Source: Candidatus Latescibacterota bacterium
GTDB lineage: Bacteria > JAAXHH01
Assembly (NCBI GenBank): GCA_022822725.1
Contig: JAJEAN010000001.1
Location: 558,001-622,000, forward strand
Reading direction: 5' to 3'
Length of the DNA stretch: 64,000 nucleotides
The notes under the pieces were generated by a model that worked only from the letters and a program-made list of their open reading frames with translations, did not search any database and was not told where the DNA came from. A program made the position numbers and the translations under genes. Below, in pieces: positions 1 to 64,000 of the stretch. Numbering within the stretch: position 1 is the first letter of the stretch; every line of letters starts with the position of its first letter.

Positions 1-561
<561 letters not shown>

Positions 562-592
562 GGGGTGCGGCCCGGCCATGCAGCCTTCCGTA

Positions 593-645
593 CCCGCCTA
601 CGCATCCCCCGGCCGAAAGCATCCCGCCTACGCATCCCCCGGCCG
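593..645. repeat. 23-bp direct repeat at the 3' end of the hybrid kinase gene
   Basis: A 23-bp unit (593-615) is repeated exactly at 623-645, a 30-bp period. The second copy contains the TAG stop and last codons of the minus-strand kinase gene. The first copy lies just beyond the stop, so the gene's 3' tail has been tandemly duplicated into the gap with the convergent GAPDH gene. Confidence 0.85.
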
Positions 646-2988
646 GATCAGCCGGTAGCCGACGCCGCGCACATTGGCGACGTAGGACGGGTCGTCGGCG
701 CTTTCACCTAGCTTTCTTCGAAGTCGCTTGACGGTTGCCCGCACGAGTCTCGTGTCTCCGAAGCCGCGCCTGCCCCATATCTCCCGCAGCAGGATGTCAT
801 AGGTGGCGATACGCCCCGTGCAGAGCGAAAGCACGCGCAGCACCTCGTACTCGGTAGCCGTCAGCGCCACCGGCCGACCCGCGAGTTTGACTTCGCGGCG
901 GTCGTAATCGATGGCCAGCTCGCCGAGTACGAAACGGTCCGGGTTGACCCGCCGGCGGAGGATGGCCCCGATCCGGGCCGTGAGCTCGGTCGGCGAGAAG
1001 GGCTTGACGATGTAGTCCTCGGCGCCGGCCTCCAGTGCTCTGGCGATCGTCTCGTCGCGTCCGTAGCCCGAGATGAAGATCACCGGCAGGGTGGCGAGCT
1101 CGGGTATGGTCCGCATGAGTTCGATCCCATCGGAACCGGGCAGCATCAGGTCAAGCAGGACCAGTTTGGGCTTCTCCGCTTCGATGATATTCGAGATTTC
1201 ACGGTGATCGGCCGTCACCACGGCGGAATAGTCCGCGTCGGCGAGGATGTCGCGCACGTAGCTCAGCGTCTGCGGGTCGTCGTCCACAATGAGCACTTTC
1301 GTCGGTTGCCTGCCCTCCGAATGCTGGCCGGAGGCGTGCCGGGTATCGCCGGCCGCGGCATCTTCACCGCCCGAATCCGCGACGGGAATCGTGAAGATGA
1401 AGCGCGTGCCCTTGCCCACGCCCGGGCTTTCGGCCCGAATGCGCCCGCCGTGCGCCTCGACCAGCCCCTTGCAGATGGCAAGACCCAGTCCACCGGCCAC
1501 GCCGGAGTCTTCTTCGTTGCGTCCGTATTTGCGAAACAACCGCCCCAGCAGTTCCGGCGCAATGCCCCGGCCCTCGTCGGCAACCGTGAGCACGACGTAC
1601 ACGCCGTCCCGTTCGGCCGAGATACGGATGGGCGCCGTTGCCGCCGAATGGCGGGCGGCGTTGGCCAGCAGGTTGTTCAGCACCTGCACGATGCGTTTCC
1701 GGTCGGCGAGCACCGGGGGCAGATCGGGCGGCAGGTCGATGAGGACGTTGTGCCTGGCGCCGCCGGACAGGAACGTGTTGCGGGCCTGGTCCACCAGTAA
1801 GGTCACCTCCGAGGGCTCCGGGGTGACCGACAGCGTGCCCGTGTCGGTGCGTCCCGCGTCGAGCAGGTCGCCGATCAGACTGTCCATGAGATTGGCCTGT
1901 TCGTCGATGATACGGAAGAACTGGCGCACTTCGGCCGGATCGAGTTCCCGCGAGGCGTTCAGCACCGTCGTCGCCGATCCCTTGATGGAGGTCAGCGGCG
2001 CACGCAGTTCGTGGCTCACCATGCTGAGAAACTCGGCCCGCGTCCGGTCCAGTTCCTGCAACGCCGCCAGGTCCTGCATGGTGACCACCATCGAAGTAAC
2101 CGCGCCGTCCTCGCCGCGAACCGGGGTGGCGCTCACGAGCACCGTCACGCTGCGGCCGTCGGGTATGGAAATCACGACCTCCACGTCACGCACCGTCTCG
2201 GCGCTGTGGAGCACCTGGGCAAGGGAGAACTGGTCCAGCGAGATTTCGCGGCCGTCGGCGAAGCGGCAGGTCGCCACCTCGAGAATGGCTTCAAAGGGTT
2301 TGCCCGGCAGGCGCAGGTTCTCCGCGATCCGCTTCGCCTCCCGGTTGAAAGAGATCGTACTGCCGGTCACCGTTTCGAACACCACGACGCCCACCGGGGA
2401 AGTCTCGATTAGTGCCTTCAGGTCGGCACTGGTACGCTGCACGGTGCAGTACTTGCGGGCGTTGGCTGTCGCGGCCGCCGCGTGAGAGGCAAACTGCAGG
2501 AGGATCTCCTCGTCCTCGTCCGTAAATTCCCTTCCGTTCGACTTTCCGGCCAGGAAGAGGATTCCGACCCGAACGCCGAGGTGAAGCAACGGTGCGACCA
2601 GGAAGGCACAGGCAGCCGGCATCCTGGCCGCGGCGAAACCTGTTTTACGCACGTAATTGGAAATGTCCGGTCGTCTCAGCGGACCGGCCAGGTCGCGGAA
2701 GTGTTCGAAGCATCGCGGCCCGTCGGGCCATGCCAGCAGTCGCTGATGCTCCTCGTCGGAGAGACCGGAGGTTACGAAATCCTGGAGATCGTCGGCCTCG
2801 TCGACAGTGGCGATGGCGCCGTAGCGCGCTCCGGTCAGCGTGCCGGCACGCTCCACGGCCTCCCCGAGGACCGTCTCGAGGTCCAGGCTGGCACTGATAC
2901 GCAGGATCGCCTCGTTAAGCGCGGCGTTGCGACCGCGAAGCGCCTGTTCCTCCCGTACCTCCCGTACCGGATCGTCGCGTGCGCTCAC
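628..2988 (-). CDS. Cytoplasmic hybrid histidine kinase fused to an OmpR-type response regulator (GAF-PAS-HisKA-HATPase-REC-wHTH)
   Basis: A 786-residue protein that appears to hold a whole two-component system. Visible order: GAF-like sensor (about 25-180), PAS-like domain (about 185-310), HisKA with phospho-His 326 in SHELRAP, HATPase with N-box NNLLANAARH (about 438) and G-boxes DEGRGI and GGLGLAICKG, a linker rich in Gly/Ala/Ser, a receiver domain (about 563-680) with phospho-Asp 613 in LVLLDLMLP and the Lys of VKPF, then an OmpR/PhoB winged helix (about 690-783) ending in the typical YVANVRGVGYRL. No transmembrane segment is seen, so it probably senses a cytoplasmic signal. The start is GTG, with AGAGG 8 nt upstream. 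Classical hybrid kinases end at REC; a C-terminal DNA-binding domain makes this a kinase and transcription factor in one chain. No obvious target operon is adjacent. Confidence 0.93.
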   Translation of the reverse strand: MSARDDPVREVREEQALRGRNAALNEAILRISASLDLETVLGEAVERAGTLTGARYGAIATVDEADDLQDFVTSGLSDEEHQRLLAWPDGPRCFEHFRDLAGPLRRPDISNYVRKTGFAAARMPAACAFLVAPLLHLGVRVGILFLAGKSNGREFTDEDEEILLQFASHAAAATANARKYCTVQRTSADLKALIETSPVGVVVFETVTGSTISFNREAKRIAENLRLPGKPFEAILEVATCRFADGREISLDQFSLAQVLHSAETVRDVEVVISIPDGRSVTVLVSATPVRGEDGAVTSMVVTMQDLAALQELDRTRAEFLSMVSHELRAPLTSIKGSATTVLNASRELDPAEVRQFFRIIDEQANLMDSLIGDLLDAGRTDTGTLSVTPEPSEVTLLVDQARNTFLSGGARHNVLIDLPPDLPPVLADRKRIVQVLNNLLANAARHSAATAPIRISAERDGVYVVLTVADEGRGIAPELLGRLFRKYGRNEEDSGVAGGLGLAICKGLVEAHGGRIRAESPGVGKGTRFIFTIPVADSGGEDAAAGDTRHASGQHSEGRQPTKVLIVDDDPQTLSYVRDILADADYSAVVTADHREISNIIEAEKPKLVLLDLMLPGSDGIELMRTIPELATLPVIFISGYGRDETIARALEAGAEDYIVKPFSPTELTARIGAILRRRVNPDRFVLGELAIDYDRREVKLAGRPVALTATEYEVLRVLSLCTGRIATYDILLREIWGRRGFGDTRLVRATVKRLRRKLGESADDPSYVANVRGVGYRLIRPGDA

Positions 2989-3373
2989 TGTTCTGACCTC
3001 TCATGGATGTCCACCACGCGTTCCTTCCTTTGCGAAAGTTCGACCTTCCGGCCGAACCGGCCGGAAACGGATTTACTGCAAACGCGCTTGCCATCGCGAT
3101 GTACCGCGTAATGCGGGAATACGCATGCTCGCCTCTGAATATCGCCGTCATTACACACGTTTGTCACTAAAAAACTGGTTTTTAACCTGCCTGTGGTTTC
3201 TTATTTAGCGTGTCAGGCGACGGCCTGGACATCCCGCAGGCAACGGGCCACTGACCGTAAAACTTCCCGTGAAAGCCAGGGCCTGTGATTACCGGGCGCT
3301 ACGCGGTTTATCGGCTTGTGATCACCCTGGCATGGCTGTAATATGGTAAGTCGGCCTGAAACGACCTCCCGGA
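2989..3373. other. Divergent intergenic region
   Basis: This 385-bp gap separates two genes transcribed away from each other and must hold both promoters. I see no strong -35/-10 pair, no hairpin with a T-run and no convincing small gene. The stretch around 3150-3210 is AT-richer than its surroundings and is the likeliest promoter area. Confidence 0.4.
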
Positions 3374-5971
3374 ATGAACTCCATGCGGATCAAACGGCGT
3401 TTTTTTCTGATTCCTTTCCTGGTATGCTGCCTGTCGCCCCTGCACGCCTCGAACGCTCGGCAGGAGACGTCCGTCCAGCAGGAGGTTAACGCGCGGCCGG
3501 AGACGTCCGTCCAGCAGGGGTTGGGCACTCGGCAGGACGGCGATTCCCGCCTGCTCGTCGTCGACTACGCCATGGCCTATCCGGAAGAACACGCCGGGAT
3601 GATCCGCGCGTTCTCGGAAGCGGGGTTCGACGTCGACTACCGGCCGTATTACCCCGCCATGGTGGAACGGGACGCCAGGGATTACGACGCCATCGTGCTG
3701 CTGGGCGGCGGCGATCCGGGCATGAGCATCCAGGAAGTGGATCTGGCCATCAACTTCGTCTCGCGCGGCAAAGTGCTCGTGCTGGCCATGCCTTCTGACG
3801 GACCCTACGGCGAAGGGAGGAAGGTCAATCCCGGCGTCCACGACCGGTACCAGTTCAACGAGGTCCTGGCCCGCCTGAATATCAACCTGCACGCACTGAA
3901 CGCCGACCATGAATCCGGTCCCGTATTGAATCCCGTGGTGCATTTCGAATGGGCTGCCGGCCATCCCGCCGGACAGGGCCTGGAGGGCGGCGTGGCGACC
4001 CGCGCCGGCACCCGCCTGCTCGTGGGCGACGACGCCGAACCGCTGCTCGTGGAACCTGAAGGTCCGCCGCCCGGAGAGGAAATCGAACCCGAACCCGCGC
4101 TCGAACCCGAATACCGCGTTGTCCGCAGGACCCTTCGCATTTCGCCGGACGGCGCGGTGCCGGGGGAAGAGGTCGAGCTGCTGCTGCGCGGCGAACAGGA
4201 ACTGCGGCCCGGTCTGTACTACCGGAACCGGGACCAGCCCGTGCCGGTGGACTGGTCCACGGCGAGATTCAGGGGCAGGGTGGAAGTCGTCTCGGACGCG
4301 AAGGACACGCTGACCGTGCGCATGTCCGGCAACCGCTGGGGATCCGAATACGCGCTGGTCGGCGTTCCGGTGGGGGTGATCGCCGCCGCCTTCGCCGACC
4401 GGGAGATCCGGGAGGAGATCCGGTCCGCCACAGACCTGGCGTCCATGCGGGACGACGAAGAGACCTTCGGCCGCCTGGCGGTAGCGGCCGCGGGACGGAC
4501 CGGACGGCTGAACGAGGGATTCGTACTGGCCGTGGACCGGCAGGTGCTGTCCGGCCTCGACCGGGCCCTGCCGCCCCTGGGCATCTCGCCCGTGGATGCC
4601 GGCCCCGAAGGCCTGGAAGGATTTCTGGGCGGATTCGCCAGGTACGTCCGCACGCTGGCCGATTCCCCGGCGGACTGGTCCCCCGACCACGGGTACGCCA
4701 CGGCCCGGATGCCCGGCAACCGGAAACCGGATATCTCCCTCAACAACGTATCCGTAGCCACGGATGTGCCCGAACGGGTGCGGGTGGTCCATAGCGCGGC
4801 GTCCGGCACGGGCGACGGCGGTGGCGCGGGCTCGGTCACGAACGCGGCCACGAACGTCGAATCAGTCTCCGGCCCGTCCGTCGGCCCGTCCGTCGGCACG
4901 GAGGATGCCGGCACGGAGGATGCCGGCGCGGAGGATGCCGTTCCGCTTCGAGGGGTCTGGGATTTCGTCGCACGGCGGCATGAGCATATGGGCGATCTCG
5001 CCGGCATGCTGCCCGGCCTGGGGATGGATTTCCTCTGGACCGTGGCGTCGGCCTCCAGCTATACCGGGGGTACCGTGGCGACGGGCGACGTGCGCTTCGA
5101 ATCCTGGGCGCAGCCCATTTTAAGCCGCCTGGGGGGCACGCCAACGGCCTGGTACGCCGGCGTAAGCGCCCCGCGCGAACGCGAGATCACCGGCGACTAT
5201 GTATCCGCCCGGGACGCCCGGGGGGACGCGGTCGGCCTGCCCTCCCGGCTGGACATGGCCTACCTGCACCGGCACCTCTTCGAGCCGGCGCGCGCCATCG
5301 CCCGGCACAGCCGCGGCCAGCGGGCCCTGAAGGCCATCGTGCACGACTGGGAGCCCCATATCACGCGCCCCGCCGAGGCCTATGCCGCGACCGACGCCTT
5401 CGACGATCTGCATTTCCGGTACTTCATCCGCCATCTCGTCCGGAACGGACTGTACCACGGCGACGAATTCAGGTCGCTCATGGGGCTGGACCGGGAAGAC
5501 CGGTTCGAGTGGCTGCTGAAATCGGGGTACCTGGAAACCTACATCCAGCTCCAGGAATCCAACGCCGAACGCCTCGGCGTGCTCTACCGGCAGTCCATGG
5601 ACGAAATCAATCCCGTCCTGCGCCACGGCGCCTTCGTGCGCTCCCTGCGGCCGAACTGGTTTCGCCTGGGCTTCTGGCGCGGCGCCGGCACGCCGGAGCG
5701 TCCCTTCCTCGTGTTGTCCTACGAACGTCCACCGGACTGGTACGCCGGCTTCCTGCGCGACAGGGGCGTCTCCGTCCGGGTGATCCCCGTCGGGCTGCTG
5801 GGCCTGATGAGCGGTGAAGATCTGCAGGATGTCTTGCGAAAGGCCGCCGAACGAGGCGGCTACGCCCTTGAGCGCGGCATCTGGCTCGTCGCCGACCCGG
5901 GCGAGGAATCGGGTCTGAACACGCCTCCCGGGGGCTTGACGCGGGAAGCGCTGCTGGAGGCGGTGCGGTAG
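3374..5971 (+). CDS. Large exported protein of unknown function with an N-terminal amidotransferase-like fold
   Basis: The 865-residue product starts with a signal peptide (basic MRIKRR, hydrophobic core, cleavage near LHA-SNA), so it is probably periplasmic or surface-exposed. A start at the in-frame ATG 3383 is equally possible. Residues about 55-190 read LLVVDYA, YDAIVLLGGGDPG and VLVLAMPSDGPYG, which looks like a class I glutamine amidotransferase/ThuA-like Rossmann layer; no catalytic Cys-His pair is evident. The middle is beta-rich. The C-terminal third (WDFVARRHEHMGDL, VHDWEPHI, DLHFRYFIRHLV) looks like a helical or barrel domain I cannot name. Two linkers are built from tandem repeats: around residues 27-55 (ETSVQQ repeated) and about 500-523 (GPSV, then GTEDA three times). 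It stands alone and ends before a strong terminator. Function unknown. Confidence 0.7.
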   Translation: MNSMRIKRRFFLIPFLVCCLSPLHASNARQETSVQQEVNARPETSVQQGLGTRQDGDSRLLVVDYAMAYPEEHAGMIRAFSEAGFDVDYRPYYPAMVERDARDYDAIVLLGGGDPGMSIQEVDLAINFVSRGKVLVLAMPSDGPYGEGRKVNPGVHDRYQFNEVLARLNINLHALNADHESGPVLNPVVHFEWAAGHPAGQGLEGGVATRAGTRLLVGDDAEPLLVEPEGPPPGEEIEPEPALEPEYRVVRRTLRISPDGAVPGEEVELLLRGEQELRPGLYYRNRDQPVPVDWSTARFRGRVEVVSDAKDTLTVRMSGNRWGSEYALVGVPVGVIAAAFADREIREEIRSATDLASMRDDEETFGRLAVAAAGRTGRLNEGFVLAVDRQVLSGLDRALPPLGISPVDAGPEGLEGFLGGFARYVRTLADSPADWSPDHGYATARMPGNRKPDISLNNVSVATDVPERVRVVHSAASGTGDGGGAGSVTNAATNVESVSGPSVGPSVGTEDAGTEDAGAEDAVPLRGVWDFVARRHEHMGDLAGMLPGLGMDFLWTVASASSYTGGTVATGDVRFESWAQPILSRLGGTPTAWYAGVSAPREREITGDYVSARDARGDAVGLPSRLDMAYLHRHLFEPARAIARHSRGQRALKAIVHDWEPHITRPAEAYAATDAFDDLHFRYFIRHLVRNGLYHGDEFRSLMGLDREDRFEWLLKSGYLETYIQLQESNAERLGVLYRQSMDEINPVLRHGAFVRSLRPNWFRLGFWRGAGTPERPFLVLSYERPPDWYAGFLRDRGVSVRVIPVGLLGLMSGEDLQDVLRKAAERGGYALERGIWLVADPGEESGLNTPPGGLTREALLEAVR
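4871..4939 (+). repeat. In-frame 12-bp and 15-bp tandem repeats inside the 3374-5971 gene
   Basis: A 12-bp unit (4871-4882, 4883-4894) is followed at once by three 15-bp units (4895-4909, 4910-4924, 4925-4939; one mismatch). All preserve frame and encode a flexible GPSV/GTEDA-type linker. Confidence 0.9.
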
Positions 5972-6046
5972 GTGGACGGGGAGTAAGATAGGAACGGTGT
6001 AAGGCCAAATAACCTGGTATACAGGCTTACGAGCAGAATTTCGGAC

Positions 6047-6075
6047 GCCCGGCGGAACGATCGCCGGGCTTTTTT
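6047..6075 (+). terminator. Rho-independent terminator
   Basis: A perfect 8-bp stem GCCCGGCG/CGCCGGGC (6047-6054 and 6062-6069) has a 7-nt loop and is followed directly by six T (6070-6075). It lies 76 bp after the stop of the 3374-5971 gene and insulates the downstream peptide cluster from read-through. Confidence 0.92.
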
Positions 6076-6334
6076 ATTGCAGAAAAAACAGATTTTACGC
6101 GAGAATCGGAAATTTGCGAAGGACTAATCCATTAAGACCGCGCGGCGGATGCTGGATTCAGTTACCACATCAGGTTGAGTTACCGTTTGACGATCGAAGC
6201 GCTCTCGGAACCGCGCACTCCGAGACCTGTAACCGAGTTCCCTGGTACCAGCGCAGGAAACAAGGTCCGCATCGAAGGAGAACGGAGGACGGAACCTGAA
6301 TCGATGAGGAAAGGAGGCCGACGAAATTCCAAAA

Positions 6335-6387
6335 ACGTTCGAAGGATAAACTACACACGTTCGATACACGTTCGTTACACGTTCGAT
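6335..6387 (+). promoter_or_regulatory. 11-bp iteron array upstream of the exported peptide gene
   Basis: Three contiguous 11-bp units ACACGTTCG(A/T)T occupy 6355-6365, 6366-6376 and 6377-6387. A further ACGTTCGA at 6335-6342 lies exactly 22 bp (two units) before the first core. Units spaced by about one helical turn put their cores on one DNA face, as expected for cooperative binding of a regulator. The array ends 30 bp before the peptide start, so it may overlap the promoter or 5' leader. The regulator is unknown. Confidence 0.6.
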
Positions 6388-6417
6388 CAAACCAGCAATT
6401 GAGGAGTACAGATCATC

Positions 6418-6690
6418 ATGAAAAAGCTCATTCTCTCCGTATTCATGTTCGCCCTGATCGCGGGCGCAAGCGTCAACTCGACGGCCAACGCAACGCTGTC
6501 TGAATCGTCCGGTGTCGTAGTGACGCCGAACCTGATCTACTGCCTTTCGGGCGCGGATATAAGAGAGACATCCGCTGGTGCACTGGCAGCAGTAGCCGGT
6601 GGTTGGGGTTTAAAGGCCAGTCTCGGCCTTGCCGCATGCGTAGGACTCACCGCTGGTGGTTTGGTTGCTGGCCTGGCACTCGGTGCTTAG
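6418..6690 (+). CDS. Small exported Gly/Ala-rich peptide, bacteriocin-precursor-like
   Basis: The product has 90 residues. Residues 1-25 form a clear signal peptide (MKK, hydrophobic core, STANA before the cut), giving a mature chain of about 65. A second possible processing site is the double glycine at 61-62, preceded by a leader-like stretch (LSGADIRETSAGALAAVAGG). Cutting there would release 28 residues, strongly hydrophobic and rich in Gly, Ala and Leu, with one Trp at its start. Cys42 and Cys74 could pair. Composition resembles pore-forming class II or circular bacteriocins, and the next gene is of the DUF95/SpoIIM family also found in circular bacteriocin operons. GAGGAG at 6401-6406 is the ribosome site. 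I do not recognise a named family; bacteriocin, toxin or signalling peptide are all possible. Confidence 0.75.
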   Translation: MKKLILSVFMFALIAGASVNSTANATLSESSGVVVTPNLIYCLSGADIRETSAGALAAVAGGWGLKASLGLAACVGLTAGGLVAGLALGA

Positions 6691-6698
6691 GTCCTTAA

Positions 6699-6734
6699 GG
6701 CAAGGAGGAGGGGGCGTTGCGTCCCCTCCTCGCC
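6699..6734 (+). promoter_or_regulatory. GC-rich hairpin after the peptide gene
   Basis: The arms GAGGAGGGG (6705-6713) and CCCCTCCTC (6723-6731) pair perfectly around a 9-nt loop, and outer GGC/GCC can extend the stem past a bulge. No T-run follows. It lies 14 nt after the peptide stop and before the SpoIIM-like gene, so it may stabilise the peptide mRNA or attenuate read-through, giving more peptide than export proteins. Confidence 0.6.
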
Positions 6735-6811
6735 TGAATGGGCATTCGATCCGCCTGATAACACATCGTGGTCGTTAACCATAAACAGAAACAAAAAACC
6801 TGATCTTAACT

Positions 6812-7390
6812 ATGCCGATGAACGAATACCGCCTCAACAAAATACCCTTTCTGCTAGCTGTGTGTTGTATACTTGCCGGCTATGTTATCGGCAAATCGAC
6901 TCCCATAGACACGGGCCCTGCGGGTGCTCCAGAACATGCTGCAGACGCGAACACCCTGCTCCCCCGCGTTTTCCTCGATGGACATGATGAATGGAAATCC
7001 ATCATTGGAACGAATCTGAACGTCTGCACTGTTCTTCTGACGGGAGGTCTATCGCTGGGATTCATGAGCATGGCGAATCTGGCCTGGATCGGTCTGAGTA
7101 CCGGTTGGGTGGTACGGAGTGCGTTGGAGTCCGGCATGTCGTGGGAGAGGGTAGCCGCGCTTACACTGCCACATGGATTGCTGGAACTCGCCGGATTCGC
7201 CATGATGGCGGCCGTGGGTTGCGAAGGGTTCGTCATCGTATATAGAAAGCTGAGATACGATGACTGGTCGTTCAGCTTGGACAGGATCTCATTGAACTTT
7301 CGAAGATTGACGATGGGGCTCTTGCTTGTGCTTGCAGCTTCCTTGGTAGAAACCTACATAACCGGTCAGATCGCGGCCATATTCAATTGA
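6812..7390 (+). CDS. SpoIIM/DUF95-family membrane protein
   Basis: The 192-residue integral membrane protein has an N-terminal helix (IPFLLAVCCILAGYVIG), a soluble loop, then helices around NLNVCTVLLTGGLSLGFMSM, LTLPHGLLELAGFAMMAAVG and a C-terminal helix. The TLPHGLLELAGF motif in a helix and the GLSLG segment are hallmarks of the SpoIIM/DUF95 family. Members occur in Bacillus sporulation and, as DUF95, in circular bacteriocin operons, where they take part in secretion or immunity. Here it follows the peptide gene and precedes a YIP1-like gene by 10 bp, suggesting one transcript. ATG 6818 is an alternative start; no clear ribosome site is seen for either. Role in export of, or immunity to, the peptide is inference. 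Confidence 0.85.
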   Translation: MPMNEYRLNKIPFLLAVCCILAGYVIGKSTPIDTGPAGAPEHAADANTLLPRVFLDGHDEWKSIIGTNLNVCTVLLTGGLSLGFMSMANLAWIGLSTGWVVRSALESGMSWERVAALTLPHGLLELAGFAMMAAVGCEGFVIVYRKLRYDDWSFSLDRISLNFRRLTMGLLLVLAASLVETYITGQIAAIFN

Positions 7391-7400
7391 AGGAACGACT

Positions 7401-8036
7401 ATGCATAATCCTGGTTGGATGGTTGACAGAATCTCATCGATCGGAATGAAGGGGTCCATTTGGATCGGTTTAAGTGTTTTTGTAACCTACCTGATTACTA
7501 ATGTACTGACTGTGCACATGATGTTTCGCTCGATCATAGAACAGCTTCCTGATCAACTGGCCAGTGCTTATGATCAAGTGTTAACGATTATGAGTATCAG
7601 CATGTCGGTGGGGGTCGTATTCGGAGACATCGTCACCTTTATTCTGGGGTGGGCGTTCATTGCCATCGCGGTAATGTTGTTGAACGGCCGACGAAATCAC
7701 CGCGCTTTGTTCGGCTGGTTGAGTATCGGATACTTGCCGCTGGCATTATACTCGGCATGTGCGGTGATGTTCCTGGTGTTGTTCTCCGACGCGATGGCCC
7801 ACAAGGGGTTGACTTCTATCACCACAATAGAAGAGTTGCCCGCTGAAATAGGTAGAATGCAGGATTCGGGCTGGCTTGGATGGGTACGCCTTGGTCGTTA
7901 TTTAGCTTATGGCCTTACCCTCGCGGTTGCCTGCGAAGTGGTACACCGGTTAAGTGCATTGTCCCGGTTGAAGTGCGCCGGGATACTCTCGGCCTACGCG
8001 GGCCTGCACGTGTTCATTACCACGATTCTCTTCTAA
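7401..8036 (+). CDS. YIP1-like multispanning membrane protein
   Basis: The 211-residue protein has about five hydrophobic helices (near residues 20-45, 60-95, 100-125, 160-180, 190-211) and little else. The layout and size fit bacterial YIP1/DUF1282-type proteins, whose biochemical role is unclear. AAGGA lies just before ATG 7401, overlapping the end of the SpoIIM-like gene, so translation is probably coupled. GC content is visibly lower than in flanking housekeeping genes. A second YIP1-like gene occurs at 10227-10958 in the same cluster. Membrane location is secure; family assignment is tentative. Confidence 0.7.
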   Translation: MHNPGWMVDRISSIGMKGSIWIGLSVFVTYLITNVLTVHMMFRSIIEQLPDQLASAYDQVLTIMSISMSVGVVFGDIVTFILGWAFIAIAVMLLNGRRNHRALFGWLSIGYLPLALYSACAVMFLVLFSDAMAHKGLTSITTIEELPAEIGRMQDSGWLGWVRLGRYLAYGLTLAVACEVVHRLSALSRLKCAGILSAYAGLHVFITTILF

Positions 8037-8063
8037 AGAGAAAAGGATAAAAGAGGCGCTGTG

Positions 8064-8996
8064 ATGATTGACCCCAACAACGAAAGAAGCCTCGACGCCG
8101 TCGAAAGTCTGTCGGAGGAAGAGGGAACGATTCAATTGACCTGGCGTGATAAACTGGTCGAGTTTGGATTGGACATGGGCGTAGCGATGGCGTGCATGTT
8201 TCTGGCGGCTTTCGTGTTTGCAGGCGTCTTGCTCGCAACGCTTGACCTGGCTGAAGCATCTGCTCCAGGTCTGTTCGAAAGAGGGTCGATTGCCGTCGTG
8301 GTCCTGATCGTCGTTTCGGCCGCCGTGGGAAACGCCTGCGCATATTTGTGTTTTCCCTATCTTACACGGCTCATTTTCCGTGGTTATGAGTTAAATGATG
8401 ATCGTCTGGAACGGTCGGTCAGGAAATTGCTTGAGGTTACCGGAATGGACATCACAGCAGAGACATTATTCGCCATGAAAGGCAGGATGGCGAACGCAAT
8501 GGTTTCCGGTCTTTTTCGCAAAGCCAGGTATGTTTTCTTTACCGACAAACTGCTGGAGAAAATGAAGGAAGACGAAATCCTGGCGATATTCGCCCACGAA
8601 GTGGCGCATATACGTCACAGGCATTTGTTCAAGATGTTGTTGTCTGGGATTCTGTGGATTTGCGCGATTCAGATCGTTTGGTATCTGATTGATTTCAACG
8701 TCTACTACGATTCTTTGGATGAGTCCCTTAAGATGTGGGCATCCGGTTTGATTGGCGGTGTGAATGTGTGGCTGGCTTTGATCTGTGTCATGCTACCCTT
8801 ATCGAGGCGCAACGAATACGAAGCAGATGCTACCGCGGCCGGATGGGTGGGGGTGGAATGTTACAGTCGGGCCCTTTACCGCCTGCATCAACTGAATGAC
8901 CGAATGAAGTCTCCACGGAAGTTCGCCCGTATATTCCTGACCCATCCCACCTTGCAAGACCGCCTCGATCGCGTTGCACAGTCGAACTCGAAATAG
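8064..8996 (+). CDS. Membrane-bound M48-family zinc metalloprotease (paralogue A)
   Basis: About 310 residues. The catalytic zinc motif is HEVAH in FAHEVAHIRHRH, with the third ligand in NEYEADATAAGW, as in M48 (HtpX/Ste24-like) proteases. Hydrophobic segments near residues 30-55 and 70-95 and two more flanking the loop after HEVAH place it in the inner membrane, with the active site probably on the cytoplasmic face. The chosen ATG is 8 nt after AGAGG; the GTG one codon earlier is too close. It is strongly similar along its length to the protein at 13528-14559 (shared VTGMDI, SGLFRKA, PLSRRNEY, ATHPT/LTHPT blocks). Next to a peptide gene, a maturation or quality-control protease is an attractive role, but this is inferred. 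Confidence 0.9.
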   Translation: MIDPNNERSLDAVESLSEEEGTIQLTWRDKLVEFGLDMGVAMACMFLAAFVFAGVLLATLDLAEASAPGLFERGSIAVVVLIVVSAAVGNACAYLCFPYLTRLIFRGYELNDDRLERSVRKLLEVTGMDITAETLFAMKGRMANAMVSGLFRKARYVFFTDKLLEKMKEDEILAIFAHEVAHIRHRHLFKMLLSGILWICAIQIVWYLIDFNVYYDSLDESLKMWASGLIGGVNVWLALICVMLPLSRRNEYEADATAAGWVGVECYSRALYRLHQLNDRMKSPRKFARIFLTHPTLQDRLDRVAQSNSK

Positions 8997-9033
8997 TTGA
9001 GTTTTAATCAGATGAGAAGGAAACCCCCCTACA

Positions 9034-10236
9034 TTGAAACTTCATCGACTTTTATTTTTAACGGCCCTTTGCGTCCTGCTCGACCTGCGCTTCGCTTCGT
9101 ACGGAGCGGTGCCGGACTCCCTGGCGCTGTCCGAATTCGCCAGGATCATGACCGCGTTCTCCGAAGAACCCGGTCATTTCCCCGGGGACAACTTCGTTAC
9201 CAATGAATCGTCCTACCTGCACGTCGTTCCCACGGTCATCGAACTGGGCAACCGCGGCGGCGTCTATATCGGCGTCGGTACGGAGCAGAACTTCTCCTAC
9301 ATAGCCGCCTCGAGACCGGATATCGCTTTCATCGTCGATATCCGTCGCGAGAACCTGCTTCAGCATCTCCTCTACAAAGCCCTTTTTGCCCTGGCCCGGG
9401 ACCGAACGTCCTTCCTGGCGCTGCTGTTCAGCCGACAGTACCGGGAGGGCGAAACGGCTGTGACCGGACGGCCGGAACGCACGGCCGCCATTACCGGAGT
9501 CCTGGAGTATATCGAAACGTCGACCACGGTCGACTCCCTGGTATTCGAAGCAAACTGGAAACGGCTCCGGCGGGAAGTCAGGCGGTATGGGATCGAAGAA
9601 CGGGACGATCTCGACAAGATGCGTTACATCTACCGGTCGTTCTACGAAAATCAGCTTTCGATCCGGTACGCCGAGACCCGCCTGGGAAACGGCCTGTCCT
9701 ATCCTACGTTCAGGGATCTGATGACAGGAACGACGGTGGAAGGGGAATTCGCCAGTTTCCTTAGTTCAGAAGATGCGTTCAGCTTTGTGAGGAACCTGCA
9801 TCTCAGGAACCTGGTCATTCCCGTCGTGGGTAACTTCGCCGGCAATAAGGCGTTGAGGGCCATCGGCACTTTCGCTGAAGCCCACGGTACGAGCGTGTCC
9901 GTCTTCTACGTGTCGAACGTCGAGTATTTCCTCATAAACCACTTCTACTACATGTTCAAGTGGTACGTCGCGAACGTCGACGCTCTTCCGATCGATGAAC
10001 ATAGCCTGATAATTCGATCCTACCTGGGCGTGGAATCCCATCCAAAAAGAGTCGGCCGGCATCTGTCCACGAGCACGGCGCATCACATCCGCACGTTCCT
10101 GGAGAGTTTCCGCCGGGGTGCATATACCCGTACGAAACCGGTATGGTGGAGGTTCTGGCCCTGGGACAGTCCATTCTGGTCGGGCGGTGGACACAGCTAC
10201 TACCATCTGGTCATCATGGGGGATCTATGTCCTTGA
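9034..10236 (+). CDS. LIC_10091-like protein with a Rossmann/methyltransferase-type core
   Basis: The 400-residue product starts at TTG 9034 and has a hydrophobic N-terminus (LHRLLFLTALCVLL), probably a signal peptide or anchor. The segment SSYLHVVPTVIEL, GGVYIGVGTEQNFSYIAASRP, AFIVDIRRENLLQHLLYKALF is a conserved block I associate with the LIC_10091 family, which looks like a SAM-methyltransferase-type Rossmann fold (GxGxxQN loop followed by an acidic DIRR). Catalytic function is not known to me. It overlaps the next YIP1-like gene by 10 bp, so both are translated from one mRNA. GC rises here relative to the upstream genes of the cluster, so the module may have been assembled from two sources. 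Confidence 0.65.
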   Translation: MKLHRLLFLTALCVLLDLRFASYGAVPDSLALSEFARIMTAFSEEPGHFPGDNFVTNESSYLHVVPTVIELGNRGGVYIGVGTEQNFSYIAASRPDIAFIVDIRRENLLQHLLYKALFALARDRTSFLALLFSRQYREGETAVTGRPERTAAITGVLEYIETSTTVDSLVFEANWKRLRREVRRYGIEERDDLDKMRYIYRSFYENQLSIRYAETRLGNGLSYPTFRDLMTGTTVEGEFASFLSSEDAFSFVRNLHLRNLVIPVVGNFAGNKALRAIGTFAEAHGTSVSVFYVSNVEYFLINHFYYMFKWYVANVDALPIDEHSLIIRSYLGVESHPKRVGRHLSTSTAHHIRTFLESFRRGAYTRTKPVWWRFWPWDSPFWSGGGHSYYHLVIMGDLCP

Positions 10237-10958
10237 GCGCAGCCACAGACCTGGTAAGATACACGGGGCGATGGCTCCAGGTCTTCTACAGGCCGGGGAA
10301 GGCCTTTTCGGATCTTGAATCCGGAGAATCCACTGCCGAGTTGATGTCGGTGCTGATCCTGGTTATGTCGGTCGTCCTTGGCGCCGGTATAGTCACCTTG
10401 CCCGTTGCGCTGGATACGGAACGGGCGTTGATCGAGACCGAGTTCCAGTCCTATCCGGATCTGAGTGCGGATCAGCAGTCCGTTATACTACGCGAGGCCG
10501 TGAAGTTCGACTACCGTCAGCTCATCGGCCTTCTGGTCATGCCCGCCAGCGTCTGCTTCATGGTTGCTGCGTGGTCGGTGGTGGGAAAACACTGCGGTGA
10601 ATTGATATTCGGCAAGCCGCTGCCCTACGGCAAGATCATTCCGATAACCGGCTATGCCTCGCTTGTCCTCGTACCCGAAACCATCGTCAAGACCGCGCTG
10701 GTCTTGCTGTCCGGTTCACTCGATCCCCCCATCCATCCTGGTTGGTTTCTCGGTGATGCGAACCCCGAAACCCTATGGAGCCTTTTCCTGCCGGGTGTCG
10801 ATTTCTTCGGAGCCTGGTTTGTTTTCCTGGTAGGACTCGGCCTGGCACGGACTTTCCGGGGATCGGCGACGCTCGCGTGGCTCGTGCTGGGACTGGTGTG
10901 GGGCATATGGATTGTTATTCGCAGGACGATCGAGCTGCTCGGTACGGTGTACGTGTAG
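10227..10958 (+). CDS. YIP1-like multispanning membrane protein (second copy)
   Basis: The 243-residue protein starts at ATG 10227, preceded by GGGGGA, and overlaps the 3' end of the upstream gene by 10 bp. The N-terminal pattern (VRYTGRWLQVFYRPGKAFSDL) followed by about five membrane helices is typical of bacterial YIP1 proteins. A frame extends upstream to 10143 inside the previous gene but has no ribosome site. The short gap to the MacA-like gene (about 20 bp) suggests one operon with the exporter proteins. Confidence 0.8.
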   Translation: MSLSAATDLVRYTGRWLQVFYRPGKAFSDLESGESTAELMSVLILVMSVVLGAGIVTLPVALDTERALIETEFQSYPDLSADQQSVILREAVKFDYRQLIGLLVMPASVCFMVAAWSVVGKHCGELIFGKPLPYGKIIPITGYASLVLVPETIVKTALVLLSGSLDPPIHPGWFLGDANPETLWSLFLPGVDFFGAWFVFLVGLGLARTFRGSATLAWLVLGLVWGIWIVIRRTIELLGTVYV

Positions 10959-10979
10959 CTTCAGGGAACCACTTTGGTC

Positions 10980-12194
10980 ATGAAAAAACGGTTAGTCATT
11001 GCCGGTGTGTCGGTCTGCGGCCTCGTCGCCGTTCTGCTGTACGTGGTTTTCAGTTCCACGGCTCGGGATGCCACGTTTGAGATCCTCCAGGTACAACACG
11101 GACCGATATCGGAGATCCTGGCGGAGACGGGCACGATTCAGTTCGTCAGGACCGTCATGGTCAAGCCAACGGTTTCCGGGGAAGTCAGACACATTTACGC
11201 CGATGTCGGGGACCGGGTATCAGCGGATGACGTGCTTGCCGTGATAGAGCCGGACCCGTCCCAGTCCCTGCAGCTGTCCCGGCAGCGCGCCCGGGTGGAC
11301 GGCGCCCGGATAGATCTTTCAGAAAGGGCGATGAACTTCGAGCGAAAGCGCGAGCTTTACGAGAGGTCCCTGATTTCGTCCGAGGAATTCGACCAGGCAA
11401 GGATCGCACACACCAGGGCCCGTCACGATCTAGACATGGCGGAGCTGGAACTTCAGATTCTGGAATTGAAGGTAAACGTCGAGGTGGATTCGAACAAAAC
11501 GCATGGTGCCGTACGTGTCCTGTCTCCCCTGGACGGTATCGTCATTGCCCGCGCGGTGGAGGAGGGTGAGGTCGTGGCATCCGGCACCTCTTCGTATACC
11601 GGCGGCACGGAGATGTTCCGGATCGGCGATCCGGACCGGATGATCGTCAAATCGGCCGTTGGAGAAACAGATGCCGGTAGGGTCAGGTCGGGTCAGGAAG
11701 TGTGGATTCGTGTCGATGCCTACCCGGACGCGACGTACCGTGGACGCGTGGAGCGCGTCGCGCCTGTCGGTGTGCGCAGACCCGGCAGCACGCTGGTCAC
11801 TTTCGATACCGAGATCGTGATATCGGATCCATCGAAGGAACTGCAGCAAGGCATGTCCTGCGATATCGACATCGTGGTGGAGAAGAACGACCACTCGGTG
11901 CTGGTGCCCGTTTCTTCCGTCATGGAAATGGTCGACTACCGGGGTGCGTTTATCGAACAGAACGATCCGGCACTAACCGGATCGGCGCCCGTCAAGCGGC
12001 ACATGGTCTATCGTTGCACTTCGGCGGACCCCGAATTGCCGAAGTGTCCGGAAGCGTACTTGGAATCCTCCGTGGTCGAAATCGGTATCGAATCGACCGA
12101 AAACGTGGAAATCCTGTCCGGTATCGAACCCGGCGCGCACATCGCACGGGATGCGAGAGCGGTTCATGCCGCACTGAACGCGAAACACCCTTAA
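10980..12194 (+). CDS. Periplasmic adaptor (membrane fusion protein), MacA/HlyD-like
   Basis: The 404-residue protein has an N-terminal helix (VIAGVSVCGLVAVLLYVVF), then the split biotinyl-lipoyl motif: first half ISEILAETGTIQFVRTVMVKP, second half VRVLSPLDGIVIARAVEEGEVV. A coiled-coil hairpin (about residues 90-165) lies between, and beta-barrel and membrane-proximal domains follow. This is the adaptor of ABC-type (MacB-like) exporters, bridging inner-membrane permease and outer-membrane channel. TTG 10974 is 6 nt after AGGGA and ATG 10980 is 12 nt after; either may start translation. The permease follows 20 bp later. Neither an outer-membrane TolC-like protein nor an ATPase is encoded nearby. 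Confidence 0.88.
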   Translation: MKKRLVIAGVSVCGLVAVLLYVVFSSTARDATFEILQVQHGPISEILAETGTIQFVRTVMVKPTVSGEVRHIYADVGDRVSADDVLAVIEPDPSQSLQLSRQRARVDGARIDLSERAMNFERKRELYERSLISSEEFDQARIAHTRARHDLDMAELELQILELKVNVEVDSNKTHGAVRVLSPLDGIVIARAVEEGEVVASGTSSYTGGTEMFRIGDPDRMIVKSAVGETDAGRVRSGQEVWIRVDAYPDATYRGRVERVAPVGVRRPGSTLVTFDTEIVISDPSKELQQGMSCDIDIVVEKNDHSVLVPVSSVMEMVDYRGAFIEQNDPALTGSAPVKRHMVYRCTSADPELPKCPEAYLESSVVEIGIESTENVEILSGIEPGAHIARDARAVHAALNAKHP

Positions 12195-12214
12195 CCTCAA
12201 GGTTCCTGTCGTCT

Positions 12215-13438
12215 GTGTCCATTACGCACCATATCCAGTCCGTGTTTGCCAATCTCGCGCACTACAGGCTGCGTTCAATCCTGACGCTGCTGGGGATTGC
12301 GGTCGGCATCGGCGCCGTAACCGCCATCATCGCGATCGGCGAAGGACTTCACGACATGGTGATGAAGGAATTCGAATCCGTGCGCGGCGGCACCATGGTA
12401 TGGGTGAGTCCGTCGAAATTTGTAAACCGGGAAGGGCAGTGGATGGCGGTACCGGATTACGAGCATCTCGTCTGGCGGGATGTGCTGGAAATCAGCGGAA
12501 GGTCGAACGCCGTGCGCCAGGTGGTCCCGGCCGCGACATTGAACGCGGAGCTCAGGTACGCGAAAATGTCCTATGGCGGGATTATATACGGCACGACGCC
12601 AACATTCCCGGACCTGTACCAATGGCCGGTTACCACGGGCCGGTTCATAATCGACCGCGACGTAGTACGCTGGCGCAAAGTATGCGTGCTGGGCGATGAA
12701 TTGGCCGCCAAGCTGTTTGACGATGCCGACCCGGTCGGCGAGGAAGTGAAACTGAATGGCCAGCGGTTCGCCGTGATCGGCGTTATGGAGCCCAAGACCG
12801 TTTTCAATGAGAGCTGGGGAAACCGGGTCTTCGTTCCGATTACAACGGTCCAGAAACGGATGCTCGGCCATGAAGGCTTCGATCTTCTGTCCATCAAGGT
12901 GGCGGATTCGCGTGTGATGGAAAGTGCGGTGGGCGACATCGAGGCAGCCTTGAAGTCTGTCCATGGTGATGAGGCCGGATTCGACATCGTCAGTGGGAAA
13001 GACGCCATGGACCAGATCGGAGGTGTGATCAACGCCGTTAAATCTTCGATTGCCGCCTTAGCGGGCATCTCGCTGTTGGTGGGTGGAATCGGGATCATGA
13101 ACATGATGCTGGTCTCCGTCACTGAACGGAGGCGGGAAATAGGCATCAGGAAGTCTGTAGGGGCGAGACATGTCGATATCGTGAACCAATTTACGCTGGA
13201 AGCCACCTGTATCAGTGCGTTAGGCGGGTTACTGGGGATATCGCTGGGACTGGGTCTCGGTTCGGTTTTCTCGTTGGTCTTGAATCAGGTGTGGGATCTT
13301 GCCTTCACGAGCGGAGCTTCGGTATCGAATATCCTCGTGTCGCTGGCGATTTCACTGGCCATAGGTCTTTGCGCCGGAATCTATCCGGCCTTTAAGGCAT
13401 CGCAGCTGAGCCCGGTGGATGCGATGAACCAGGAGTGA
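12215..13438 (+). CDS. MacB/FtsX-type ABC transporter permease without an ATPase domain
   Basis: About 407 residues from GTG 12215; the frame is open much further upstream, but only inside the adaptor gene. The N-terminal helix (LRSILTLLGIAVGIGAVTAI) precedes a periplasmic MacB core domain (about 45-260), then three C-terminal FtsX helices with GISLLVGGIGIMNMMLVSVTERRREIGIRKSVGAR, the conserved FtsX motif. Full-length MacB carries an N-terminal ATPase domain; here it is absent, so a separate LolD/MacB-type ATPase is needed, and none is encoded in the window. Together with the adaptor it would form a tripartite exporter or mechanotransmission complex. Export of the 6418-6690 peptide is a reasonable but unproven guess. 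Confidence 0.88.
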   Translation: MSITHHIQSVFANLAHYRLRSILTLLGIAVGIGAVTAIIAIGEGLHDMVMKEFESVRGGTMVWVSPSKFVNREGQWMAVPDYEHLVWRDVLEISGRSNAVRQVVPAATLNAELRYAKMSYGGIIYGTTPTFPDLYQWPVTTGRFIIDRDVVRWRKVCVLGDELAAKLFDDADPVGEEVKLNGQRFAVIGVMEPKTVFNESWGNRVFVPITTVQKRMLGHEGFDLLSIKVADSRVMESAVGDIEAALKSVHGDEAGFDIVSGKDAMDQIGGVINAVKSSIAALAGISLLVGGIGIMNMMLVSVTERRREIGIRKSVGARHVDIVNQFTLEATCISALGGLLGISLGLGLGSVFSLVLNQVWDLAFTSGASVSNILVSLAISLAIGLCAGIYPAFKASQLSPVDAMNQE

Positions 13439-13527
13439 GGTCGAATACTCATTCTGTATTTTTCGCAGGCCTGAGGCGAACAAGCAAAAACCCGAGCGGA
13501 TCGGCTGCGGAACGCACCAACCGCGTA

Positions 13528-14559
13528 CTATCCAAGGCTCCCCACCCGCTCCAGTCTCTCCTGCAACGTCGGATGGGTGCCTAGTTTCGCCAGGAACTTC
13601 CGCGGCGGTTTCAGCTGGTCGTTGATTTGATACAGCCGGTAAAGGGTTTGCTTGTACAGGTCCGTACCCACCCACAGGGCGGCGGTCGCGTCCGCCTGGT
13701 ACTCGTTCCGCCTCGAAAGCGGGAACAGGACGAGGAACATAAGCAAGTATAAGTTAGCTAAGTTTATCCCTAAATATACTCCCATTTTCCAGGGTTCTTC
13801 GAGCGAATCGAAGTAGGCATAGTAGTCGATCTGACTCAGGAATACCTGGAAGACGAGGGTCCATATCAAGAGGACCAGGAATATCATGGGCATGTGCCGG
13901 TGCCGCGCATGGGCCAGTTCGTGCGCCAGGGCCGCCATGATCTCTCCTTCGCTCATTCGCTCCAGAAGCCTTTTCGTGAAGAAGATACATTGTGCCTTGC
14001 GGAAAAGGCCGGACACGACGGCGTTGGCCGTCTTGCCATTTATGGCGTAGATCTTTTCGGCCCTGATATCCATCCCGGTCACTGATATCAGGTGCTTCAC
14101 GGCGCGGTCCATCCGATGGTCCCGCAACTCGTTGCCGCGATAGAGTAGACGTATGATGTAGGGCGCGCAACAGAACGAACAGGCATTGCCTATGGCCACG
14201 GCCACGACGATCAGGACGATAAACGGAATCGATCCCGCCTCCGTGGATCCCGGCGCCAACTCCTCCAGGGTACTGCGCAAGGCGATTATAGCAGCAAAGA
14301 CGACCAACACCCCGATCAGCGTACCGACCATGGCCATGACCATCGTCAGGCCACCTTCGACCAGCTTCTCGCGCCAGTTCAGCCGGATCGTATCGTCAGT
14401 GGCCTGGTCCGCCTGCTGCGGGCCGTCCACCCGGTTCGCCTGGTCCACCTGGACCGTACGATTCGTCTTGAGCGGTCCGTCGGCACGTGTCTGCTCGTCC
14501 GCGTCTTCGGCAGGGGGTCGCTCGTCTTCCTTTGGATAGTCTTGTCCGGCATTTTGCAC
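13528..14559 (-). CDS. Membrane-bound M48-family zinc metalloprotease (paralogue B)
   Basis: About 343 residues from GTG 14559, which has GGGAGG 6 nt upstream; a longer frame to 14634 lacks such a site. A hydrophilic N-terminal tail of about 60 residues, rich in Asp, Gln and Glu, is unlike paralogue A. After it come two helices, VTGMDI, SGLFRKA, the zinc motif HELAH in LAHELAHARHRH, two more helices and the NEYQADATAALW glutamate ligand. Similarity to 8064-8996 is continuous, so the two arose by duplication. It is convergent with the permease gene (about 90 bp apart) and closes the accessory block. The substrate is unknown. Confidence 0.9.
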   Translation of the reverse strand: MQNAGQDYPKEDERPPAEDADEQTRADGPLKTNRTVQVDQANRVDGPQQADQATDDTIRLNWREKLVEGGLTMVMAMVGTLIGVLVVFAAIIALRSTLEELAPGSTEAGSIPFIVLIVVAVAIGNACSFCCAPYIIRLLYRGNELRDHRMDRAVKHLISVTGMDIRAEKIYAINGKTANAVVSGLFRKAQCIFFTKRLLERMSEGEIMAALAHELAHARHRHMPMIFLVLLIWTLVFQVFLSQIDYYAYFDSLEEPWKMGVYLGINLANLYLLMFLVLFPLSRRNEYQADATAALWVGTDLYKQTLYRLYQINDQLKPPRKFLAKLGTHPTLQERLERVGSLG

Positions 14560-15045
14560 GTTTAACCTCCCACTGTGCGCATCAATGAAGGATTGGAAGC
14601 CAGGACCTTGCTTCCGGTGCCCGGATTCAGGCATTCCGTCTGTGTAAATTAGATTCGATTAAGTATATTGCCATGAAAGACAAACGTGTGCAAGATTAAA
14701 TTCAAACTGGACTTCGGTAGATGCGCTTTCTCCACTCGTTTCCCGTCCGTCGGGATTCGCCCCGGTCGCTCACCCGGGCGATGCTGATGTCCACGCTTCG
14801 CCAGGGACGGCGGAATGCGAGGCCTGCAAGGTGTGGAACAAAAAAACACGCGAACAATTCAGTGTCCTGTGTTTATATTCAACGTGTATTGGCAAATAGT
14901 GGAGGCACCCATACGGGTAGGCGGGTAAGGGGGCGTCGGGTAAAAAGTTGTCGGGTAAAGGGGTTGGCATCCAGGGACGGGTGACCGTTTGTCCCGGACG
15001 GCGCCCGGTTTGTTTCCTCACTGAACCAGGAAGGTAGTATCACCA
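14560..15045. other. 486-bp intergenic region with a 15-bp repeat
   Basis: This gap separates divergent genes. The first 150 bp are AT-rich and probably hold the promoter of the minus-strand protease. Around 14920-14964 there are about three 15-bp units, with GTCGGGTAAA at 14935-14944 and 14950-14959. I see no convincing gene, tRNA or terminator; a frame at 14721-14984 has atypical composition and no ribosome site. Confidence 0.45.
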
Positions 15046-15549
15046 GTGAAATGGACCACGGCGAAAGCCATCGTCCTCCTTCCGGCGGCGGCTACGATCT
15101 ACGTCCCGGGCCTGATACTGTGGGTATTGGCCGATACACCGGGCGCGCTTTCGCCGGCGGAACCTCACCAGTTCCGCTTCTGGATCGGGATCGCGATGGC
15201 GTTGGACGGCCTGGTCGTGGCGGCGTGGACCATGGCGCTGTTCGACCGGATCGGGAAGGGCACGCCCGCGCCGTGGGCCCCGCCCGAGAAGCTGGTCGTC
15301 CTCGGTCCCTACCGCCACGTGCGCAATCCCATGAATTCGGGCATGCTGCTCATACTCGGCGCCGAAGCCCTGCTCTTCGGCTCATGGCACCTGGCAGGCT
15401 GGATGTGCGTGTTTTTCGCGGTGTGCGCGATCTACTTCCCGTTCTACGAGGAACCGGGCCTCGAGCGCCGGTTCGGTGAACCCTACCGGCAGTACAAGGC
15501 AAGCGTACCGCGCTGGATTCCGAGGATACGGCCGTGGGAAGGGCCGTGA
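15046..15549 (+). CDS. Isoprenylcysteine carboxyl methyltransferase (ICMT)-like membrane methyltransferase
   Basis: The 167-residue membrane protein has about four hydrophobic helices and the C-terminal signature of the ICMT/PEMT superfamily: GPYRHVRNPM, then EEPGLERRFGEPYRQYKASVPRWIPR. In the family these motifs build the SAM site and the methyl acceptor is a lipid or prenyl group; bacterial members are mostly uncharacterised. The GTG start at 15046 has AGGAAGG about 10 nt upstream. It is followed 31 bp later by a small unknown gene. Confidence 0.88.
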   Translation: MKWTTAKAIVLLPAAATIYVPGLILWVLADTPGALSPAEPHQFRFWIGIAMALDGLVVAAWTMALFDRIGKGTPAPWAPPEKLVVLGPYRHVRNPMNSGMLLILGAEALLFGSWHLAGWMCVFFAVCAIYFPFYEEPGLERRFGEPYRQYKASVPRWIPRIRPWEGP

Positions 15550-15580
15550 ATCGGATGGACCTTATTTACCGGGAGCGTAA

Positions 15581-15982
15581 ATGGCCATCATCGAGGACGT
15601 GAACGGCGTGCTCAGCCGGATCAACGATATGGATCTGCATATCCGCATCGTCATGGGCAAGGAATCGAAATCCATCAAATACGACAGCGATCCGGAAATC
15701 GAGATCAACTGGGCGGTCGCGAACGACTGGGACGGCATACCGGAAGAGATCGGATTCTGGATCATTTTTACAAAGGACTGGGTGTTTGACGATACGCAGA
15801 AGTTCTACGACATTATATTCAACACGGTCCGGGGGAACCTGAATCTCCGAAGATGGATCAAACTGGAACCGATTTACAGCAACGAACACCTGCTGGAAGG
15901 AAAGTTCTACATCGTGGCGATCGTCGCGGATGTGCTGATGAATGACGAGGTACGCCGACGAGCTGTCGAGAACAGCCAGTGA
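15581..15982 (+). CDS. Small soluble protein of unknown function
   Basis: The 133-residue, acidic, soluble protein has no signal peptide or membrane helix. The Trp-rich centre (INWAVANDWDGIPEEIGFWIIFTKDWVF) is distinctive but I do not recognise it. It is 31 bp downstream of the ICMT-like gene and 18 bp upstream of the octaheme cytochrome gene, so it could be co-transcribed with either. GGGAG lies about 10 nt before the ATG. Confidence 0.6.
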   Translation: MAIIEDVNGVLSRINDMDLHIRIVMGKESKSIKYDSDPEIEINWAVANDWDGIPEEIGFWIIFTKDWVFDDTQKFYDIIFNTVRGNLNLRRWIKLEPIYSNEHLLEGKFYIVAIVADVLMNDEVRRRAVENSQ

Positions 15983-16000
15983 CATTCCGTGAGGTACTAG

Positions 16001-17314
16001 ATGGACAGGAAATCCGGTGGCCTGACGCTTCTGTTTTCAGGGAGCGGCTTCCTCATTATTACGCTTTTGGGCTTATCGCTCACAGCCTGCGGCCCTTCCA
16101 CTGAACAGCCTGTTGTCGCGTCCGACTGCGTGGTCTGCCACCAGGACGCCACCCCCGGCATCGTTACGGACTGGGAACTCAGCACCCACAGCACGAATGG
16201 CGTGGACTGCGTGATGTGTCACGGCGGCGATCACCGCACGGAGGAGGACGCGCACCTGGCCGGGGTCGCCACGCCCGACGTGTGCGCCACGTGCCATCCC
16301 ATCCAGGTGGAGCAGTTCGCGGGAGGCAAGCACGCCCTCGCCTGGGCCAGCATGAACGCCATGCCGACGACCCACTTCCTGCCCATGGCCCTGACCGAGG
16401 GCATGAAGGGCTGCGGCGGATGCCACCGCATTGGCCTCAAGACCGAAGAGGAAATCAAGACGATCAAGGCGCAAGACGGACTGTTCGGCTTGTCGTCCTG
16501 CGACGTCTGCCACACCCGCCATCTCTTCTCGGTGAAAGAGGCCCGGGAGCCCCAGGCGTGCAGGACGTGCCACATGGGATTCGACCATCCCCAGTGGGAG
16601 ATGTACGCGTCGTCCAAGCACGGCGTGCGGCACCTGCTCAAGCAGAACGGCACGCTGCCGGAGCACGCCCAGGCGCCGACGTGCCAGACCTGCCACATGC
16701 CCGAGGGAGACCACGGAGTCCGTACCGCGTGGGGGTTCCTGGCCGTCCGGCTGCCCCTGCCGGAAGACCCGCAGTGGGCGGAGGACCGGGTCACGATACT
16801 GCAGGCGCTCGGCGTATTGGACCCGGAGGGCAACCCCACGCCTCGCCTGGAGGTGGTCAGGCAGGCCGACGTGGCCCGGCTGACCCAGGAAGACTGGCAG
16901 CGGGAGCGCGACCGCATGACCGGCATCTGCGAGCAATGCCATTCGGAGAATCTCGTGCGGGCGGAACTCGAAAAGGGCGACGAGATGATCCGCGAGACCG
17001 ACCGGCTCCTGGCCGAGGCCATCCGCATCGTCTCCGCGCTTTACCGGGACGGCATACTGGTCCGGCCGGCGCACTATGCCTACGACTTTCCCGATCTGCT
17101 GGCGTTCCACGACGCGCCTTCGATGATCGAACAGCGGCTCTTCAGGATGCACCTGGAACACCGCATGCGGGCGTTCCAGGGGACCTTCCACAACAATCCG
17201 GATTACGCGCTGTGGTACGGCTGGAGCGAAATGGTGCAGGACCTTGCCGAAATCAGGGCGCTCGCCGGGGAACTTCGTGAAGACGCTTCGCAACGGGGAA
17301 CGGAGCCGAACTGA
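16001..17314 (+). CDS. Octaheme c-type cytochrome lipoprotein, hydroxylamine oxidoreductase (HAO)-like
   Basis: A 437-residue protein with a lipoprotein signal (LLGLSLTAC, Cys27) and eight CxxCH haem sites in order: CVVCH, CVMCH, CATCH, CGGCH, CDVCH, CRTCH, CQTCH, CEQCH. The C-terminal helical part (HLEHRMRAFQGTFHNNPDYALWYGW) is typical of the HAO family. HAO members oxidise hydroxylamine or hydrazine, or run in reverse as hydroxylamine/nitrite reductases. The adjacent NapC/NrfH-type quinol dehydrogenase suggests electrons enter from quinol, favouring a reductive role as in epsilonproteobacterial HAO. Whether the P460-type Tyr crosslink is present cannot be decided by eye. Anchoring by lipidation is unusual, since classical HAO is soluble. 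Confidence 0.88.
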   Translation: MDRKSGGLTLLFSGSGFLIITLLGLSLTACGPSTEQPVVASDCVVCHQDATPGIVTDWELSTHSTNGVDCVMCHGGDHRTEEDAHLAGVATPDVCATCHPIQVEQFAGGKHALAWASMNAMPTTHFLPMALTEGMKGCGGCHRIGLKTEEEIKTIKAQDGLFGLSSCDVCHTRHLFSVKEAREPQACRTCHMGFDHPQWEMYASSKHGVRHLLKQNGTLPEHAQAPTCQTCHMPEGDHGVRTAWGFLAVRLPLPEDPQWAEDRVTILQALGVLDPEGNPTPRLEVVRQADVARLTQEDWQRERDRMTGICEQCHSENLVRAELEKGDEMIRETDRLLAEAIRIVSALYRDGILVRPAHYAYDFPDLLAFHDAPSMIEQRLFRMHLEHRMRAFQGTFHNNPDYALWYGWSEMVQDLAEIRALAGELREDASQRGTEPN

Positions 17315-17349
17315 GTGGCCGGCGCGCCCCGGGACAGGAGCCGAACTAA

Positions 17350-17976
17350 GTGGCCGGATTGACCGGATTTACCGTCAGTCTCATCTTCCTGGCGGCCGTC
17401 ACGCTCGCCATGATCGCGGTGGTCCTGAGGCGGCCCGAACTCACCGCCTCGGCCGGCGGCATGATATTCGCCTTTTTCACGTTTTTCGTGCTGCCCGGTG
17501 TGGCGCTGCTCGGAGGTACCGTTCAACACTACGAGCAGGCCAAGTCGACCGAGTTCTGCGTCTCCTGCCACATCAACCAGCCCTTCAGAGAGAGCCTGTA
17601 TATCGACGACGGGCGGTTTCTGCCCGCCGCCCATTTTCAGAATAAGCGCATCCCCGCCGACCGCGCCTGCTACGCCTGCCATTCCGACTACACCATGTTC
17701 GGGGACGTGGACGACAAGATCCGGGGCGTGCGGCACGTCTGGCACAACGTCTGGGGGACCTGGTCGGAGCCTGTCGCGCTATACGAGCCTTTTGAGAACA
17801 CGGCCTGTCTCGAATGTCACGCGGGCGCGCGGTCGTACGAGGAGCATCCGGACCACCGGCCGTATCTTCGCGAGCTCATTGACGGTTCCAGGTCATGCGT
17901 AATGTGCCACAACCTCGTGCACGAGGTGGACAAGCTGGATCGGTTCGGCAGATGGGAACCGGAGGCGGGAGAGTGA
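17350..17976 (+). CDS. Tetrahaem NapC/NrfH-family quinol dehydrogenase
   Basis: The 208-residue protein has N-terminal hydrophobic helices (about 5-25 and 35-58) and then four CxxCH sites (CVSCH, CYACH, CLECH, CVMCH). NapC/NrfH proteins take electrons from membrane quinol and hand them to a periplasmic multihaem reductase; the obvious partner is the octahaem protein 35 bp upstream. NrfH usually has one membrane helix, so the second hydrophobic stretch is slightly unusual. The GTG start (17350) follows GGAGC. No nrfA or napA gene is present in the window. Confidence 0.9.
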   Translation: MAGLTGFTVSLIFLAAVTLAMIAVVLRRPELTASAGGMIFAFFTFFVLPGVALLGGTVQHYEQAKSTEFCVSCHINQPFRESLYIDDGRFLPAAHFQNKRIPADRACYACHSDYTMFGDVDDKIRGVRHVWHNVWGTWSEPVALYEPFENTACLECHAGARSYEEHPDHRPYLRELIDGSRSCVMCHNLVHEVDKLDRFGRWEPEAGE

Positions 17977-17991
17977 TCGGTATGCAGGAGT

Positions 17992-18231
17992 GTGAGCGGC
18001 ATGTGGAGAGTGAGCGGCATGAGTGAATTGGGAAGGTCCGGCCGGGAGAAGAGACTTGCCGCGCGTTTATTTCTGGCGGGCGGGCTGATCATCGCGGGCC
18101 TGGCCGTGGAAGCGGCGACCCTGTTCTGGAACCACCCGGTGTCGCTGACCCTGTTCCTTTGCCTGGGTGCCGTACTCGTCCTCGCGGGCATGTCGGTGTT
18201 TCTATGGTCTGTCTTCAGCGGCCGCGGATGA
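17992..18231 (+). CDS. Small two-helix membrane protein
   Basis: Up to 79 residues, with starts possible at GTG 17992, ATG 18001 or ATG 18019. The latter two are each followed by a near-copy of the same 18-bp sequence, so the N-terminus itself is a short duplication (SGMWRV/SGMSEL). Two membrane helices (FLAGGLIIAGLAVEAATLF and LTLFLCLGAVLVLAGMSVFLW) fill the rest. It follows the NapC/NrfH-like gene by 15 bp and may be an accessory subunit of that electron-transfer complex. No family recognised. Confidence 0.55.
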   Translation: MSGMWRVSGMSELGRSGREKRLAARLFLAGGLIIAGLAVEAATLFWNHPVSLTLFLCLGAVLVLAGMSVFLWSVFSGRG

Positions 18232-18273
18232 TGCGCGGATGACGCGCGGATGACTCGCGGATGACGCGCGGAT
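18224..18273. repeat. 11-bp tandem repeat, 4.7 copies
   Basis: Units GCGGATGAYGC run from 18224 to 18273 with one or two mismatches. They begin in the last codons of the small membrane protein and end at the stop of the convergent regulator gene, filling the whole gap between the two genes. Confidence 0.9.
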
Positions 18274-18274
18274 A

Positions 18275-18952
18275 CTATTCACCGGTGCCGGCTTCCCCGA
18301 GCGGATGCAGATCGATCGGGGTGAGCACGCCGTGAAAACCGTACTTGATACCCGACCGGTCTCCTTTGCCGGGAGGGAAGTATTCTTCGATGAGCGCGAG
18401 CAGCCGGCGGTTGAATTCGGCGGCCTGGGCTTCGGAAAGCCGCGCGCGGTTGTGGTTGACGGACGCCTGGAACGACGGCCCGTACATCCCCTCGGCCGAT
18501 TCTCGAAAGGCCTGGTTGAACTGGCCGGCCACGTCCGCAGGGATAGCCGCATCTGCCGAGACGGCCTCTTTTCCCAAGTTGGCCGCATCGCCCCGGTTCT
18601 CATCCCCCGGATCCACTCGAAACCGCACAGCGGAAGCCACGGGCACGCATCTCCAGTTTCTGCAATCATCGCCGGTGTCCTTCAACGTCACGACGCCCGT
18701 CTCCGCCAGCCGTCGCACGTGGTACAGCACCCGCGCATCCGTAACGTCCAGGGCTTCTGAGATCTCCGTCACCGTCTTTCCTTCTCCGAGGATCTCGAGC
18801 ATACGCAGGCGTAGGGGATCGGCGAGCACGCCGGCGCGTTCGTCCTCGATGACGATTTTGGCGTTCTCGTGGTCGGTTTCCGCGCTATGTGGGTCGGTTC
18901 CCGTGCTATCGGACTCGTCGACAGAGAAGGTGATTTCACGCCACCTGGTCAT
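18275..18952 (-). CDS. ArsR-like winged-helix transcriptional regulator
   Basis: The 225-residue protein has a winged helix at about 38-105: LADPLRLRMLEILGEGKTVTEISEALDVTDARVLYHVRRLAETGVV, typical of ArsR/HTH_20 repressors. The C-terminal half (about 135-220) is a helical domain (FNQAFRESAEGMYG, FNRRLLALIEEYFP) possibly for ligand binding or dimerisation. The start ATG overlaps the stop of the DUF4143 ATPase gene in an ATGA, so the two are translationally coupled. It may regulate that operon; no operator could be identified. Confidence 0.85.
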   Translation of the reverse strand: MTRWREITFSVDESDSTGTDPHSAETDHENAKIVIEDERAGVLADPLRLRMLEILGEGKTVTEISEALDVTDARVLYHVRRLAETGVVTLKDTGDDCRNWRCVPVASAVRFRVDPGDENRGDAANLGKEAVSADAAIPADVAGQFNQAFRESAEGMYGPSFQASVNHNRARLSEAQAAEFNRRLLALIEEYFPPGKGDRSGIKYGFHGVLTPIDLHPLGEAGTGE

Positions 18953-20148
18953 TCGGGTTCTCCTTGATTGTCAGGCCGCAGGTCAAGGCGCGGTCTTTCG
19001 AGATCATGGCATATAAAACCCAGGTAGTTTTCCGGATGGACAACCTGGAAGAAACCGTCGGGATAAGCCTTGCGCCAGGCACCCGGCGCCCGGTTCGGCC
19101 TGGTGGACCATTTCATTTCCGTCGCGAGCAGCCGCCCGCCCCATTCCTCGACCAGGTCGATCTCCTGGCGGTCGTAGGTACGCCAGAAATAGCTTTCGGC
19201 CAGGCGGTCGTTGTACAGGTTGTACTTCATCCGCTCAACCAGGACGTAACTTTCCCACAGAGCCCCCACGTCGTCACGCATCGCCAATGGGTTGAAGTTG
19301 TTGATCAGCCCGTTCCTGATGCCGTTGTCGTAGAAGTAGTACCTCCGGCTCTTGGTAATTTCCTTTCGCAGGTTGCGGCTGAAGCCGCGGCGGCTGTAGA
19401 GGATATAGGATTTTTCGAGCAGGTCCAGATAGCGATCCACGGTGTTCGCGCTCATACCAAGCTGGGTGCCCAGTTCGGAAGTCGAAACCTGTTGTCCGGT
19501 CTGGAAGGCTAGCATCTGCAGCAGTCTGGTAAGCCTGTCCGCATTACGAATGCCTCCCAACTGGAGTATGTCCTTAAAAAGATAGGAAACGATCAATTCC
19601 TTCAGATAGCGTTGGCGGTCTTCGTTCGAGTCCATGAGGACCACTTCAGGATACGATCCGTAGATCAGCCGCTGTTCGAGATGGGCCCTGGTCTGGTGCG
19701 CTGACTCCCGTTCCTGGATTTCCAGTTGGGCCAGGGGCAGAAGCAGCAGGGTATGCTTGCGGCCGGTCAGGGGCTCGCCGGTTTGCCGGGCCAGGTCGAA
19801 GGAAGAAGAACCCGTGGCGATGATCCGTAGCCCCTCGACGTGATCGGCCAGCAGCTTGAGATTCAGCCCGATTTCCCGGATATGCTGCGCTTCGTCGATA
19901 ATCAGTGTACGTCGCCGCCCGACGAAGGACGTCAGTTTGGCCAGGGATTGACTCTCCAGGTATTCCCGGACCACGATATCCTCCCCCGTCACGAGCAGGG
20001 CATCGGGGTCGTGTTTCCGAATGTAGCGCTTTATCAGCGTGGTCTTACCCACCCTCCTGGGACCGTAAACAACGACGACTTTTCCCGGTGTAACCCGTTG
20101 AGCGAGACGGGCGAGTTGCGCTTGAGGAATGTATAAATCTGTCATCAT
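18949..20148 (-). CDS. AAA-family ATPase with DUF4143 (AAA_14) domain
   Basis: About 399 residues. Walker A is VYGPRRVGKTTL, Walker B RRTLIIDEAQ, sensor motif IIATGSSSF; a C-terminal DUF4143 domain contains the winged-helix-like SELGTQLGMSANTVDRYLDLLEKSYIL and a nuclease-fold-like end (EIDLVEEWGGRLLATEMKWS). These ATPases are common in accessory DNA but their function is largely unknown. The frame extends to TTG 20199, but ATG 20148 or 20145 is more likely; no ribosome site is seen at either. A second member lies at 28199-29494, with low similarity, so they are not recent copies. Confidence 0.88.
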   Translation of the reverse strand: MMTDLYIPQAQLARLAQRVTPGKVVVVYGPRRVGKTTLIKRYIRKHDPDALLVTGEDIVVREYLESQSLAKLTSFVGRRRTLIIDEAQHIREIGLNLKLLADHVEGLRIIATGSSSFDLARQTGEPLTGRKHTLLLLPLAQLEIQERESAHQTRAHLEQRLIYGSYPEVVLMDSNEDRQRYLKELIVSYLFKDILQLGGIRNADRLTRLLQMLAFQTGQQVSTSELGTQLGMSANTVDRYLDLLEKSYILYSRRGFSRNLRKEITKSRRYYFYDNGIRNGLINNFNPLAMRDDVGALWESYVLVERMKYNLYNDRLAESYFWRTYDRQEIDLVEEWGGRLLATEMKWSTRPNRAPGAWRKAYPDGFFQVVHPENYLGFICHDLERPRLDLRPDNQGEPE

Positions 20149-20479
20149 ATTGATATAATTAGTGTTAATTGTGTCAGTAAGCAAGGGATATGTATTCAAG
20201 CCGACATTGTGGGTGGATTCTCTTCAACGTTTACCTTATTAGCCCGATTGGATATCTCTTCTGAAGTAGCAGAAGTTTTCGACCTGAATCTTCTTCGGTG
20301 CTTATTGTAATCTGGTTATCGATCTTGCAGATTAAAGACGGTTTTTGGTATTTGTCGTCTGTGGTGTTGATTATCAGGCCAGTTATGCTACGTTTAAACA
20401 GTATCGCAGAACATGATCAAACAATAGCTGGTAACTGGTCCTAGATGAAGGTTTTTGACGGGAACTGTGAGAAAATCTT
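20149..20479. other. AT-rich intergenic region
   Basis: This 331-bp gap between divergent genes is clearly AT-richer than the flanking core genes. It must hold promoters for the ATPase/regulator operon and for the orphan gene at 20480. CTGACA at 20177-20172 on the minus strand could be a -35 box but has no good -10 partner. No gene, tRNA or hairpin stands out. Confidence 0.4.
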
Positions 20480-21607
20480 ATGGATCGAAGCGGGTTGGGT
20501 GTTTTGTATGCTACTGACAATTCTAAAGACCGGCCTGAGCATATTCAACAGCGAGACCTCCCGGTTGATCTACGTGAAAAATTTTGGATAGAGAAAGTTG
20601 GGCATCGCAAGCCGAAGCACAGTCTGGATTTGGTCCAAATCACTCTAAAACATGAAATTGAGCGATCTAGGCAAAACCCAGGTGATGGTTTTCGGTTCTG
20701 GGTTCATGCAGGGAAATCGGGAGTTCAGAGCGAAATGGAATGGTTCGAAGTTACTGAAAGATATCCAAGTGTTAACGCAAGGGACGTGAATGACTTTATG
20801 CGCTGCGCGAATTCGATTGCTACTAAACGAGATTTTGATCCGGTTGTTTTTTTGAATTCGGTGGATTTTAGCCGTCCATCGAGGTCAGTACAGAGACGTG
20901 CCTCGGATATTGTAATACAAGCTGTTAAGGACAAGGCTTTGAAAGAGTCTTACAAGCCTATGCTGGAAAACTATGGGTATGGAACCCTGATAGTCGGACT
21001 ACCTCTTTGGTTTGCGACCCCACCAATAAACCCGTTTCGACCCGAAAACGTGATCGACGATTTTATGTGCCGAACTCTTGCTGGATTGGAACATTTATTC
21101 AAAGGGGTTCTACGGAGTAAAACATGTCCCTTCGGCCGAATTGTTGTTGTCTGGGAGAGCAGTTTAACCGCAATGCGACAGTGGGTGTCGCGTGCGAATC
21201 TAGAAAACTATGACCATCCAGCGTTAATGAGTCTTGAAAGTCCGTTCAAGCTTGTATCAATTGTTCAGATTGCTACCAAGATTTTGAATAAGCACCAGGA
21301 AGAGAATATAAACGGTGTATTGCCGGGACTTCTCTTACATGTTAGATTCGATCAGAGATCGAGAAGAGGACTCTTCAAACAGTCTCCGACATTTGTGCGC
21401 GCATTGGAAGAGATCTCCGCGAATATTCAAAGAGAGACTACGGAGATCAGTTTTACAAATGTCGGATGGGTTTTGAGACGCCAAATCTTTAAGGTCTTGT
21501 GTTTTGTCCGCCTGCATGGCGTCATTGGCTTCCTACGATGGATGTCGTCAAGCTTGCTTTTAGGTCGTTTAAACAAGTTTGCACAAAGAAGCCGAAGCAG
21601 AAGTTAA
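20480..21607 (+). CDS. Orphan protein of unknown function in AT-rich DNA
   Basis: The 375-residue, basic protein has no signal peptide. Codon use is AT-rich and unlike all neighbours, suggesting recent acquisition. Visible segments include GTLIVGLPLWFATPPINPF, GRIVVVWESSLTAMRQWVSR and a Lys/Arg-rich C-terminus (LNKFAQRSRSRS) preceded by one hydrophobic stretch (VIGFLRWMSSSLLLG). I do not recognise a family. It sits alone between the DUF4143/regulator operon and the SOS cassette. The ATG start lies about 10 nt after a weak GAGAAA; other starts are possible. Confidence 0.6.
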   Translation: MDRSGLGVLYATDNSKDRPEHIQQRDLPVDLREKFWIEKVGHRKPKHSLDLVQITLKHEIERSRQNPGDGFRFWVHAGKSGVQSEMEWFEVTERYPSVNARDVNDFMRCANSIATKRDFDPVVFLNSVDFSRPSRSVQRRASDIVIQAVKDKALKESYKPMLENYGYGTLIVGLPLWFATPPINPFRPENVIDDFMCRTLAGLEHLFKGVLRSKTCPFGRIVVVWESSLTAMRQWVSRANLENYDHPALMSLESPFKLVSIVQIATKILNKHQEENINGVLPGLLLHVRFDQRSRRGLFKQSPTFVRALEEISANIQRETTEISFTNVGWVLRRQIFKVLCFVRLHGVIGFLRWMSSSLLLGRLNKFAQRSRSRS

Positions 21608-22019
21608 TATCGTGCGAGCCTCAAGAATAATAAGCATTAACTAAGTGTCGCAACTGACTTGATTCCCGTTTATAAGAACTATCGGTTCTTTACCCACTTG
21701 CCTGACCTATGCAAGGGAGAAGTGATTAGATGATTGTGAATCTAGTATCTTCTATTCCTGCCCTCTAGCCTTACCCGATATTTCCATAATCCCATCTCAT
21801 CTGGATTCTCCTTCATTCCTTAAAACGCTTGACATAGCAGACAAATGTCTGTTTTATGGATTTTCAGGCGCGCGTTTTGGTACGCCTCGGCCCGTTTTGG
21901 CACACCGCTCTGTTGCGTCGACCCGTTTCGCCGGCCTATCGCGTTGGTCCAATTCGCCGGCCCGTAACGCCGTCCATGTCATCGGCACGTTTCACCATCT
22001 CCGTCCCTGGGAGACCATC
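21608..22019. other. Leader region of the SOS cassette
   Basis: This 412-bp region has an AT-rich first half (after the orphan gene) and a GC-rich second half. The only clear element is the promoter/operator at 21829-21857. The predicted transcript has a leader of about 155 nt before lexA that includes TTTTGG repeated near 21875 and 21894. A frame from 21897 is continuous with lexA but has no ribosome site. Confidence 0.45.
21829..21857 (+). promoter_or_regulatory. lexA promoter with embedded palindromic operator (candidate SOS box)
   Basis: A consensus -35 TTGACA (21829-21834) and a -10-like TTTTAT (21852-21857) are separated by exactly 17 bp. The spacer ends with the perfect palindrome CAGACA-AA-TGTCTG (21838-21851). 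A repressor there would block polymerase directly. Being the only clear palindrome upstream of lexA-imuA-imuB-dnaE2, it is the best candidate LexA site of this lineage; LexA boxes are known to differ between phyla. Confidence 0.75.
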
Positions 22020-22634
22020 ATGGCCTACACATCGCCTGGAGAGACCCGGAAGAAGATCTACGATTTCGTGCGGGACCGGATCCTGGGCGGCATGCCGCCC
22101 ACCACCCGGGAGGTGCAGCGCGCCTTCGGGTTCCGGGCGGTCCAGTCCGCCCGCCAGCACCTGGAGAAGCTGGTGGTCGACGGCAAGCTCGCCAAGACCG
22201 GCGGCAGGTCCCGCTCCTACCGGCTGCCGGAGTTCGGCAAGGCCAGCCCGCCCCAGTTGATCGCCATGCTGGGACGCGTCCAGGCGGGCGAGTTGACCGA
22301 GGCCATGGAGGATCCGCCGGAATACATCATGGTGCAGACGCGTTTCGACGGCGATGAGCTCTTCGCGCTGGCCGTGGAGGGGGAGAGCATGCTTCATGCC
22401 GGCATCCTGCCGGGGGATATCGTGATCGTGCGCCGACAGCCGACGGCCAATACGGGGGACATCGTGGTGGCCCTGGTGGGCGACGAGGCGACGGTCAAGC
22501 GGTACCGGGAGCGGGACGGGCGCGTCGAGCTGCATCCGGAGAACGAAGCCTTCAGCCCGATCATTCCCCGGGAGGACGGCGCGCCTTTTTCGCTGTTGGG
22601 CAAAGTCATCGAGGTGCGGCGGACCGTTGAGTAG
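22020..22634 (+). CDS. lexA: LexA repressor, SOS regulator
   Basis: The 204-residue protein starts at ATG 22020, with GGGAGA about 7 nt upstream. N-terminal winged helix (about 8-68) is the LexA DNA-binding domain, with PTTREVQRAFGFRAVQSARQHLEKL. The autoproteolysis site is Ala89-Gly90 in VQAGE, and the catalytic dyad is Ser123 (GESMLHAGI) and Lys160 (ATVKRY). On DNA damage RecA filaments stimulate self-cleavage and derepress the regulon. It heads a same-strand series lexA-imuA-imuB-dnaE2, as in many bacteria, and probably represses its own promoter through the palindrome at 21838-21851. Confidence 0.96.
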   Translation: MAYTSPGETRKKIYDFVRDRILGGMPPTTREVQRAFGFRAVQSARQHLEKLVVDGKLAKTGGRSRSYRLPEFGKASPPQLIAMLGRVQAGELTEAMEDPPEYIMVQTRFDGDELFALAVEGESMLHAGILPGDIVIVRRQPTANTGDIVVALVGDEATVKRYRERDGRVELHPENEAFSPIIPREDGAPFSLLGKVIEVRRTVE

Positions 22635-22713
22635 GAACGCCGGTCTGACGCGCCGAACAGGGAATATCAGATCAACGTATTGAATAAGCCATCGAACAGT
22701 CGAAGGGAAACTC

Positions 22714-23349
22714 ATGTCGTCCCTGCGGGACCGGGATCTGCAGGATCTCGAACCCTATTTCACGCGGATGCCCGTCAAGAAACGGGAGGAGGAGCCGCGC
22801 TGGTCGCGCGCCCAGCTGGCCGGGCGGTTCTGCGAACTCTCGTCCGTCCCCGGCACCGCCCTTTTGACGGCCGCCTTCCGGCTGGTGCTGGACGCCCAGC
22901 TCGAGGGCGAGCCGGCGGCCTGGATCACGGCGACGCCGGACACCTTCTTCGCGCCGGACGCGGCGGAGAGCGGCGTGGACCTGGACGCCCTGGTGGTCAT
23001 CCGCGTACCGGACGCCCGGGCCGCGGCGCGGGCGGCGGACCGGGTCCTGCGGTCGGGCGGCTTCGGCCTGGTGGTGATGGACCTGCACGCCGATGCCAGG
23101 ATCCCCGTACCGCTGCAGGTGCGCCTGGCCCGGCAGGCGCGGGACCACCACGCCGCCCTCCTGTGCCTCACCGCCAAGTCCCGGGAGGCGCCTTCGCTGG
23201 GGCCGATGGTCACCCTGCGGGGCCAGACCTCCTGCCGCCGCCTGGCGGTGGACCGTTTTCAATGTGAAATCGAAATTCTGAAGGACCGACTTCATGGACC
23301 GGGCTGGCGCCACACCGAAATCTGCCGCGGGCCGGACGGCCTGCATTAA
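22714..23349 (+). CDS. imuA: ImuA-like RecA-fold protein of the mutasome
   Basis: The 211-residue protein shows a RecA-like core in reduced form: GTALLTAAFRLVLDAQLEGEPAAWI, then FGLVVMDLHADARIPVPLQVRLARQARDHHAALLCLT. A functional Walker A is not visible. ImuA supports ImuB and DnaE2 in SOS translesion synthesis. It lies 79 bp after lexA and overlaps imuB by 56 bp in another frame, indicating tight coupling. Identification rests largely on gene order plus the RecA-like pattern. Confidence 0.87.
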   Translation: MSSLRDRDLQDLEPYFTRMPVKKREEEPRWSRAQLAGRFCELSSVPGTALLTAAFRLVLDAQLEGEPAAWITATPDTFFAPDAAESGVDLDALVVIRVPDARAAARAADRVLRSGGFGLVVMDLHADARIPVPLQVRLARQARDHHAALLCLTAKSREAPSLGPMVTLRGQTSCRRLAVDRFQCEIEILKDRLHGPGWRHTEICRGPDGLH

Positions 23350-24783
23350 CATCCGGGCGCTGCCGCTGCAGCTCCTGCTGCGGAGCCATCCGCAGTGGCG
23401 CGAGAGACCGGTGGCGGTGGTGGAGGAAGAAAAGCCCCTGAGCCCTATCCTGTGGCTCAACGCCGCGGCCGTCCGGGGCGGGATCCGTCCGGGCATGAAG
23501 TACGCCGCGGCCCTCTCCCTGGACCGGGGCCTGTGCGCCGGGACGGTTTCGGAAGCGGAGGCCGCGGCCGCGGTCCGGCAGGTACACGGCGCGCTGGACC
23601 GCTTCAGCCCCCGGGTGGAACCGAGCACGGAGGAACCGGGGATCTTCTGGGTGGACGCGGGAGGGCTGGACTGGCTCTACGCGTCCCTCGAGGACTGGGC
23701 CGGGCAGATGCACGCCGCCCTCTCCGCGCTGGAGCTTTCGGCGAGCGTCGTGGTCGGCTTCGGCCGTTTCGGCGCCTATGCCATCGCCAGGGCGCGGAAC
23801 GCGGTGGCCGTGCTCCCCTCCGTGGAAGCCGAGGAAGCCGAATACCGCAAGGTGGGGCTGGTGCACCTGCGACTCGAGCCGAAGCTGCGCGAACGGCTGG
23901 ACAAGCTGGCCGTGCATACCGTGGGGGACTTCCTGGCCCTTCCCGGGGAGCGGATCGCCCGGCATCTCGGCGAGCAGGCGAGGGAACTCTACCGCTTCGC
24001 GGCGGGCGACCGGCCCCTGCCCCTCCAGCCCCGGGCGCTTCCCGAACCGCTCCAGGCCCGGATGGAACTGGACGATAACGAATCGGACGCCCGGAGCCTC
24101 CTGTTCCGGGTGTCCCAGCTGTTGGCGCCCCTGCTGAAGGCCGCAGGCGAAAGATACCAGGCCGCCGCCGCGCTCCGCCTGGCGTTCCGGCAGGAGAACG
24201 GGACGCGGCACCGCTGCCGGGTCCAGGCGGCCGAGCCGACGCTGGACGCGCGGATCCTGCTGGAACTGGTGGGTCTGCACCTGGAAACGGTCTCCTTCCC
24301 CTTTCCCCCGGTGGAATTGCGTCTCGAGGTGGAGGGCGTGGGCGTCACCGCCGACAAGCTGAACCTGCTGCAGGAGAACCCGGACCGCGACAGGGGGTCG
24401 GCCATGCGGGCCCTGGCGCGGGTCCGGGCCGAGTTCGGCCCCGGTTCGGTCCTCACAGCGCGGCTGGCGTCGGGGCACCTCCCGGAGGCCCGTTTCGCAT
24501 GGCGGCCCTTCGGCAAGCTCGCCGCGGCCACCCCCCGGCCGGTGGCCGTGCGCGCCCTGGTGCGCCGCGCCCACGCCCGTCCCCGCGTCCTGGAAGGCCA
24601 GTCCGTGAACTGGCAGGCGCCTTCGGGTCCCGGCCCGCCCCCGGAACACCTGGTCAGCGGCGGATGGTGGGTCCGGGAGGTCAGAAGGGACTACCGCTTC
24701 GTCGATACCGCCCGGGGCGAAACCCTCTGGGTCTATTACGACCACCGGCGGGCCCGCTGGTACGTCCAGGGGCGGGTGGAATG

Positions 24784-24784
<1 letters not shown>
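23294..24784 (+). CDS. imuB: ImuB, Y-family polymerase-like mutasome hub
   Basis: The 496-residue protein has a Y-family polymerase layout: palm (about 15-180), thumb with helix-hairpin-helix ([21 protein letters not shown], about 200-220) and little-finger region. The first catalytic segment reads [14 protein letters not shown] where active enzymes have an Asp, so it is probably inactive as a polymerase, as known for ImuB, which recruits DnaE2 to the clamp and ImuA. The later [12 protein letters not shown] segment retains an Asp. It overlaps imuA by 56 bp and its TGA overlaps the dnaE2 ATG by 1 nt. Confidence 0.94.
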
Positions 24785-27912
<3,128 letters not shown>

Positions 27913-28022
27913 GTGGCGAACGAGTGCGGACGCTAACATGCAAATGGAAAGGAAGAAACCGACACACTGGCACCATCGGCATCTAAATTACTAAATGAAA
28001 TAATATCAATAGATTAGTGATT

Positions 28023-28085
28023 ATAAACTTGCAATTGGACGGATGAAAACTTGCAATCAGCCGCACATAAACTTGCAATTGGACG
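28023..28085. repeat. 19-bp direct repeats upstream of a DUF4143 ATPase gene
   Basis: The sequence ATAAACTTGCAATTGGACG occurs at 28023-28041 and 28067-28085, with a partial third copy AAAACTTGCAATC at 28046-28058. The cores are about 22 bp apart (two helical turns). They lie about 115-175 bp before the ATPase gene in an AT-rich 286-bp gap that otherwise holds nothing recognisable. They could be operators or remnants of an insertion boundary. Confidence 0.75.
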
Positions 28086-28198
28086 AAAAGAAGGATAAAT
28101 TGCATGCAAGAAGCCATGACAGTTGTCATTAAACGTACCCGGTCATGTAAATCTGAGCAAGGACCGGGGCTGAAACCACCCTCGAGCTCATTACGAAA

Positions 28199-29494
28199 AT
28201 GACATCCGAGACCAAACTCTATCCTCGGTTCGCTGAACACCTGCTGAAAGAGGCGCTTGCCGATTCGCCGGCTGTCCTGATCCACGGTCCGAGACAATGC
28301 GGAAAGACCACGTTGGCGAGAATGATGAATCCATCGCAACCCAAAGTATGGGGCGGAGAAACGGTCATTGAATGGGGCGGCGCCAACTACATCACCTTTG
28401 ACGATGAAACCGCACGCGAAGCCGCGGAAAGCGATCCTACAGGCTTCGTTAACGATTTGCCCGACAGAGTCATTCTGGACGAGGTACAACGGGCGCCTTC
28501 CATATTCACTGCTTTGAAAATGGCGATCGACCGTGACCGGATTCCCGGCCGGTTTCTGCTCACGGGATCGTCACAGGTACTGCTCGTGCCCCGGGTATCG
28601 GATTCTCTCGCCGGGCGGCTGGAGATCATCAGACTCCACCCGCTGGCCCAGTGTGAACTGTCGAGTCAGCCTCCGACCTTTCTTGATCGATTGTTTTCTG
28701 GCGATCTCAAAGCGCCAATGTTGGACCGTGCGCCGAACCGGCTGGCCGATAGAATCGTAGCTGGAGGATTTCCGGCCGCGTTGGCTCGCTCGACCGAGGG
28801 CAGAAGACGCAGTTGGTACCTGAACTATGTGGAGACCCAACTTCAAAGGGATGTACGGGACATTGCCAGAATAAGCGATCATGGCGCCATGAACAGACTA
28901 CTCACAGTTGCTGCGACTCAAACAGCAAGGCTATACAACCTTCTGGACATGTCCTCCGCCTTCAGCCTCAGCCGAACGACCATTAGCAAGTATGTAGAGA
29001 TTCTTGAAAGGATCTTCCTGTTGGAACGGATACCCGCATGGCAGCACAATCGATTGAAGAGAATGGTCAAGGCACCGAAGCTGCATATCGGTGACACGGG
29101 AATCGGATGCGCCGTGATCGGTGCCGACGGTAAGGCGCTGAAGAATGATCGGGAGCTATTCGGACAGTATCTGGAATCATTCGTGTTTCAGGAGTTAAGA
29201 CGACAGTCCAGTTGGTCAGATGCCCCGTTGACATTCTATCACTTCAGGGACAAGGACAAGGTTGAGGTAGACCTGGTGATCGAGAAGGGATCTTTGGCCG
29301 TGGCAGGTGTGGAAGTGAAAGCGTCAAGTACCGTACGCGCTTCGGATTTCCACGGATTGCGCAAGCTCAAGGACGCAGCTGGTGACCGGTTCGCCGCTGG
29401 CGTGGTGCTCTATGACGGCGAAAAGTGTTTAAGTTTCGGAGAAGGAATGACAGCTGCGCCAGTCAGATTACTTTGGGAAAACCCGGTAGAATAA
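28199..29494 (+). CDS. AAA-family ATPase with DUF4143 domain (second member)
   Basis: The 431-residue protein has Walker A LIHGPRQCGKTTL, Walker B DRVILDEVQRAPSIF and sensor RFLLTGSSQ. The DUF4143 part begins near residue 170 (GGFPAALAR) and includes TISKYVEILERIFLLERIPAW and the nuclease-like KVEVDLVIEKG, GVEVKAS. The Asp/Glu-x-Lys pattern (VDLVIE, VEVKAS) resembles a PD-(D/E)xK fold. Codon use is slightly poorer in GC than surrounding SOS genes. It is a single-gene unit with a repeat array upstream; role unknown, possibly genome defence or maintenance. Confidence 0.88.
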   Translation: MTSETKLYPRFAEHLLKEALADSPAVLIHGPRQCGKTTLARMMNPSQPKVWGGETVIEWGGANYITFDDETAREAAESDPTGFVNDLPDRVILDEVQRAPSIFTALKMAIDRDRIPGRFLLTGSSQVLLVPRVSDSLAGRLEIIRLHPLAQCELSSQPPTFLDRLFSGDLKAPMLDRAPNRLADRIVAGGFPAALARSTEGRRRSWYLNYVETQLQRDVRDIARISDHGAMNRLLTVAATQTARLYNLLDMSSAFSLSRTTISKYVEILERIFLLERIPAWQHNRLKRMVKAPKLHIGDTGIGCAVIGADGKALKNDRELFGQYLESFVFQELRRQSSWSDAPLTFYHFRDKDKVEVDLVIEKGSLAVAGVEVKASSTVRASDFHGLRKLKDAAGDRFAAGVVLYDGEKCLSFGEGMTAAPVRLLWENPVE

Positions 29495-29520
29495 GGCTCA
29501 ACTTTGTGGAACGACTCCGA

Positions 29521-30378
29521 TCAGCCTTCCCCCGCCTTCCCCCTCAGCCGGTCCCATTCCTGCACATATTCGGCCAGGTGCCCGTTCTCCGGTGATTTCG
29601 CCTTCTCTTCGAGCATGGTCCGCACCAGGTCCTGTTCCTCCAGGTACTGGTCGTCGCTGAAGAACCCGGCGAAATGGGCGATGCGCAGCCAGACGAGGTA
29701 GGTCGTCACGGCGTCGTGCTGGTTGTACCGGGCGATACGCCGGATGCCGCCGTCGAGCCAGGCCTCGGCGACGCTGTCACCGTCGAAACCACCCAACTTG
29801 CCCGGTATGCCCGACAGCACCGCCATCTCCTTCAGGGAAGGGCGCGCCTTGCCCCACTCGCCGATGGCCTTCATCAGGTCCACGTTCCACTCGCTGGCCC
29901 GCGAGAAGTAATCGTAGCCCTCCCAGGGCTTGTCCGGCCGCTTGCAGAACCCGGCGGCCGTGATGCCCTTGATGATCCCCCGCTGGATCATGACCGGCAG
30001 GTCCGACCCGGTGGAATTGAAGCCTACGAGCTGGGGCAGGCGCCGGCCCACGCTTTCCAGGAAACGGGACAGGATCGTGGCTTCGTCGCAGTCGTCGGGG
30101 TTGTCCGGGTCCCGGGGTTGTACGCGCAGGTCGATCGTAACGTTTCCATGGGGATCCTGGCTCCGGGTCACCATGGCGATGGAGACCAGGCGGGACATGG
30201 CGTACTTGAGAAAGGGCCGCGGCTTTTCTTCGGTGGCCCCGTTCAGGCGCCACATCTCCTGGATGACGTCGCGGTCGGGCAGTTCAGCCGGCAGGTCGTA
30301 GAGCAGTCGCCCCGCGTCGGGATCAGGCACCCATTCCGCGTCGAAGGCCCAAACATCGTGTTTTACGCTTTTGAACAT
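29521..30378 (-). CDS. PolB-like 3'-5' exonuclease (DEDDy superfamily)
   Basis: The 285-residue protein has three exonuclease motifs: Exo I FDAEW (about 12), Exo II VGFNSTGSDLP (about 118) and Exo III YNQHDAVTTYLVW (about 219). These match the stand-alone exonuclease domain related to B-family polymerases. The start overlaps the PIN toxin gene by 16 nt, so it is translated from the toxin-antitoxin mRNA. A DNA repair role is likely from the family; linkage to a toxin module is unusual. Confidence 0.88.
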   Translation of the reverse strand: MFKSVKHDVWAFDAEWVPDPDAGRLLYDLPAELPDRDVIQEMWRLNGATEEKPRPFLKYAMSRLVSIAMVTRSQDPHGNVTIDLRVQPRDPDNPDDCDEATILSRFLESVGRRLPQLVGFNSTGSDLPVMIQRGIIKGITAAGFCKRPDKPWEGYDYFSRASEWNVDLMKAIGEWGKARPSLKEMAVLSGIPGKLGGFDGDSVAEAWLDGGIRRIARYNQHDAVTTYLVWLRIAHFAGFFSDDQYLEEQDLVRTMLEEKAKSPENGHLAEYVQEWDRLRGKAGEG

Positions 30379-30770
30379 GATAACAAGGTAACTCCTTCCT
30401 GCCGTGCGGCCTTCCGATCGAAAGTGTGCAAAGGCAATGCGTTCGATCGTTCGGCGGCAGCCAGTATCATAAGGTCCGAGAATCCTGTGCTGCCCGTCCC
30501 GTAACTGAACGCAGCCTGTGCGACATCGGCGCCAGCCTCAATCACCAGTACGTCCGTTGAGACCAGTTGCTCCAATGCATCGGCAATATCCTCACGAGAA
30601 AGGCCGTAAGCCCGTTCCAGAACCCAGACGAGTTCAAGAATGACTTCCCGGCAGACGAACCCGGGTTGGTCCGCGGTAAGCGAAGACATTAAACTCCGGG
30701 CGGTCGCGGCCTGTGCTTCGTCGTCGCGCACCAGGTACCGAACGAGAACGTTGGTGTCCAGCGCAATCAT
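30363..30770 (-). CDS. PIN-domain toxin (VapC-like RNase)
   Basis: The 135-residue protein begins MIALDTNVLVRYLV, the PIN signature with the first acidic ligand. Further acidic residues are in CREVILELVWVL and GFSDLMILAAA, and the C-terminal LHTFDRKA is also typical. PIN toxins are Mg-dependent RNases inhibited by a co-encoded antitoxin. It overlaps the AbrB-type antitoxin gene by 4 nt (ATGA) and the downstream exonuclease gene by 16 nt. Confidence 0.93.
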   Translation of the reverse strand: MIALDTNVLVRYLVRDDEAQAATARSLMSSLTADQPGFVCREVILELVWVLERAYGLSREDIADALEQLVSTDVLVIEAGADVAQAAFSYGTGSTGFSDLMILAAAERSNALPLHTFDRKAARQEGVTLLSCSKA

Positions 30771-31000
30771 TCTTCACTGGCTCCACGGGCAACGGCCTGC
30801 TCCATCTCGTCGATGGTGACGACAGGTCCCTGGTACTTGAGCATGCCATACAATCGACTGATCGGGCGCACGGGCAGAATGCGCACTTCCTGGTCGCAGA
30901 TCACGTAGCGAACTTTGTCCCCGGCAGATAAGCCGAGTGATTCCCGAACCACCTTGGGGAGCGTTGTCTGTCCTCTGCTCGTGACACTGGATTCGATCAT
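30767..31000 (-). CDS. AbrB/SpoVT-type antitoxin
   Basis: The protein has 77 residues, with an N-terminal swapped-hairpin AbrB domain (SSVTSRGQTTLPKVVRESLGLSAGDKVRYVI) for DNA binding and a C-terminal tail that should bind the PIN toxin. ATG 31000 is 9 nt after AGGAGG (31015-31010); ATG 31006 is only 3 nt after it and is rejected. Upstream, TTGACA (31050-31045) and TATAAT (31023-31018) are perfect boxes, but 21 bp apart, so the promoter may be weak or activator-dependent. Autoregulation by the antitoxin/toxin complex is expected. Confidence 0.9.
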   Translation of the reverse strand: MIESSVTSRGQTTLPKVVRESLGLSAGDKVRYVICDQEVRILPVRPISRLYGMLKYQGPVVTIDEMEQAVARGASEE

Positions 31001-31122
31001 GATCATTCACCTCCTGCATTATAATTTGCTATATACCTTACTTTTGTCAATAAAATAAGGAAACATATACATGTCCTTACAGATGGAATGGTCGTTTCGG
31101 AATTCCGCCCAGATACCGCAGA

Positions 31123-31166
31123 GTCTGGTCAGGGATCAACGTCAGGGTCTGGTCAGGGATCAACGT
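31123..31166. repeat. 20-bp direct repeat at the 3' end of the GIY-YIG gene
   Basis: GTCTGGTCAGGGATCAACGT occurs at 31123-31142 and 31147-31166, a 24-bp period. The second copy covers the last codons and stop of the minus-strand nuclease gene, the same arrangement as at 593-645. Confidence 0.9.
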
Positions 31167-32001
31167 CGTTACGGGTTCCGATGCGCTCATCGGTTGCAAG
31201 GAACAGCGCGTCCCGTTCGTCCTGCGGTACGTAAGTCCCCGGACGGCCTGCCGAATCCATGGCCGCGCGCAACGGACCGAGATCCAGATCGTGGAAGTGT
31301 GCCAGCATGCGGATGTTCCGCTGGACTTCCGAAGCGCTGAGGCGGGCGACGGGTTTCTCCAGCAGCCCGTGGGTCAGGGGCACGAGGGCGTCCGGTCCTG
31401 CACCGGACAGGAAGCGTTCGATGGAGGCGACGACCTCGGCCGGCACCTGGCGGAAGCCGGTCAGCCGGGAACCCCGGATCCGTTCGTGGGGCGGAAGATG
31501 CCGGACCGGTTCGATATGTCCGATCAGCTTCAGCACGTAGACCAGCGCGTCGAAGGCGGCCAGGGCGCGCCGCCTGGACTTGAACACGCCGTACCACTTG
31601 AGGTCCAGTTCCTTCCACGCATCCACATGGGTCGTGAAGCAGAGCAGGACCTGCTTCTCCGTGCCCCCGAGGCCGAGGGCCGGGTACAGGAAGTCCCAGG
31701 TGCCGTCCTCGTTGTAGGGCGGTCGCAGCTTGCGGATCAGTTCGTTCTCGAGCAACAGGGCCTCGCGTTCCGAATTGCGCGGCATGATCTCCAGGGTGCT
31801 CGCCTCCCGGACCAGCGTCCGCATCTTGCGGTGCACCTTGCGGCGCGAGGCGTTCCGGTACTGCTGGAGGCGCCGCCTTATGTTCCCGGCCTTGCCGACG
31901 TAGAGCACGGTACCCTGCCCGTCCTTGAAAAGGTAGACCGCCGGCGTCATGGGCGATTCATCGATGAGGCGCTCGCCGAATTTCCGGTCGAACTGGCGCA
32001 T
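31153..32001 (-). CDS. GIY-YIG nuclease, UvrC N-domain/Cho-like
   Basis: The 282-residue protein has a GIY-YIG domain at about 17-100: PAVYLFKDGQGTVLYVGKAGNIRRRLQQY, then the catalytic Glu in NSEREALLLENELIRKLRPPYN. UvrC uses this domain for the 3' incision in nucleotide excision repair, and Cho is a stand-alone version of similar length (about 295). The C-terminal part (about 110-280) is helical and lacks the UvrC RNase H-like nuclease. A Cho-like repair role is plausible. The start codon lies in the first unit of a 19-bp tandem repeat. Confidence 0.88.
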   Translation of the reverse strand: MRQFDRKFGERLIDESPMTPAVYLFKDGQGTVLYVGKAGNIRRRLQQYRNASRRKVHRKMRTLVREASTLEIMPRNSEREALLLENELIRKLRPPYNEDGTWDFLYPALGLGGTEKQVLLCFTTHVDAWKELDLKWYGVFKSRRRALAAFDALVYVLKLIGHIEPVRHLPPHERIRGSRLTGFRQVPAEVVASIERFLSGAGPDALVPLTHGLLEKPVARLSASEVQRNIRMLAHFHDLDLGPLRAAMDSAGRPGTYVPQDERDALFLATDERIGTRNDVDP

Positions 32002-32056
32002 GGAGTAGTCGTATCTACATGGAGTAGTCGTATCTACATGGTGTAGTCATATCTAC
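32000..32056. repeat. 19-bp tandem repeat, three copies, overlapping a start codon
   Basis: Unit ATGGAGTAGTCGTATCTAC lies at 32000-32018, 32019-32037 and (two mismatches) 32038-32056, with further ATCTAC remnants to about 32078. On the minus strand the first unit supplies the start codon and leader of the GIY-YIG gene, so copy number changes could alter its 5' leader. Confidence 0.92.
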
Positions 32057-32188
32057 AATATATCTACAGTGCATCTACGTTGCATGTATGCCTGACGACA
32101 ATTATAATATACCCTTGTATACCGCATCGACATCCCAAATCCCGCATTTTCTTCGAATTACCCGCGCACCGACCGGAGAAGCCCGACC

Positions 32189-33595
32189 ATGACCGCTGAA
32201 AAGCTGATCATCGACTACGTCAACGACCAGGACGACGATCTGTCCCGGATGGCCAGGGACATCTGGGAACATCCGCAGATCGCGATGCAGGAGACCTATG
32301 CGTCGAAACTGCAGGCAACGGAGCTGGAAGCGGACGGCTTCTCCATCGAATGGGGCGCCGGCGGGATGTCTACGGCCTTCGTCGCCACCTGGGGCTCGGG
32401 AGACCCCATTATCGGGTTCCTGGGGGAGTACGATGCACTACCCGGCCTGTCGCAAACGGTTTCCGCGGAGCGGGAAGCCATCGAGCCGGGCGGACCCGGC
32501 CATGGCTGCGGCCATAACCTCTTCGGCACGGCGTGCCTGGGGTCCGTTATGGCCCTGAAGCGTGCGATGGAACGGGATGGCATCGGCGGCACGATCCGGT
32601 ACTACGGTTGTCCCGCGGAGGAGCAGGTGGTAGGCAAAGTGCTCATGGCGCGCGACGGCGTTTTCGACGACCTGGACGCCGCCATTACCTGGCATCCCGG
32701 TGCGACGAACCTGGTCTGGAACGGTTCGTCGCTCGCGCTCAATTCCTTCAAGGTGAACTTCCACGGGGTGGCCGCCCACGCCTCGGCCATGCCGCACCAG
32801 GGACGCAGCGCCCTCGACGGCGTGATGCTGATGGACGTGGGCATGAACTACCTTCGGGAGCACGTGATCCCGGAGGCCCGCATCCACAGCGTGGTCACGA
32901 GCGGCGGGGAGGCGCCGAACGTGGTGCCGGCCTATGCCCAGGTGTGGTACTACATCCGGTCGCCGAAACGCGCCGAGGTGGAAGAGATGTACGAACGGGT
33001 GCTCGACATCGCACGGGGCGCCGCGCTGATGAGCGGCACCACCCACGATATCGAGTTCATCGGAGGCGCCTACGAGGTCCTGCCGAACGGTATCCTGTCC
33101 GACCTGATGCTGCGGAAGATGCAGGCCGTAAACGACCTCGCCTTCACCGCCGAGGAGCGCCGATTCGCCCGGCAGCTTCAGGGAACTTTTCCCGATAACG
33201 CGGTCCGGTCGGCCTACGAGCGGATGGAGAAAGCGACGGTAGAGGATTCCATCGCCGAAAGCATCGAGAATCCGCTGTGGACGCAGGTGCTTCCCCATAC
33301 CGATAACCCGCCGGGGATTGAGGGGTCGACGGACGTGGGCGACGTGAGCTGGATCGCGCCCACGGGGCAGATCACGACCTGCTGCTGGCCCCTGGGCACG
33401 CCCGCCCACAGCTGGCAAATGGTGGCCTCCTCCGGTTCGAGCATCGGGAGCAGGGGCATGCTCTTTGCCGCCAAGGCCCTGGCGCTGACGGGCCTGGACC
33501 TGTTGCGGGACCCGGAACTGCTCAAACGGGCCAACGAGGAATTCGACGAGGCGCGTGGCGGCGTGAAGTACAAGAGCGCGCTGCCGGACGAGTGA
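32189..33595 (+). CDS. M20-family amidohydrolase/aminoacyl hydrolase (AbgB-like)
   Basis: The 468-residue, cytoplasmic metallohydrolase has the M20 metal-site motifs GPGHGCGHNLFG (with the Cys ligand typical of the aminoacylase/AbgB branch), the catalytic Glu pair CPAEEQVVGK, WHPG, and a dimerisation domain (about 190-310) starting FKVNFHGVAAHASAMPHQGRSALDG. AbgB hydrolyses p-aminobenzoyl-glutamate, and relatives remove acyl groups from amino acids or dipeptides. Substrate here is unknown. ATG 32189 has GGAGAA about 8 nt upstream. The PhyH-like gene follows after 52 bp. Confidence 0.92.
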   Translation: MTAEKLIIDYVNDQDDDLSRMARDIWEHPQIAMQETYASKLQATELEADGFSIEWGAGGMSTAFVATWGSGDPIIGFLGEYDALPGLSQTVSAEREAIEPGGPGHGCGHNLFGTACLGSVMALKRAMERDGIGGTIRYYGCPAEEQVVGKVLMARDGVFDDLDAAITWHPGATNLVWNGSSLALNSFKVNFHGVAAHASAMPHQGRSALDGVMLMDVGMNYLREHVIPEARIHSVVTSGGEAPNVVPAYAQVWYYIRSPKRAEVEEMYERVLDIARGAALMSGTTHDIEFIGGAYEVLPNGILSDLMLRKMQAVNDLAFTAEERRFARQLQGTFPDNAVRSAYERMEKATVEDSIAESIENPLWTQVLPHTDNPPGIEGSTDVGDVSWIAPTGQITTCCWPLGTPAHSWQMVASSGSSIGSRGMLFAAKALALTGLDLLRDPELLKRANEEFDEARGGVKYKSALPDE

Positions 33596-33647
33596 GGGAC
33601 GTATTGGAAAGGATCGGACTGGCAAGGTCCGGATCGATGAGGGCCGG

Positions 33648-34532
33648 ATGACGATTTCCATGCAGAATGTGCCCATCCCCGTGAACGCGGGGGACCGGTA
33701 TCGGCGCGACGGCTTTTACCTGACTCCGCCCATCCTCCCGGCCGATCTGATCGAGCGGGTGACGGCCAGCATGGACCGGGTCATGTTCGGGGATTACGAG
33801 ACCGGGGAACCGCCGCGCAGATCGTGGAACCCCGGAGACGACCCGAAGCGCATCCGCAAGATCGACCAGGCGCACCTGTCGGACCGGACCATCTACGAAC
33901 TGGCCTCCCATCCGGAAATCGGTCGCTGGGCGGCGTCTCTGCTGGGCGCAAGCCGGATCCAGCTCTGGGCGTCCCAGATGCTCTACAAACCGCCGGTCGG
34001 CCCGGCCGGCCCGGGCAACTCAGGCGGCCCGGGCAGCACGGTCGGCGCGGTCGGCCCGGGAAAATCAGCTGGCCCGGAAGGCTCGGTCGGCGGCGTGTCG
34101 GGCAACGTCGGATGGCACCAGGACAAGCAGTACTGGAAATACCTGGACGGCGAGCTGTTCACCGCCTGGGTCGCCGTGAGCGACGTAACGTCAGATTCCG
34201 GTCCCATGCGGTTCCTGCGGGGCTCGCACCGGTGGGGCCTGCTGGACAGCGGCGACTTCTTCGGACACGACCACGAAGCCCAGCGCAAGGAAATCCCCGT
34301 GCCGGAGGGCGAAGCGTGGGACGAGGTCGAGGCGGTCCTGCCTGCCGGCGCGGTCAGTTTCCACGACCGCCACACCTACCATGCCAGCGGGCCAAATGTA
34401 TCGGACGCGCCGCGCCGCAGCTTTGCCTTCCATCTCCGGACCGAGAAAGCCCGGCCGGTGGAGGGCCGGAACGACTACTACGTTCAGCACCTGGACGATC
34501 CGGCGTATTGCCCGTTACTGTACGAGGCGTGA
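33648..34532 (+). CDS. Phytanoyl-CoA dioxygenase (PhyH)-family Fe(II)/2-oxoglutarate oxygenase with a Gly-Pro-rich insert
   Basis: The 294-residue protein has the iron motif WHQDKQYW (His-x-Asp) near residue 159 and distal His in FHDRHTYHASGPN with Arg in PRRSFAFHLR for 2-oxoglutarate. Between about residues 120 and 155, just before the motif, lies a low-complexity Gly-Pro-Ser-rich insert (GPAGPGNSGGPG and so on) that should form a mobile loop beside the active site. PhyH enzymes hydroxylate diverse small molecules; the substrate cannot be read. GAGGG precedes ATG 33648. Confidence 0.92.
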   Translation: MTISMQNVPIPVNAGDRYRRDGFYLTPPILPADLIERVTASMDRVMFGDYETGEPPRRSWNPGDDPKRIRKIDQAHLSDRTIYELASHPEIGRWAASLLGASRIQLWASQMLYKPPVGPAGPGNSGGPGSTVGAVGPGKSAGPEGSVGGVSGNVGWHQDKQYWKYLDGELFTAWVAVSDVTSDSGPMRFLRGSHRWGLLDSGDFFGHDHEAQRKEIPVPEGEAWDEVEAVLPAGAVSFHDRHTYHASGPNVSDAPRRSFAFHLRTEKARPVEGRNDYYVQHLDDPAYCPLLYEA

Positions 34533-34553
34533 TTTAAAAAGGAGCCACCCGGA

Positions 34554-34748
34554 ATGAGCGAATTAATCGATGGAGTCTTTATCTTCCCTTTGATGTTCGT
34601 GGGCATGTCTCTCTTCATTACGGGTCTGCTCGCCATGGCCGGCGGCAACAACATGGAACGCATTGGCCTGTCCACCCCCAGGCGCGGCAAGATCGCCATG
34701 GCCGTGGGCGTGGTCTTAAACACCATTGGGATAACCCTGCTGACCTGA
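34554..34748 (+). CDS. Mini membrane protein, tandem paralogue 1
   Basis: The 64-residue protein has two hydrophobic helices (FIFPLMFVGMSLFITGLLAM and IAMAVGVVLNTIGITLL) joined by a conserved hairpin AGGNNMERIGLSTPRRGKI. AAGGAG lies about 9 nt before the ATG. It is followed 40 bp later by a paralogue with the same plan. Function unknown. Confidence 0.75.
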   Translation: MSELIDGVFIFPLMFVGMSLFITGLLAMAGGNNMERIGLSTPRRGKIAMAVGVVLNTIGITLLT

Positions 34749-34788
34749 CGTTACCCCGGACCCACATTCTCATCATCGGGCCAGAATC

Positions 34789-34953
34789 ATGAGCGTGTTG
34801 TTGATCGCCGCCGGGATCTACCTTTTTGTATCGGGCGTGATCGTTTGGGCCGGCGGCAGAACGGTGGAGCGGATCGGCCTCACCACGCGGAACCGGGGAT
34901 TGATCGCGCTCATCCTGGGCACGGTATTGCTGGTGTACGGGGCAACGATGTAG
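34789..34953 (+). CDS. Mini membrane protein, tandem paralogue 2 (54 residues)
   Basis: A 54-residue reading frame has the same architecture as the preceding gene: helix, WAGGRTVERIGLTTRNRGLI hairpin, helix. The shared core is AGG, two residues, ERIGL-x-T, two residues, RG-x-I-A. Conservation of the hairpin between both copies argues that both are real coding sequences under selection. Stop is TAG. Confidence 0.75.
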   Translation: MSVLLIAAGIYLFVSGVIVWAGGRTVERIGLTTRNRGLIALILGTVLLVYGATM

Positions 34954-34965
34954 TCGTCTTTGTTC

Positions 34966-35001
34966 AATCACACTCAATTTACACTCAATTTACACTCAAT
35001 T
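34966..35001. repeat. 11-bp tandem repeat, about three copies
   Basis: Units ACACTCAATTT at about 34969-34979 and 34980-34991, plus a diverged third, lie in the gap between the mini membrane protein and the LRR lipoprotein gene. The rest of that 185-bp gap is AT-rich and shows no other element. Confidence 0.75.
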
Positions 35002-35138
35002 CGCACACATGATAAGTCTGAATAAACGGTATATTCTCAGATATCGATACAAAACAGAATCTCCTGGATTCAGTCGCTCCTTTGGACCAATCCGGACAGT
35101 CGACAGTTTCTGGTCCCAACGGTCCTCTCGTCAGGTCG

Positions 35139-38100
35139 ATGCCCCCCAACATTTTCCGTCGTTACGGTGTTTCCCTTTCTCTGTCTTTGGTCGCGCCGAT
35201 CGCCCTGGTCGCTTCGGTCATTCTGGTGATATTGATCTCGTGCGGTAAAGACAGTGGTACTAAGCCCACTCCGGTAAGCCCGCCTGCACCGGTAAGCCCG
35301 CCTACACCAGTTCAGCCCCCACCACCGGTTACTCCTCCACCGCCGGCTCCGCCCTTACCCATCCCGTCCCGGCTTACGATTACGCCTTCGTCCGTTACGT
35401 TTAACGCCATCGGCCAGACCAAACAATTGACGGTCGAGGTATTTGACCGGAACAACACACCTTTATCCGATGTCTAGATCATCTGGTCAGGTACCAGGGC
35501 GGGTGTTGTCTCCGTTAATAACTCGGGCCTGGTGAGAGCCCTGAAGAGCGGCACGGACCGTATCACGGCGACGACCCGTTCAGGCAACGCGTCCGCCAGC
35601 ATTGAGGCAACTGTTTCCCAGGTTCCGGAGGGTTTGAGCATCGAACCGGTTAAGACCACGTTTGACGCCATTGGCGATACGTTACAACTGGTCGCGCGAG
35701 TTATAGACCGGAACGACCACCCGATTGAAGGCGCTCCATTGTCCTGGTCGAGCAGTGACGAGACCGTCGTTATCGTAAACGAGCAGGGCCTGGTAACTGC
35801 AGTCAACAATGGAATGGCTGAGGTTCTGGCAAGATCGGGTGACTTCTCTGCAAGCGTCCAGATTGTGGTGTCTCAGGTAGCACACCGAATCGAAATCGAA
35901 CCAGGGTTGAGGATCGTTTCTCAGCCGGAGGAACGTACCCAGCTGACGGCTACCGTTCTGGATCGGAACGAACACCGGATCGGAGACGCGGCAGTGGCCT
36001 GGTCGAGCAGTGACGAGACCGTAGCGTCCGTAAGTGAACAGGGCCTGGTGACCGGGATATCGGAAGGTACGACTCAGATTACCGCTCGTTCAGGGAACGC
36101 AGCGGAGATAGTCACCATAATTGTCTTGATGCAGTCCGGGAACGCGGACCGGGACGCCCTGATCGTTTTCTACCACATCACCGGTGGTCCGGACTGGACG
36201 AACAGTACGAACTGGTTGAGCGAGGAACCCCTTAATGCCTGGTATGGTGTTGAAACCAGCCCCGAAGGGAAGGTGACCTGGTTACGGCTGCCTGAAAACA
36301 ACGTGACCGGTTCAATTCCGGCGGCATTGGGGCGACTTCAGCACTTGAGGTCCCTGCTCCTTGCATCCAACGGACTGATCGGACCCCTGCCCCGGGAGCT
36401 GGGGGATCTGGTTCATCTTGAACGGTTAGATCTGTTTGGGAACCAACTTTCCGGCGAGTTGCCCCGGGAGATCGGCCAAATGGCGGATTTGACAATATTG
36501 AGTCTCGCTTCAAACGAGTTGTCGGGATCGTTGCCTCCGGAACTTGGCAATATGGCGCATCTCGAATGGCTGGATTTGTCTGCGAACCGATTTACTGGCG
36601 AGTTGCCCCGGGAGATCGGCCAAATGGTGGAATTGAGATTATTGAATCTCGCTTCAAACGAGCTGACGGGATCGTTGCCTCCGGAACTTGGCAATATGGC
36701 GCATCTCGAATGGCTGGATCTGGCCGCAAACCGATTTACCGGCGAGCTGCCTCGTGAGATTGGTCAGCTGGCAAATCTGAGGGGGTTGACCGTTGCTTCG
36801 AACGAGTTAACCGGTCCGTTGCCTCAGGCTCTTGGCGATCTGGAGCACCTCGAAGAGTTGGATCTGAACTCGAACCGGTTTACCGGCGAGCTGCCTCGTG
36901 AGATTGGTCAGCTGGCGAATCTGAGGGGGTTGACCGTTGCTTCGAACGAGTTAACCGGTCCGTTGCCTCAGGCTCTTGACAACCTGGTCAACCTGAAAGG
37001 ACTGGACTTTCACTCAAACCAGTTGTCGGGGAGTATACCGTCGGAGCTTGGGGGACTGGTGAATCTTGAACGACTTACGCTATCCAGGAACCGGCTGACG
37101 GGAAGTATCCCTTCCAGTCTGGGAAAGCTTGTAGGCCTTGAACACCTGATTCTGGCCAGGAACCGGTTGACCGGTACCGTGCCGCCTTCGTTCGGCGATC
37201 TGATCAACTTGAAGATACTGAGTCTGGGAGAAAATGTGGAGATGGCCGGGATTTTGCCACAGTCCATTACAGGCTTGATGCTGGATGAACTGTATCTCGC
37301 CAACACGCGCCTTTGCGTTCCGGACAACCCCGAGTTCGAGTCCTGGCTGAATCAGATACAGAACCCTGACGGCGTAGAAGTCTGCAGTGGGTTTCTAACC
37401 AAGACCTCCGTGATCCTGGTCCAGGCCACACAGTCTTCCGATTTCTCCGTGCCCCTGGTAGCCGGGGAAGACGCGTTGCTGCGCGTATTCATCAAGGCCG
37501 AAACAGACATGGACGTGCCGATGCCTCCAGTCACGGCGCGGTTTTTTGTTCAAGGCAGCCAGGTATTTAGTGTGGAGATTCAATCCGAGGGGATGGCCAT
37601 TCCTCCAAATCTCGATCTGGGAACGCTTGAAACGTCTGCCAACACACTGATCCCTGGTAGCGTAATCCAGCCGAGCCTGGAGGTGGTCGTTGAGATCGAT
37701 CCTGAAAACTCGCTGGGGGATCTCGTGGACCTGGAAGATCGGTTCCCGATGACCGGGAGGCTGCCGGTCGACGTAAGAAAGGTGCCTTCGCTCGATCTTA
37801 CGCTGGTACCCTTTCTCTGGATGGATAACCCGGATCTGTACGCATCCGTCCCGGAGCGTATCGAAGGACTGACGGCCGAATCCGACCTGTTTCGGCTGAC
37901 CAGGGATGTCCTTCCAGTCGACAGATTCAGTCTTTCGATCCACGATCCGGTGTGGACGGCGAACCAGCCCGAAGGGTTTTCGGCGTTGGAGGACACGAAT
38001 CTGATCTATACCATGGAAGGCAAACGCGGACACTACATGGGGATCGTCAGTTTCGGCGGAGTGGCCCATTCACCGGGATTCGTAAGTGTCTCCTCACTTT

Positions 38101-38855
38101 CTCCTGATCTGGTTGCCCATGAGTTGGGCCACAACATGAGTCTGTTACACGCCCCGTGCGGAACCGGTATCGATTTAGATCCTGATTTTCCCTACGAGAA
38201 TGGGGAAATAGGCGTCTGGGGATATGATCTGTTTAACGATATCCCGGTTTATTCTTCCACTCCGGACCTGATGACCTATTGCGGCCCACCCTACTGGATC
38301 AGCGACTACAATTTCTCGAAGTCAGTAATCTACCGGGCGACCGAGGAATCAGGATCTGGCATGGCCTCGGCCTTCAGTTCACCAGCAAAAGGCCTGCTGG
38401 TCTGGGGAGGTATCGATGAAACGGGGGAACTCTTTCTCAGGCCGGCGTTTTCGGTATATGCCCAATCCAGCCTTCCCGACGCGCGGGGGCCGTACCGGGT
38501 TGAAGGGGTGGATGTCGACGGCAACACGCTGTTCGAGTTCGACTTTCCCATCGGAGTAATCGAGCACAGTGATGGCGGCGTGTTTGCCTTCATCGTACCG
38601 ATGCGCAGGGACTGGTCCAATCGGCTGGAACTGTTAGCGGTCTCGGGGCCCGAGGGGCACGCCGAACTGCATAGCGGGAGCGACCGGTCGGCAGTCCTGC
38701 TGCTTGATGAATCGACCGGAAAGGTTCGGGGTATCTTGCACGAATGGCTCGAGCCCGGGGAAACGGTTCAGGCAGCCCGCCGCAATCTACCGGGACCGGG
38801 ACTGACGGTCATTGAAAGTTCGGGAATCCCTGCTGTGACAGACTGGAACCGATGA
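35139..38855 (+). pseudogene. Big2/LRR/metzincin-type lipoprotein gene interrupted by an in-frame amber codon
   Basis: The frame runs from ATG 35139 to 38855 (about 1239 codons) and is broken only by TAG at 35475-35477. Order: lipoprotein signal ending LISC, Pro-rich spacer (PVSPPAPVSPP type, about residues 45-80), three Big2 immunoglobulin-like domains, 13-14 plant-type leucine-rich repeats of 24 residues (GSLPPELGNMAHLEWLDL type), and a C-terminal zinc protease-like domain with HELGHNMSLLH and a Met-turn candidate DLMTYC. The TAG sits inside Big2 domain 1 where domain 2 has Pro, and frame is preserved on both sides. It may be a recent nonsense mutation, a sequence error or suppressed. TAG ends normal genes in this window (628, 18275, 34951), so recoding is unlikely. 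If expressed, it would be a surface protease or adhesin. Confidence 0.85.
36738..36978 (+). repeat. 144-bp intragenic duplication in the LRR region
   Basis: The segment from about 36738 to 36834 recurs almost base for base 144 bp later (36882 to 36978), encoding the same two consecutive LRR units (GELPREIGQLANLRG and GPLPQAL). This shows recent unequal exchange within the LRR array. Confidence 0.85.
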
Positions 38856-39028
38856 TACCGAAGGGTTCTTCTCTTTCCGTTACAAAGGTGCACGACGCGC
38901 ACGGAATCCTTGACCCGGTCAGCTATATTGGCTTCCTTCATGGCAAGATATCGACCGCTGGCACATGCGATCTTGCAACAATCCGGTCAGCTGGTCGCGG
39001 ATCCCGGAAATCCAGTTCCTGAAAACCC

Positions 39029-42000
39029 ATGACCAACGACCTCTTCCATCCCGCCGTGGCCGCGTGGTTCGAGGACCGGTTCGACGAGCCGTCCGATATC
39101 CAGAAGCGCGCCTGGCCGGTCATCAAGCAGCGGCAAAGCACGCTGATCGCGGCGCCCACGGGTTCAGGCAAGACGCTGGCGGCCTTCCTGTCCTCCATCG
39201 ACGACCTGGTCCGGCAGGGCCAGTACGGCACGCTGCCGGAAGGCACGCAGATCGTCTACGTGTCCCCCCTGAAGGCCCTCAGCAACGACATCCACGCCAA
39301 CCTGCAGGTCCCGCTGAAGGGCATCCAGGCGATCCTGAAGGAGCGCGGCCGATCCGACGTCCCCATCCGCGTGGCGGTCCGCACGGGCGATACGCCCACG
39401 AGCGAGCGCGCCGCCATGACGAAACACCCGCCCCACATCCTGGTGACGACGCCCGAGAGCCTCTACCTGCTGCTCACGAGCGCGGGCGGCCGGCGTATCC
39501 TGCCGAACGTGCACACGCTCATCATTGACGAGATCCACGCGCTGGTGGGCAACAAGCGCGGATCGCACCTCGCCCTGTCGGTGGAGCGGCTGGAACGGCT
39601 TACCTCCGGTCCGCTTACGCGCATCGGCATATCGGCCACGCAGAAACCCATCGACCGGATCGCCCACTTCCTCACCGGCGCCGCCTATGACAAGGGCAAG
39701 GGCTGCAAGATCCTCAACGCCGGGCATCGGCGCAAACTCGAGCTGAAGATCGAAGTCCCCCGTTCCCCCCTCGGCGCCGTCATGTCGAACGAGGTGTGGG
39801 AGGAGGTGTATGAACGCCTCGAGGAACTCATCCTGCGGCACCGGACGACCCTGGTCTTCGTTACCACGCGTAGCATGTCGGAACGGCTGGCCCGTCACCT
39901 GAGCGAACGGCTGGGCACCGAAAACGTCACTTCCCACCACGGCAGCATGTCGAAGGAGCACCGGCATGACGCCGAGCAGCGGCTCAAAGCCGGCGCGCTT
40001 AAGGCCCTGGTGGCCACGGCTTCCCTGGAATTGGGCATCGACATCGGCGCCGTGGACCTCGTCTGCCAGATCGGCTCCCCCAAGGCGATCGCGACGCTCA
40101 TCCAGCGGGTGGGCCGGTCGGGCCACACGATTACGGGCACGCCGAAGGGCCGCCTTTTCCCCCTGACGCGGGACGAACTCGTGGAGGCGGCCGCGATCAT
40201 GGATTCGGTGCGGCGGGGCGAGCTGGACCGGATCATCATCCCCGAACAGCCGCTCGACGTGCTGGCCCAGCAGATCATCGCGGAGGTGGCCAACTGCGAT
40301 TTCAGCGAGGACGAACTGTACCACCTTGTGCGAAAGGCCTATCCCTACCGGAGTCTGTCCAGGGAGGAATTCGACGGCGTCGTGGCCATGCTGGACGAGG
40401 GCTATACGCCGCGCCGGGGCCGCAAGCACGCCTACATCCAGCGAGACCTGATGAACGGAACGGTCAGGGGTCGAAAGGGAGCCCGGATCAATGCCCTGGT
40501 GTCGGGCGGGACGATCCCGGACCAGTTCGACTACGACGTGATCATGGAGCCCACGGAGACGTTCATCGGCACGCTGAACGAGGACTTCGCCATCGAAAGC
40601 ACGGCCGGGGACATCGTGCAACTCGGGAACAACTCGTGGCGCATCCTGCGCGTGGAGAAGGGCAAGATCCGCGTGGAGGACGCCCAGGGCATGCCGCCCA
40701 CCATGCCTTTCTGGTTCGGCGAGGCGCCGGGAAGGACGGTCGAACTTTCCGCTTCCCTGTCGCGGCTGAGGGAAGAGGTCGCGAGCCGGATGGACGTGGG
40801 TGCCGGGACGCCGCACGGACGCGATAGCCGGGGGAAGCTCGACCCCGAATGGAAGCGGGAGGCCGAGGAATGGCTTATGGATTCCGCGGGCATATCCCAC
40901 GTGGCGGCGACGCAGATCGCGGAGTACCTGGGCGCGGCCAAGGCGGCCCTCGGTGTGATCCCCTCCCAGAAGGACCTCGTAGCGGAGCGGTTCTTCGACG
41001 AGGCCGGCGACATGCATCTCGTGCTCCACAGTCCCTTCGGAAGCCGGGTCAACCGGGCCTGGGGACTGGCCCTGCGCAAGCGGTTCTGCCGGACCTTCAA
41101 CTTCGAGCTGCAGGCCGCGGCGAACGAGGATTCCATCATCCTGTCCCTGGGCGCCACGCACAGCTTCCCCCTGGACGACGTCTTCAGCTATCTCAACGCC
41201 AAGTCGGTCCGGGAGGTCCTGGTCCAGGCCCTCCTCGACGCGCCCATGTTCGAGGTGCGCTGGCGCTGGAACGCGTCGACCGCCCTGGCCGTGCTGCGGC
41301 GCAGGGGCGGGGACCGGGTGCCGCCACAGATACAGCGGTCCGTCGCCGAGGACCTGATCGCCCAGGTATTCCCCGACCAGATCGCATGCCTGGAGAACAT
41401 CGCGGGCGACAGGGAGGTGCCGGACCATCCCCTGGTCAGCCAGACGATAGAGGACTGCCTGCACGAGGCCATGGACGTCGATACGCTGGAATCGGTCCTT
41501 AAGATGATGAAAGCGGGGGAAATGAACGTGCACGCGCGGGACCTGCGCGAGCCCTCGCCCATGGCCGAGGAGATCCTCAACGCGCGGCCCTACGCCTTCC
41601 TGGACGACGCGCCCCTCGAGGAGCGGCGGACAAACGCCGTCCGGAACCGCCGCTGGCTCGACCCCGCGGTCGCCGGCGACCTGGGACGCCTGGACCCCGA
41701 GGCCATCGACACCGTGCGAAGCGACGCCTGGCCGGAGGTGCGGAGTCCGGACGAACTCCACGACGCCCTGGTGCTCGCGGGGTATGTCACGGAAGAAGAA
41801 GGGCGAAAGGGCGATCAGTTCGGGAGCTGGACGGAATACTACGCCGTTCTGGAAGGCGACCGCCGGGCCGCCACGCTCGTGACGGAGGGCGGAAAGCGCC
41901 TGTGGACGCCCTTGGAACGGCGCATCCATTTCGAGCGGGTGCATCCGCGGGGAAAGTTCGAGCCGTCGGAGGATTTCCCGGACGATGTGAGAGGCAACCT

Positions 42001-43585
42001 GGAGAAGGGGTTTCAGGCCGCGGCCAGGCAGGCCGGCGTGTCCTCGACGGACGCCTCCGCGGCGGACGCAACCTCGGCGGACGCATCCGCGACTGACGCA
42101 ACTTCCACTGACGGGTCTGTCACTGGCGCCTCCGCGACAGAAGCGTACGCGCTGGAGGCGTACGCGCTGGTGGAACTGATACGGGGAAGGCTGGAGACGC
42201 TGGGTCCGGTCACAGCGGCCGGCCTGGCCGGGTCCATCGACCTGCCGGTCGGCACGGTCGATCAGGCGCTGATCTCACTCGAGCGGGAGGGTTTTGTCTT
42301 CAGGGGACAGTTCTCGCCGGACGCGGACACGCTGGAATGGTGCGAGCGCCGGCTGCTGGCGCGGATCCACCGCTTCACGATCACCAGGCTGCGCCGCGAG
42401 ATCCAGCCCGTTTCACCCGCCGACTTCATGCAGTTCCTCTTCACCTGGCATCACCTGGCGCCCGACACCCGGCTGAAGGGGGCCGACGCCGTGACGGCCG
42501 TGCTGCGCATGCTGGAAGGCGTGGAAGCGTCGGCCGCGGCCTGGGAAAGCGAGATCCTGCCGTCCCGCATCACCGATTACGACTACGCCTGGCTCGACAA
42601 CCTGTGCCTTTCCGGCAAGTACGCCTGGGGACGGCTCCGTCCCCACCGGTCGAACGGCGAGAACGGAAAGACGGCCGGTCCGATCCGGTCGACGCCCATC
42701 GCCATCGTGGACCGCATGAACCGCTCGCTGTGGATGTCCCTGAGCGGTGTGACCGGTGACGAGGACCTGGCGTTGTCCACCTATGCGAAAACAGTGCTGG
42801 ACCTGATGGCCCGGCAGGGCGCGGTGTTTTTCGACGATATCGCGTCGCAGTCCGGACTTCTTCGGACCCATGCCGAGGAAGCTGTAGCGGAGCTGGTTTC
42901 AGCGGGGATGGCGACGTCGGACAGCTTCGCAGGGCTACGGGCCCTGCTGGTGCCGTCGCGCCAGAAGGAATCCCGACGGGGTCGGGGCCGCGGCAACCCC
43001 TTCGACCTGTCGACGGCGGGACGGTGGGGCCTGACGTCCCGCGTACCGGCGGAAGGCGACCCGGAAGAGGACCTCGAGGCCTATGCCCGCGTCGCGCTCG
43101 CCAGGTACGGCGTCGTGTTCCGCCGCCTGACGGAACGGGAGAACACCTCGCCGCCGTGGCGGGACCTCGTGCGGGTGCTGCGGCGAATGGAAGCCCGGGG
43201 CGAAATCCGCGGCGGCCGGTTTGTGAACGGCGTCTGGGGCGAGCAGTACGCCCTGGGTGAAGCCGTGACCCTGCTGCGCAGCATCCGGCGCAAGGAGAAA
43301 CAGGGTACGCTCGTGGCCATCAGCGCCTCCGACCCCCTGAATCTGGTCGGCATAATCACGCCCGGACGGCGCGTCCCCGGCATCACGACCAACCGGATCC
43401 TCTACCGGGACGGTGAACCGATCCTGATCATGGAAGGCGGCGAAATCAGGGAGACGTCCCCGGTGGCGGCCGAAGATCAGTGGGCGTTGCGGCAGGAGCT
43501 GGTCAAGCGGGAGTTCCCGCCGAAGCTCAAGGCCTATCTGAGCGGCCGGCGCCCGCGTGAAAAGGCCGCCGCGCAACGGTCATGA
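39029..43585 (+). CDS. lhr: Lhr-family ATP-dependent DNA/RNA helicase
   Basis: The 1518-residue protein is close to full-length E. coli Lhr (about 1540). Walker A APTGSGKT (42-49), Walker [13 protein letters not shown] (about 170), motif [10 protein letters not shown], motif VI with QRVGRSGH, then the Lhr winged-helix and beta-barrel core and the long C-terminal extension. Lhr is a 3'-5' translocating helicase linked to DNA repair; the C-terminal half of long Lhr has been tied to uracil-DNA glycosylase activity. A linker of about 45 residues (about 1002-1047) is a degenerate repeat of Thr/Ser-Asp-Ala, absent from typical Lhr. The gene has no close same-strand partner. Confidence 0.94.
42046..42171 (+). 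repeat. In-frame degenerate repeat encoding an Ala/Asp/Ser/Thr linker in lhr
   Basis: Units of 12-15 bp with GACGCMWCCKCG-like sequence, then two copies of GCGTACGCGCTGGAGG-like sequence, occupy about 42046-42171. They encode roughly eight TDAS/ADATS steps and then EAYAL twice, all in frame. Confidence 0.8.
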
Positions 43586-43632
43586 AATGATGACGCTTTC
43601 ATAGACAGCTCGACCCGTCCAGGACGGCAAGC

Positions 43633-44268
43633 ATGAAGCAGATTGCAATTCTCCTGCTGACCGTCGGGGTCTCGCTGCCGTCCGCCGGCAGGAGTTTCGC
43701 CCAGGTCGAGGAAAAGCGCATGTCGATCAGTCTGGGCGGCGGGAGGAGCATCCCCACAGGCGGTTTCGCCGACGGCAAATCAACGGGATCGCTGTTCCTC
43801 CTGGGCGTTACCGTACGTGTCTCCAGGTCTGTTCATCTCGCCTTCAATGGCTATGACAATCTCTTTTCCGTAGCGCGCGGCCAGCACGACCGGGACCGTC
43901 TGAGCGACGAAGTGCTGCAGACACTCGGACCGCACGTGGATGCCAATGTAAGCCTGGAAGGCGCCAACTTCGGATTGATGTTGAAAAATGCCACTTCCCC
44001 CGCGAGGTTTTACGGCGTGGGCGGCATCGGCTACTCCAGGGTAATCGACCGGTTCTTCGGTACCGTTGACGGTACGAAGCTGACCGTGTTCGGCACAGAA
44101 TCCTCTTTCAGCGTGCTCCTCGGCGGCGGCGTGCATGTTCCGGTGACGCCTGTGGTCGGACTGGCGCTGGACGTCCGGTACATTCGCGCCTTCAATAACC
44201 GGAACGTCCAATGGATTCCGGTAGCCCTGTCCATCGTATTTGATTTCTGGAAGGTAAAACCAGGTTAG
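43633..44268 (+). CDS. Outer-membrane beta-barrel protein
   Basis: The 211-residue protein has a signal peptide (MKQIAILLLTVGVSLPSAG, cut near SFA-QVE). Alternating-residue strands with Gly and aromatic ends (ISLGGGRSIPTGGFADG, GLALDVRYIRAFNN, WIPVALSIVFDFW) and a C-terminal strand fit an eight-stranded OmpW/OmpA-like barrel. Function unknown. It lies 47 bp after lhr but is probably independent. Confidence 0.8.
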   Translation: MKQIAILLLTVGVSLPSAGRSFAQVEEKRMSISLGGGRSIPTGGFADGKSTGSLFLLGVTVRVSRSVHLAFNGYDNLFSVARGQHDRDRLSDEVLQTLGPHVDANVSLEGANFGLMLKNATSPARFYGVGGIGYSRVIDRFFGTVDGTKLTVFGTESSFSVLLGGGVHVPVTPVVGLALDVRYIRAFNNRNVQWIPVALSIVFDFWKVKPG

Positions 44269-44345
44269 ACGGTTCTTTTGTGCCGGACCACCAGCCTTGC
44301 CGGACCACCAGACCGGCCGGACCTTCGAAACCGAAGGCGGCTTCT

Positions 44346-45455
44346 TCAACCCAGTGCCTTCAATGCCCCCAATAACTCCGCGGGCGAGGCCGTTCCTGTG
44401 ACCCCCAGCTGACGGACGGTGACCGAGGCCGCCAGGTTGCCGACCAGGCCCGCCTCCATGGGCGTCGCGCCGGCGGCCAGCGAGGCCACGATCCCGGCCG
44501 TTACGCTGTCTCCGGCGCCGACGGTGTCCACAGGCCCTGGAACGCGTACCCCGGGCACATGCCGGCAGCCTTCGCCGTCGATCAGCAGCAGGCCGTCCGC
44601 GCCGAGGGTGACGTAGACCGGCCGCGTCGGAATTTCGCCGGCAACAGTTCCCGATTCGAAGAGCGCCCGGCCGGATCGTCCGGCCTCGTCCCTGGAAGAG
44701 AACGGGTCCCGGCATCCGGCACCATCACGTCCGGACATATCGTCCGCGCCTTCCCTGCCGAACGTCCGAATTTCCGCGGCTCCGCGCATCTCGTCCCGGT
44801 TGCCCTTGCGGATGACGTGGCGGAAATCGCCGATGCGTTCGCGCGAATCCACCAGGATGACCTTGTCGGGACAGGTCCGACCCAGGGCGCAGACCGCTTC
44901 CCGGACCCGGTCCGTGACCACCCCGGTATTGCGCTGCCCCACCTGGTCCAGGACGGCCACGCCGTCCACCCGGTGCGCCATGTCTCCCAGGAATCCGACC
45001 AACCGGTCCTCCAGGTCCCGTGGCGTGGGCGTCCGGTTCTGTATGTCGATGCGGTTTAATTCCCGTTCTCCACCCGGCTCCCTGTGCATGGGCTTGATGT
45101 AGGTGGGCGTGTACCGGTCCGGGGATTCGAACAGTCCGTCGAGGCGGACTCCCATGGCCGCCAGTCCCTGCCTGAGCTCATACCCTTCGCCGTCGTCGCC
45201 CGTGACCCCCACGGCGAGCAGGTGCCCGGCCCCCAGGGCGCGCAGGTTGGCCATGACCGTGCCCGCGGCACCGGGCATGCACCGCCGGGCCACGACCTGG
45301 CGCGCGGCCAGCCCCGTCTCCAGGGACGGTTCGTCCAGCGCCGGATCGAGGACCAGGTACTTGTCCAGGAAGAAGTCGCCGACGACCATGATGGAAAGGC
45401 CGGAGAAGCGGGACAGCAGGCTTTCGAGGCGGTGGGGCGTCATCATGGGCGGCAC
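44346..45455 (-). CDS. PfkB-family carbohydrate kinase (RfaE/HldE-kinase-like)
   Basis: The 369-residue kinase has N-terminal VVGDFFLDKY, the sugar-site region GAAGTVMANLRALGAG, and the ATP/anion-hole motif GPVDTVGAGDSVTAGI near residue 318 with the catalytic Asp. The N-terminal DxxLDKY and RxxPGAA-like segments resemble the heptose kinase domain of RfaE/HldE, but the substrate is not certain. An extra segment of about 45 residues (about 230-278), rich in Gly, Arg and Asp, interrupts the fold before PVYVTLGADG. The start is within MPPMM; ATG 45446 or 45443 are alternatives. Confidence 0.88.
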   Translation of the reverse strand: MPPMMTPHRLESLLSRFSGLSIMVVGDFFLDKYLVLDPALDEPSLETGLAARQVVARRCMPGAAGTVMANLRALGAGHLLAVGVTGDDGEGYELRQGLAAMGVRLDGLFESPDRYTPTYIKPMHREPGGERELNRIDIQNRTPTPRDLEDRLVGFLGDMAHRVDGVAVLDQVGQRNTGVVTDRVREAVCALGRTCPDKVILVDSRERIGDFRHVIRKGNRDEMRGAAEIRTFGREGADDMSGRDGAGCRDPFSSRDEAGRSGRALFESGTVAGEIPTRPVYVTLGADGLLLIDGEGCRHVPGVRVPGPVDTVGAGDSVTAGIVASLAAGATPMEAGLVGNLAASVTVRQLGVTGTASPAELLGALKALG

Positions 45456-45757
45456 TACGTTCGGGAATGCGAAACCAGCTACCTTCCAGTCCCATGAAAT
45501 GTATGATCCCGCGGACGTAAATCAAAGTATTTACTGTAAATAAACAATCTCGGCAGGGTGCTTTTCCTTGATTTTCGGGCTGCGGAAGTGTACTTTCGTG
45601 GACTGGAACGGACTTCGATTTTCTCACACTGCCCAGGACTTCAAATCACATTCGCAGTAATGAAGCCTTGCAGGTGCATCCACTTTCTTGATATATGACC
45701 GGACCCGTTCAACCCGCGCGGCAGCAATCCCCACAGCATGGTTCCAAAGGGAGTTAC
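45456..45757. other. Divergent promoter region of pfkB-like gene and ABC operon
   Basis: This 302-bp gap contains the inverted repeat TATTTA-CTG-TAAATA (45528-45542) in an AT-rich patch, a plausible operator for either gene. No gene, tRNA or terminator is seen. The frame from ATG 45695 continuous with the ABC gene is not needed, because 45758 has AAGGGAG upstream. Confidence 0.4.
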
Positions 45758-47959
45758 ATGCGCCTGGCCGATCCCCTGCCGGATCAGATTCAAAAGAAAC
45801 TCTACCCCGTACTGGAAACCGACGAAGAAATCCACATCACCCTGGAATCGGACCTGGACGCGAAAGGCCGGTTCCAGCCCTCCTGGCTCATCGTAACCGA
45901 CCGCCGCGTCATGGCCCTGGAACTCAACGGTATCGGCGACGACATCGCCGTACCTATGGAGGACCTGACCAGGGTGGCCGTGATACCTCTCGTAGGCGGT
46001 TCCAGCCTGGAGGTCTCCACGGCCCATGACACGATCCCGCTGATCCGCTATTCCCAGAGCCGCGTGGACGTCTTCAACGAGGCCCAGCGCGGCATCGAGC
46101 AGCACATCGAAAAAAAGCCGTTTCAGGTCAAGACGGTGTTCCCCCGGGTGTACTGCGAGACTTGCGGCAGGCGCCTGCCCACCAGGGACGGGCTGTGTCC
46201 CGCCTGTGTCAGCCGGTGGGGCATGCTCAAGCGGATCTGTTCCTACCTGGCCGCCCACTGGGCCAAGGCCATCGCCATGGTGGGGCTGTTCGCCGTGCTC
46301 ACCGTGGCGGAACTCCTTCCGCCGAAGATCACGCAGCTCATCATCGACGACGCCTTCGCGAACGACGACAAGGCGCTCCTGTTCTGGTTCGTCGCAGCCC
46401 TGGCCGGCCTGCTCGTCCTCCGATGGCTGGGCGAGATGGCGAACGGCTGGCTGACGGCCTGGGTGGGCGCCCGCGTGGTGGCGGACATCCGGGCCCAGGT
46501 GTACCAGCACGTCGAGTACCTTTCGCTGGGGTTCCACGACAAGCAGAAGACGGGCGGCCTGCTCTCGCGCGTAACGCGGGACACCCGGAACGTGCGCAGT
46601 TTCCTGGTGGACGGCCTGCCCTTTCTCATCCTCCGCCTGCTGACCACGATCGGGATCGTCGGCATATTGTTCTATACCAACTGGGTGCTTACGCTCTACA
46701 TCCTCATCCCCGTGCCGCTCATCGTCATATGGGGAAGGGTCCTTTACCGGAGGTTGCGGACCTACTACACCCGCATGTGGCGCCAGTGGGAAGGGTTCTT
46801 CACCCACATCCAGGAGTCCCTTTCGGGTATACGGATCGTCAAGGCCTTCGCCCAGGAGAACAGGGAAGTCAGCCGGTTCAGACGCAACGCGAGGGACATG
46901 TTCGCCCTGGAGTACTGGACCGAGAAACAGTGGATCTACTACTTCTCCACCATGGGCCTGCTGAACTTCCTGGGCTTCATCGTTGTGTGGCTGGTGGGGG
47001 GCGGACTGGTGCTCGGGCAGGAGCTCACCCTGGGCGAACTGATACTGTTCTACTTCTACCTGCAGATGTTCTACGGTCCGCTTCGGTGGCTCGGCCGGGT
47101 CAACAGCTGGATGACACGGGCCATGAGCGCCGCCGAACGGGTCTTCGAACTCATCGACATGGAACCGGAGAATTACGAGGACAAGAACGCGAAGCAGATG
47201 CTGCGAACGCGGGGCGAGATCAGGTTCCGGGGCGTGACGTTCGGATACGACGCGGCGCTGCCGGTGCTGCGGGACGTCAATCTCCAGATCCGGGAGGGCG
47301 AGATGATCGGGCTGGTCGGCAAGTCGGGCGCCGGGAAGAGTACGACCATCAATCTCATCTGCCGTTTCTACGACGTGAACTACGGTTCGATCACCCTGGA
47401 CGGCGTGGACCTGCGGGATATCCGGCTCGAGGACCTACGGAGCCACATCGGCGTCGTCCTGCAGGAACCGATCCTTTTCAACGGGACGATCCGGGAGAAC
47501 ATCGCCTACGGCAAGCCCGCCGCGAGTTTCGAGGACATCATGGCGGCGGCCCGGGCGGCCAACGCCCACAACTTCATCCTCGCCAAGCCCGATGGGTACG
47601 ATACAATCCTCGGTGACAAGGGCAACGGACTTTCCGGGGGAGAAAAACAGCGCGTCTCCATCGCCCGGGCGATCCTCCACGACCCCCGCATCCTGATCCT
47701 GGACGAGGCGACGTCATCGGTGGACGCCGAGACGGAGAAACAGCTCCAGGAAGCCATCGCGCGACTGATCAAGGGACGCACGACGATCGCCATTGCCCAC
47801 CGCCTGTCCACGCTGCGGGACGCCCACCGGCTGGTGGTGCTGGAGCAGGGCAGGGTCGTCGAGGAAGGCACCCACGCGGAACTGATCGCGAAACGCGGCC
47901 ATTTCCATCACCTGGTTCGGCTGCAGAAAGCCACCGCAGAGATCATGGAGGTGGCATGA
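45758..47959 (+). CDS. ABC exporter, half-transporter 1, with N-terminal PH-like region and zinc ribbon
   Basis: About 733 residues. An extra N-terminal region (about 1-125) looks like a small beta-rich PH-type domain (WLIVTDRRVMALEL) and is followed by a zinc ribbon CETCGRRLPTRDGLCPAC. Then six transmembrane helices (about 160-440) and an ATPase domain with Walker A GLVGKSGAGKST, Q-loop, signature LSGGEKQR, Walker B ILILDEATSS and switch His in AIAHRLST. The N-terminal modules are unusual for ABC exporters and recur in the partner gene, which overlaps by 4 nt (ATGA). Together they probably form a heterodimer. Linkage to DUF1854 matches cyanophycin-metabolism-associated transporters, though no cyanophycin genes occur here. 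Confidence 0.9.
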   Translation: MRLADPLPDQIQKKLYPVLETDEEIHITLESDLDAKGRFQPSWLIVTDRRVMALELNGIGDDIAVPMEDLTRVAVIPLVGGSSLEVSTAHDTIPLIRYSQSRVDVFNEAQRGIEQHIEKKPFQVKTVFPRVYCETCGRRLPTRDGLCPACVSRWGMLKRICSYLAAHWAKAIAMVGLFAVLTVAELLPPKITQLIIDDAFANDDKALLFWFVAALAGLLVLRWLGEMANGWLTAWVGARVVADIRAQVYQHVEYLSLGFHDKQKTGGLLSRVTRDTRNVRSFLVDGLPFLILRLLTTIGIVGILFYTNWVLTLYILIPVPLIVIWGRVLYRRLRTYYTRMWRQWEGFFTHIQESLSGIRIVKAFAQENREVSRFRRNARDMFALEYWTEKQWIYYFSTMGLLNFLGFIVVWLVGGGLVLGQELTLGELILFYFYLQMFYGPLRWLGRVNSWMTRAMSAAERVFELIDMEPENYEDKNAKQMLRTRGEIRFRGVTFGYDAALPVLRDVNLQIREGEMIGLVGKSGAGKSTTINLICRFYDVNYGSITLDGVDLRDIRLEDLRSHIGVVLQEPILFNGTIRENIAYGKPAASFEDIMAAARAANAHNFILAKPDGYDTILGDKGNGLSGGEKQRVSIARAILHDPRILILDEATSSVDAETEKQLQEAIARLIKGRTTIAIAHRLSTLRDAHRLVVLEQGRVVEEGTHAELIAKRGHFHHLVRLQKATAEIMEVA

Positions 47960-50259
47960 CCGAGACCACGACCGAGACCACGACCACCTACAAGGAGCGG
48001 ATGCCCGACGCGCTGGCCGACCGTTGCCGGGAGGCGTTGCGGGAAGGGGAGTCCGTCCGCATCGTGGCGGCGACCGACCTGACGGAAGACCTGCGGTTCG
48101 AGGAACGGTGGCTCGTGGTGACGGACCAGCGCCTGTTGCGGTTCGATTCGAACGGGGCAGTCACGGGAAACGGGGACGCGTCCATCGAGTTCTCCGACGC
48201 CAGAAGCGCCGCCGTGGAAGAACTGGTCGGCTCGGGACGGATCAACGTGGTGATCGGGAACGAAGACGTCGAGGTCATCCGCTACACCCCGTCCCAGCGC
48301 ACCAAGTTCGCGCGGATCGCCCGGGGTATCGACCAGCTCATCAAGGATGATCCGGTCGACATGCAGGGGGACGTGGACAAGACCCGGTGCGACCGGTGCG
48401 GACGACTCCTGCCCGAACCGAACGGGATCTGCTCGGCATGCACCAACCGGTTCGCGATGATGCAGCGGATCGCCAGGTACGCCCTGCCGTTCAAGGGCAA
48501 GCTCGCGCTGATGGTCTTCCTGTCGCTCCTGTTCTCCCTGGCCGAACTCGGCCCGCCCTACATCATGGGGCAGATCATCGACGACGTGCTTGACGTCCCG
48601 GCTGACGGCGGGTCCGGGGACCGGTTCTCGTTTCTCTATCTACTCGTCGCCGCCTACGCGGTCATCCGCCTCATGTCCTTCGTCCTGGAGATCTTCAAGG
48701 ACCGGCTTTCCGTCTGGCTCGGCGGCCGCGTGATCGTGTCCGTCCGCGAGGACCTGTACGAGAACCTCTCGCGGCTGAACATGAAGTTCTACAACAAGCG
48801 GCAGGTGGGATCCCTGATCTCGCGGGTGTCCAACGACACGGAAAGCATGATGTGGTTCCTGGTCGACGGCGTGCCCTATATCCTGACCAATCTCCTGCTC
48901 GTGGTAGGCATCCTGGTCCTGCTATTCGTGACCAGCTGGCAACTGACGCTCCTGGTACTCATTCCCATACCCCTGCTCGTAATCGGCGGTGGGTATTTCT
49001 GGGTACGGCTGATCCGGGCTTTCCGGACGAAGTACTACCGCTGGGGCAAGCTGGTGGGCATGGCGGGCGAGATGCTCTCCTCGGTGCGCGTCGTGAAGAC
49101 CTTCGTCCAGGAAAAGCGGGAGATGCGCCGGTTCAGGAGCAGCAACGAAGGGGTCTTCCGGGGCGATTACGAGAGCGAGAAGGAAGCGGCCGTCTTCTTC
49201 AGCACGGTCAGCATGCTGACCTCGTCCGGGATGATCCTGGTCTGGTATTACGGGGGAGCCGCCGTCATTGACGAAAGTTTCACCACCGGCGCCCTCATCA
49301 TGTTCATCGCCTACCTCTGGATGCTGTACGAACCCCTTCGGTGGTTCGGCGAGTTGAACACCTGGTCGAGCCGGGCCATGAGCGGCGCGGAGAAGGTCTT
49401 CGAAATCGTAGACACACCGGCGGAAACCGAGGACCGGGACGACCCGGTGCAGATAAATGACATGAAGGGCGAGGTGGAATTCAGCGACGTAAACTTCGCC
49501 TACGAGGCAGGCAAGCCCGTCCTCCACGACATCAACCTCCACGTGCAACCGGGCGAGATGATCGGGCTGGTGGGCAAGTCCGGCTCGGGCAAGACGACGA
49601 TGACCAACCTGCTTTGCCGGTTCTACGATATCGACGACGGCGGCCTGATGATCGACGGCGTGCCGATCCGGGACATCGCCCTGAAGGACCTGCGCAGGCA
49701 GATCGGTGTCGTGCTGCAGGACTCCTACTTCTTCAGCGGATCCATCGCGGAGAATATACGGTACAGCAGTCCGGAAGCCACGCTCGAGCAAATCATGCGG
49801 GCGGCCCGGACGGCGAACGCCCACGATTTCATCTGCGCTAAGCCCGACGGCTACGACACGCAGATCGGCGAGAACGGCAAGGAGCTGTCGGGCGGCGAAA
49901 AGCAGCGGATCGCCATCGCCCGGGCCATCATCCACGATCCCCGCATCCTGGTCCTGGACGAGGCCACCTCCTCGGTGGACACCCACACGGAGAAGCTCAT
50001 CCAGGAGGCCATTGCCAATCTCGTGAAGGGCCGTACGACTTTTGCCATCGCCCACCGGCTGTCGACGCTGCGCCGTGCGGACCGGCTGGTAGTGATGGAC
50101 GCGGGCAAGATCGTGGAGACGGGTACCCATGCCGAACTGCTGGACATGAAGGGCCACTTCTACCGCATGGTCGAGACCCAGCGTGCGAGCACCGCGGTCA
50201 TGGCCGTGGGCGGGGGCAAGAGCGACCCCAACCTCGGCGCCAACGGACACCGCTCTTAA
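47956..50259 (+). CDS. ABC exporter, half-transporter 2, paralogous partner
   Basis: The 767-residue protein has the same plan as the preceding gene: Thr/Glu-rich extreme N-terminus (TETTTETTTT), PH-like region (ERWLVVTDQRLLRFD), zinc ribbon CDRCGRLLPEPNGICSAC, six helices, and an ATPase domain with Walker A GLVGKSGSGKTT, signature LSGGEKQR and DEATSSVD. Both ATPase sites keep the catalytic Glu after Walker B (LDEATSS), so neither half looks degenerate. ATGA overlap with half 1 indicates coupled synthesis. Substrate unknown. Confidence 0.92.
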   Translation: MTETTTETTTTYKERMPDALADRCREALREGESVRIVAATDLTEDLRFEERWLVVTDQRLLRFDSNGAVTGNGDASIEFSDARSAAVEELVGSGRINVVIGNEDVEVIRYTPSQRTKFARIARGIDQLIKDDPVDMQGDVDKTRCDRCGRLLPEPNGICSACTNRFAMMQRIARYALPFKGKLALMVFLSLLFSLAELGPPYIMGQIIDDVLDVPADGGSGDRFSFLYLLVAAYAVIRLMSFVLEIFKDRLSVWLGGRVIVSVREDLYENLSRLNMKFYNKRQVGSLISRVSNDTESMMWFLVDGVPYILTNLLLVVGILVLLFVTSWQLTLLVLIPIPLLVIGGGYFWVRLIRAFRTKYYRWGKLVGMAGEMLSSVRVVKTFVQEKREMRRFRSSNEGVFRGDYESEKEAAVFFSTVSMLTSSGMILVWYYGGAAVIDESFTTGALIMFIAYLWMLYEPLRWFGELNTWSSRAMSGAEKVFEIVDTPAETEDRDDPVQINDMKGEVEFSDVNFAYEAGKPVLHDINLHVQPGEMIGLVGKSGSGKTTMTNLLCRFYDIDDGGLMIDGVPIRDIALKDLRRQIGVVLQDSYFFSGSIAENIRYSSPEATLEQIMRAARTANAHDFICAKPDGYDTQIGENGKELSGGEKQRIAIARAIIHDPRILVLDEATSSVDTHTEKLIQEAIANLVKGRTTFAIAHRLSTLRRADRLVVMDAGKIVETGTHAELLDMKGHFYRMVETQRASTAVMAVGGGKSDPNLGANGHRS

Positions 50260-50292
50260 GCGGCCGTTCTTAAGCGGCCGCTCTTAAGCGGG
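50253..50292. repeat. 14-bp tandem repeat, three copies, between ABC gene and DUF1854 gene
   Basis: Units CTCTTAAGCGGCCG at 50253-50266 and 50267-50280 (first base differs), with a third, partly changed copy at 50281-50294. The first contains the TAA stop of the ABC gene; the third provides the GGGGAG ribosome site for the DUF1854 gene. Confidence 0.9.
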
Positions 50293-50301
50293 GAGCATGA
50301 G

Positions 50302-50850
50302 ATGACGGACGAACCCGGCGTAGACGCGCCGGACACCTTTGAATTCGAGACGGGGATCGAGAACGCTCCCGTCGAACCCTACCAGGCCCACGAGATCCAG
50401 GTCTTCCGCGCGCCGAAGAACACGGTGCGCATGACGGTCACAGGCGAGCGGTCCTACATCCGTGTCCGGCCGGTCAACGCCTCCCCCATGGCCCACTCGG
50501 ACCGGTACGTGTCTCTCCTGGACATCAAGAACGAGGAAGTGGCTTTCATCAAGGACCTGAACGACCTGGACGAAGGGTCGCGGAAGGTCATCGAGGAAGA
50601 GCTGAACCACCGGTACCTGCGGGCGACGATTGAACGGGTAAACTCCATACAGATGGAATACGGCGTCACCTACTGGGAGGTCATGACCGACCGGGGCATG
50701 CGCGAGTTCGTCATCCGCGGCCACGAGAACACCCACTGGGCGTCGGATACGCGGCTCCTGCTCACCGACGTCGACGGCAACCGGTTCGAGGTCATCGACT
50801 ACACGCAACTGGACCCCAACAGCGTGCGGCTGATCGAGACCAATGTGTGA
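50302..50850 (+). CDS. DUF1854-family protein associated with the ABC pair
   Basis: The 182-residue, soluble, acidic protein shows DUF1854 features: DRYVSLLDIKNEEVAFIKDLNDLDEGSRKVIEEEL, then GVTYWEVMTDRGMREFVIRG, and LLLTDVDGNRFEVIDY. The family is known mainly as a companion of ABC exporters, including those annotated with cyanophycin metabolism; its biochemical role is not established. GGGGAG precedes ATG 50302. It is the third gene of the ABC operon. Confidence 0.88.
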   Translation: MTDEPGVDAPDTFEFETGIENAPVEPYQAHEIQVFRAPKNTVRMTVTGERSYIRVRPVNASPMAHSDRYVSLLDIKNEEVAFIKDLNDLDEGSRKVIEEELNHRYLRATIERVNSIQMEYGVTYWEVMTDRGMREFVIRGHENTHWASDTRLLLTDVDGNRFEVIDYTQLDPNSVRLIETNV

Positions 50851-50968
50851 CCTGTAGTCCGTCGTGAAACGATCGTGGTCGCCACACGCTCCCGGTTCCA
50901 CTTCGTAAAAGCGCATTCCTTTCGACCGGACCTCCCTGGAGACCTTCCGAAACCAGGGCGAGGGGACC

Positions 50969-52021
50969 ATGCCCATTCCTCTTTCCGAAGCCATAGGTAT
51001 GTTTCCCCGGATCCGGCTGGGCCATGCGCCCACGCCGCTGGACGCAGCCCCGCGCCTGGGTGCGGCGCTCGGCATCGAGTTGTGGATCAAACGCGATGAC
51101 TGCACGGGGCTGGCGATGGGCGGCAACAAGGTCCGCCAGCTCGAATTTCCCCTGGGCGAGGCGCAGTCCCGGAATGCCGACACCCTGTTGATCACCAGCG
51201 CGGTGCAGTCGAACTACGTCCGCGTGGCCGCCGCCGCCGGACGCCGGCTCGGAATGGAAACCCACATACAGCTGGAAGAGCGCGTGCCCGACGTGGACGC
51301 CCTCTATCGGTCATCGGGCAACGTGCTGCTCGACCGGCTCTTCGGCGCGAAATTGCATTCCTTCCCGGTCGGCGACGACGAGCCCGCGGCGGACGCCGCG
51401 CTGGACCTTCTTGCCCAATCGCTCGAGGACGAAGGCCGCAGGCCCTACGTGATCCACCTCGCTCCCGCCCATCCGCCGCTCGGTGCGCTCGGATACGTGC
51501 TCGCGGCCGAGGAGATCCTGGCGCAGGCCCGGGAACTCGACCTGGCATTCGACGCGGTGGTCTGTCCCACGGGCAGCGCCCTGACCCACGCGGGGCTCCT
51601 GGTGGGCTTTCGGGCCCTGGGCAAGGAGACGCCCGTTTACGGCATCTGCGTGCGGCGCGGCGCCGGCAGCCAGGCGGCGAGGGTAAGGAAGGTAACCGGG
51701 CAACTCGCCGCGATGATCGAACGGCCCGAAGAGTTTAACGCGGAGGACGTCATGACGTTCGACAGCGTCCTGGCGCCGGGTTACGGCCGGCTCAATGACG
51801 CGGTGCGCGAGGCGATCGCCCTGGCGGCCCGCCAGGAGGGGCTGCTCCTCGACCCGGTCTACACCGGCAAGACGATGGCGGGACTGATCCAACACGTCCG
51901 TTCGGGCGTAATTTCGGCCGGCAGCCGCGTGCTATTCATCCACACGGGTGGACTGCCGGCCATTTTCGCCTATGGGGACAAGCTGGGTTCGTGGCTGTCG
52001 GATGTGCCGTGGGACGGATGA
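50969..52021 (+). CDS. PLP-dependent D-cysteine desulfhydrase / ACC deaminase family enzyme
   Basis: The 350-residue protein belongs to the tryptophan-synthase-beta (fold II) PLP family. The PLP Lys is in MGGNKVRQLEF, the substrate loop TSAVQSNYVRVAAAAGRRLG, phosphate loop TGSALTHAGLL and C-terminal PVYTGKTMAGL. D-cysteine desulfhydrase and 1-aminocyclopropane-1-carboxylate deaminase share these motifs, and I cannot separate them by eye. GGGGAC precedes ATG 50969. Confidence 0.9.
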   Translation: MPIPLSEAIGMFPRIRLGHAPTPLDAAPRLGAALGIELWIKRDDCTGLAMGGNKVRQLEFPLGEAQSRNADTLLITSAVQSNYVRVAAAAGRRLGMETHIQLEERVPDVDALYRSSGNVLLDRLFGAKLHSFPVGDDEPAADAALDLLAQSLEDEGRRPYVIHLAPAHPPLGALGYVLAAEEILAQARELDLAFDAVVCPTGSALTHAGLLVGFRALGKETPVYGICVRRGAGSQAARVRKVTGQLAAMIERPEEFNAEDVMTFDSVLAPGYGRLNDAVREAIALAARQEGLLLDPVYTGKTMAGLIQHVRSGVISAGSRVLFIHTGGLPAIFAYGDKLGSWLSDVPWDG

Positions 52022-52266
52022 TAGCCATTTGTTTTGAGCGCGTATTGAATGGATCTAATTCCGCCCTTCCGCTCCGGACCGGCATTACACGCATTTCGAT
52101 GTATCCATCGTGTCGCGTCTTTCCGTCGCTATCGACGGGAACCTCTTCCTGCATCACGCGGACCGTACGCAAACGAAGACGGAAATCCTCGTGGGACTGG
52201 GCGTTCATTTGTAGTCGTGGACGCGAATGACGCGTTTGGTCCTGTCGGTGTTTAAAGAGATTTAAC

Positions 52267-52295
52267 TTGCGACGCGTATCGCTACACGTTACAAT
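52267..52295 (+). promoter_or_regulatory. higBA promoter, probably leaderless
   Basis: TTGCGA (52267-52272) and TACAAT (52290-52295) are separated by exactly 17 bp. The higB ATG at 52301 is only 6 bp after the -10 box and has no ribosome site, so transcription probably starts at or next to the A of ATG. Confidence 0.65.
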
Positions 52296-52300
52296 TAGAC

Positions 52301-52576
52301 ATGAGGATCAGGCACAAAGGACTGCGAGCGCTGCATGAGCGGGACAACACGGCGCGAGGGTTGTCCGCTGATATGGTTCCACGGTTACGGCGTATCCTTT
52401 TCCGGCTGCAGGAGGCGTCACATCCGCGTGACGCCGACGCGCCGGGCTTCAGGCTGCATCCCCTCAAAGGTAATCGCGCAGGCCAGTGGAGCATCCGAGT
52501 ATCGGGTAACTGGCGTGTGGTGTTCCGCTTCGAGGACGGTGAAGTCGTGGATGTGGACCTGATCGACTATCACTGA
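52301..52576 (+). CDS. higB: HigB-like RelE-superfamily toxin
   Basis: The 91-residue toxin has the HigB pattern: LHERDNTARGLSADMVPRLRRILFRL, then LHPLKGNRAGQWSIRVSGNWRVVFRFEDGEV with basic residues for RNA binding, ending VDLIDYH. HigB toxins cleave mRNA on the ribosome. Toxin first, antitoxin second is the typical hig order. No Shine-Dalgarno is present. Confidence 0.93.
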   Translation: MRIRHKGLRALHERDNTARGLSADMVPRLRRILFRLQEASHPRDADAPGFRLHPLKGNRAGQWSIRVSGNWRVVFRFEDGEVVDVDLIDYH

Positions 52577-52595
52577 ACCGAGGGAGTGACCCCCC

Positions 52596-52910
52596 ATGAA
52601 CGATACTGCAAGCGATCGAGTCTGCCCGATGCTGAACCCGCCGCACTTGGGCGAATTGATCCGCGAGAGCATGGACGATTTGGGCTGGAACGTGACCGAG
52701 ACGGCGGCTCGGCTGGGCTGTGAACGAGGTACTCTGTCCCGATTACTGAATGGCAAGGCGGGGTTATCCGCTAATATGGCGCTGGCGTTGGAAGACCTGG
52801 GCTGGGGCACAGCCGATCACTGGATGCGGATGCAGGCGAGTTACGAACTTGCTCAAGCGCGCCGTGACCGGACCGCCGCCGATCGGCGCGCGGACGCAAT
52901 GCACGTGTGA
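52596..52910 (+). CDS. higA: HigA antitoxin, helix-turn-helix
   Basis: The 104-residue protein has an XRE-type HTH (about 20-75): HLGELIRESMDDLGWNVTETAARLGCERGTLSRLLNGKAGLSANMALALE, then a C-terminal helix. It neutralises HigB and should repress the promoter at 52267-52295. Spacing to higB is 19 bp with a GAGGGAG ribosome site. Confidence 0.94.
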   Translation: MNDTASDRVCPMLNPPHLGELIRESMDDLGWNVTETAARLGCERGTLSRLLNGKAGLSANMALALEDLGWGTADHWMRMQASYELAQARRDRTAADRRADAMHV

Positions 52911-52974
52911 GAGGAAGTCGCGCAAACGGGAGATGCCTGCCGATCGGAATGCACAACACAGCACGAACTGCTTC

Positions 52975-53712
52975 TCACCCGAACGCCTCGGCGAACTTGA
53001 GCGACCGCGTGTTGAGCAGGCTGTAGAACCCGCGCACTTCAGGATCGGGGTGGTCGCGCCAGAGGCCCGTGGGGATGGTGGTGTACTGGCTGAGGACGGG
53101 TCCGTCGCGATGGCCGTAGTAGACCTGGACGGACTTGCGTTCGTGCGGGGTTCTCCGGACGGTTGCGGCGTGGACCACGGACAGGTTGAAGAGGATGACC
53201 GTGCCGGCCGGTCCGTGCAGGTTAACCCCGCCGCGCTGCCTGACCTGTTCCTCGATGTCCAGTATGGCCCCGTCGCAGGATTCAGGCGATATGGAAAAGC
53301 AATGGGTTTCCTCGCTCACGTCGGACAGGTAGAGCATCATCTGGAGGTAGCCGCAGCGGTAGGGGCGATCGGTCATGTGGCTCCGGTCCCGGTGCCAGAT
53401 CTCCACCGGGTCGCCCTCGTGCGGCGCCATGTGGCGCAGGCAGGCCTCAGCGAGGCAGCCGGGTCCCGCGAAGATGGATTCGATCGGCTCGATGAGCGCG
53501 GGGTGGCGGATCAGCCTGTCGAATTCCGGTGAGGAGATGAGCGGCTCGCAGTTCACGCTCTGGTGCCCGTCGAAGGCGATGGGCCGCCAGAAATACCCCG
53601 TCTCCGACCGGTCGCGGTCGTACAGTTCGACGAAGCGGCCTACCTCGTCCCGGGTGAAGGGCTGTCCGAGGCTTACGTAGCCGTTTTGCCTGAAGAAATC
53701 GAGATCGACCAC
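52975..53712 (-). CDS. PhyH-family Fe(II)/2-oxoglutarate oxygenase (second, compact copy)
   Basis: The 245-residue protein has iron motif WHRDRSHM (His-x-Asp, about residue 106), the distal His in FNLSVVHAAT, and Arg in PHERKSVQVYYGH. It is about 50 residues shorter than the 33648 gene and shares only family-level resemblance. It lies 122 bp downstream of a HisC-like gene on the same strand; substrate unknown. Confidence 0.9.
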   Translation of the reverse strand: MVDLDFFRQNGYVSLGQPFTRDEVGRFVELYDRDRSETGYFWRPIAFDGHQSVNCEPLISSPEFDRLIRHPALIEPIESIFAGPGCLAEACLRHMAPHEGDPVEIWHRDRSHMTDRPYRCGYLQMMLYLSDVSEETHCFSISPESCDGAILDIEEQVRQRGGVNLHGPAGTVILFNLSVVHAATVRRTPHERKSVQVYYGHRDGPVLSQYTTIPTGLWRDHPDPEVRGFYSLLNTRSLKFAEAFG

Positions 53713-53733
53713 CGTTTAAGCGTCCTCCACCGG

Positions 53734-53763
53734 GTCTGCCCAGTCTGCCCAGTCTGCCCAGGC
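53734..53763. repeat. 10-bp tandem repeat, three copies
   Basis: GTCTGCCCA(G) occurs at about 53734-53743, 53744-53753 and 53754-53763, with a fourth isolated copy near 53803. They fill the gap between the PhyH-like and HisC-like genes; the rest of that gap shows no other element. Confidence 0.85.
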
Positions 53764-53834
53764 CGCCCGCCCCAAGGCTGGCTGCCCCGGTCGCCTCCCT
53801 CGGTCTGCCCAGGCCGGCTGCCCCGGTGCGCGGC

Positions 53835-54959
53835 CTACGCCTCGTTCATGACTTCCCGGAATATCTCCGAGAAGACGGCCCGGTCACCGGGCGTGCCCAC
53901 CGTGACCCGGACCAGGCGGTCCAGTCCCGGCGCGGCGGGTTTTCTCAGGAAAACGCCCTGTTCGATGAGAGTGTTCATCACGGCGCCGGCCCGTTCGCCC
54001 GTACCGAAATCGAAGGCGACGAAATTCGTCTGGGAAGGCAGCGAGGAAATCCCCACGTCCCCGGCCAGCGCACGGTAGTCTTCCCTTCCCGCTTCCACGG
54101 CCTTTACCACGCTCGCCACGAATTCCGGGTCGCGCAGAGAGGCCAGCGCGCCGGCCTGTGCCACCAGGCTCACGCCGAAATGCAGGCGTACTTTGTCGAA
54201 GGTCCGGGTGACGTCCCGGTGGGCGATGGCGTAACCGACCCGGGCGCCGGCCATTCCGTGAGCCTTGGAGAAGGTGCGCACCCGGATCAACCTGGGGTCC
54301 TCCACGTCGATGGGGAGCACGGTGTCCGGCGGTACGAAGTCTAGGTAGGCCTCGTCGAGAATGAAGAGGCAGTCCGGCGGAACTCGGTCCAGGAGATCGG
54401 AGATGGCGTTGCTGCCGTAGTAAGAACCCGTCGGGTTGTCCGGATTGGACAGGTAGAGGATGGAGGCCTTTTGTTTCACGGCCAGGTCCGTCAGCGCCGT
54501 CAAATCGTTACGGTCGTTGCGGTAGGGCACCGTTTCCAGCCTGCCGCCGAAGCCGTCGACGTGATAGACGAAGGTGGGGTAGCAACCGAGGGACGCGGCG
54601 ACCGCGTCGCCCGGATCCATGTACATGCGGACGATCAGCCCCAGCAGGTCGTCGATCCCCGCGCCGAGGGTCACGTTCTCAATGTCCACGCCGTGCACCG
54701 CGGCCAGTTCGGCCCGTAATTCATAGCCTTCAGGGTCGCAATACCAGGCGACGCCTTGCGCGGCTTCGCTCATGGCCGACGCGGCCCGGGGCGATACGCC
54801 GAAGGCGCTTTCGTTGGCGCCGATGCGTACCCGGAACGGCTTCCCCTGCTGTCGCTCGATGGTCTCGGGACCCACGAAAGGGGTCACGGAAGGCAGGTTC
54901 GCTACGATTTCGGAGTAAGGGGGTCTGGGCATCGGATCCGGCGCGGTCAGGCAGGCCAT
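53835..54959 (-). CDS. Fold-type I PLP aminotransferase, histidinol-phosphate aminotransferase (HisC)-like
   Basis: The 374-residue protein has the HisC layout: IGANESAFGVSP, YCDPEGYELRAELAA, GAGIDDLLGLIVRMYMDPGDAV, LSNPDNPTGSYYG (substrate Asn), FILDEAYLDF (PLP Asp), and FSKAHGMAGARVGYAI (PLP Lys). HisC converts imidazole-acetol phosphate in histidine synthesis, but no other his gene is present, so another aromatic substrate is possible. ATG 54932 is an alternative start. It lies 19 bp downstream of the aldolase gene on the same strand. Confidence 0.9.
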   Translation of the reverse strand: MACLTAPDPMPRPPYSEIVANLPSVTPFVGPETIERQQGKPFRVRIGANESAFGVSPRAASAMSEAAQGVAWYCDPEGYELRAELAAVHGVDIENVTLGAGIDDLLGLIVRMYMDPGDAVAASLGCYPTFVYHVDGFGGRLETVPYRNDRNDLTALTDLAVKQKASILYLSNPDNPTGSYYGSNAISDLLDRVPPDCLFILDEAYLDFVPPDTVLPIDVEDPRLIRVRTFSKAHGMAGARVGYAIAHRDVTRTFDKVRLHFGVSLVAQAGALASLRDPEFVASVVKAVEAGREDYRALAGDVGISSLPSQTNFVAFDFGTGERAGAVMNTLIEQGVFLRKPAAPGLDRLVRVTVGTPGDRAVFSEIFREVMNEA

Positions 54960-54978
54960 TCAGGCCATGCTGGCCAGG

Positions 54979-56004
54979 CTATGCCGCGGTTTCCATGTCG
55001 GCGCTGTACTGGCCGGTCCGCGCGGCGCTGTTGCACATGGCTCGGTGATAGAATGCCTGCTGACCCACCTTGAGACGGGCGGGATCTCCACCCCATGCCC
55101 GCAGCGGGGCCGCCTGCAGGGCGCGGCCATAGGAGAAACTGAGTTCCCACGGGAGCTCGCCGAACATGCTGTTCATCGCGTTCAGGTGCGCCGTGGCGGT
55201 CTCGGAGGACTGCCCGCCCGATAGGAAGGCAATGCCGGGCACCTCCCTCGGGACGTTTCGCAGGAAATTGTTCACCGTGCGGCGCGCGACTTCCTCCACG
55301 GAAGCCTGTTCAGGACATTCCGAACCCGAGATGACCATACTGGGTTTCAGCACGATCCCATCCAGCTTGACCTCGTGCACGGCCAGGGCCTCGAACACGT
55401 GCCGCAGCGTGACGCCGGTGACCTCGTCGCACCGGTAAATGGTGTGGTCGCCTTCCATCAGCACCTCGGGTTCGACGATCGGTACGATGCCGCATTCCTG
55501 GCACAGGGCGGCGTAACGCGCCAGGGCATGGGCGTTGGCGTCGATACACACGTCTGTGGGAATGCCGTTCCCCACGGTAATGACCGCCCGCCACTTGGCG
55601 AAAGCGGCGCCCAGTTCCCCGTACCTGTTCAGGCGCTCGCGCAGGCCGTCGAGCCCCTCGGTGACTTTCTCTCCAGGGAAACCGGCCAGGTCATGGATGC
55701 CGGTATCCACCTTGATCCCGGGAATCACGCCCTTGTCGGACAGCAGTTTCGGGAACGGCGTTTCGGCTTCGTCGAGGGCATTCTGGCGCAGGGTCTCGTC
55801 GTAAAGAATGACGCCGCTAATGAAGTGTTCCATGCCTTCGGTGGTGAACAGCATGTGGCGGTAGACCCGGCGGTTCTCCTCCGTCGACGCCAGTCCGATG
55901 CCGTCGAACCGGTTCTTGATCGTGCCGCTGCTTTCATCCGCGGCCAGGATTCCCTTGTCCGGGGCGACCATGGCACGGGCGACGTCATTCAGTTTGGAAG
56001 GCAT
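54979..56004 (-). CDS. Class I fructose-bisphosphate aldolase
   Basis: The 341-residue enzyme shows ILAADESSGTIKNRF, GVILYDETLRQ, GIKVDTGIHDL, VEPEVLMEGDH and VLKPSMVISG, with the Schiff-base Lys in the last. It cleaves fructose-1,6-bisphosphate to triose phosphates. Class I aldolases are less common than class II in bacteria. It precedes the aminotransferase gene and lies divergently from the sugar kinase gene, with GAGGAG before ATG 56004. Confidence 0.94.
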   Translation of the reverse strand: MPSKLNDVARAMVAPDKGILAADESSGTIKNRFDGIGLASTEENRRVYRHMLFTTEGMEHFISGVILYDETLRQNALDEAETPFPKLLSDKGVIPGIKVDTGIHDLAGFPGEKVTEGLDGLRERLNRYGELGAAFAKWRAVITVGNGIPTDVCIDANAHALARYAALCQECGIVPIVEPEVLMEGDHTIYRCDEVTGVTLRHVFEALAVHEVKLDGIVLKPSMVISGSECPEQASVEEVARRTVNNFLRNVPREVPGIAFLSGGQSSETATAHLNAMNSMFGELPWELSFSYGRALQAAPLRAWGGDPARLKVGQQAFYHRAMCNSAARTGQYSADMETAA

Positions 56005-56250
56005 CTTCTGCGGTCTCTCCTCGCAAGTGTTGCTGAAATCCGTAACGAACGTCGAACGCTAAAAAAGCTTCCCGAAGCCCGCCTGTCAATCCTTTCTTGG
56101 CCGGTCGCTTTTGGCTTGAAACGCGATCCGCCCGTCCATATAATACCGCCTGCAGCCGTTTCCCGCTCCCCCATCCGCGACCGGTGATCCTGGCCGTTCC
56201 GCACGCCGCCGGGACGCGGTATTTATCGATCCGTATGTCAGGCATCGTCC

Positions 56251-57807
56251 ATGCCCCGCGACACGTTAATGCCGCCGCGCGACACGTTAAAGCCGCCCCG
56301 CGTTCTGGCCATCGATATCGGCACGTCGTCCGTCCGTGCGATCCTCTTTGACCGGACTGGCCGGATCGCATCCCCCGCCTTTCAGAAAACCTACAACATG
56401 GATACCACGCCGGACGGCGGTGTCTACATCGACGCGGACCGCCTGGTGGCGGAGGTGGGTTCGGTGCTCGACGAATTCTGCACCGCGGGCGGGAATGCCG
56501 GGAGCGGACAGACTGAGGTCGGGCAGGCCGCGGGCGGAAATGCCGGGAGCGGACAGACCGTCATCGACGCTGTGGCCATGACCACGTTCTGGCACAACGT
56601 CGTGGGCGTGGAGGGAGACCGCGCCGTGACCCCGCTGATCAGTTGGGCCGACACGCGGCCGGGGACGGTCATCGCCGAACTGGGTGAGCGTCTCGACGCC
56701 GCCCCCACGCACCGTCGCACCGGGTGCGTGCTCCACGCGTCCTATCTGCCCGCCAAGATCTGCTGGTTCGCCCGGTCCGATCCCGAAACTTTCGCCCGGG
56801 TGGAACGCTGGATGTCCATCGGCGAATACCTCTTCCTCAAGTGGTTCGGCGCGCCGGCATGCAGCGTATCCATGGCTTCCGGCACCGGGCTGTTCAACGC
56901 CCACCGGTGCGACTGGGACGACCAGACGCTGGCCGCGCTGCCGCTGGAACGGGACCAGTTGACGCCCATATGCGATGTGGATGAACCGGTACGGGGCCTG
57001 AAGGACGAGTACGCCTCCCGCTGGCCCGTCCTGGCCGGAGCGTCCTGGTATCCGGCCATCGGCGACGGCGCCTGCAACAACATCGGCAGCGGTTGTGTGG
57101 ACGAGGACCGCATCGCCCTGATGGTGGGCACTTCCGGCGCCATGCGGATCATGCGGCGTGCCGCGGAGTTCTCGATACCGGAGGGGTTGTGGTGTTACCG
57201 GTCGGACCGGCACAGGATCCTCATGGGCGGCGCGCTCAGCAACGGCGGCAACGTCTACGGATGGATGCGCGACACGCTGCGCCTGGCCGGCGAGCAGACG
57301 GTCGAGCGGGACCTGGGCGGGATGGCGCCGGACAGCCACGGCCTCACGGTGCTGCCCTTCTGGGCGGGCGAACGGAGCCCGGGCTGGCACGACGCCGCCA
57401 GGGCGGCCATAACCGGCATGACGCTGCACACCACGCCGCTGGACGTCATGCGGGCCGGCCTGGAGGCCACGGCCTACTGTTTCGCGAATATCCATGACCG
57501 GTTGCGGTCGAACTGGGGAGATACCGGCGAGATCATCGCATCGGGCGCCGGCCTGCTGCAGTCGCCCGTCTGGATGCAGATGCTGGCCGACGTACTGGAA
57601 CGGCCCATCATCGCCTCGACCGTGACCGAGGCTTCGAGCCGCGGCGCCGCGCTGCTGGCGCTGGAGGCCTCCGGCGCGCTGGAAGACCTGGCCGCCGCGC
57701 CGGCCCCCCTTGGCAAGACCTACGAACCGGATCCGGCGAACCGTGACCACTACCGGGAAGCGATGAAACGGCAGCAGGACCTGTATGATATGATGATGGA
57801 CAGTTGA
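56251..57807 (+). CDS. FGGY-family carbohydrate kinase (gluconokinase-like)
   Basis: The 518-residue protein has N-terminal VLAIDIGTSSVRAILFD phosphate-1 motif and MVGTSGAMRIM, GGALSNGG and ASGAGLLQSPVWMQMLAD motifs in the C-terminal half. The TTFWHNVVGV and SWADTR segments fit gluconate or xylulose kinases. The first 18 residues are a 21-bp duplication (PRDTLMP/PRDTLKP) that creates alternative start codons ATG 56251 and 56269. A second, 45-bp duplication (about residues 79-103) adds an AGGNAGSGQ-type surface loop. Near the transketolase it probably feeds the pentose phosphate pathway. Confidence 0.88.
   Translation: MPRDTLMPPRDTLKPPRVLAIDIGTSSVRAILFDRTGRIASPAFQKTYNMDTTPDGGVYIDADRLVAEVGSVLDEFCTAGGNAGSGQTEVGQAAGGNAGSGQTVIDAVAMTTFWHNVVGVEGDRAVTPLISWADTRPGTVIAELGERLDAAPTHRRTGCVLHASYLPAKICWFARSDPETFARVERWMSIGEYLFLKWFGAPACSVSMASGTGLFNAHRCDWDDQTLAALPLERDQLTPICDVDEPVRGLKDEYASRWPVLAGASWYPAIGDGACNNIGSGCVDEDRIALMVGTSGAMRIMRRAAEFSIPEGLWCYRSDRHRILMGGALSNGGNVYGWMRDTLRLAGEQTVERDLGGMAPDSHGLTVLPFWAGERSPGWHDAARAAITGMTLHTTPLDVMRAGLEATAYCFANIHDRLRSNWGDTGEIIASGAGLLQSPVWMQMLADVLERPIIASTVTEASSRGAALLALEASGALEDLAAAPAPLGKTYEPDPANRDHYREAMKRQQDLYDMMMDS
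56257..56290 (+). repeat. 21-bp tandem duplication at the kinase start codon
   Basis: CGCGACACGTTAA recurs at 56257-56269 and 56278-56290 (21-bp period, in frame). Confidence 0.85.
56484..56559 (+). repeat. 45-bp in-frame duplication in the FGGY kinase
   Basis: A segment of about 29 bp beginning GCGGGCGG (near 56485) recurs 45 bp later (near 56530), encoding AGGNAGSGQT twice. Confidence 0.85.
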
Positions 57808-57911
57808 GGGGCCGGGTTGTATCTTAGCGGCGCCTGAACCTGGCGAACTTGAACGTTTCGAACCGCATAAACGAACCGCATAAGCGAACCGAACCGAAAA
57901 GGACGCGAACC

Positions 57912-59987
57912 GTGTCAGAACACGATCTCGAGCAACGGTGCATCAACACCATCCGCATGCTGGCCGTCGACGCCGTCCAGCAGGCCAACAGCGGCCATCC
58001 TGGCCTTCCCATGGAAGCCGCGCCCATCGCCTACGTGCTGTGGACGCGCCTCATGCGGTACAACCCGAAGAATCCCGACTGGCCGAACCGCGACCGCTTC
58101 GTACTCTCCGGCGGGCACGGGTCTATGCTGCTCTACGCCATGCTGCACCTCACCGGCTACGAGCTTTCTCTCGATGAGATCAGGAACTTCCGGCAGTGGG
58201 AGAGTCAGACGCCCGGCCATCCCGAGTATGGCGATACGCCCGGCGTGGAGACCACCACGGGACCGCTCGGGCAGGGCATCGCGAACGCCGTGGGCATGGC
58301 CATGGCCGAGGCCCACCTGGCGGCCCGGTACAACCGCCCCGGCCACGAGATCGTCGACCACCATACCTATGTCATCGCCAGCGACGGGGACATGATGGAG
58401 GGCGTCGCCTCCGAGGCCTGTTCCCTCGCGGGACATCTCGGCCTGGGCAAGCTGATCGTCCTCTACCTGGACAACAGCATCACGATCGACGGCGGCACGG
58501 ACCTGGCCTTCTCGGAGAACACGGGCCTGCGGTTCGACGCCTACGGGTGGCACGTGCAGCGGGTCATGGACGGCAACGACCTCGCCCGGGTCGAAGCCGC
58601 GGTCGAAATGGCGTGCAGCGAGACGGATCGTCCCTCGATCATCCTGTGCCGCACGGTCATCGGCTACGGCAGTCCCAACAAGGCCGGCACGTCCAGGGCC
58701 CACGGCGAGCCCCTGGGCGAAGAGGAAGTCGAACTGACCAAGCAGCACCTCGGATGGCCGTTGGAACCGAAATTCATGGTTCCGGAGGACGTGGGCGACT
58801 TCTTCCTGCAGATGGTCCCGTACGGCAAGGGATGGGAACTGGCCTGGCGCCAGGCCTTCGATGCCTACGCGGCCACCTTTCCCGATCTGGCGGAGACCTG
58901 GCAGCGGGCCGTGGACGGGGAACTGCCGGCCGGCTGGGACGAGAACCTGCCGACCTTCCCGCCCGGCCAGGGGGACATGGCCACGCGGCAGGCGTCCGGC
59001 GTGACCATCAACGCGCTGTCCCAACGTGTTCCAGGCCTGCTGGGCGGTTCAGCGGACCTGGCCGGATCCAACAACACCATGGTGGAAGCGGAAACGAACT
59101 ACGCCGCCGGAAACTACGAGGGCCGCAACCTGCACTTCGGCGTGCGCGAACACGCCATGGCCTCCGCGCTGAACGGGATGGCGCTCCACGGGGGCCTGCG
59201 CCCGTACGCCGGCACGTTCCTCGTATTCTCGGACTACATGCGGCCGGCCATTCGCCTTGCGGCCCTCATGGGCATCGCGCCGGTCTACGTCTTCACTCAC
59301 GACAGCGTGGGACTGGGCGAGGACGGTCCCACCCACCAGCCCATCGAGCATTACATGGCGCTACGGGCGATCCCCAACCTGACCCTCATCCGTCCCGCCG
59401 ACGCCGCCGAGACGGCGGAAGCGTGGGTGGCTGCGCTCAGGCGCACGGACGGTCCCGTCGCCCTGGCCCTGACCCGGCAGAAACTGCCTGTGCTGGATCG
59501 GGATGGGCCGGCATCGGCCTCGGGTCTTGCACCCGCCGACGGCCTGGCGGCGACCTCGGGTCTTGCACCCGCCGACGGCCTGCACCGGGGCGCCTACGTG
59601 CTGGCCGACTCGGGCGGCGTTGCGGACGGACTGCCGGACGTGATTCTCATCGCTTCCGGTTCGGAGGTCCACCTGGCGCTCGAGGCCCGGGAAAAGCTGG
59701 CTAGAGAAGACGTGGCCGCGCGCGTGGTCAGCATGCCGAGCTGGGAATTGTTCGAAGCGCAAAGCGAGGAATACCGGGAGTCCGTGCTACCGGCGTCGGT
59801 CACCGCGCGCCTGGCCATCGAACCCGGCGTCACACTGGGTTGGGAACGGTACGTGGGTACGCGGGGCGACGTCATCGGCCTGGAACGCTTCGGCGCCTCG
59901 GCCCCCTACGAGGTCGTGTTCGAGCACCTGGGTTTCACGGCGGAAAACATCGTCGGCAGGGCGAAGGCACTGGTTGGGGCCACCTAA
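57912..59987 (+). CDS. tkt: Transketolase
   Basis: About 691 residues from GTG 57912 (AAAAGGA about 8 nt upstream). The open frame back to 57849 encodes only a repetitive [13 protein letters not shown] tail and is less likely. Motifs: [27 protein letters not shown] site [13 protein letters not shown] with [10 protein letters not shown], the PYR domain with [14 protein letters not shown] and [14 protein letters not shown]. It exchanges two-carbon units in the pentose phosphate and Calvin-type pathways. A 36-bp duplication (59518-59582) inserts GLAPADGL twice between PYR and C-terminal domains. Confidence 0.96.
59518..59582 (+). repeat. 36-bp in-frame duplication in transketolase
   Basis: A 29-bp block beginning CCTCGGGTCTTGC at 59518 recurs exactly at 59554 (36-bp period), encoding SGLAPADGL twice in an interdomain linker. 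Confidence 0.92.
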
Positions 59988-60719
59988 AACCCGACCTCTC
60001 TGAACACCTCCAGCGGGATTTCCCGCTCCAGGTCCTTGAAGTACTGGTAGTTGGTGTCTACGACGCGGTAGCCCATATTCGTATACAACAGAATGGGCCG
60101 GGGGCTGCCCGTGTTCGCCTGGGTGGTCGCGTGGCGGTATCCGAGCCGGCGCATCTCACCGAGCAGCACTTCCATCATGTACCGTCCGAACCCCTTGCCC
60201 TGCTCCCCATCGCTGACGCGTCCGCCTACCGGGCTGCCTTCGATGGAAAACCACGGTATATAGAAGGCATCCTGCGCCAGGGGTGACCGGCAGAATTCCC
60301 CCAGTGACTGGGCGAATCCATGCCCGATGCACTGGTCTCCGCGGAAGAGCTGGAACTCCATGTTGGGCAGTTTGCCCCGCCGGCCTGGACCCGGCCCGAT
60401 AGTGAATGAACCGGATGAGGCCAATCCGGTCCTCCAGCAGCTGCTCGATCGGATGGAGTCCGATGCGGTCGTCCTCCTCGCCCCTGCGGCAGACGGCCAC
60501 GTGGGCGAAACCCGCGACGGCGCCGCCCTCGTCTTCCGCCACCAGTATCGATTCATCCGAAAGGTCCTCGTAGGGTTCGTCCCGTTCTTCGTGCCACCGG
60601 ACACCGGTCCGGAATTCATCCTCGGTGACCGGATAACAGTACGGCATTCCTGCGAATTGCTCGTTGTAGAAGTCCGTCAACCTGGACGCCTGGTCGATAT
60701 CGAGGGTTTTGATGTTCAT
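59984..60719 (-). pseudogene. GNAT-family acetyltransferase with a frameshift
   Basis: Two overlapping minus-strand frames together make one acetyltransferase. Residues from MNIKTLDIDQASRL (start 60719) run to RFIHYRAGSRPAG near 60385. The continuation NMEFQLFRGDQCIGHGF ... GKGFGRYMMEVLLGEMRRLGY, with the GNAT acetyl-CoA loop (Q/R-x-x-G-x-G/A type), lies in the next frame from about 60400 to 59984. The shift corresponds to one extra base (or two lost) near a G-rich run around 60375-60395. It could be a true mutation or a homopolymer error in the assembly. The gene converges on transketolase, overlapping its stop by 4 nt. Confidence 0.8.
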
Positions 60720-60773
60720 GAGGGCTGGGTCCGGTGTGATGGGTGCGGGTGCCGGTGTGTTGACCGGATTTCG

Positions 60774-60856
60774 ATTCACGGTGTTTCTGCAATATAACGT
60801 GAATAGCACACATAAACACCATTCAATTCACGCTGAATTGACAAAATAACGTGAAT
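60774..60856. promoter_or_regulatory. Duplicated ATTCACG-N17-CGTGAAT element upstream of the Fic gene
   Basis: The inverted pair ATTCACG (60774-60780) and CGTGAAT (60798-60804) is separated by 17 bp. A second pair with the identical spacing lies at 60826-60832 and 60850-60856. The 31-bp units match at 24 of 31 positions. The second unit also overlaps a smaller palindrome CAATTCA-CGC-TGAATTG (60824-60840) and a consensus -35 TTGACA (60838-60843), followed after 17 bp by a weak -10 TAACTT (60861-60866), 6 bp before the Fic start. This looks like a repressor site controlling the Fic promoter. Confidence 0.7.
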
Positions 60857-60872
60857 GGATTAACTTACTCAC

Positions 60873-61760
60873 ATGATTACCAAACCCATGAGACACCGCA
60901 TCCATTCGTTGAAACATGAATATGATTCCTTACGTAAGGGCAAGGATGCGCTCTTGACCATGATAGACGAGGTGGAGATCGCCGAGAGTGTGTACAACTC
61001 GAATGCCATCGAGAATTCGACGCTGTCTCTCGAGGAGACGGAACGGATCCTCATGGAACAGATCCTCTCCCGCAATGTGTCCATTCGTGAAGTTTACGAG
61101 GCTAAAAACCTTGCGCGGGTCATGGAATACAAGCGAATCAGGTCGAAGGATACCGAACTGAGCGAAACGTTGATGCTGCAGTTTCACCAGATGCTGATGG
61201 GCGGAATCGACGATACCATCGCCGGACGATTCCGACAGCGGGGTGAATATGTTCGAGTGGGAACGCATATCGCACCGGCGCCCGAGCACGTGGAACGCAT
61301 GATGGATAACCTCCTGATCGACTACGTCAGTGATCTGGAATCCTATTTTCTGGACAAGATCGCGGTTTTTCATTTGGGTTTCGAATACATCCATCCATTC
61401 TGTGATGGAAACGGCAGACTGGGGCGGGTCATTATGAACTACCAACTCCTGCAACTCGGTCTGCCGCGTATCATCATACGCAATTCGGAAAAGGAGATTT
61501 ACTACCGGGCGTTCAGGGAATATGAGGACGGCGCCTCGACCAGGACCATGGAGAACATTGTTTACCTCGGGCTTTTGGAGTCGTTACATAAAAGGTTGAG
61601 TTACCTGAGTAGCGAGGAGATCATCCGGCTTTCGGACTACATCAGCCAGAACCACCTGTCGGCGCCGGCATTGACCAACGCCGCCCGGCGGCAAACCATT
61701 CCCGCGTTCCGCGAAAAGGGAGTATGGAAGATAGGAAGAGAATACGAACATCGGAAATAG
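60873..61760 (+). CDS. Fic-domain protein (AMP-transferase type) with N-terminal inhibitory helix
   Basis: The 295-residue protein has the Fic active-site motif HPFCDGNGRLGR (about residue 172) with catalytic His, preceded by VFHLGFEYI and followed by LPRIIIRNSEK. The N-terminal SNAIEN fits the (S/T)xxxE(G/N) inhibitory motif, placing it among self-inhibited class II Fic proteins. A C-terminal winged-helix-like segment (SAPALTNAARRQTIPAFREKGVWKIG) is common in this group. No ribosome site precedes ATG 60873, which lies immediately after a putative -10 box. Targets unknown. Confidence 0.92.
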   Translation: MITKPMRHRIHSLKHEYDSLRKGKDALLTMIDEVEIAESVYNSNAIENSTLSLEETERILMEQILSRNVSIREVYEAKNLARVMEYKRIRSKDTELSETLMLQFHQMLMGGIDDTIAGRFRQRGEYVRVGTHIAPAPEHVERMMDNLLIDYVSDLESYFLDKIAVFHLGFEYIHPFCDGNGRLGRVIMNYQLLQLGLPRIIIRNSEKEIYYRAFREYEDGASTRTMENIVYLGLLESLHKRLSYLSSEEIIRLSDYISQNHLSAPALTNAARRQTIPAFREKGVWKIGREYEHRK

Positions 61761-61835
61761 ACAGACCACATCGAACGCTCGAAGTCCTGAGTCCAGTGCC
61801 TCGCGCCACAACAACCTCAAAAAGGAACGGAAATC

Positions 61836-63146
61836 ATGTTGTCAGTATGGTCAATGTATTGTAACCGCATGCTGCTACCTCTGCTCGCGGCGTCACTCCT
61901 CTGCATAACCGCCACGCTTGCCGTGCCGCGGGCTTTCGCCCAGTCTTTTGTTGCCCCGGCCAGCCCGGAGGAGGCCGGCGTTTCTTCCGAACGGCTCGCA
62001 CGCATCGATGCGATGCTCGAAGCATATATCGAGGAAGAACGGCTGCCGGGCGCCGCGCTCGTGATCGGGCGGCGCGGGCACGTGGTCTACGCCAGGGCCT
62101 TCGGCTACCGGGACCGCGAGGCGGGGGAACCGCTCGAGACCACGGACCTCTTCCGCATCGCTTCACAGACCAAGGCGGTCATCTCGGTGGGCGTGATGAT
62201 CTTGCAGGAGCAGGGGCGCCTGCTGATCGACCAGACCCTGGGCGACTTCATCCCCGGATTCGACACTACCACCGTCGCCGTTGAAACCGACGACGGGGGC
62301 TTCGAGACGGTTCCCGCCGACCGCAAGATCACGGTGCGCGATCTGCTTACCCACACCGCCGGCATCGGGTACGGTTGGGGGCCCGGCGCCGAGCGCTGGG
62401 AAGCGGCCGGCATCGTGGGCTGGTATTTCGCGGACCGCGACGAACCGATTGCCGAAACCGTCGAGCGCATGGGAGATCTGCCCATGGATGCCCAGCCGGG
62501 CGAGGCGTTCGTGTACGGCTACGCCACGGATATCCTGGGCGTGGTGATCGAGCGGGCTTCCGGCATGCCGCTGGACGAATTCCTGCGGGTCGAGATCCTC
62601 GAGCCGCTGGGCATGGTGGATACGCACTTCTATGTGCCTACGGAGAAAGCGGACCGGCTGACCGTCGTGTACTCGGTGACGGAAGATAGCGGGATGGAGC
62701 GCGCGCCTGATCCGGGCCACATGGTCGGACAGGGGATGTATCTCGAGGGGCCGCGCAAGAGCTTTTCGGGCGGCGCGGGGCTCGTCTCCACGCCGATGGA
62801 CTACGCCCGCTTCCTCGAGGCGCTCCGGCGCGGGGGCACGCTGGACGGGGCGCGCATCCTTTCGCCCAAGACGGTGCAACTCATGACCGTCGATCATGTC
62901 CACGATGCGTGGCAGGGAGACGGCGGCGGGTTCGGCCTGGGGTTCGGCATTACGGAGGAGATCGGCTGGAACGGACTGCCGGGTACGCCGGGGACATACG
63001 CCTGGGGTGGGGCCTATCACTCCACGTACTGGGTCGATCCGGCCGAAGAGATGGTGGTTTCGTACATGACGCAGGTGATCCCCGCCCAGGGCCTCGACGA
63101 CCATCAGCGCCTCCGGGCGCTCATCTACCAGGCTTTGGTGGATTGA
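61836..63146 (+). CDS. Exported serine hydrolase of the beta-lactamase/DD-peptidase class C type
   Basis: The 436-residue protein has a signal peptide (MLLPLLAASLLCITATLA). Catalytic SxxK is SQTK (FRIASQTKAVIS, about residue 108); the second motif region is FVYGYATDILGVVIE, where class C enzymes have Tyr-x-Asn. The third, in GTYAWGGAYHSTYW, is a typical HxG-like variant of EstB-type esterases. It is more likely an esterase or peptidase than an antibiotic-degrading enzyme. AAAGGAACGG precedes the ATG. Confidence 0.88.
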   Translation: MLSVWSMYCNRMLLPLLAASLLCITATLAVPRAFAQSFVAPASPEEAGVSSERLARIDAMLEAYIEEERLPGAALVIGRRGHVVYARAFGYRDREAGEPLETTDLFRIASQTKAVISVGVMILQEQGRLLIDQTLGDFIPGFDTTTVAVETDDGGFETVPADRKITVRDLLTHTAGIGYGWGPGAERWEAAGIVGWYFADRDEPIAETVERMGDLPMDAQPGEAFVYGYATDILGVVIERASGMPLDEFLRVEILEPLGMVDTHFYVPTEKADRLTVVYSVTEDSGMERAPDPGHMVGQGMYLEGPRKSFSGGAGLVSTPMDYARFLEALRRGGTLDGARILSPKTVQLMTVDHVHDAWQGDGGGFGLGFGITEEIGWNGLPGTPGTYAWGGAYHSTYWVDPAEEMVVSYMTQVIPAQGLDDHQRLRALIYQALVD

Positions 63147-63235
63147 ATTCAGAATGCTGGAAAGGACAGCGCCAGCAGTACGGCCCGTCGGCCCTCATCG
63201 ATATCGATGCCGACGAATCAGCCGAGGTATCTACG

Positions 63236-64000
63236 CTACACCTCGAACACCTTTTCCAGCCGCGTCAGGTTGACGCATCCGCTTTCGGTGACAACCACAT
63301 TGTCCTCGATCCGAACGCCTCCACCTAGATCGGGGTAGTACAGGCCCGGCTCCACGGTCACGACGTGCCCGGCAACGAGGACCTGCGACACCTTCGATAT
63401 GCGGGGCGGTTCGTGGATTTCCAGGCCGAAGCCGTGACCGGTGCCGTGGAAGAAGCCCTGCATGCGGCCGTTCTTCGCGCCCGTCTCGTAACCCCTGCTT
63501 TCGAACAGCCGTTCCACTTCTCCGTGGATCTCCCGGCCGTCCACGCCGGCCCGGACCCGCGAGAGCGCGGCCTCCTGTCCTTCCAGCACCGTATCGTAAA
63601 GCCTTCGGAACGTGTCGGACACCGGCCCCTTCGCCACGGTGCGGGTGATGTCCGCGAAGTAGCCGGTCTTCGTGGACTTGGGGAACAGGTCGAAGATGAT
63701 GGGCTCGCCGGCGCGGAGCGGCCCTGAGCCTCCGTTGTGGGGATCGCAGCCCTGGACGCCCCCGGCGATGATCGTGTGCTGGGTGATGCAGTCCCGTTCC
63801 AGCAGGTAGACGTGGATGCGCTGCCGGATGTACTCGGAAGTCAGCACGCCCTCCGGCCCGTGGAGCATGCCGTCCTTCACGGTGGCCTCGGCCAGTATGC
63901 CGAAAGCCATGCGCAGGGCGTCTTCTGTGTGGCGGGAGGCGTTCGAGATGGCCGCGACCTCTTCGTCGGTCTTCACGGGGCGCCGGTCCCAGAAGGGATC
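63236..64000 (-). CDS. M24-family aminopeptidase (Xaa-Pro dipeptidase type), 5' end beyond window
   Basis: The C-terminal 254 codons of an M24 peptidase. Metal-site residues are visible in GEPIIFDLFPKS and GYFADITRTVAKG (Asp ligands), FFHGTGHGFGLEIHEPP (His), VVTVEPGLYY (Glu) and GVRIEDNVVVTE (Glu). The frame is open to the last base (DPFWDRRPVK), so the N-terminal creatinase-like domain continues outside; the GTG at 63976 is probably not the start. The gene converges on the serine hydrolase. Confidence 0.93.
   Translation of the reverse strand, partial: DPFWDRRPVKTDEEVAAISNASRHTEDALRMAFGILAEATVKDGMLHGPEGVLTSEYIRQRIHVYLLERDCITQHTIIAGGVQGCDPHNGGSGPLRAGEPIIFDLFPKSTKTGYFADITRTVAKGPVSDTFRRLYDTVLEGQEAALSRVRAGVDGREIHGEVERLFESRGYETGAKNGRMQGFFHGTGHGFGLEIHEPPRISKVSQVLVAGHVVTVEPGLYYPDLGGGVRIEDNVVVTESGCVNLTRLEKVFEV

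Follow-up and report, generated by a model that had tools for sequence, protein, structure and literature searches.

What does a gene for a small exported peptide do at the head of a long run of genes for membrane and export proteins? The question is raised by a locus in a 3.8 Mb genome (G000) assigned to Candidatus Latescibacterota; the window analysed here is the whole 64,000-nucleotide stretch around it. A preliminary description took the locus to be a dedicated peptide system, in which a 90-residue precursor with a signal peptide stands at the head of seven closely packed membrane or export genes and a paralogous M48 protease gene closes the block. All nine ORFs were found at or near the positions given there (Table 1), except that the second YIP1 gene starts near 10230 and not at 10143. 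The first M48 gene may begin at 8061 (GTG) or at 8064 (ATG).

Table 1. Features of the peptide block, in window coordinates (cassette and backbone as explained in the text)
Feature	Position	Strand	Group	Evidence or remark
Intrinsic-terminator-like hairpin with T run	6047..6069	+		Divides the block from the 865-aa gene before it
Peptide precursor, 90 aa	6418..6690	+		Signal peptide ~1-25; pro-region 26-42 ending PNLIYC; core 43-90
Hairpin, 12 bp	6705..6731	+		Stable; directly after the stop codon of the peptide gene; window z -3.1
SpoIIM/DUF95 membrane protein	6812..7390	+	Cassette	PF01944, 5e-13
YIP1-like membrane protein 1 (YIP1-1)	7401..8036	+	Cassette	Yip1 profile
First M48, HtpX-like membrane metalloprotease, HEVAH	8061..8996	+	Cassette, minus last ~20 codons	PF01435, 1e-27
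DUF7790/LIC_10091-like exported protein	9034..10236	+	Backbone	PF25046, 1e-37
YIP1/YknW-like membrane protein 2 (YIP1-2)	10230..10958	+	Backbone	Profile searches
MacA/YknX-like periplasmic adaptor	10974..12194	+	Backbone	HlyD/RND adaptor; TIGR01730, 6e-38
MacB/YknZ-like FtsX permease without ATPase domain	12215..13438	+	Backbone	MacB_PCD and FtsX
Second M48 protease, HELAH	13528..14634 (start codon uncertain)	-	Backbone	PF01435, 7e-23

SpoIIM scores 49.6 bits against PF01944 (gathering cut-off 26.9), and the two M48 proteins, which are ~50% identical to each other and both carry HExxH, score 97.5 and 81.9 bits against PF01435 (cut-off 20.3), which places all three in these families. YIP1-1 is hard to assign alone (Yip1, E 0.04), and nine of its 12 orthologues match Yip1, the best at 7e-5. 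YIP1-2 matches Yip1 at E 3e-6 (best orthologue 4e-11) and, weakly, the YknW family (E 1e-5). The match of the DUF7790 protein to the LIC_10091 model (E 3e-19) lies far below that model's cut-off.

In keeping with the preliminary description, profile searches detected no tailoring enzyme (lanthipeptide, radical-SAM RiPP) and no C39 peptidase-transporter among the block genes. The block had also been credited with a MacAB-like exporter. An adaptor and a MacB-type permease are present, but the ORF list and profile searches gave no ABC ATPase gene in the block, so the exporter as encoded there is incomplete. Nor does the block include a small immunity protein. Elsewhere in the genome there are 54 ABC_tran matches, none of them tied to the peptide system; a stand-alone ABC ATPase (L113) was checked and set aside, as it adjoins its own permease.

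In every congener the stop codon of the peptide gene is followed by a hairpin of ~12 bp, whose stem sequence differs between the two cassette types described below; in G005, which has two tandem peptide copies, it stands 3' of the second copy only. No Rfam family was matched. Hairpins in this position frequently govern how much of an abundant peptide is made relative to the products of the downstream genes, and this one may do so.

The neighbouring gene upstream (window 3374-5971) encodes an exported protein of 865 aa that matches nothing in Pfam, and it precedes the block in all congeners (in G002 just its 3' end is visible). On the other side the block adjoins a phospholipid/isoprenylcysteine methyltransferase-like gene (15046-15549; PEMT, E 2e-10), which also follows the block in several relatives. 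Beyond this are genes for a multihaem (CxxCH) cytochrome c (16001-17314) and another haem-motif protein (17350-17976).

Distribution and the precursor peptide

This SpoIIM gene is present in every one of the 12 species of the genus and in G013, which represents another genus of the same family; three further genomes of the phylum lack it. The peptide gene precedes it in 13 of 13 cases. In G013 the peptide match is weak (E 0.02), yet an ORF is in place before SpoIIM; the flanking genes differ there and no MacA/MacB genes follow. The preliminary description would have been undermined by a peptide missing beside most SpoIIM/YIP1/M48 clusters; within the phylum the opposite was found.

A SpoIIM profile run over 384 genomes (mostly one per family) gave, beyond the home phylum, only weak partial matches within longer proteins; a pattern scan of the GTDB collection hit no other group than this one, and a SpoIIM scan of viral contigs and plasmids returned nothing. 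In the collections searched the system is thus confined to one little-known phylum. The close relatives are metagenome-assembled genomes that bear the labels Candidatus Latescibacterota, Gemmatimonadetes or uncultured bacterium; judging by the isolate names, they appear to stem from marine or sponge metagenomes. SpoIIM-linked peptides are hereby extended to an uncultured, probably marine lineage.

The precursor consists of a Sec-type signal peptide, a short pro-region and a hydrophobic, neutral, Gly/Ala-rich core. In the motif PNxxYC that ends the pro-region, Pro37 and Cys42 are invariant in 13 of 13 aligned precursors, Tyr41 is replaced by Leu in two and Asn38 by Gln in one. The core is 48-57 residues long across the relatives, with a GRAVY of ~0.8-1.3 and 33-52% Gly plus Ala. 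In all genus members Cys42 is followed by Leu or Ile, and every precursor ends in a hydrophobic residue. None of the 13 precursors matched a bacteriocin model of Pfam or NCBIfam. A match to the lipoprotein model NF050142 (E ~0.01) spans only that end of the precursor which holds the signal peptide, and was set aside. The AlphaFold model of the peptide (pLDDT 51) is helical, of low confidence, and too poor for a fold search.

Is the core conserved, as had been suggested for checking? Among six A-type species purifying selection acts on the signal peptide (pN/pS 0.13) and PNxxYC is kept, but the Gly/Ala-rich core diversifies (0.85); all other genes tested lie at 0.18-0.35. Residues 26-42 vary at a core-like ratio (0.83), so the shared part of the leader is the signal peptide plus PNxxYC and not every leader residue. 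Since the overall ratio stays below 1, these values suggest diversifying selection on the core but fall short of proof.

The core and three neighbouring genes are exchanged as one cassette

Among the species of the genus SpoIIM, YIP1-1 and the first M48 fall into two types, A and B, that are 41-63% identical to each other. The backbone proteins (DUF7790, YIP1-2, MacA, MacB) are mostly 78-94% identical to those of the window across the genus, the lowest value being 68% for YIP1-2 of G003. The peptide core, SpoIIM, YIP1-1 and the first M48 are exchanged between species as a single cassette, an observation that goes beyond the preliminary description.

The edges of the cassette can be read from a comparison of G008 with its sister species G002. 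The two are ~98-99% identical just upstream of the peptide gene and identical at 114 of 114 nt from its start through codon 38; identity then drops to ~40-70% from codon 39 through the core, SpoIIM, YIP1-1 and most of M48, and resumes at ~91-95% with the last M48 codons and onward. In G011, likeness to A-type DNA ends after codon 43, one codon beyond the invariant Cys42. These breakpoints are unlikely to stem from chimeric assembly, because reading frames are intact across them and each type is carried by several independent genomes.

Tree comparisons bear out the exchange. On the cassette data, AU tests reject a grouping of G008 with its sisters in the backbone tree (p 1e-43) and one of the window genome with G005 (p 1.5e-4). 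On the backbone data they reject G008 with G003 (p 1e-3), and also the window genome with the other A-type species when G005 is excluded (p 4e-5). Two further AU tests were not significant: one on the backbone that joined G013 and all B-type genomes in a single clade (p 0.11), and one that grouped G008, G003 and G011 on a 9-genome set (p 0.12). The tree of the upstream 865-aa protein also differs from the cassette tree.

The idea of a dedicated peptide system gains from three of these results: the peptide beside SpoIIM in every relative that has this SpoIIM, the fast-evolving core, and its joint movement with SpoIIM, YIP1-1 and the first M48. The idea that the whole block is one specific unit had to be given up, since DUF7790, YIP1-2, MacA, MacB and the second M48 make up a conserved backbone, and paralogues of DUF7790 occur elsewhere in the phylum.

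Could the peptide instead be a small structural or regulatory membrane protein in a quality-control or stress module built of HtpX-type proteases, SpoIIM, YIP1 and a YknW-type pump? As housekeeping membrane proteins, HtpX-like M48 and YIP1 proteins are common, and the low-confidence helical model of the peptide would suit such a role. SpoIIM and YIP1 proteins are also found in non-bacteriocin membrane systems (PMC5898192), which weighs against a bacteriocin-like reading. Housekeeping structural proteins, however, do not as a rule keep their leader and replace their body together with three neighbours, and a core pN/pS several-fold above that of the signal peptide and the neighbouring genes is unusual for one. 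We regard a stress module as very improbable.

Signalling or kin-recognition peptides could likewise show a fast-evolving core and cassette exchange. The cassette would then encode the processing and perception of a pheromone, and a conserved leader, a variable core, exchange with cognate membrane proteins and the single invariant Cys42 all agree with this. The block, however, contains no histidine kinase, RRNPP-type receptor or regulator, and the core is long, very hydrophobic and Gly/Ala-rich, which brings it nearer to a membrane-active peptide; a pheromone seems unlikely to us.

Likeness to circular bacteriocins and other exported peptides

Clusters for circular bacteriocins comprise a precursor, SpoIIM, a transporter and hydrophobic proteins, to which Yip1 and an accessory MacAB-like pump are often added; the enzyme that removes their leader and closes the ring has long been sought (PMC8659200, PMC8534725). 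Hydrophobic C-termini, Yip1 genes and M48 genes in two group-1 clusters have been described (PMC8659200). The window block resembles clusters such as those of enterocin AS-48 and cerecyclin in having a small hydrophobic precursor beside SpoIIM/DUF95, a Yip1 protein and an adaptor with a MacB-type permease; tandem precursors occur at times in these clusters too, as do M48 genes in the two group-1 cases. The AS-48 cluster of plasmid pPD1 encodes a precursor, SpoIIM, ATPases, an adaptor and a permease, with no M48 and no DUF7790. The window permease is 26% identical to its permease (E 8e-27), and the SpoIIM proteins show a weak profile match (E 0.0018). YIP1-2 does not match the small protein at the YIP1 position of the AS-48 cluster, and the AS-48 and window precursors have no similarity.

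There are differences as well. SpoIIM/DUF95 stands beside the precursor, but the precursor is unrelated to those of circular bacteriocins, with its long Sec-like leader and the invariant Pro37 and Cys42 of PNxxYC, and the block has neither a dedicated ABC ATPase nor a small immunity gene. Two M48 genes and DUF7790 are added, core, SpoIIM, YIP1 and M48 are swapped as a cassette, and the host lies outside the Gram-positive bacteria. The earlier statement that the block fits no classical bacteriocin or RiPP class is softened by the strong parallel in layout (PMC8659200, PMC8534725), although the precursor matches none of the known circular bacteriocins. On this comparison the peptide system appears to work like a circular bacteriocin, without being filed as one.

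A true head-to-tail circular peptide would be a special case of the bacteriocin-like system proposed below. The M48 protease, as leader peptidase, would cut after Cys42, and a membrane complex containing SpoIIM would join Leu43 to the hydrophobic C-terminus. The layout, the weak SpoIIM match to the AS-48 cluster and the hydrophobic residues at both ends of the core in all genus members speak for this, as does the core itself, neutral, hydrophobic and Gly/Ala-rich like those of subgroup ii; hydrophobic C-termini, Yip1 genes and, in two group-1 clusters, M48 genes are also reported for circular bacteriocins, whose leader peptidase is still being sought (PMC8659200). Against it stand the want of any sequence match to circular bacteriocins and of a dedicated ABC ATPase, and the mostly Gram-positive hosts of the known members. 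Both the circularity and the cut at Cys42 are putative. The core is also shorter than the 58-70 aa of known circular bacteriocin cores. We consider circularity possible, though doubtful.

Two other systems are instructive. YknWXYZ is the SDP toxin efflux pump of Bacillus (PMC4887032). Like it, the block has a Yip1 protein, an adaptor and a MacB-type permease (YIP1-2, MacA, MacB). It differs from YknWXYZ and AS-48EFGH in that the ATPase (YknY) gene is absent, and from YknWXYZ also in sitting with a peptide gene and SpoIIM. The class II microcins of Gram-negative bacteria (colicin V type) are Gly/Ala-rich hydrophobic peptides with adaptor-dependent export, both features recalling the window block; the window precursor, however, has no double-glycine leader, and no C39 peptidase-transporter was seen in the block.

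Proposed roles of the two halves

We propose that the block probably makes a bacteriocin-like peptide, with cognate maturation or immunity genes and a core-independent half for export or efflux; antimicrobial activity of the peptide is presumed. Exchange of a core in one block with its partner genes is the usual behaviour of bacterial weapon and immunity genes, though possible also for recognition peptides. The conserved signal peptide would take the precursor into the Sec pathway, PNxxYC would mark the junction between the pro-region and the variable 48-57 residue core, and the core may act in or on membranes.

Because SpoIIM, YIP1-1 and the first M48 are exchanged only with the core, they are expected to recognise it, and as the core-specific half they are candidates for peptide maturation, producer self-protection or both. 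The cut made by the first M48 probably falls close to the PNxxYC junction, and cyclisation may go along with it. Natural recombination has shown which genes travel with the core, and this makes SpoIIM, YIP1 and M48 testable candidates for core recognition, cleavage and immunity. DUF7790, YIP1-2, MacA, MacB and the second M48 would serve any core alike, in export or efflux immunity, as is expected of a pump or an immunity transporter; the pump may be powered by an ATPase encoded elsewhere. More tentatively, the system may represent a new class of Gram-negative ribosomal bacteriocin, with its M48 leader peptidase in the cluster and core, SpoIIM, YIP1 and M48 as a swappable specificity unit for toxin, maturation and immunity.

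DUF7790 was also considered as a peptide-specific enzyme, a role set aside as unproven because its paralogues stand in unrelated contexts. Its AlphaFold model (pLDDT 37) was not good enough to search for similar folds. A second DUF7790 gene lies outside the block (G000:C9:717547-718554; L108:5461-6594) and is found in the other genomes of the phylum too, where its neighbours vary. The protein has a conserved VYIGVG...D pattern that looks like that of a Rossmann or methyltransferase-type fold, and PDB 6ulo is distantly related to it (E 1e-12). In G011 (contig C20; L112:6879-7154, minus strand) a 91-aa ORF has a signal peptide and ends in a Cys-rich tail (HASGFCALGYC...CGPGCSS). Next to it stand a DUF7790 paralogue and a MacB-type FtsX permease, which gives a second arrangement of peptide, DUF7790 and permease.
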